DNA from: an uncultured euryarchaeote
GTDB taxonomy: Archaea; Thermoplasmatota; Poseidoniia; Poseidoniales; Thalassarchaeaceae
Direction: 5' to 3'
Assembly (NCBI GenBank): GCA_937901365.1
Contig: CALCEF010000023.1
Span: 1 to 23,377, forward strand
Length of the DNA: 23,377 nucleotides
Under the pieces are notes generated by a model. It saw nothing but the letters and a program-made list of their open reading frames with translations, did not search any database and was not told where the DNA came from. A program made the position numbers and the translations under genes. Numbering within the stretch: the stretch's first letter is position 1; every line of letters begins with the position of its first letter. Of the stretch, positions 1 to 23,377 are shown in pieces.

Positions 1-3000
1 CAAAACCGGTCACGTCCGACACTGCTGAGCCAACCAGTGCCAATCCCGATGCACCGCCCATTGCGACGAGTGATGAATGGACTGAACGGCCCTTGTCACG
101 TTCTTCTCTGAATCGTTCAACGACGTGGATGACATAGTCGATTCCAACACCCAAACTCATGGCTGCAATTGCCACTGTGACCATGTTGAGACCATATCCT
201 GCAACTGCAATCATTCCGTACAACCAAACGACGACTACCAGAATTGGGAAGGTTGTGATTATCGCGAAACCGAGGGCTCTTTCACCCCACAAGAAATTGA
301 GCAAGAAGATTGCGAGACCACAAATCCCACCAACGGTTCCGCCATAGATCTGGCCCATCACCGCACCGATGGCAAAGCCTGCGAGCAAGCCCCACGTCGC
401 GAGTAAAGCAATCTCTTCTTTGCCTCTGCGCAAAGCGGCAACGGATTGATTCACACTCGGCCTAAAGCCCCACCACAATGTGATTAGACACAGATAAACG
501 CCGAGAATAAGTGTGCCTTGGAGCTCGTTTTGCATACTTGATGCAGCGACATATCTGGTCACGGGTGAACCGGTAGAAATCACCCATGTGACCGGTTGTT
601 CATCGGTGGCGGAATCCAAACTACTGCGGGTTTCCAGCGCCCCATTTGATAGATTGGCAAATGGGATCAAATCACGTCCAATTTCAACGAGTACTTGCTC
701 CGTAATCGTGAACTCCTCGGGCTTGATGATGCCCCACCGCATGGTCATACGATTGTAGGATGGGTTGGTTCCATCCACACAGAGGTGGGTCGCATTTGGG
801 TCAATTTCGCATTCAGGGGAGATGTACAATTGAGGTATACTCGGTGGGATTTCAGGAATAACTCCGGCAGCAGGAATCCCATGAACCGTCAAAAATCCAT
901 ACAAAAATTGTAGACAGCCTCTCGTTGAGACGTCTGGTAATCCTGTCATCGGCAGGAGCTCACAATCAACCCCGTTCCCTGGTGCTGATCCATTCCAACC
1001 CGCTTCTTCAAATGGTTCTGAATTCGATACTAGACTTCCCATCGCCCAGAAAACCAACTCGTCGATCGCATGCAACTCAACTTGTCCTGTGGGTAATCTT
1101 GTGAATCGATTCGGATCCTTTGGACCCACAGTATTCATGTTGATGCGTAATTCCTCGATTGCAGCATACACATCTGGATTGAGCATATCTCCTTCGATGA
1201 GAATCAATGCGGGTTCTCCTTCTGAACTAAATCGGTCATTGATGAGAAACACCGATTGGGCGATTTCAGACTCTTCATCGATGAAATCTTCAATTTTGAA
1301 ATCGCCCTCTAATGACAGCATCACCGGTGTGGCGATAGCGGTCAAAAATATGGCGACGGCGAGAATGATGGGGGCCGCCCAAGCCGAACCGCCTGAGAGC
1401 CTAGCCAACCAGTGCTTGGGTACGAGATACAAACTATCTCCGGATTCTTCAATCAACCGATCTTTATTTTGCAACCACTTGTCGATATCATAACGAATCA
1501 ATGGGGCCCACAATCCGGTCAAAACAAACGCTGATGCCACGCCCAATGCGGCTTCTAGACCAAAGGACCTCAGTGCGGGAATACTCGATGTGAAATTAGC
1601 AGAGAATGCAGCAATCGTGGTCATTGATGTAAGCATGATTGCACGGCCGACACGCGAAAGGCTGGTGTGTACTGCTTGATCGATTGTTTTCCCATGAGTG
1701 CGTTCTTCTTTGTAACGATGTAACGCGTGTAAACTATCATCGATTCCTAAAGCAAGAATCAGAATTGGCAATAGATTGCTAAACTGGCTTCGACTGATGA
1801 TTTTGAAATCGAATGTCGCTCCAAGAATCATACCCCAACCAATCATACCCTGCATCCATAGTAAACTGAATCCGAGTGTTGTGGCGACAATCGCAACATC
1901 TGAAACACGACGCAAACTACCCCACAATAGAATGAGAATACATGCGAACATTGTCGCGAGTAGAGTCAGGGATTGTTGCAATTCCCGATTGACCTCGATA
2001 TTGATTCCTACAGGTGGCGCAAGCAATGATACCGATTGCTGATCTGTCGCTCGAATCTCATGCTCTAAACTGAGTAAGGCCCAATCAGCAGAACAGGGAC
2101 CCTCTCCTGATTCACGACTCTCTTGACATTCTTCAGCGGTTAATTCTGGAGGTGTAGTATACAATTCAAGGCCATGCCAAGTCATCGAACCCGGTTCAGA
2201 ACGAGCTTCGTTCCAAACAAAGGTGTAGCCTGTGTCGACCATCGCGACTTTGTCCAATTGAATCAGAATCCATGTCGCTGATGCCGACCAACGTCCAGGC
2301 ATCCAAGTTGCATTTTCAAAGGTCCCATCTTCTCCAACTTGGCCACCCACCGGACCGATAACTGGACTGGTCGGATCTGGGAGGAAGGCGCGATCTGTTG
2401 TCGTCCAACGCAAAAACACACTGGGATTGGCAATAATCATCCGATTTGCAGCCAAATCGATGTGGGCCTGTGTCAAATTTGGATCATCGTAACGCAAACA
2501 TTCCAATACACCACAATCAGACCAATTGGTGAGTGGTTGTACGATGTTCCCAAATGGGTCTGTCGCTTCTCTTGTCAGCAATGAGCGGTTGCCCATGAAG
2601 GCTTCAAATTGTTCAAACAACGAGAGGGTCCCATTGGCGCTTTCCCCGGTCAACTCACTGACGATTGGACGGTAAAATTCGGCGAGTGGATCACTGCGAG
2701 CAATCATGATTTTTTGTTCAAGTTCACGCAAGAATGTCAAGTTGAAAACGCCGCCCTCAGGGATTCCCTCACCAGAAAAACCCTCACCCGTGCCTTGGAA
2801 TGGTGCGATTTCTTGCGGTGTTGGTAAACTCAAACGGTCAGGGTTCCCATCCGCATCTGTATGGGGTGCTTGGTGGCCATTTTGTATGTATGATGGGTCC
2901 CGAATTGAGACGACAAAACCAACCGTCAATTCCTTGGATGAAAATTCGTCATCAATGACTTTCTCGGCTTCCATTTCTGGACTGTCCATGTCATAGGATT

Positions 3001-3127
3001 CGATGTCGATTGGCGTGAGGGTTTGCATTAATCCGGGTACCATCACAAGCGAAAAGAGAATGATAGCAACATGGAATTTCGTGCGGTGTTCAACCGCGAA
3101 ACTTGCCACGTCAGAGAAGTCCGCCAT
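1..3127 (-). CDS. RND/MMPL-family exporter, 3' end cut by window edge
   Basis: The minus strand is open from an ATG at 3127 to the left edge, giving about 1,042 residues with no stop. The protein starts MADFSDVASFAVEHRTKF and then has a transmembrane segment (about residues 18-38). A large extracellular domain of about 350 residues follows. A first membrane block (about 385-560) contains the motif LALGIDDSLHALHRYKEER near residue 460. A second extracellular domain follows, then a second membrane block with SLGVGIDYVIHVVERFREE near residue 990. The duplicated layout and the G-x-D-D/Y motifs are those of RND-superfamily proteins of the MMPL/HAE3 type, proton-driven exporters of lipids or hydrophobic compounds. 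The substrate cannot be read from the sequence. The gene lies about 48 bases downstream of the DnaJ-like gene on the same strand, so they may be cotranscribed. The C-terminal transmembrane helices lie outside the window. Confidence 0.85.
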   Translation of the reverse strand, partial: MADFSDVASFAVEHRTKFHVAIILFSLVMVPGLMQTLTPIDIESYDMDSPEMEAEKVIDDEFSSKELTVGFVVSIRDPSYIQNGHQAPHTDADGNPDRLSLPTPQEIAPFQGTGEGFSGEGIPEGGVFNLTFLRELEQKIMIARSDPLAEFYRPIVSELTGESANGTLSLFEQFEAFMGNRSLLTREATDPFGNIVQPLTNWSDCGVLECLRYDDPNLTQAHIDLAANRMIIANPSVFLRWTTTDRAFLPDPTSPVIGPVGGQVGEDGTFENATWMPGRWSASATWILIQLDKVAMVDTGYTFVWNEARSEPGSMTWHGLELYTTPPELTAEECQESRESGEGPCSADWALLSLEHEIRATDQQSVSLLAPPVGINIEVNRELQQSLTLLATMFACILILLWGSLRRVSDVAIVATTLGFSLLWMQGMIGWGMILGATFDFKIISRSQFSNLLPILILALGIDDSLHALHRYKEERTHGKTIDQAVHTSLSRVGRAIMLTSMTTIAAFSANFTSSIPALRSFGLEAALGVASAFVLTGLWAPLIRYDIDKWLQNKDRLIEESGDSLYLVPKHWLARLSGGSAWAAPIILAVAIFLTAIATPVMLSLEGDFKIEDFIDEESEIAQSVFLINDRFSSEGEPALILIEGDMLNPDVYAAIEELRINMNTVGPKDPNRFTRLPTGQVELHAIDELVFWAMGSLVSNSEPFEEAGWNGSAPGNGVDCELLPMTGLPDVSTRGCLQFLYGFLTVHGIPAAGVIPEIPPSIPQLYISPECEIDPNATHLCVDGTNPSYNRMTMRWGIIKPEEFTITEQVLVEIGRDLIPFANLSNGALETRSSLDSATDEQPVTWVISTGSPVTRYVAASSMQNELQGTLILGVYLCLITLWWGFRPSVNQSVAALRRGKEEIALLATWGLLAGFAIGAVMGQIYGGTVGGICGLAIFLLNFLWGERALGFAIITTFPILVVVVWLYGMIAVAGYGLNMVTVAIAAMSLGVGIDYVIHVVERFREERDKGRSVHSSLVAMGGASGLALVGSAVSDVTGF

Positions 3128-3135
3128 GCTGTCCG

Positions 3136-3150
3136 CCGGCCGTAGGCCGG
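3136..3150 (-). repeat. perfect 6-bp hairpin with a 3-nt loop, between dnaJ and the exporter gene
   Basis: CCGGCC-GTA-GGCCGG is a perfect inverted repeat lying in the 48-base gap between the dnaJ stop and the exporter start. It has no T-run after it on the minus strand, so it is not a classical intrinsic terminator. It could be an RNA processing or attenuation element. Similar short GC-rich stems with the same GTA/TAC loop occur at 18437-18449 and 22949-22967. Confidence 0.5.
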
Positions 3151-3175
3151 AGAATCTGGTTTAAGGGCGTGTCCA

Positions 3176-4096
3176 TCACATGCCCGTGTCTCTAAGAGCC
3201 TCCAAAGCAGCCTGTTGTGAGGGGGTCAGAGACTCCGGTTCATCCAATGTAAATTCGATGTCCAAATCCGCTCCTGCATAGCCCATCTTTGGGAGGCGTT
3301 TTCGATCCCCGATTCGGGTTGCTGCGGCTACTTTGACGGAGACTGTTTTTCCAGCGGGCGTCGATACGCGTACTTCCCCTCCGAGCATGAGTGTAGAGTA
3401 TGGGATGGCGACTTCTTGGATGAGATGTTCGCCTTCCCAGCGACGTCCTTCTTCCGCATCGATTCGAAGTGTGACGGTCAAATCCCCGGGCTCTCCAGTC
3501 GGGTGTTCATTACCCATCTTTGGCAACTTGAGTTGTTGACCGTGTTTTGCCCCTTTTGGAACATTCAATGTGAGGCGGGTTTTCTTACGACGAACTCCAA
3601 GGTTTGTGCAATGGACACAACCCCTTGCATTACACTCGGAACAACGGACCAATCGATTGTGGGTAAACTGAACTTTTCCTCCTTCCAATGCTCGCTCAAT
3701 ATCGATGTCGAGCGGTGCTGCAATATCGGCACCCTTGGCCGTTTGAGGCTGAGTTTGACGGGGTTGTCCTGCAAACGGTGAGGCTTGCGGACGGCCTCCG
3801 CCACCCATGAACTGACGAAGGAGGTCGTCAATTCCCATTCCACCCATGCCACCGGGCATTCCACCCATGCCACCGAAGGCCTGTTTCATCTGTTGCTCTT
3901 CATCGAATTGCCTACGTTTTTCCGGCGTTTCCAACTTTTCCCAAGCACTCTGAACCGCCTTGAAGCGTTCCTCTGCCGCAGAATCATCCGGATTGCGATC
4001 TGGATGATACTGACGAGCCAACTTTCGGAAGGCGCGTTTAATCTCGGCGTGAGGTGCATCTTTGGATACCCCGAGCGTTCGATAGGGGTCCGACAT
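3176..4096 (-). CDS. dnaJ: DnaJ-like Hsp40 cochaperone with a reduced zinc region
   Basis: This is a J-domain cochaperone that would stimulate the ATPase of DnaK/Hsp70 and deliver clients to it in the cytoplasm. The J domain occupies about residues 1-68 and has the diagnostic HPD tripeptide in YHPDRN. A Gly/Met-rich linker (GGMGGMPGGMGGMG) follows, then the C-terminal substrate-binding fold. The cysteine region has only two CxxC pairs, in CSECNARGCVHC, instead of the four CxxCxGxG repeats of type I DnaJ, so it may bind a single zinc or none. An upstream in-frame ATG at 4165 exists, but it would add 23 residues before the canonical MSDPYRTLG start and would overlap the divergent deaminase gene. 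I therefore prefer 4096. The protein has 306 residues from that start. Confidence 0.85.
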   Translation of the reverse strand: MSDPYRTLGVSKDAPHAEIKRAFRKLARQYHPDRNPDDSAAEERFKAVQSAWEKLETPEKRRQFDEEQQMKQAFGGMGGMPGGMGGMGIDDLLRQFMGGGGRPQASPFAGQPRQTQPQTAKGADIAAPLDIDIERALEGGKVQFTHNRLVRCSECNARGCVHCTNLGVRRKKTRLTLNVPKGAKHGQQLKLPKMGNEHPTGEPGDLTVTLRIDAEEGRRWEGEHLIQEVAIPYSTLMLGGEVRVSTPAGKTVSVKVAAATRIGDRKRLPKMGYAGADLDIEFTLDEPESLTPSQQAALEALRDTGM

Positions 4097-4170
4097 CGAC
4101 CGTCCATCGAAGGGACTGATTTCAAGTTGAGGCAAGAACACTGATGGATGGTCGATTTTCTCCACCCTTC

Positions 4171-5433
4171 ATGGCGGACGAGACGAGTGGGCTTGTTCGG
4201 TATACAGATTCTTGGCTCATCGATGTAGATGGTCGACCACATCAGGGTGATTTTATCCTTCAACCCGATGGGGGTTGGATTCGAAGTTTGGGCGATGAAG
4301 ACGTCGAATTCCAAATTGACGGAAGCGGCCGATTACTGACGAGATCCTTCCAAAATTGGCATACGCATTTGGCGATGGTTCTGAATCGTTCGATGGGAGA
4401 AGGATTGCCCTTGATGCGATGGTTGGAAGAGAGTATTTTTCCAACTGAAAAAGGGTTGACGCCTGAATTTGTAGAAATTGGAACAAGGGCCGCCGCAGCT
4501 GAACTCATCGCCACCGGCACTTCGTTTGCCTGTGACATGTATTACCATCCTGAAGTGGTCGGTGAAGTTCTCGCTCAGAGTGGTCTCCGCGGCATTGTAT
4601 GCGGTCCGATTACGGACGGATTGACACCGAATTTCAAAGCCGGTTCTGGTGATGCACTACGGCATGTCGAAAGTTTGGTTCGAAGTGGTTCTTCTGCGCC
4701 CGAACGGGTGGCGTTTGGAATTGCAACCCATTCCGTATATTCATGCTCAGAAGATCTGTTGAAAAAAGCCGCAGATGTGTCCAATCAAACCGGATGTACA
4801 CTTAGTATTCACACTTCGGAGACACGACAAGAAGTGGCTGATTGTCATGCGAAACATGGAATGTATCCGATCGAATATCTCGACAGTATTGGCTACTTCC
4901 AAGAAGGGACGGTTTGCGCACATTGCGGTTGGGTCACCAAGCGAGAGATGCGAATCTTGGCCGAACATGAGGTCCACGCTGTACATTGCCCGGTCAGTAA
5001 CCAAAAATTGGCGACGGGGGGGACGATGTCTTACCCTGCGATGATCGAAGCTGGTGTCGATGTTCGACTGGGCACAGATGGCGCTGCCAGTAACAATGCG
5101 CTCGATATGCGATCTGAGATGAAAGCAGCCAGTTTAATCCAGCGCCACGACCACTGGGATGCGACGTTGTTGGATCCAATTCATTCCTATGAGTTGGGGG
5201 TAAGGGGTTCAACAGATTGGGTCGCTTGGAATCTCGACGATATTCGCATGAGGCCGATTGGAAAAGATGGGAGAAGATTGCTTGCGAATCTGATTTACAG
5301 CAATGGAAATTGCCTCGATATGTGGGTCGGTGGACGAGCTCTACGCAGAGATGGGAAAACGCTCACGATTGACGAAGCCGCAGTGATGAATGAATTGGAA
5401 GAGGCTGTCAGAGCGTATTATGCGCATGTATAG
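4171..5433 (+). CDS. mtaD: MtaD/DadD-type adenosine-derivative deaminase (amidohydrolase)
   Basis: This is an amidohydrolase-superfamily enzyme of the 5'-methylthioadenosine/S-adenosylhomocysteine/5'-deoxyadenosine deaminase type. Such enzymes convert these SAM by-products to inosine forms in the cytoplasm. Visible landmarks, numbered from the chosen ATG, are the metal-binding HTH in QNWHTHLAM (H64, H66), a third histidine in SIHTSE (about 214), HCPVSNQKLATGG, and the catalytic metal-ligand Asp in LGTDGAASNN (about 303). The stretch after HTH (LPLMRWLEESIFPTE) is typical of the MtaD branch. Length is 420 residues, normal for the family. An ATG at 4144 is also in frame but overlaps the dnaJ 5' end, and MADETSG at 4171 leaves a 74-base divergent promoter region. 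The exact substrate among MTA, SAH and 5'-deoxyadenosine is not decidable here. It is first in a tight six-gene run. Confidence 0.88.
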   Translation: MADETSGLVRYTDSWLIDVDGRPHQGDFILQPDGGWIRSLGDEDVEFQIDGSGRLLTRSFQNWHTHLAMVLNRSMGEGLPLMRWLEESIFPTEKGLTPEFVEIGTRAAAAELIATGTSFACDMYYHPEVVGEVLAQSGLRGIVCGPITDGLTPNFKAGSGDALRHVESLVRSGSSAPERVAFGIATHSVYSCSEDLLKKAADVSNQTGCTLSIHTSETRQEVADCHAKHGMYPIEYLDSIGYFQEGTVCAHCGWVTKREMRILAEHEVHAVHCPVSNQKLATGGTMSYPAMIEAGVDVRLGTDGAASNNALDMRSEMKAASLIQRHDHWDATLLDPIHSYELGVRGSTDWVAWNLDDIRMRPIGKDGRRLLANLIYSNGNCLDMWVGGRALRRDGKTLTIDEAAVMNELEEAVRAYYAHV

Positions 5434-6462
5434 GTGAAAGCGATGAAGGGTACTGCACTCAGTTTGGTGACCCTTCTATTACTGACTTCTCTCATCGGAT
5501 GTTTTGGCGAGGATGAACCCGCCCCAGAACCGCCTCTGGAAGACATTCGGCTCAACCATCTTACCATGAAGGGGACACACAATTCATATCACGTCAAAAC
5601 ACCTGGTGTCGCAATTCTAGACCCTGAAAATAACTACACACATGCGGACCTCGATATACAGGCGGATCGTTTGGGTGTCAGGCAATTCGAATTGGATGTT
5701 CACTACATTCCTGGGATGGGGTTGCGTGTATATCACACAACATTGGATCCATCCACCAATTGCGAAGGGTTCGCAGGTTGCATGAACATTCTTCTAAACT
5801 GGTCATTTTCAAATCCTCATCATGCCCCTCTCTGGATCTTTGTCGAGCCGAAAAACGCACCACTTGTTGTTGATGAGTTGAACATATTAGAGATGATTCA
5901 GGACGAAATTTCTGCCACATGGCCTGCTAACAAAACCTTGACCCCAGCAGAAGTACAGGGTGGCGCATCGGACCTTCGAACCGCGATTACCACCAATGGA
6001 TGGCCAACATTGGATGAGAGTCGAGGAAAGACACTGTTTGTTCTCTTGGATAAAACCGAGATTCGAGATCTCTATGTCGAGCGCAATCCAACTCTTGAGA
6101 ATCAAACCATGTTCGCAATTGTAGAGGAAAATCATTCGTTGGCCAGCATCATCTCATTTGTGAATCCCGAAACCCATGGTGATAGACTCCGAAATGCATC
6201 GGATATGGGATTCATGGTTCGCACGCGTCCGGACGAAGCGACCAACGAAGCACAAGAGGTGAACTATTCCAGATACCAACTCGCTTTGGGTACAGGAGCG
6301 AATTTCATTACCACAGATTTCCCGGGAAGTGATTTGGAAGTAGAATATGCGATTTGGTTACCGGAAGGACCTGTCATGTGTAATTCGAGAACGGCACCCA
6401 GCCATTGTGAAACCCGAGACATTGAACCTTGGGGTAACTACACTCCAATCTCAATTGTCTAA
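5434..6462 (+). CDS. secreted lipoprotein, PI-PLC-like (Ca2+-dependent type) phosphodiesterase
   Basis: The protein begins with a lipoprotein signal: a hydrophobic stretch (SLVTLLLLTSLIGC) with the lipobox cysteine at residue 23, then an acidic/proline linker. The mature part matches the Ca2+-dependent phosphatidylinositol-specific phospholipase C family (PI-PLC-C1). It has LNHLTMKGTHNSYH (catalytic-type His), then GVRQFELDVHY, a cysteine pair flanking LLNWSFSNPHHAPLW, and IFVEPK. It would cleave a phosphoinositide-type headgroup, or a related phosphodiester, outside the cell. The GTG start directly follows the upstream TAG, and an ATG three codons later (5443) is equally possible. Two routes are open: nutrient scavenging from other organisms' lipids, or turnover of the cell's own archaetidylinositol. 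The CDP-alcohol transferase gene in the same run makes the second worth considering. Confidence 0.82.
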   Translation: MKAMKGTALSLVTLLLLTSLIGCFGEDEPAPEPPLEDIRLNHLTMKGTHNSYHVKTPGVAILDPENNYTHADLDIQADRLGVRQFELDVHYIPGMGLRVYHTTLDPSTNCEGFAGCMNILLNWSFSNPHHAPLWIFVEPKNAPLVVDELNILEMIQDEISATWPANKTLTPAEVQGGASDLRTAITTNGWPTLDESRGKTLFVLLDKTEIRDLYVERNPTLENQTMFAIVEENHSLASIISFVNPETHGDRLRNASDMGFMVRTRPDEATNEAQEVNYSRYQLALGTGANFITTDFPGSDLEVEYAIWLPEGPVMCNSRTAPSHCETRDIEPWGNYTPISIV

Positions 6463-6507
6463 GGGATGCCTTCATGGGCGGGTTCGGGTCACGAAGGGGC
6501 GAGCGAC

Positions 6508-7677
6508 ATGTCAGCAGAGACGACAATCGATGAGGATGCATTCGAAGGATGGAATGGTATGCTCGATGCAATTAACCCGATTAAAGTCAAACTGAATGTT
6601 CTGTTATTGGGAATTCCTGTTGCGCTCTATGCCAAGTTTGGATTGCACAATGCAGAATTGACATTTATCGCATCGATGATCGCCATCATGCCCCTCGCTT
6701 TCCTTATGGGTAAAGCCACAGAAGAAATCGCTTTGCGAACCAGTGAATCGATTGGAGGTTTGCTGAATGCAACCTTTGGAAATGCAGCCGAGATGATTAT
6801 CGCGGGTGCTGCAATTTTTGCGGCGGCCGAATTTGCGTCAGATGGAAATGTTGACGCGAGTGAGGATATGATTAACATTGTCAGAGCATCACTTGTGGGT
6901 TCGATTCTTGGGAACTTGTTGTTGGTGTTAGGTCTGGCGTTCGTTTGGGGTGGAATCCATCACAAAGAACAGTCATTTTCGCCGACGGCAGTGGGTGCGA
7001 ACAGCACCTTGCTATTGCTTGCAGTTGTCACCTTGACCATGCCCACAGCATACATTTTCGCGGTGCAAGGAAATGTGACTGAGCAAGCGATTCTCAACTT
7101 GTCTCATGTTGCTGCAATTATTCTAATCGCTCTATACGGACTGTTCCTGTTGTTCCAACTTCGCACACATCAGGAACTCTTTGCCACCGATGGAAAACAT
7201 CACCACGATGATCCATTGATGTCCTACAGAGAAGCGATTGCGTTGCTCATCATTGCAACGATTGTCCTAGGTGTAATGGCCGAAATTTTGGTCCACTCAA
7301 TCGATGAAGCTGCTAAAGAACTCAACCTCAAGCCCCTCTTCATTGGTGTGATTTTGCTCCCATTCTTTGGCAATGCTGCAGAACATTTCACCGCAGTGAC
7401 GGTGGCCAAGAGAGACAAGATGGATTTGTCCTTCGCCATCGCTGTTGGGTCTTCAACCCAAATTGCGGTCTTTGTGGCACCGGCCATGGTCCTCATCGCA
7501 TGGATTGTCGGTGTCGACTTGGGCTTCAATTTCGGTGTCTTTGAAACCATTGCTGTATTCCTGTCGGTTCTGATTGCAAATACGATTGCATCCGATGGGA
7601 AAAGCAACTGGCTTGAAGGTGCCATGTTGCTTGGAACATACGTTATTATGGGCGCCGCATTCTATCTCCATCCGTGA
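6508..7677 (+). CDS. CAX-type Ca2+/H+ antiporter
   Basis: This is a CaCA-superfamily cation/proton exchanger of the CAX branch, which exports Ca2+ in exchange for protons. Two inverted alpha-repeats are visible, each with the ion-binding signature GNAAE: LNATFGNAAEMIIAG in the first half and LLPFFGNAAEHFTAV in the second. About eleven hydrophobic segments span the rest. A short His/Asp-rich cytoplasmic loop (GKHHHDDPL) separates the halves. The C-terminus ends in a transmembrane helix (GTYVIMGAAFYLHP). From ATG 6508 the protein has 389 residues, a usual length. An in-frame ATG at 6466, three bases after the phospholipase stop, would add 14 polar residues. MSAETTIDED looks the more natural start, but this is a judgement. 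Placed between a lipase probably dependent on Ca2+ and small membrane genes, it fits a membrane/ion-homeostasis run. Confidence 0.9.
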   Translation: MSAETTIDEDAFEGWNGMLDAINPIKVKLNVLLLGIPVALYAKFGLHNAELTFIASMIAIMPLAFLMGKATEEIALRTSESIGGLLNATFGNAAEMIIAGAAIFAAAEFASDGNVDASEDMINIVRASLVGSILGNLLLVLGLAFVWGGIHHKEQSFSPTAVGANSTLLLLAVVTLTMPTAYIFAVQGNVTEQAILNLSHVAAIILIALYGLFLLFQLRTHQELFATDGKHHHDDPLMSYREAIALLIIATIVLGVMAEILVHSIDEAAKELNLKPLFIGVILLPFFGNAAEHFTAVTVAKRDKMDLSFAIAVGSSTQIAVFVAPAMVLIAWIVGVDLGFNFGVFETIAVFLSVLIANTIASDGKSNWLEGAMLLGTYVIMGAAFYLHP

Positions 7678-7682
7678 TTCAC

Positions 7683-8198
7683 ATGAAACGCGTCATCTTA
7701 CTCATCATCAGCGCAATTTGCGCAGTCCTAATGATCGGTGGAATGATTGGGTACACATACGAAGATTCGATTGAAGATGTTCCTGTTCCCGTTCTGGGTA
7801 CAGAGGTTGGCTTCGCCGATGAGCCGTTGACAGAGAGCGCAATTCCATCTGCATTAATCAGCCCTGAATTGACGATTACATGGGATGATGATGTTTGGGT
7901 CGGACTCGTCACCGAAGAAGAATATCGGCGGTGTGCTCCGAGTGATGGAATCTCAAGCACATGTGGGCCGACAACAACCAATTTCGCAGCGGGCGGTCCC
8001 GATTCAGAGGATGCAAAATCGTTCACATTCGATATTGGTGATGATATCTATTACCCCGTCGATGGGCAATCGTTTGGAGGTACTGCTTCAAGCATTGATG
8101 TTGATTACAGTGTCAAAGTCACTCTAGCATGGCCAGTTGTCGTCTTCCTCGGAGCGCTTGGAACTGGACTACAGGTTCTCGGTTATCGTATGCGTTAG
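7683..8198 (+). CDS. small membrane protein with an extracellular domain, function unknown
   Basis: The protein of 171 residues starts MKRVILLIISAICAVLMIGGMIGYTYED, an uncleaved or cleaved N-terminal hydrophobic helix. A Gly/Asp/Ser-rich soluble domain of about 115 residues follows, containing two cysteines (RRCAPSDGISSTCG) that could form a disulfide. It ends with a second transmembrane helix (VTLAWPVVVFLGALGTGLQVLGYRMR). The predicted topology places the middle domain outside the cell. No family is recognised. A GTG at 7674 overlaps the antiporter stop by four bases and would add three residues, so translational coupling is possible with either start. The AK6-like gene starts 16 bases after its stop. 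The reading frame and membrane features make it a real gene, but its function is open. Confidence 0.7.
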   Translation: MKRVILLIISAICAVLMIGGMIGYTYEDSIEDVPVPVLGTEVGFADEPLTESAIPSALISPELTITWDDDVWVGLVTEEEYRRCAPSDGISSTCGPTTTNFAAGGPDSEDAKSFTFDIGDDIYYPVDGQSFGGTASSIDVDYSVKVTLAWPVVVFLGALGTGLQVLGYRMR

Positions 8199-8214
8199 AT
8201 TAGATGTGGTGCTA

Positions 8215-8730
8215 ATGTCCGGGTTTCGCATTGCAGTGACCGGCACTCCAGGAGTGGGGAAAACAAGCTTCTGTTCAGGTTCAGATTTTCACATTCTGAC
8301 CGTTGATGAAATTGCAGCCCAGCATGATTGTCTCGGTGCCATTGAAGACGATGGAGCGGCACCAATCGATCTCGAGCGGTTGATTTCGATGATTACTTGG
8401 CCGGATGAAAATCAAATCCTAATCGATGGTCATCTGTCGCACCTACTTCCTATCGATGCGGTAGTTCTCATTCGATGTCATCCAGACATTCTCAGAAACC
8501 GTTTGGCAGAGCGCAATTATTCACAAACGAAAATCGATGAAAATGTGGAATGTGAATTAATCGGTGTAATCGCGGCAGAATGTCTTGAGATACCGTGCCT
8601 AGAATTGGATTCCGCGATTGGAATTGATGCGATGATTGCGGCGTTAGAGGGTTGGATAACAGATGGGTTCAAACCCCGTCGTCCGAACGAAGGCATCGAC
8701 TGGATTGGTCAACTGCATGGAGGCGATTGA
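8215..8730 (+). CDS. AK6/Fap7-like adenylate kinase-type NTPase
   Basis: A Walker A motif is at the very N-terminus (MSGFRIAVTGTPGVGKTS, P-loop residues 10-17). Later come DGHLSHLLPIDAVVLIRCHP and the family's characteristic LRNRLAERNYSQTKIDENVECELIGV. This is the archaeal counterpart of eukaryotic Fap7/hCINAP (AK6), a small P-loop protein with adenylate kinase and ATPase activity that helps late maturation of the small ribosomal subunit. From ATG 8215 the protein has 171 residues, close to the family norm. A reading frame extending back to 8137 overlaps the upstream gene and lacks family similarity. The next gene starts directly after its stop, so the two are probably cotranslated. Confidence 0.8.
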   Translation: MSGFRIAVTGTPGVGKTSFCSGSDFHILTVDEIAAQHDCLGAIEDDGAAPIDLERLISMITWPDENQILIDGHLSHLLPIDAVVLIRCHPDILRNRLAERNYSQTKIDENVECELIGVIAAECLEIPCLELDSAIGIDAMIAALEGWITDGFKPRRPNEGIDWIGQLHGGD

Positions 8731-9405
8731 TTGGCATTTGAGAAAGCGAGGACTTGGCACACCAAACTCCTGAAACCAATTGTCGATCGAATGTCAAATG
8801 TTGACCCTGCTACTTTGACGTGGATTAGCGTATTATTTGCAGCAGGCTGCTGTTACCTTCTCGCTACCGCTGGTAGGGATTCGGATGGTGGGTGGCGGCT
8901 CATTGGGGCGTTTGCTCTGTTGTTTATCGCCGCTGAGTTGGATGCTCTAGACGGGGCGGTTGCAAGGGCTTATGACAAGGTGTCGAAATATGGTGATTGG
9001 CTGGACCACACAATCGATCGACTCGTCGATTTGAGTTTGCTCATCGCGATCGGAATCAACACCGCTTGGATTTCTGTACACTGGTTGGGTTGGGCCGCTG
9101 CAACCATGACTTTGCTTGGTTCATACATGGGTACACAGGCTCAATCTGTTGGCCTAGGTCGCAATTACGGCGGCTTCAGCAGGGCCGATCGCCTTGTAAC
9201 CACCTTTGTGGGTATCTTTTTGGCTGCAATCATGGCATTCCAAGGTACTTCTGACATCGCAGTCCCTGATGCGATCTCCAGCCTTGTCGGGTTCGATGGA
9301 ATCAATGCACTGAGCGCTGTTTTAGTGATTTCATTATTGGGTGGAATTTGGACATTTTTGACCCGTGCTTCCACATCTCGTAAAGAACTTCTAGATGGCG
9401 AATAA
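8731..9405 (+). CDS. CDP-alcohol phosphatidyltransferase (archaetidylinositol-phosphate or archaetidylglycerol-phosphate synthase type)
   Basis: This integral membrane enzyme would transfer a CDP-archaeol moiety to a polar alcohol during membrane-lipid synthesis. The complete signature D-x2-D-G-x2-A-R-x8-G-x3-D-x3-D is present: DALDGAVAR starts at residue 71, followed by G88, D92 and D96. These acidic residues bind the metal ions and the last Asp is the proposed base. Six or so hydrophobic segments surround it, and 224 residues is typical. The acceptor (inositol phosphate, glycerol phosphate or serine) cannot be assigned from the motif alone. Translation appears to start at TTG 8731 directly after the AK6 TGA, because no ATG or GTG precedes the conserved part. 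It is last in the run that starts with mtaD and is followed by a palindrome. Confidence 0.85.
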   Translation: MAFEKARTWHTKLLKPIVDRMSNVDPATLTWISVLFAAGCCYLLATAGRDSDGGWRLIGAFALLFIAAELDALDGAVARAYDKVSKYGDWLDHTIDRLVDLSLLIAIGINTAWISVHWLGWAAATMTLLGSYMGTQAQSVGLGRNYGGFSRADRLVTTFVGIFLAAIMAFQGTSDIAVPDAISSLVGFDGINALSAVLVISLLGGIWTFLTRASTSRKELLDGE

Positions 9406-9418
9406 GATACACTAATCC

Positions 9419-9438
9419 AACCCGCCTTAAGGCGGGTT
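9419..9438 (+). terminator. 20-base perfect palindrome, candidate terminator
   Basis: AACCCGCCTTAAGGCGGGTT reads as an 8-bp stem with a TTAA loop. It lies 14 bases after the stop of the lipid transferase and 55 bases before the next start. The position fits the end of the six-gene run. Only three T's follow (9437-9439), so the terminator role is not certain. A dyad for a DNA-binding protein upstream of the surface-protein gene is the alternative. Confidence 0.5.
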
Positions 9439-9493
9439 TGAAGCCGTCAGACTCAAATGGACCACAATGGCAGGGCGGAGCCGAGGCGAAGCC

Positions 9494-12400
9494 ATGCGTA
9501 AGACGAAATCTCGTGTTCCAATGCTTTTGATTGCCCTGATGCTAGGATCCCTAATCACTTGGGCTCCACCCGTTGCTGCAGAAGGAGAATCCAGTGATGA
9601 TGTGGAGCTACAAGCTCAAAATATTGGGGTATTTTTCGACAGTGTCACTGAGACCACAATGGTGCAATGGAGCAATATTGTCACCGAAAATTATCCATTG
9701 ATGCTGCAGATGCAAGAATCCCGATATCTGGTCTATCGGCATAACGCACCACTCAATACTTCTGTGGTTGCCAATCTAAACCCTTGGGCAAACGTATCGA
9801 TGTGCCCTTCAGTCAACCCTGGTGATTGCTCTGGAATGATGTTCACTGAGACTTATCCACTACCAGCAGGAACAAATGGCACCTATTACTATGCAATCGT
9901 CACATACTTTGAGAACAACGACGATTCCGATGCGACCAATGATTACGAGTATACGATTAACGATGTTACGTATTCTCCATCACACGTTGGAAACTTTGTC
10001 CACGATGAGGCCAATGTCAGTGAAGGCGTTGCTGAATTGACCAACCAAATTACAGCACCGTTTTTCGTTCAGGCCAACTTTATTCCAACCATAGGGGCCT
10101 TCAATGAAGGAGCGACAGATATCAGTTGGGTCAACCTGAATACGATTATCCCCGATAGCCTTCCAGAAGTGGGAGAGGCTGCTTATGAAATCGCGATTTA
10201 TCGCCACTTAGAGGAAGCAGAGAGAGGTACTTGGGGAAGTATGGTGAAAGAGCAAATTGCACAACTTAGCGCTGGAGAGACCACCTTCCGTTACATGCTT
10301 GAAGAAAATACAGATGAGGACGTATACTATTCTGTAACCTACATTTACCTCGGTTACGAGGATGTTCGATTCTTAGGAACAAACACGCTTTCGGAATCAA
10401 TCCACGAGGATAACGTGCCACCAGAATCGGTTCAGGGTATTGCCGCTTCCTTCGAGGCTGAGCCCGATGGTGGGACTGGAAATACAACCATCACATGGAC
10501 TGATCTTGAATCTGAAACCGATGAGACATACCACATTTGGCGCTCAGGCTCTCCGATTAATGACACATCGGCTTCTGGTGTCGAAATGATTGGAGTTGCC
10601 GGCGACGGGGAGGAATCATACCGACATGAAGTGGAGAGAGGAATGCTTGGTCTCGCCTATTATGCTGTGACTGCTTCCGATACAAATGGAAATCATTACG
10701 GCATTCTCTCAGAAGGTATTGGAGCCGTTGCAGAAGATACCTTCACGCCTTGGATTGCTGAGCCAACAAATGTCTATGCTGAATATCTTGGAGGTGGACA
10801 AACCACTGTAACCTGGACGGATCAACTTGGTGTTGAAGGTGAACAATATCATGTCTGGAGGTCCAGCGTACGCTTGACCTCTCTTTCAAATCTTGAATTG
10901 GTTGCTGAACTCGTCGCTACGGTTCCCGACTCTGTGGAAACTGTGACGATTGAAATCGATGACGATATCGATGAACCAAGTTACTACTGTGTGTCAAGCC
11001 TTGCCCGCTACAGCCTCTCATCGCAACCCTACGAAGATTTGAGATTCATGCAGAATTGTTGGGGTCCAATCGATGAAGACACTAGAAGCCCGGACCTCGC
11101 CTTCCTACAAGACGCGTATATGACCGATTTAGCTGGTGAAAAGGTCACACTACTTCGCTGGGTAAACTCGATGTCTGAGTCGGGAGAAACCTATCAGATT
11201 TGGATGTGCGAAACAGATCCATTCGATGGCAATGAAACCCTGATGAGTGGCGATGTCTTACTAGATGACAGATGGGTGGCTATTCTAGACCCAATTGAAG
11301 CACCATACAACAACATGCCCGACTTCGCAAGAACTGTTCCACTTTCAGATAATCTCGACAAGCAAACATGGTACGCTGTAACCATGACAGACCAGTATGG
11401 TAATGCAAATACTCAATTCTCTATGTCGATGAATGCTCGTATGGTCACTGAAGACACTACGCCACCAGAAGTAACCCTTGAAGTGATTGACACCGAATCC
11501 GGAGAGGCTGTCGACGCATTGCGTGCTGGTAACTACCAATTGCGAATCTATTCAAATGAGCCGTTGAGTGAATATCCAATTCTAGATCTGACAACCTCTG
11601 ATTACGAAGAGGATGAGTTTGGAACTGTTCTCTCTGGTGAATTCTTCACAGAGCGAGGTTCAATCGTTCGAGCACAACCTCTGCAAGGCAGTGTCGCAAA
11701 TGCTTACAGATTCAACTTTGAAATCACAAATGAAATGCAAAATGCAGATATTCATGCGGTCATCAGCATTTCTGATGTAGCAGGAAATATGGTTGGTATA
11801 GACGTCATGGGCTGGGCGATTGATTCATCCGAACCAACGATCGAAGTCTATGCACCAAGTCCAGACAGTCTCTATCTCTATGGTGAACAAATTCACGTCT
11901 ATGGTGCTGTCACGGACGATGTTGGAATCGCTACTGTTGAAGTCAAGTTCCGTTACTATGAGAACAACCTCATGAGAGAAACCGAATGGACTGCGGTAAC
12001 AGATTTGACAAGTCATTCTACGGATTCAAACACAATGGTCTTTGAATTGTGGGAACCTGCAGCAACATTCCATGACTTAGGGTTCAATCAGCGCGTCTAC
12101 ATTCGCGTAACAGACACTTCTGGAAATGAACGAGAATGGAATACACAATTCACAGTTGACAATTGTATTCGTACCATCGTAAACTACGAATCCGCCTGTA
12201 TCGGTCAAAGTGTGTTTGAACCTCCAGCTGAGCCTGAGGCGACCGAGGAGAGTTACTATGAGGGTGTTTACCTGATGGTTTACGCTCTCGGTGGAATCAA
12301 TGTCGTTCTCCTAATTCTTACCATGATGAGTGTCCTGATGGCGTCTGGGGATGGCAAGAAGAAGAAGGGCGAAGAAGATGAAGATGATGATTGGATGCGC

Positions 12401-12718
12401 GAATTCATGGGTGGTGGCGACGAAGCTGCTGCTGGCTCACCGGATGATGTTCGAAATGATATGGCATCACTCTCTGAAGATGCAACTGAACGCGCTGATG
12501 AAGACGATCCATTTGCCAAATCAGAAGGTCGAGATCGAAAGCGTCGTGACAAGAAGAGCAAATCTGAAGCGGTTGAAGAAGAGGTCGATGAGTTCGACGA
12601 TGACGAAGATGATGAATTCGATGATGAAGATGACGATTGGGATGACGATTCCGGGCCGAAGAAGAAGCAGACGGTGCGCAAGACTGTCAAGCGAAAGAGC
12701 GTCAAGCGTCGGAAGTAA
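9494..12718 (+). CDS. giant type I membrane surface protein with fibronectin-III-like modules and a charged cytoplasmic tail
   Basis: A signal peptide (MRKTKSRVPMLLIALMLGSLITWAPPVAAEG) opens the protein. At least five related modules then recur, recognisable by W-containing strands paired with a Y-x-I/V-W/Y-R strand: TITWTD...YHIWRS (about 330), TVTWTD...YHVWRSS (about 436), LLRWVN...YQIWMC (about 550), and weaker copies near 53 and 208. They read as fibronectin-III-like folds. Two Ig-like modules introduced by TTPPEVTLEV and SSEPTIEVYAP follow, at about 656 and 778. A transmembrane helix (about 924-950) is followed by a 120-residue tail with KKKK, Asp/Glu runs and a basic end (VKRKSVKRRK). 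The start at 9494 is chosen because the signal peptide begins there; an ATG at 9467 adds nine residues. Adhesion or cell-surface organisation is likely, but the specific role is unknown. Confidence 0.8.
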   Translation: MRKTKSRVPMLLIALMLGSLITWAPPVAAEGESSDDVELQAQNIGVFFDSVTETTMVQWSNIVTENYPLMLQMQESRYLVYRHNAPLNTSVVANLNPWANVSMCPSVNPGDCSGMMFTETYPLPAGTNGTYYYAIVTYFENNDDSDATNDYEYTINDVTYSPSHVGNFVHDEANVSEGVAELTNQITAPFFVQANFIPTIGAFNEGATDISWVNLNTIIPDSLPEVGEAAYEIAIYRHLEEAERGTWGSMVKEQIAQLSAGETTFRYMLEENTDEDVYYSVTYIYLGYEDVRFLGTNTLSESIHEDNVPPESVQGIAASFEAEPDGGTGNTTITWTDLESETDETYHIWRSGSPINDTSASGVEMIGVAGDGEESYRHEVERGMLGLAYYAVTASDTNGNHYGILSEGIGAVAEDTFTPWIAEPTNVYAEYLGGGQTTVTWTDQLGVEGEQYHVWRSSVRLTSLSNLELVAELVATVPDSVETVTIEIDDDIDEPSYYCVSSLARYSLSSQPYEDLRFMQNCWGPIDEDTRSPDLAFLQDAYMTDLAGEKVTLLRWVNSMSESGETYQIWMCETDPFDGNETLMSGDVLLDDRWVAILDPIEAPYNNMPDFARTVPLSDNLDKQTWYAVTMTDQYGNANTQFSMSMNARMVTEDTTPPEVTLEVIDTESGEAVDALRAGNYQLRIYSNEPLSEYPILDLTTSDYEEDEFGTVLSGEFFTERGSIVRAQPLQGSVANAYRFNFEITNEMQNADIHAVISISDVAGNMVGIDVMGWAIDSSEPTIEVYAPSPDSLYLYGEQIHVYGAVTDDVGIATVEVKFRYYENNLMRETEWTAVTDLTSHSTDSNTMVFELWEPAATFHDLGFNQRVYIRVTDTSGNEREWNTQFTVDNCIRTIVNYESACIGQSVFEPPAEPEATEESYYEGVYLMVYALGGINVVLLILTMMSVLMASGDGKKKKGEEDEDDDWMREFMGGGDEAAAGSPDDVRNDMASLSEDATERADEDDPFAKSEGRDRKRRDKKSKSEAVEEEVDEFDDDEDDEFDDEDDDWDDDSGPKKKQTVRKTVKRKSVKRRK

Positions 12719-12741
12719 GGCCAGGTGGTCTACTGTTTGGA

Positions 12742-13539
12742 ATGGGTGACCCTGCAACGGTCATCGACCAATACCGGCGTTATGTTCAGGATGGTCGCTT
12801 AGAGATTAGCGAGGTCATGGCTTCCGAATTGAGTGATTTGTTATTGGCCAAGAAAGGCAAAACACTGACTGAAGAAGGTCATCTTGTCACAGCCCTAAGG
12901 GATCTCTCAAGAATCCAAGAAATGCGATCAAAGTGGAAAGAAAGTCGTGCCGCTGCATCCATGCTAGTAAAGTCGAGAAAACGATACGCCAAACTTCTGC
13001 GCTCTAACGGGCTGCACGATGAGGCGCGAAATGTATCCGTTGCTGAAGCAGCCGATGAGGTTCAGCGCGGCCGCGTGCGCGCGCGCGAGGGAGCGCTTCG
13101 TGCAGCACTTTCCCATTGGAAGCGTGCGAGGAAGGTTCAACCTCAATTGATAGAGGCTTACTGGCGGCCTATTGAAGCACACGAACAAATCAAATCGACA
13201 CTCAAAGGGGCCGGGAAAGCGGGCCTCTCTCTGGCCAAAGTCATGACTTCGGTCGGCCCTGTTGGTAGAGTGGGGGAGTCGTTCCAATTGCAACCCGAAA
13301 ATACGGAATCTCAACCATTGGATTCGTTGCTAAATGATCTTTCAAGATGGTTGAAACCTGAATTGGCACTGCCTGCGAAAGCATCGGTCGCTCTAGGCGC
13401 TTCAAAGCGTGAGCTAGAACGGCAAATCGCTTCGATAGAAGCCGGTGAACAGGCTGCAAATGCCAAACTTCAGGCGGCCATTGATACACTGAAACCAACA
13501 GTGGATTATCACGAATATTCTCGTGGCGGATCCGCCTGA
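12742..13539 (+). CDS. helical cytoplasmic protein, function unknown
   Basis: The product has 265 residues and no signal peptide. It is almost entirely amphipathic helix-forming and rich in Arg, Lys, Ala and Glu. The middle (EEVQRGRV-type helices, then ALSHWKRARKVQPQLIEAYWRPIEAHEQI) resembles a TPR-like helix pair: W at the first-helix position and A-Y-W in the second. A central hydrophobic/Gly stretch (KGAGKAGLSLAKVMTSVGPVG) is not long enough for a clear transmembrane helix. The C-terminus (KRELERQIASIEAGEQAANAKLQAAID) looks like a coiled coil. I recognise no family. It starts 23 bases after the giant surface-protein gene and may be cotranscribed with it, so it could be a cytoplasmic partner of that protein's tail. 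Its stop abuts the stop of the convergent gene. Confidence 0.65.
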   Translation: MGDPATVIDQYRRYVQDGRLEISEVMASELSDLLLAKKGKTLTEEGHLVTALRDLSRIQEMRSKWKESRAAASMLVKSRKRYAKLLRSNGLHDEARNVSVAEAADEVQRGRVRAREGALRAALSHWKRARKVQPQLIEAYWRPIEAHEQIKSTLKGAGKAGLSLAKVMTSVGPVGRVGESFQLQPENTESQPLDSLLNDLSRWLKPELALPAKASVALGASKRELERQIASIEAGEQAANAKLQAAIDTLKPTVDYHEYSRGGSA

Positions 13540-16500
13540 CTATTCCTTACCGAGGTATGTCAACCATTGACGACATGATGGGCACCAAGTCCAACGGTTT
13601 CCGTTATTCACAGCCTCATGTGCTGGGCCACCACAGGTGGTACACGGTGCGTGAACTCCAGTAGTAGTGATCTGTGCATTTGTTGTTTCAACACCACCAC
13701 CTGAACGACGCATAAACAGAAGCCCAAGAACTACAACTGCAAGTAATCCAATGATGATTACAGACCAAGCCACCATCGAAAGGCCCTCACTTGATGATGC
13801 ATCACCAGTGGATGATGGACAAGCCATCTCTGTACAAGACCATCCCATTTCATCACAGACGCAATCATTGCAGCCATCTCCAGCGGGGCGAGTATCACCC
13901 ACGACGCATGTAGGCTCTGGTTCCGGTTCAGGTTCTGGTTCTACTTCAGGTTCGTAAGTCGAATTCACCCAAAATTCCAATGTCTGACCATCGGTTGATG
14001 TGCTAATCAAACGTAGTGTCAACCGATCATCATTGTCTCCACGTGAGCGCTCAAACATGTCATTGAGTGGGTCACGATCAGGATCATTTTCAGTCCACCA
14101 AGCGATTGCACCAGGAGGTTCAATGTTCAGCATAAGGTGGTCCATTCCCTCTGCTGAATTCCAACTTATTCCATAGATTGAAACAGAATCTGTACTTTCA
14201 ATTGTGGATTTCCAATCGACACTGATTGTCCAAGATGATTCAGAGCCGATAACATCGAGATTCAATTGGGCGGGTAGGTCGAAATCCAATGCTTCATCAC
14301 ATCGGGTTGCATCCTCTGGGTGATTATCGATTGTGAGACCGGTATCAGAATCGGTTGGGCAACCGTCACCGTCTAAGTCGGACCAAGCCAACGGGTCAAG
14401 GAAGAACGCATCCCCTTCCTCAATTCGCAATCCGTTCATGTCTTCTACCCACGAATACATGTCACCCCAACCATCGCCATCCGTGTCCTGATGCTGAAGT
14501 GGGTTGGTTGGGAAAGCGTCACCGCGCTGCTCTGTGCGCAATCCATTTGTGTCAAGAGAATATGAGTAATTGTCCCCAACTCCATCTGCGTCCTGATCTC
14601 GCCATTGCGTTGAATCATCAGGGAACGCATCCCCATGTTCATTGATTCTCAAACCTGTCGAAAAATCAAACTCAAAATAGTGCTCATCTCCAAATCCATC
14701 ACCATCGGCATCACACCACTGATTCGGGTCATCTGGCCATGCATCTCCATACCCTCCGTTGAGAACACAAACTGGCCAGTCAGCATCAGCATCAGACCAC
14801 TGGTCGCCATCCGTGTCTGGACAGCCACCTCTGTCAATAGAAGATGTACCCCAAACGGTTGGACAACCATCACCACCTGCTCCAGGGGCGTTGTTATCAC
14901 CAAAGCCATCACCATCTGTATCAGCCCATTGTAATGGGTTCTGTGGGAAGGCGTCGTTGTCATCGATGACACCATCTCCGTCAGTATCGGGAATGATGAG
15001 CCACCAAGACCCTGTGTGATTGGCGACGATGAGGCCTCCTGTATGGTCTATGGCAAAACCTCGAGGAATGCCTTCAACTGTCCATGTTGCCAATTGTGTC
15101 ATGTTGAGACCATCATAGAATTCGAGTTGGCCTGAGGCACTGTTTGATGCGTCGCCACTGGCCACTACTAGGAATGAACCAGACGTGAAACCGGCTCCAA
15201 ACCCTTGGTCAGTGAATTGGAAAGACAACATTTGTTGGCTATTGAAAGCATCCCAGACAATTGCTTGGCCATCCCATCCAACGGTCATTAACGCGTGGAT
15301 GTCTTGGTGCCAAGTCAACACGCCCGTGTAATTAGAGTGGCTGTATTGAACACCATGATCCGCCCACAGAGTTGGATCCTGATCTTCGGTCATCCACAAA
15401 TGAACTGAACCGTCCTGTGCGGTGCTGCCAAGCCAAGCACCATCGTTACTGAATTCCATCGTCCAATATTCGGTGGCATATTCCCAACCAGTCACCTCGG
15501 CCATTTGATCTAAATCAAGAATCGATACCTTTCCTGCAACGCCCGTATTGCTGTAGTTCTGAGTCCAAGACATCGCGAGTAGGTTATGCATGGGATGAAT
15601 GTCGATTCGCCCAAACGCTTCCATTGAGGGGTGATGTTGATCGATTCTCCAAATCCAAACTTCCTTTCCATCCTCATCACAAGCCACGATGGTGCCGTCA
15701 GAATACCCAGCGATGACAAATTGCTGACGCATGACCACGCTCTTGGCGAACGGATACTCTCCGATCGGTTGATCAAAATCTGGATGGAAACATTGCCTTG
15801 TAATCGCCCCTGTATTGTAATCACGAACTGTGACTACACCATTTGATTCAGCGAAGGCAACGAACAAATCGTCAGGATGAAGATGAATTTCGCGGACATA
15901 ATCTGGACTGATTCGGCGATCGATTTTCAATTGTAGGCTCGAATCAATCGTGTGGATTTCAATCGCACCATCTTTTCCAGATGTTGCATATCTCTGTCCT
16001 TGATCATCGATTGCAATCGCGGTGACATCAGAGGGGTAGGGCTTGTTGTTCCAAACAACACCGTGCCAACCGTAGTCGGAAAGGATTCCACCTGCTGAGT
16101 CAATCATCAGCAAACGACCTGGGTCAAAAAGGCCAACTGCGAGGGCTGTGCTATCAGGCGACCAACGAATGGCTGAGACATTTTGTGGCACAGGAGTGTA
16201 CCAATTAATCGCACCACTATCATGGAAGAAGTCGGTGATTACACCTTCATTCGGGCGATTGTATGCAACCGTGTAGGTTTGGCCCTGTGGTGAGAAATCA
16301 ATCGCCCAAGCCATCGCTTCGCCTCCGGCAACGTTTCTTGTCCATGATTGAGAGAGTGAATTGACCTGAACTTCCCACCCGGTCACCGTATCATGATATG
16401 TTCCAGAACTCGGCCCCTGAACTCGATTCAGTGAAGCTACAAACGTACCATTATTCGATATTGCACAATCAGTTCCCCAATCATTGGTGTAAACATGAGC

Positions 16501-17121
16501 GTTGTCGGGTGGAGAACCATCGATGAAAAATTGAGTATTGGCGACGACGACTTCCCCTCCGATATTTGGATCATTAATCACACCACAGAATACCAATCGG
16601 CTTCGATCATGGGTGATATCAAGACCCCATAGAGAGCCGTCGTAATTCCCTGTAAGATCCGCCGGCCAGAGTCCTGTACGCGAAGTTGTAGAATTCATGG
16701 GCCAAACACCGCCATCATCTACAATCTCAAAGCTGTACCAACGGGATCCCGAATCTGCTGCGAGGACGTGGCTATTGTCTAACCAAATCACATCGACCAA
16801 TGAGTTCGCATGAGGTGCATGGAATATGACGCGACCATCGGTGCTGTTCCAAACCGTTAGCAAATTGGTGGAAATATCCACGGCAGCAATCATTCGACCA
16901 TCGGGTGAGAAATCCACTTCCCAAAGCATGCCTGTGGGTTGGGGCTGCCAAACTTGTGGGCTCCAGCCCGATTGCCAAATAGGACGGTGGGCTTGATTCC
17001 AATTTTGCTGTTGATTGGTTGGTGCTGATGACTCCACGACCTCATCTTCGAGTGCAATTGGTTGACTCGACCAAGCGCATAGAATCAGCATGGAAAGGAC
17101 CCAAAATACCCGCGCGCGCAT
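13540..17121 (-). CDS. surface beta-propeller protein with thrombospondin-3-like repeats, transmembrane helix and cytoplasmic zinc ribbon
   Basis: From ATG 17121 the protein has 1,193 residues. It starts with a signal peptide (MRARVFWVLSMLILCAWSSQPIA). Residues about 60-710 hold repeated WD40-like blades (for example WEVDFSPDGRMIAAVD, AIRWSPDSTALAVG, MEFSNDGAWLGSTAQDGSVHLW). About 711-927 are Asp-rich repeats of thrombospondin type 3 style (DTDGDGVIDDNDAFP, DADGDGFGDEH, DTDGDGWGDMY), which bind calcium. A beta-rich segment, a (PE)n linker and a cysteine module (CNDCVCDEMGWSCTEMACP) follow. Then comes a transmembrane helix (VAWSVIIIGLLAVVVLGLLF). After it a C-terminal zinc ribbon (CTTCGG...WCPSCRQW) should lie in the cytoplasm. 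An ATG at 17148 would add nine residues before the signal peptide. Ligand and role are unknown. The transcript diverges from ftsZ. Confidence 0.82.
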   Translation of the reverse strand: MRARVFWVLSMLILCAWSSQPIALEDEVVESSAPTNQQQNWNQAHRPIWQSGWSPQVWQPQPTGMLWEVDFSPDGRMIAAVDISTNLLTVWNSTDGRVIFHAPHANSLVDVIWLDNSHVLAADSGSRWYSFEIVDDGGVWPMNSTTSRTGLWPADLTGNYDGSLWGLDITHDRSRLVFCGVINDPNIGGEVVVANTQFFIDGSPPDNAHVYTNDWGTDCAISNNGTFVASLNRVQGPSSGTYHDTVTGWEVQVNSLSQSWTRNVAGGEAMAWAIDFSPQGQTYTVAYNRPNEGVITDFFHDSGAINWYTPVPQNVSAIRWSPDSTALAVGLFDPGRLLMIDSAGGILSDYGWHGVVWNNKPYPSDVTAIAIDDQGQRYATSGKDGAIEIHTIDSSLQLKIDRRISPDYVREIHLHPDDLFVAFAESNGVVTVRDYNTGAITRQCFHPDFDQPIGEYPFAKSVVMRQQFVIAGYSDGTIVACDEDGKEVWIWRIDQHHPSMEAFGRIDIHPMHNLLAMSWTQNYSNTGVAGKVSILDLDQMAEVTGWEYATEYWTMEFSNDGAWLGSTAQDGSVHLWMTEDQDPTLWADHGVQYSHSNYTGVLTWHQDIHALMTVGWDGQAIVWDAFNSQQMLSFQFTDQGFGAGFTSGSFLVVASGDASNSASGQLEFYDGLNMTQLATWTVEGIPRGFAIDHTGGLIVANHTGSWWLIIPDTDGDGVIDDNDAFPQNPLQWADTDGDGFGDNNAPGAGGDGCPTVWGTSSIDRGGCPDTDGDQWSDADADWPVCVLNGGYGDAWPDDPNQWCDADGDGFGDEHYFEFDFSTGLRINEHGDAFPDDSTQWRDQDADGVGDNYSYSLDTNGLRTEQRGDAFPTNPLQHQDTDGDGWGDMYSWVEDMNGLRIEEGDAFFLDPLAWSDLDGDGCPTDSDTGLTIDNHPEDATRCDEALDFDLPAQLNLDVIGSESSWTISVDWKSTIESTDSVSIYGISWNSAEGMDHLMLNIEPPGAIAWWTENDPDRDPLNDMFERSRGDNDDRLTLRLISTSTDGQTLEFWVNSTYEPEVEPEPEPEPEPTCVVGDTRPAGDGCNDCVCDEMGWSCTEMACPSSTGDASSSEGLSMVAWSVIIIGLLAVVVLGLLFMRRSGGGVETTNAQITTTGVHAPCTTCGGPAHEAVNNGNRWTWCPSCRQWLTYLGKE
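14343..14988 (-). repeat. in-gene tandem repeats coding thrombospondin-3-like calcium-binding units
   Basis: Within the propeller gene, about five to six units recur with the pattern GDAFP-x5-QW-x-D-x-DGDG-x-GD-x(6-10)-GLR-x-E. The spacing is irregular, roughly 40 codons for the later units. Successive Asp at every second position matches the thrombospondin type 3 / Ca2+ loop style. The DNA copies are diverged, which points to old duplication rather than recent expansion. Confidence 0.75.
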
Positions 17122-17196
17122 GATTGGGCCAGAATTGGCTTCTAACATGAGTCTTCCCTACCGTTGATTAAATGGAAAAATGGATGACTGCGACCT

Positions 17197-17221
17197 GACC
17201 TTCGGATTTTTTTTGAAGGTC
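17197..17221 (+). promoter_or_regulatory. inverted repeat with T8 loop, upstream of ftsZ
   Basis: GACCTTC (17197-17203) is exactly complementary to GAAGGTC (17215-17221). The 11-base loop contains eight consecutive T's. A TATA-like GATAAATC follows at 17222-17229, about 59 bases before the preferred ftsZ ATG. The arms could form a dyad for a regulator just upstream of a TATA box, or an RNA hairpin if transcription starts earlier. It lies in the intergenic region shared with the divergent surface-protein gene. Confidence 0.35.
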
Positions 17222-17287
17222 GATAAATCGCCTTCTCGCTTGATTTTCGGTCGGAATGGTTATCTTACCGACAGCGAGCCTGACATC

Positions 17288-18418
17288 ATGCGCCATCTAA
17301 TTGATAGGGTATTGGAATTGCAAGATGATGAGGAAGAAACGGATGGGACCGTCACCAAGGGAGCGCCTTCAGCGAACAATGCTGAATTGCACGAACTTCT
17401 GAAATCCCTCCAGCCAAGAATTCGAGTTTACGGCTGTGGTGGTTGTGGTGGAAACACCGTTGACCGTCTCAATGCTGCTGGGTTGCTCGACGAAGATTCT
17501 GTGCGGGGATATGCGGTGAACACCGATGCCCAGCACCTGATTAAAGTCGGAATCGACAACAAGTTGTTGATTGGTCGAACCGCACGAGGAAGAGGTGCAG
17601 GTGGAGATCCAGAAAAAGGAGAAAAAGCAGCTTATGAATCAGAGAAGGCTCTACTGAAGACGATTGAAGATTGTGATTTGGCGTTTGTGACCGCGGGCTT
17701 GGGTGGTGGAACAGGAACGGGTTCTGCTCACGTTGTTGCTCGCTTAGCCAAAGAAGCGGGGGCGTTGACCATTGCAGTCGTCACCTATCCATTTGAATCA
17801 GAAGGCACATTGCGACGACAGAATGCTGAGTGGGGTCTTGAACGACTTCGCGAAGTTTGTGACACTGTGGTCGTTTTGCCAAACGAGAAATTGCTCTCTG
17901 TAGATGGAGTGAGAGATTTGCCGATTGAAGCAGCATTCAGAGTTGCAGATGAATTACTGATGCGAAGTATTGCCGGTGTCACCGAATTGGTGACCAAGGA
18001 AGGCCTGGTGAACCTCGACTTTGAGGACCTGCGTTCAGTGATGCTCAATGGTGGCGGAATGGCCATGATTGGCCTCGGTGAGGCCAGTGGTCCAGATCGC
18101 GCTCAAGAAGCGACCTTCGAGGCGTTGGACAGCCCACTGCTAGACATCGATGTCAGTGATGCCCGAGGTGCACTGGTCAATGTCATTGGTGGACCCAACC
18201 TCACACTCGGTGAGGCGGAAGCCTGTGCTCAACAAATTCGCGAGAAGATTAACCCGTACGCCAGAATCATTTGGGGTGCAACGGTGGATCAATCGATGGG
18301 AAGTGAGATTCGGGTCATGCTCGTGCTCACCGGTGTCAAGAGTCAACAGATTTTCGGAGCGGCCGCACACCAGCAACTTCGAACCTTGCAGAATCGAACT
18401 ATTGAGTTCGTAAACTGA
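17288..18418 (+). CDS. ftsZ: cell-division GTPase FtsZ
   Basis: This is a tubulin-family GTPase that polymerises at mid-cell to build the division ring. Numbered from ATG 17288, the N-terminal nucleotide loop is RVYGCGGCGGNTVDRL (about 46-61). The tubulin signature GGGTGTGS is at 139-146. The ribose/guanine region VVLPNEKLL and the T7 catalytic loop NLDFEDLRSVM are also present. The protein ends soon after the globular domain (LQNRTIEFVN) and has no obvious C-terminal anchor peptide. The reading frame extends upstream to a potential start at 17180. That would add 36 residues unlike FtsZ and would read through the inverted repeat and T-run, so MRHLIDRVL at 17288 is preferred. It has 376 residues. 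It heads the ftsZ-secE-spt5-ribosomal-stalk cluster, a conserved archaeal arrangement. Confidence 0.93.
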   Translation: MRHLIDRVLELQDDEEETDGTVTKGAPSANNAELHELLKSLQPRIRVYGCGGCGGNTVDRLNAAGLLDEDSVRGYAVNTDAQHLIKVGIDNKLLIGRTARGRGAGGDPEKGEKAAYESEKALLKTIEDCDLAFVTAGLGGGTGTGSAHVVARLAKEAGALTIAVVTYPFESEGTLRRQNAEWGLERLREVCDTVVVLPNEKLLSVDGVRDLPIEAAFRVADELLMRSIAGVTELVTKEGLVNLDFEDLRSVMLNGGGMAMIGLGEASGPDRAQEATFEALDSPLLDIDVSDARGALVNVIGGPNLTLGEAEACAQQIREKINPYARIIWGATVDQSMGSEIRVMLVLTGVKSQQIFGAAAHQQLRTLQNRTIEFVN

Positions 18419-18436
18419 GACTTTACCCCGCTGGAG

Positions 18437-18449
18437 CCGACTACGTCGG
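18437..18449 (+). repeat. 5-bp perfect hairpin with TAC loop between ftsZ and secE
   Basis: CCGAC-TAC-GTCGG lies 19 bases after the ftsZ stop, in the 86-base gap before secE. A TATA-like TTGTTTAAGAA follows (about 18457-18467), so the gap could hold both the end of the ftsZ transcript and a promoter for secE-spt5. The hairpin shares its three-base loop with elements at 3136-3150 and 22949-22967. Confidence 0.4.
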
Positions 18450-18504
18450 ACTCGGATTGTTTAAGAAAGGCTGGCAGGTCGCGAGGCACCTCTGAGGTTG
18501 AACC

Positions 18505-18780
18505 ATGTCCAGTGTCAACGATGGAAACAGTGAGCGAACCGGGTCGTTTGAAGATCGTGTTCAAGGCTGGCAGGATGGCCTTGAATCGGGTATCAGAGGC
18601 CTTGGAAAGGGTTCTTGGGCTCGAATTATCAAGATGGCACGTAAGCCAAGTTCCCTGGAATTCAAGCAGACATGCATCGTCTGTGGGATTGGAATGTTTG
18701 TTCTCGGCTTCATCGGATTTGTGATGTTGGTTCTGATGGACAATGTTCTGCCTCCATTCTTTGACTGGCTAACCAGTTGA
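18505..18780 (+). CDS. secE: preprotein translocase subunit SecE (Sec61 gamma / Sss1)
   Basis: This 91-residue tail-anchored subunit clamps the two halves of the SecY channel. The amphipathic cytoplasmic helix with the conserved core ARIIKMARKPSSLEF is followed by a single transmembrane helix (IGMFVLGFIGFVMLVLMDNVLPP). Both match the archaeal/eukaryotic Sss1 form. The N-terminal 40 residues are longer and more polar than in many archaea. A GAGGTTGA Shine-Dalgarno-like sequence (18494-18501) lies three bases before the ATG. The gene sits immediately before spt5, the standard archaeal order. Confidence 0.88.
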   Translation: MSSVNDGNSERTGSFEDRVQGWQDGLESGIRGLGKGSWARIIKMARKPSSLEFKQTCIVCGIGMFVLGFIGFVMLVLMDNVLPPFFDWLTS

Positions 18781-18796
18781 TTCAGGAGTTGATGAA

Positions 18797-19840
18797 ATGA
18801 CTGACATTGATGAAGAAGAGTTGGACGAAACCAGCGGAAACGAAGAAGAGGCGATGGAAGAACCTGTTCTGGATGAGGTTGATTCAATGGTGAATACTGA
18901 CGAATCTGTTGAAGACGGAGAAGAGCCTTCGGAAACAGAAGAAGTCGTTACAGAAGCACCGTCATACAGTGGTTCTGATGCCTTTGTGGTATTCGTTCGA
19001 CATGGTGACAAGGTTCTGCTCATGCAGCGGGCTGATACAGTCGCAGATTTCCCTGGTGCATGGGACGGGGTCTACGGAATTGGCAATCCTCAAGACGTTG
19101 ATGCTGTCGCAAGACGAGTTGAAGAAGCCACGGGCATTTCTGTCGCCAACTTAACACATGTTCGAAGTGCAGAAGCCCGAGGATTGGAATTCGGTAATCG
19201 TCTGAACGATGTGGTTCCAATTCTCTTCCAATCAGAATCCCCAGAGGTTGAGCCTCGAACCCTATACAATCACGCAGAATGGATCGACCCTGGTGTAATC
19301 CAAAATTATCAGTACAGCATCCCTCAAATCGGTGAGCTCTACGGTGACGTTGCTTCCTATCTCTTCATCCTCAAGACGACAATGGGACAAGAGCACAAGG
19401 TTGCCAGTGAAATTCAAGCCAGACTTTCTGGTACTGGTTCACTGCAAGATATCAAAGGCGAGATTTTTGGTGTCCTTTGCCCGACCATTCTGAATGGATA
19501 TATCTTTGTCGAAGCCAGCGCGATTCACCATGTTGAGAAACTAATCGGTCGTGCTGGTGGGCGAACAACCCCCCTCAAAAACTGCAGAAAGGTATTGCCA
19601 GGAACATCACCTTTGGGTGATGTCACCCCATACCTAGAGCCGAAGTCCGCAACGGCTGGAATTGAAGAAGGTGACATTGTCGAAATCCGTGTTGCTGCTT
19701 TCAAGGGCGAGCGAGCCCGTGTGACAAACGTTGCTGAGAACAAGGAAGAGGTTACTGTCGAGCTATTCGATGCTGCAATTCCAATCCCGATGACAATCCG
19801 CGCTGATCAAGTTCGCGTCACTCAGCGCGCAGCCGAGTAA
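18797..19840 (+). CDS. spt5: transcription elongation factor Spt5 (NusG) with an N-terminal acidic region and a Nudix-like domain
   Basis: The C-terminal part (residues about 187-347) is an ordinary archaeal Spt5. Its NGN domain (SYLFILKTTMGQEHKVASEI...GYIFVEA) clamps RNA polymerase together with Spt4, and its KOW domain (IEEGDIVEIRVAAFKGERARV) contacts the ribosome or RNA. Archaeal Spt5 is usually about 150 residues; this one has 347. Residues 1-60 are strongly acidic. Residues about 62-175 read as a Nudix fold: VLLMQRADTVADFPGAWDGVYG, then RRVEEATGI in place of the Nudix box core, and later VVPILF and AEWIDPG. The box is shortened by about two residues and lacks several catalytic glutamates, so hydrolysis is doubtful. 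A GGAG at 18785-18788 lies eight bases before the ATG, and the frame is unbroken through all domains. Confidence 0.9.
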   Translation: MTDIDEEELDETSGNEEEAMEEPVLDEVDSMVNTDESVEDGEEPSETEEVVTEAPSYSGSDAFVVFVRHGDKVLLMQRADTVADFPGAWDGVYGIGNPQDVDAVARRVEEATGISVANLTHVRSAEARGLEFGNRLNDVVPILFQSESPEVEPRTLYNHAEWIDPGVIQNYQYSIPQIGELYGDVASYLFILKTTMGQEHKVASEIQARLSGTGSLQDIKGEIFGVLCPTILNGYIFVEASAIHHVEKLIGRAGGRTTPLKNCRKVLPGTSPLGDVTPYLEPKSATAGIEEGDIVEIRVAAFKGERARVTNVAENKEEVTVELFDAAIPIPMTIRADQVRVTQRAAE

Positions 19841-19848
19841 AATGAGGT

Positions 19849-19868
19849 CGCGCGCGCGTGTTAAATAC
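19849..19868 (+). promoter_or_regulatory. candidate promoter of the ribosomal-stalk genes
   Basis: An alternating C/G tract (19849-19858) leads into the TATA-like TTAAATAC (19861-19868). It lies 21 bases after the spt5 stop and 42 bases before the preferred uL11 ATG. The spacing would place transcription start near 19890-19895, leaving a short leader that includes the GGAGTG ribosome binding site at 19898-19903. Confidence 0.5.
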
Positions 19869-19909
19869 AGGAAGTAGGTCGCCCGGTCCCCCTCAATGGA
19901 GTGTTTACG

Positions 19910-20188
19910 ATGTCAGCCCGTGACGAAACCCCGCACACCGTGCTCAAGAAGCTCGGTCAGAAGAAGTGCAATGGTTCGTGGGATGCCTCCACTGAGAACT
20001 TGACCATTCAACAAGTCATCGAGGTCTCAGAGACCAAGAAAGACAAACTCACGGGAGCGACCCAAAAGGCTCGTGCCCTCGAAGTCATGGGAACTTGTGT
20101 CTCCATGCGAGTTAGTGTAGAGGGTATGCGCCCTAAAGAGGCCATTGCGGCTGTAAAAAATGGAGATTTTGATTCAGAATTTAGTTGA
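19910..20188 (+). CDS. rpl11: ribosomal protein uL11, C-terminal domain only
   Basis: uL11 sits at the base of the ribosomal stalk and binds the GTPase-associated centre of 23S rRNA. Here the 92-residue product corresponds only to the linker and C-terminal RNA-binding domain. The recognisable blocks are TPHTVLKKLG, NLTIQQVIEVSETKKDKL, ALEVMGTCVSMRVSVEG and a D-F-D-S-E-F end. The N-terminal domain of about 70 residues, normally starting with the Gly/Pro-rich block resembling GGxATxGPPLGP, is absent. Only 69 bases separate spt5 from the ATG and no remnant is visible in them. GGAGTG (19898-19903) is six bases before ATG 19910, which supports this start; GTG at 19901 overlaps the binding site. 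The position between spt5 and uL1 is the normal one for this gene. Confidence 0.85.
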   Translation: MSARDETPHTVLKKLGQKKCNGSWDASTENLTIQQVIEVSETKKDKLTGATQKARALEVMGTCVSMRVSVEGMRPKEAIAAVKNGDFDSEFS

Positions 20189-20205
20189 TTTAGAGATCAC
20201 GGGTT

Positions 20206-20234
20206 GCGGGAGAGGGTTCGCCCTCGCTGACCGC
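20206..20234 (+). promoter_or_regulatory. candidate uL1 autoregulatory hairpin upstream of its own gene
   Basis: GCGG (20206-20209) pairs with CCGC (20231-20234), and GAGGG (20212-20216) pairs with CCCTC (20221-20225) around a TTCG loop. Between the stems lies an asymmetric internal loop: GA on the 5' side and GCTGA on the 3' side. uL1 is known to recognise short helices with such an asymmetric loop in 23S rRNA and in its own mRNA, in bacteria and in methanogens. The 3' arm directly abuts the ribosome binding site, so protein binding could block translation. The assignment is an inference. Confidence 0.5.
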
Positions 20235-20242
20235 GGAGGTGA
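20235..20242 (+). promoter_or_regulatory. Shine-Dalgarno sequence deciding the uL1 start
   Basis: GGAGGTGA, a full complement to the archaeal 16S 3' end, lies five bases before ATG 20248. A GTG within this site (20239) is in frame but cannot be the start if the site is used for ribosome binding. Confidence 0.85.
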
Positions 20243-20247
20243 GAAAA

Positions 20248-20892
20248 ATGGAAGAGAATATCAAACAAGCAATCGAGCAGGCCCTCTCAGATGCGCCTGA
20301 GCGAAAATTCGTAGAAACGGTGGAGTTTGCATTCACCATCAAAGACGTAGACCTGAAGAATCCAGCAAACCGGATTCAAGAAGAGATTCGCCTCCCTGCT
20401 GGTCGAGGGCGTGCTCCTAGCATCGCAATGTTCGCAGATGGTGAAATGGCAGCCAAGGCCAAGGATGCTGGAATTGTTGTGATTGACCCAACACAGATTG
20501 AAGAATTGGGTGGGACACGGCAAAAAGCACGAAAGTTGGCCAAGAAGCATGACTTCTTCCTCTCTGAAATTCCGCACATGGGACCGATTGGTCGATTCCT
20601 CGGTGTTGTTCTGGGTCCACGTGGCAAAATGCCTCGTCCAGTACCACCCGTGGCAGACCCTGGTGCAATTGCAGCGGGCCTGAAGGACGTTGCAATCGTT
20701 CGGAGCCGTGACAAGATCACATTCCATACCGTCGTAGGTACGCGTGAACAAGGAATCGATTCACTCACGCAGAATGGAATGGAAGTATGGAAGCGTGTGA
20801 CCAGCAAACTTGAGCGTGGTGCAGGCAACATTCGTTCATTCTATGTCAAAACCTCAATGGGACCATCTGTTAGGGTGGAGGTGATTATCTGA
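20248..20892 (+). CDS. rpl1: ribosomal protein uL1
   Basis: uL1 forms the mobile L1 stalk at the E site and commonly represses its own operon. The 214-residue protein has the expected archaeal two-domain layout. The first domain runs from METVEFAF-like strands (KFVETVEFAFTIKDVDLKNP) through RIQEEIRLPAGRGRAPSIAMFADG. The insert domain contains DFFLSEIPHMGPIGRFLGVVLGPRGKMP, the family signature. It ends with GNIRSFYVKTSMGPSVRVEV, which contacts rRNA. The start is fixed by the perfect ribosome binding site. The stop overlaps the start region of uL10, so the two genes are translationally coupled. Confidence 0.95.
   Translation: MEENIKQAIEQALSDAPERKFVETVEFAFTIKDVDLKNPANRIQEEIRLPAGRGRAPSIAMFADGEMAAKAKDAGIVVIDPTQIEELGGTRQKARKLAKKHDFFLSEIPHMGPIGRFLGVVLGPRGKMPRPVPPVADPGAIAAGLKDVAIVRSRDKITFHTVVGTREQGIDSLTQNGMEVWKRVTSKLERGAGNIRSFYVKTSMGPSVRVEVII
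20877..20884 (+). promoter_or_regulatory. Shine-Dalgarno sequence for uL10 inside the uL1 3' end
   Basis: A second perfect GGAGGTGA lies in the last codons of uL1. Downstream there is no in-frame ATG, GTG or TTG at usable distance for uL10. The candidates are CTG 20889 (four-base gap) and ATT 20892 (seven-base gap). Confidence 0.75.
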
Positions 20893-21902
20893 TTCCAAAG
20901 GCAGCACAGTGGAAGAAGGACCGTGTATCGGTTCTGACCGAGTTGCTCAATGAGAAGGGCGTCATCGGTATTATCGACGTCGAAGGAGTTCCTGCCACAG
21001 CCATGTTGGGCATGCGTGAAACATTGCGTGATCAAATGGTAATGACGATGGCAAAGAAGACACTTGTTCGACGCGCATGGAAAAAGGCTGGAATGTCTGA
21101 GGATGAATTGGATACTCTGTTTGATGGTGTGAAACTACCAATGCTTGTTCAAACCAACGATCTAAACGCATTCCAACTCTTCGCAGAGTTGGAGAAGACC
21201 AAGACCGGGCGTGCCGCAAAAGCTGGCGATATCGCACCCAATGATATCATCATTGAAGAAGGACCAACTTCGTTCCCACCTGGACCGATTGTTGGTGAAT
21301 TTAACTCCGTAGGCATCCCAGCTAAGATTGACAAGGGCAAGGTTGCTATTCAGAAGACCGTTACAGCGGTTGAGAAGGGGCAACCAATCAGCGCTGATCT
21401 TGGCCTGATGTTGGCCAAACTCGAAATCAATCCAATCGAAATCGGCCTGATTCTGTCAGGTGTGGTTGAAGATGGGACTGTGATGGCTGCTGAAGATCTT
21501 GATCTCGACCTCGATGGATTCACAGCGAATGTGAAGAGTGCCACAAGTGGTGCATTCAACCTCGCATGCAACATCGGGTGGTTCACCGACCAGACCATAC
21601 CAGTGCTTCTATCGAAGGCTGCTGGTGAGGCAATGGCGGTGGCGATCGAAGCCGGTATCCACAACGAAGATACGATGCCGGTACTAATCAGTCGGGCACA
21701 CGCCCGTATGTTGGCCGTTGCAGGCCAAATGGATTCCTCTGCATTGGATGACGAATTGTCCGATGCACTTGGCTCCGCAGCAACTGCTGCGCCAGCCGCA
21801 CCCGCTGCTGAAGAAGCACCGGCTGAAGAAGCCGCTGCTGAAGAAGCACCGGAAGAGGAAGAAGACGCCGGATTCGGCGGTCTAGGAGATCTCTTTGGAT
21901 GA
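20889..21902 (+). CDS. rpl10: ribosomal protein uL10 (P0), probable non-AUG start
   Basis: uL10/P0 anchors the L12/P1 dimers of the ribosomal stalk to 23S rRNA. The conserved N-terminus IPKAAQWKKDRVSVLTELL is encoded from 20892 onward, upstream of the first conventional in-frame start (TTG 20943), so that TTG cannot be the true start. The frame is closed by a TAG at 20871. Only CTG 20889 or ATT 20892 is well placed after the GGAGGTGA at 20877-20884. From CTG the protein has 337 residues, normal for archaeal P0. The rRNA-binding domain (VIGIIDVEGVPATAMLGMRETLRDQ), the middle insert, the helical spine that binds L12 dimers, and the Ala/Glu-rich hinge ending GFGGLGDLFG are all present. Confidence 0.88.
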   Translation: MIPKAAQWKKDRVSVLTELLNEKGVIGIIDVEGVPATAMLGMRETLRDQMVMTMAKKTLVRRAWKKAGMSEDELDTLFDGVKLPMLVQTNDLNAFQLFAELEKTKTGRAAKAGDIAPNDIIIEEGPTSFPPGPIVGEFNSVGIPAKIDKGKVAIQKTVTAVEKGQPISADLGLMLAKLEINPIEIGLILSGVVEDGTVMAAEDLDLDLDGFTANVKSATSGAFNLACNIGWFTDQTIPVLLSKAAGEAMAVAIEAGIHNEDTMPVLISRAHARMLAVAGQMDSSALDDELSDALGSAATAAPAAPAAEEAPAEEAAAEEAPEEEEDAGFGGLGDLFG

Positions 21903-21932
21903 TTTCCAACAAACAAAAAAAAGGTGAAAAAA

Positions 21933-22247
21933 ATGGAATATGTATATGCTGCTATGATGCTGCACTCTGCAGAGAAAGAAATTGACGAGAAGTCTGTTGG
22001 CGCTGTTTTGAAGGCTGCTGGCGTAAAGGCTGACGACGCACGCGTGAAAGCGCTCGTTGCAAGCTTGGCTTCCGTAGACATCGGTGAGGCAATGAGCCAG
22101 GCCATCGCGGCACCTGCCGCGGCTGCCCCGGCTGCTGCTGCTGCCGGTGGTGCTTCGTCTGATGCACCCGCTGAAGAAGCGGCTGCTGAGGAAGAAGAAG
22201 AAGACGATGGCGCAGGCTTCGAAGGTCTGGGCTCGCTCTTCGGATGA
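21933..22247 (+). CDS. rpl12: ribosomal stalk protein P1 (archaeal L12)
   Basis: This 104-residue protein forms the dimers that recruit translation factors to the ribosome. The N-terminal dimerisation domain ([30 protein letters not shown]) is followed by an Ala/Pro-rich hinge. The acidic tail ends [10 protein letters not shown], nearly the same as the uL10 tail, as expected for P-stalk proteins. AGGTGA (21922-21927) lies five bases before ATG 21933. A GTG at 21924 falls inside that site and is rejected. The gene starts 30 bases after uL10. Confidence 0.95.
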
Positions 22248-22284
22248 TCTCACAGAGTTGCAACAGTCAACAAACCAGGATAAC

Positions 22285-22417
22285 AAACCCACATCGGTGG
22301 GGCGCCCCGTGCGTAAGCAGGCTGTTTGACCGAAGGTTGGACAGATGCCGAGGTAGCCAATCACCCGCACCTCGTCCAGCTACAGCGGACTATGCCCCAC
22401 CGATGTGTTTTCTCTTA
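22285..22417 (+). ncRNA. candidate structured RNA of about 120-130 nt, family unknown
   Basis: A 14-base perfect inverted repeat closes the region: CACATCGGTGGGGC (22290-22303) and GCCCCACCGATGTG (22394-22407). Inside are four further hairpins. One has TGC-GTAA-GCA (22310-22319), with a GNRA-type loop and an outer CC/GG. The second is a 10-bp stem, CTGTTTGACC (22322-22331) with GGTTGGACAG (22335-22344). It contains three G-U pairs, so it makes sense as RNA rather than DNA. The third pairs CGAGGT (22349-22354) with ACCTCG (22369-22374). The fourth pairs TCC with GGA around 22375-22389. A T-rich tract (TTTTCTCTT) follows, as in archaeal termination. The segment lies in the 226-base gap after rpl12. 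It does not carry the conserved sequences of 5S rRNA, RNase P RNA, SRP RNA or tRNA. Confidence 0.55.
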
Positions 22418-22473
22418 GAACATCGATTCTGCTGCTGCGGCATCCTCATGACTGACACGCGTCAGCCTTGGTT

Positions 22474-22989
22474 ATGGCCCGGCCACGGAGTGTGACCCTT
22501 GAGGTCAACATCACACCGACACAAGCCATTCGGTCTCTCCGTGAATTAGCCCAAAGAGCAGATTGGGAATGGGAACGTGACGAAGGAAGTCGCTTGGTTG
22601 ACCGGATGATGGTCATCATGCCCATTGCTCGCGCCACCCGCACTTTCCGAATTGCCATCTTGTCGGGAATTGGTAGAGGGGTGATTCTGACCGCTTGGGA
22701 AGAGGTTGCTGGTTCGGCTGGAGGGATCACAAAGGTCGAGTGGATCATTCCAGGGCATCTTACTGGAGATCCTTTCAAAGAACTGCTCAGAGCATGGTGT
22801 ACTCGACATCCAAACTGTCCATGGCGCTGGTCATTTGCACAAAGATCGATGATTGGTTTCTTGTTACCGGTTTGGAGGAGAAGTCGGCGCGAATTCAGGA
22901 AATTCGGATTTGATACAAGCAAGAAAAGTTGGCCGATTGATGCTGATTGGCCACCCGTAGGGTGGCCGGATGCTCGCGAAGAGGAGTAA
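22474..22989 (+). CDS. basic protein of unknown function
   Basis: The product of 171 residues from ATG 22474 (TTG 22468 would add two) has no signal peptide or transmembrane helix. It is rich in Arg and Trp. Visible segments are an N-terminal strand (RSVTLEVNITPTQAIRSLRELAQRADWEWE), a central hydrophobic strand pair (FRIAILSGIGRGVILTAWEEVAG) and a Trp/Arg-rich stretch (HPNCPWRWSFAQRSMIGFLLPVWRRSRREF). No family is recognised. Immediately before it is a short hairpin CTGAC-ACGC-GTCAG (22452-22465), and the candidate structured RNA lies further upstream. Composition is close to the neighbouring genes, so it is probably resident rather than transferred. Basic charge and its place after the stalk operon would suit a nucleic-acid- or ribosome-associated role, but that is only a guess. 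Confidence 0.65.
   Translation: MARPRSVTLEVNITPTQAIRSLRELAQRADWEWERDEGSRLVDRMMVIMPIARATRTFRIAILSGIGRGVILTAWEEVAGSAGGITKVEWIIPGHLTGDPFKELLRAWCTRHPNCPWRWSFAQRSMIGFLLPVWRRSRREFRKFGFDTSKKSWPIDADWPPVGWPDAREEE
22949..22967 (+). repeat. perfect 8-bp hairpin with GTA loop at the end of a coding region
   Basis: GGCCACCCGTAGGGTGGCC is a perfect inverted repeat with a three-base loop. It lies inside the last codons of the unknown basic protein, where it encodes W-P-P-V-G-W-P. Its loop and GC-rich arms match the intergenic elements at 3136-3150 and 18437-18449. It may serve the transcript end of this gene. Confidence 0.45.
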
Positions 22990-23048
22990 AAACCGATAGA
23001 AGGCACATTCATCAACCACACGTGTTCTGAGAGATTTGAGGCGAGACT

Positions 23049-23377
23049 GTGGACATGGACACAATTGTTGAGAAGTGGTTCTCAACAAGGGAACAAAAAA
23101 TCACTTGGAGCATTTCACTCGCCTTCTTCGTCATATTCCCTCTTTACTTTGCCAACATTGGTTCCTTCCTACCTGATGGTGCGATGATTAGCGGTGGTTC
23201 TGGTGTGTCTGGAGACTGGGATGTCACCTTTGAGGAGACAGATATTGCAACCTCAGAATCTACCGAATTTCTGATGGATGGGGAAGAGTACATCTTTGAA
23301 TTCACTTTTACCGATACAGTTCCCAATCTAGCATATGTCGAAATTACTGTATCTCATGATGAAACTGATGAAGGGGG
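23049..23377 (+). CDS. membrane-anchored protein, 3' end cut by window edge, function unknown
   Basis: The frame is open to the right edge. It begins MDMDTIVEKWFSTREQKITWSISLAFFVIFPLYFANIGSF, a short cytoplasmic segment and one transmembrane helix. A polar domain (WDVTFEETDIATSESTEFLMDGEEYIFEFTFTDTVPN) follows and reads as a beta-rich extracellular part. The visible part has 109 residues. GTG 23049 is seven bases after a GAGG (23038-23041), while ATG 23055 two codons later is the alternative start. No family is recognised. The layout (N-terminal anchor, then an acidic extracellular domain) resembles the small membrane gene at 7683. Confidence 0.6.
   Translation, partial: MDMDTIVEKWFSTREQKITWSISLAFFVIFPLYFANIGSFLPDGAMISGGSGVSGDWDVTFEETDIATSESTEFLMDGEEYIFEFTFTDTVPNLAYVEITVSHDETDEG

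Follow-up and report, generated by a model that had tools for sequence, protein, structure and literature searches.

Spt5 of the Poseidoniales carries a dead-looking Nudix-fold domain in front of NGN and KOW

In archaea of the order Poseidoniales, the universal transcription factor Spt5 is encoded as a single frame in which a dead-looking Nudix-fold domain precedes the NGN and KOW domains. We describe it from the window, the whole 23,377-nucleotide stretch of DNA analyzed here (Table 1). The fusion is real, ancient and typical of the whole order; its Nudix part keeps the fold, has lost the catalytic motif and is under purifying selection. We tentatively propose that a stand-alone Nudix protein was joined to Spt5, lost catalysis and now acts as a binding module that would tune Spt4/5 on the polymerase clamp. 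A fixed domain from a former enzyme, placed order-wide at the polymerase-contact end, would mean that a core elongation factor has been rebuilt, and raises the question of what the Nudix domain binds and whether this binding sets polymerase behavior.

Table 1. Positions of the fused spt5 gene, its parts and nearby genes in the window
Feature	Residues	Position	Strand	Basis or remark
1,202-aa protein		13540-17148	-	WD40-type propeller matches, mostly below curated cut-offs
FtsZ		17180..18418	+	TIGR00065, 372.6 bits
SecE/Sec61-gamma, gene before the fusion		18505..18780	+	TIGR00327, 42.1 bits (cut-off 36.2)
Nudix-NGN-KOW Spt5, whole frame		18797..19840	+	
Acidic N-terminal tail	1-59	18797..18973	+	Net charge -25; disorder predicted, pLDDT <50
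Nudix-fold domain, catalytic REXXEE lost	60-185	18974..19351	+	Nudix sequence profile and fold
Degenerate Nudix box	94-114	19076..19138	+	Column counts against stand-alone relatives
C-terminal Nudix helix, invariant Y182, G183, V185	178-185	19328..19351	+	Predicted model and alignment
NGN domain	188-283	19358..19645	+	PF03439, 40.4 bits (cut-off 22.4); alignment to solved archaeal Spt5
KOW domain, plus stop	284-347	19646..19840	+	TIGR00405 over 190-346; PF00467 sub-threshold
Ribosomal protein L11, gene after the fusion, RNA-binding domain only	92 in all	19910..20188	+	PF00298, 28.8 bits

Domain organization of the fused Spt5

Archaeal Spt5 is described in a passage of PMC3382729 as NGN plus one KOW. 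The window protein scored 109.7 bits against the archaeal Spt5 equivalog TIGR00405 (cut-off 69.95); in the comparison with the sister order it reached 111.6 bits, lower than the 135.7-162 bits of 18 sister-order matches. With PF00467 the KOW segment reached 15.6 bits, below the cut-off of 22.3; it was assigned from the span of the TIGR00405 match and from its alignment with solved archaeal Spt5 nearly to the end of the segment. Relative to solved archaeal Spt5, the NGN of the fused form carries inserts (35 aligned rows). As a separate observation, L145 (G349, contig C145) encodes an Spt5 with a long, by eye helical-looking insert inside NGN.

Ahead of NGN, residues 60-185 gave both a Nudix profile match and a Nudix fold. 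The first-pass annotation had placed a Nudix domain in front of Spt5, and profile, fold and an order-wide junction confirm it. When the whole model was used in Foldseek, Spt5 and NusG chains came top and Nudix chains appeared from rank 17. Structural matches to NrtR and AraR were no better than those to ordinary hydrolases.

Tail lengths were measured from the first start codon of each frame, so that some tails may be untranslated; counted in this way, at least 15 residues precede the Nudix start in 10 of 84 aligned proteins and fewer than 15 in the other 74. An acidic tail (charge -12 to -26) was seen before the Nudix part in part of the window's own genus, namely in the window, L003, L004, L009 and L070.

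The fusion occurs throughout the order

The fused protein was matched in 269 of 318 Poseidoniales genomes at E up to 0.001, and in 35/35 of the high-quality genomes; such whole-protein matches need not span both parts, and among the matches listed they mostly covered approximately residues 58-345. For the Nudix profile we counted 45 genomes, drawn at a completeness of at least 88% plus the window's own genome at 81%. Exactly one match was found in 44 of them, always in a fused-type frame except for G152, where it is cut at 157 residues; the lone miss was G076, whose Spt5 starts at a contig edge. The window's own genome has one full Spt5, and the fusion is also carried by G035, a single contig of 2.06 Mb. 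An assembly join, chance resemblance or frameshifted neighbor genes can be dismissed as the source of the fusion with near certainty, as nothing beyond the fragmentary draft genome (376 contigs) speaks for them and the identical junction recurs across many separate genomes, G035 included.

Among the genomes and frames read, we saw no intact Nudix-free Spt5 that clearly belonged to the order. Fourteen genomes with weak or absent matches were searched again, of which 13 gave pieces and G254 gave none. The pieces started at the contig start in G116, G038, G076, G229 and G152, were split over two contigs in G261 and G168, and lay in two pieces on one contig in G197, G006 and G134; G045, G288 and G136 yielded one partial piece each. 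The order frames shorter than 288 residues, among the matches listed, were those of G171, which runs off its contig, of G283 and G238, which begin at contig base 2, and of contig C36 in G173, a plain Spt5. The last looks like sister-order contamination, because the fusion is present in G173 as well.

The alignment of 84 fused proteins draws on the fetched loci for 82 distinct proteins, each 271 residues or longer, and adds the N-terminal parts of L117 and L118; it is weighted to one family, with 69 from Thalassarchaeaceae (f1) and 15 from f2, which we take to be Poseidoniaceae (f3 is presumably Marine Group III). Shorter or cut proteins (e.g., L056, L058 and L059) and the KOW-only L002 were dropped. 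L002 and L154 (G000, contig C340) hold a second KOW copy, 66% identical over 61 residues, which begins an otherwise unrelated open frame (at least 379 residues) that contains CxxC pairs and matches nothing in Pfam.

We also considered an internal start that would give a Nudix-free Spt5, which seems unlikely. In 75 of 82 proteins residue 181 is encoded by ATG or TTG, with an SD-like motif preceding it in only 2; the remaining 7 have CTC, CTA or TTA there. In the window protein, the stretch from 10 codons upstream to 7 codons downstream of this residue contains no start codon.

Loss of the catalytic motif and conservation of the domain

The motif of active Nudix hydrolases is given in a section of PMC4666351 as GX5EX7REUXEEXGU, and its intact form is absent from the window protein. 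At the catalytic glutamate positions 107, 110 and 111, stand-alone relatives have E in 10/10 each, whereas the window has R, E and A. Among the fused proteins, R107 occurs in 82/84 and E110 in 75/84 (D in 6), and E111 in 0/84; the box is shortened as well as broken, just as the first-pass annotation had read it. The DWEH of the relatives is lost in the fused form, in which Y157 is present in 84/84. Other positions have become fixed, including D90 (84/84), D164 (83/84) and Y182, G183 and V185 (84/84 each). Judging from their Nudix-box positions, residues 90, 107, 110 and 157 may share one pocket, and since E110 is mostly kept, some metal binding could remain. We infer that the Nudix part has lost hydrolase activity. 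New residues are fixed rather than scattered, as decay would give, so the domain is dead-looking but constrained.

Median dN/dS in one genus (g1) was 0.070 (Nudix; 37 of 55 pairs usable), 0.042 (NGN; 34 of 55) and 0.044 (KOW; 55 of 55), and in a second genus (g15) 0.065 (10 of 15), 0.022 (15 of 15) and 0.000 (15 of 15), respectively; these values are rough because dS was high and near saturation. The Nudix part was under less constraint than NGN and KOW in both sets. The loss of catalytic residues combined with strong conservation makes it probable that the domain has come to bind a target beside RNA polymerase; binding without hydrolysis, the mode that the first-pass annotation had thought likely, remains probable.

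Origin of the Nudix part

Spt5 was found in 18 of 21 sister-order genomes, and in the six proteins read a short tail precedes NGN and KOW. In a survey of 60 genomes of the phylum, 57 matched the profile. All 9 order members covered the full profile or lacked only its final position. In the 48 other matching genomes the Spt5 match started at position 118 or later, except in one genome, where it started at 95 and the protein, on reading, has no Nudix part. A separate match to the Nudix part was present in 13 of these 48 genomes. Twelve of the 13 loci were fetched (L126-L137), and all encode Nudix proteins with an ExxEE box, mostly of approximately 130 residues, most of them with the signature VHPFLF...DWEH. 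L131 (G341) and L132 (G373) are longer frames than the typical stand-alone Nudix and have the same-family domain at their end; the part ahead of it resembles what we take to be a mobile swivel-type domain. Stand-alone Nudix genes were also found in 7 of 21 sister-order genomes (L155-L161). The first-pass annotation had held that separate Nudix and Spt5 genes in related genomes would point to an assembly join. Separate genes do exist in outgroups, but with the fused form throughout the order they reflect an evolutionary fusion and not a join.

We aligned 10 of the 12 fetched stand-alone proteins (L135 and L137 were left out) and built a tree of 38 rows, consisting of 22 aligned fused rows plus L117, the 10 stand-alone proteins, 3 of the 7 sister-order proteins and 2 of 4 other Nudix matches from the window's own genome. 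The 23 fused domains grouped as one clade (100/100; stem length 2.82) that lay inside or next to the stand-alone proteins; support for its exact sister was weak, and both outgroup rows are long-branched. One scan of viral contigs for a viral origin, in which 68 stretches matched a pattern, gave 0 relatives.

Among seven genes sought around Spt5, SecE was nearest upstream in 34/34 loci and L11 lay downstream on the same strand in 32/34. Because these flanks are kept, the Nudix sequence was probably inserted at this locus, ahead of an existing spt5. Other lineages of the phylum have a different, beta-sandwich domain at the same N-terminal place, which suggests that domains have been gained repeatedly at the front of Spt5. 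Beyond the phylum, genome contigs were scanned by exact words only, so that an independent fusion elsewhere could be missed.

Neighboring genes, Spt4 and TFE

L11 measures approximately 92-112 residues from its first start codon in 12/12 order loci read, versus 150-162 in 9/9 outgroup loci; the part missing from the short form is the N-terminal domain, which we take to be the stalk-base domain. The 1,202-aa protein contains repeated D-rich stretches that by eye resemble calcium-binding repeats.

Spt4 (PF06093) was present in 40/40 genomes of the order, so the usual Spt4/5 complex can form; the match in the window's own genome spans just positions 37-77 of the 77-position model. The Spt4 of the own genus (four genomes read) and of G275 has approximately 50-60 extra residues between its zinc-binding pairs (L148-L152; G000 contig C176 and four relatives), with CPxH or CPxC as the second of these pairs.

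TFE and Spt4/5 compete for the clamp, according to a passage of PMC3223566, and loss of TFE was considered as a possible driver of the fusion. None of the 13 genomes of the order that were searched yielded TFE (PF02002). We rejected the link as non-specific, because TFE is scarce phylum-wide (above cut-off in only 12/60 genomes) and was not found in sister-order G333, which has a plain Spt5. None of the 6 genomes with TFE above 50 bits came from families seen with an extra folded Spt5 domain, a number too small for a conclusion.

Position of the Nudix domain and its possible roles

In the predicted model, the first NGN strand (188-194) follows helix 178-185 after two residues; the model has a pTM of 0.53 and leaves the inter-domain angle unfixed. 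An excerpt of PMC3223566 reports that A4 to R in Methanocaldococcus jannaschii Spt5 abolishes polymerase binding, and A4 aligns with I191 of the window protein. Given this alignment and the short helix-to-strand junction, the Nudix domain would likely sit close to the NGN-clamp contact.

We favor a binding module, with constitutive docking a close second. At the base of Poseidoniales, a stand-alone archaeal Nudix gene would have been joined to the front of spt5; its product may then have lost hydrolase activity, with a pocket rebuilt around D90, R107 and Y157 and E110 mostly kept, and would have become part of the sole Spt5 in these archaea. The last Nudix helix, running into the first NGN strand, would hold the domain beside the NGN grip on the clamp. 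The ligand would most likely be a small nucleotide-like molecule or a partner peptide, and occupancy might shift the seating of Spt4/5 on the clamp, much as the DNA-binding domain of AraR is turned when arabinose binds the dead Nudix domain attached to it. By this analogy we infer that the pocket binds something and that its occupancy would affect elongation. The more specific idea of a built-in metabolite sensor, in which a nucleotide-like signal would change the clamp grip of Spt4/5 through a rigid junction, seems to us rather unlikely; if true, an abundant order of marine archaea would have its entire transcription responding to cell state.

Alternatively, the domain could be a fixed protein-protein surface without a ligand, bracing Spt5 at the clamp or the main-channel rim or recruiting a partner such as the ribosome or a termination or processing factor, a possibility that we rate somewhat lower than the binding module. 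The short junction with its invariant Y182-G183-x-V185, the NGN inserts and the beta-sandwich domain of other lineages, as if the site favored docking domains, all fit such a surface. A pure surface would not need the newly fixed residues 90, 107, 110 and 157 at or near the old catalytic site, which may line one pocket.

The first-pass annotation had raised RNA binding like that of CFIm25, or sensing of the 5' end, and this is not supported. CFIm25 (NUDT21) is a non-catalytic, RNA-binding Nudix domain in RNA metabolism, so such domains exist, and a place on the polymerase would suit a module that recognizes the emerging transcript close to the exit or inside the channel. The net charge of the Nudix part is negative (median -11, range -19 to -4 across 82 proteins; NGN median, +2), which makes RNA binding less likely, though an acidic character is shared by 9 of 10 stand-alone relatives. 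Searched against the Protein Data Bank, the Nudix profile had a single sequence match with E no higher than 0.01, an NADH pyrophosphatase, and the closest relatives found are stand-alone archaeal Nudix proteins; CFIm25 was neither that match nor among the 50 listed structural rows. A CFIm25-like role is improbable, and binding of a protein or ligand accounts for the domain at least equally well. Least plausible of the functional readings is an enzyme with an altered box, still hydrolyzing a nucleotide at or near the polymerase: the intact fold and the retained acidic residue at 110 would allow it, but E111 is gone, R replaces the first glutamate of REXXEE, the box is shortened and DWEH is lost, which makes it very unlikely.

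Comparison with known systems

Spt5 is of a known kind, and an order-wide Nudix fusion on it was not found described. Neither a Nudix-Spt5 nor a NusG-Nudix fusion appeared in the open-access literature searched (preprints and most subscription papers lay outside this scope), in line with the first-pass view that the fusion is undescribed. In passages of PMC8576121 the words Spt5 and Nudix both occur, but apart, and a section of a Poseidoniales/Marine Group II paper (PMC9258230) names Spt5 as a marker.

The fused form shares with archaeal Spt5 of the TIGR00405 kind the NGN and KOW domains, SecE before and L11 after the gene, and the presence of a Spt4 gene; it differs in the Nudix domain of approximately 125 residues in front, in the NGN inserts and in its diverged sequence. 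The best sequence relatives found for the Nudix domain are the stand-alone archaeal proteins of the phylum, with which it shares R78, W89, G94, PxL (141, 143) and W162. These proteins keep ExxEE (12/12 read) and mostly DWEH, whereas the fused form has neither. CFIm25 is likewise a non-catalytic Nudix domain; it showed no sequence relation in the Protein Data Bank search and is set beside the fusion by description. HVO_1934 of Haloferax volcanii, entered as a NUDIX/eIF-2B protein in a table of PMC8576121, is another archaeal Nudix domain fused to a gene-expression factor, but its partner is eIF-2B-like and not Spt5.

The nearest functional parallel may be NrtR and BtAraR, in which, as described in part of PMC4666351, a broken-box Nudix domain stands N-terminal to another domain of the transcription machinery; the impaired box is found here as well. 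The same part of PMC4666351 reports that the broken-box domain of BtAraR binds arabinose and that the domain following it pivots on helix alpha-4, which connects the two. Their Nudix domain is a sensor paired with a DNA-binding winged helix, whereas here the partner is an NGN on RNA polymerase. As its C-terminal part is NGN-KOW, the Nudix-Spt5 fusion is not a member of the NrtR/AraR family and would at most work like one.
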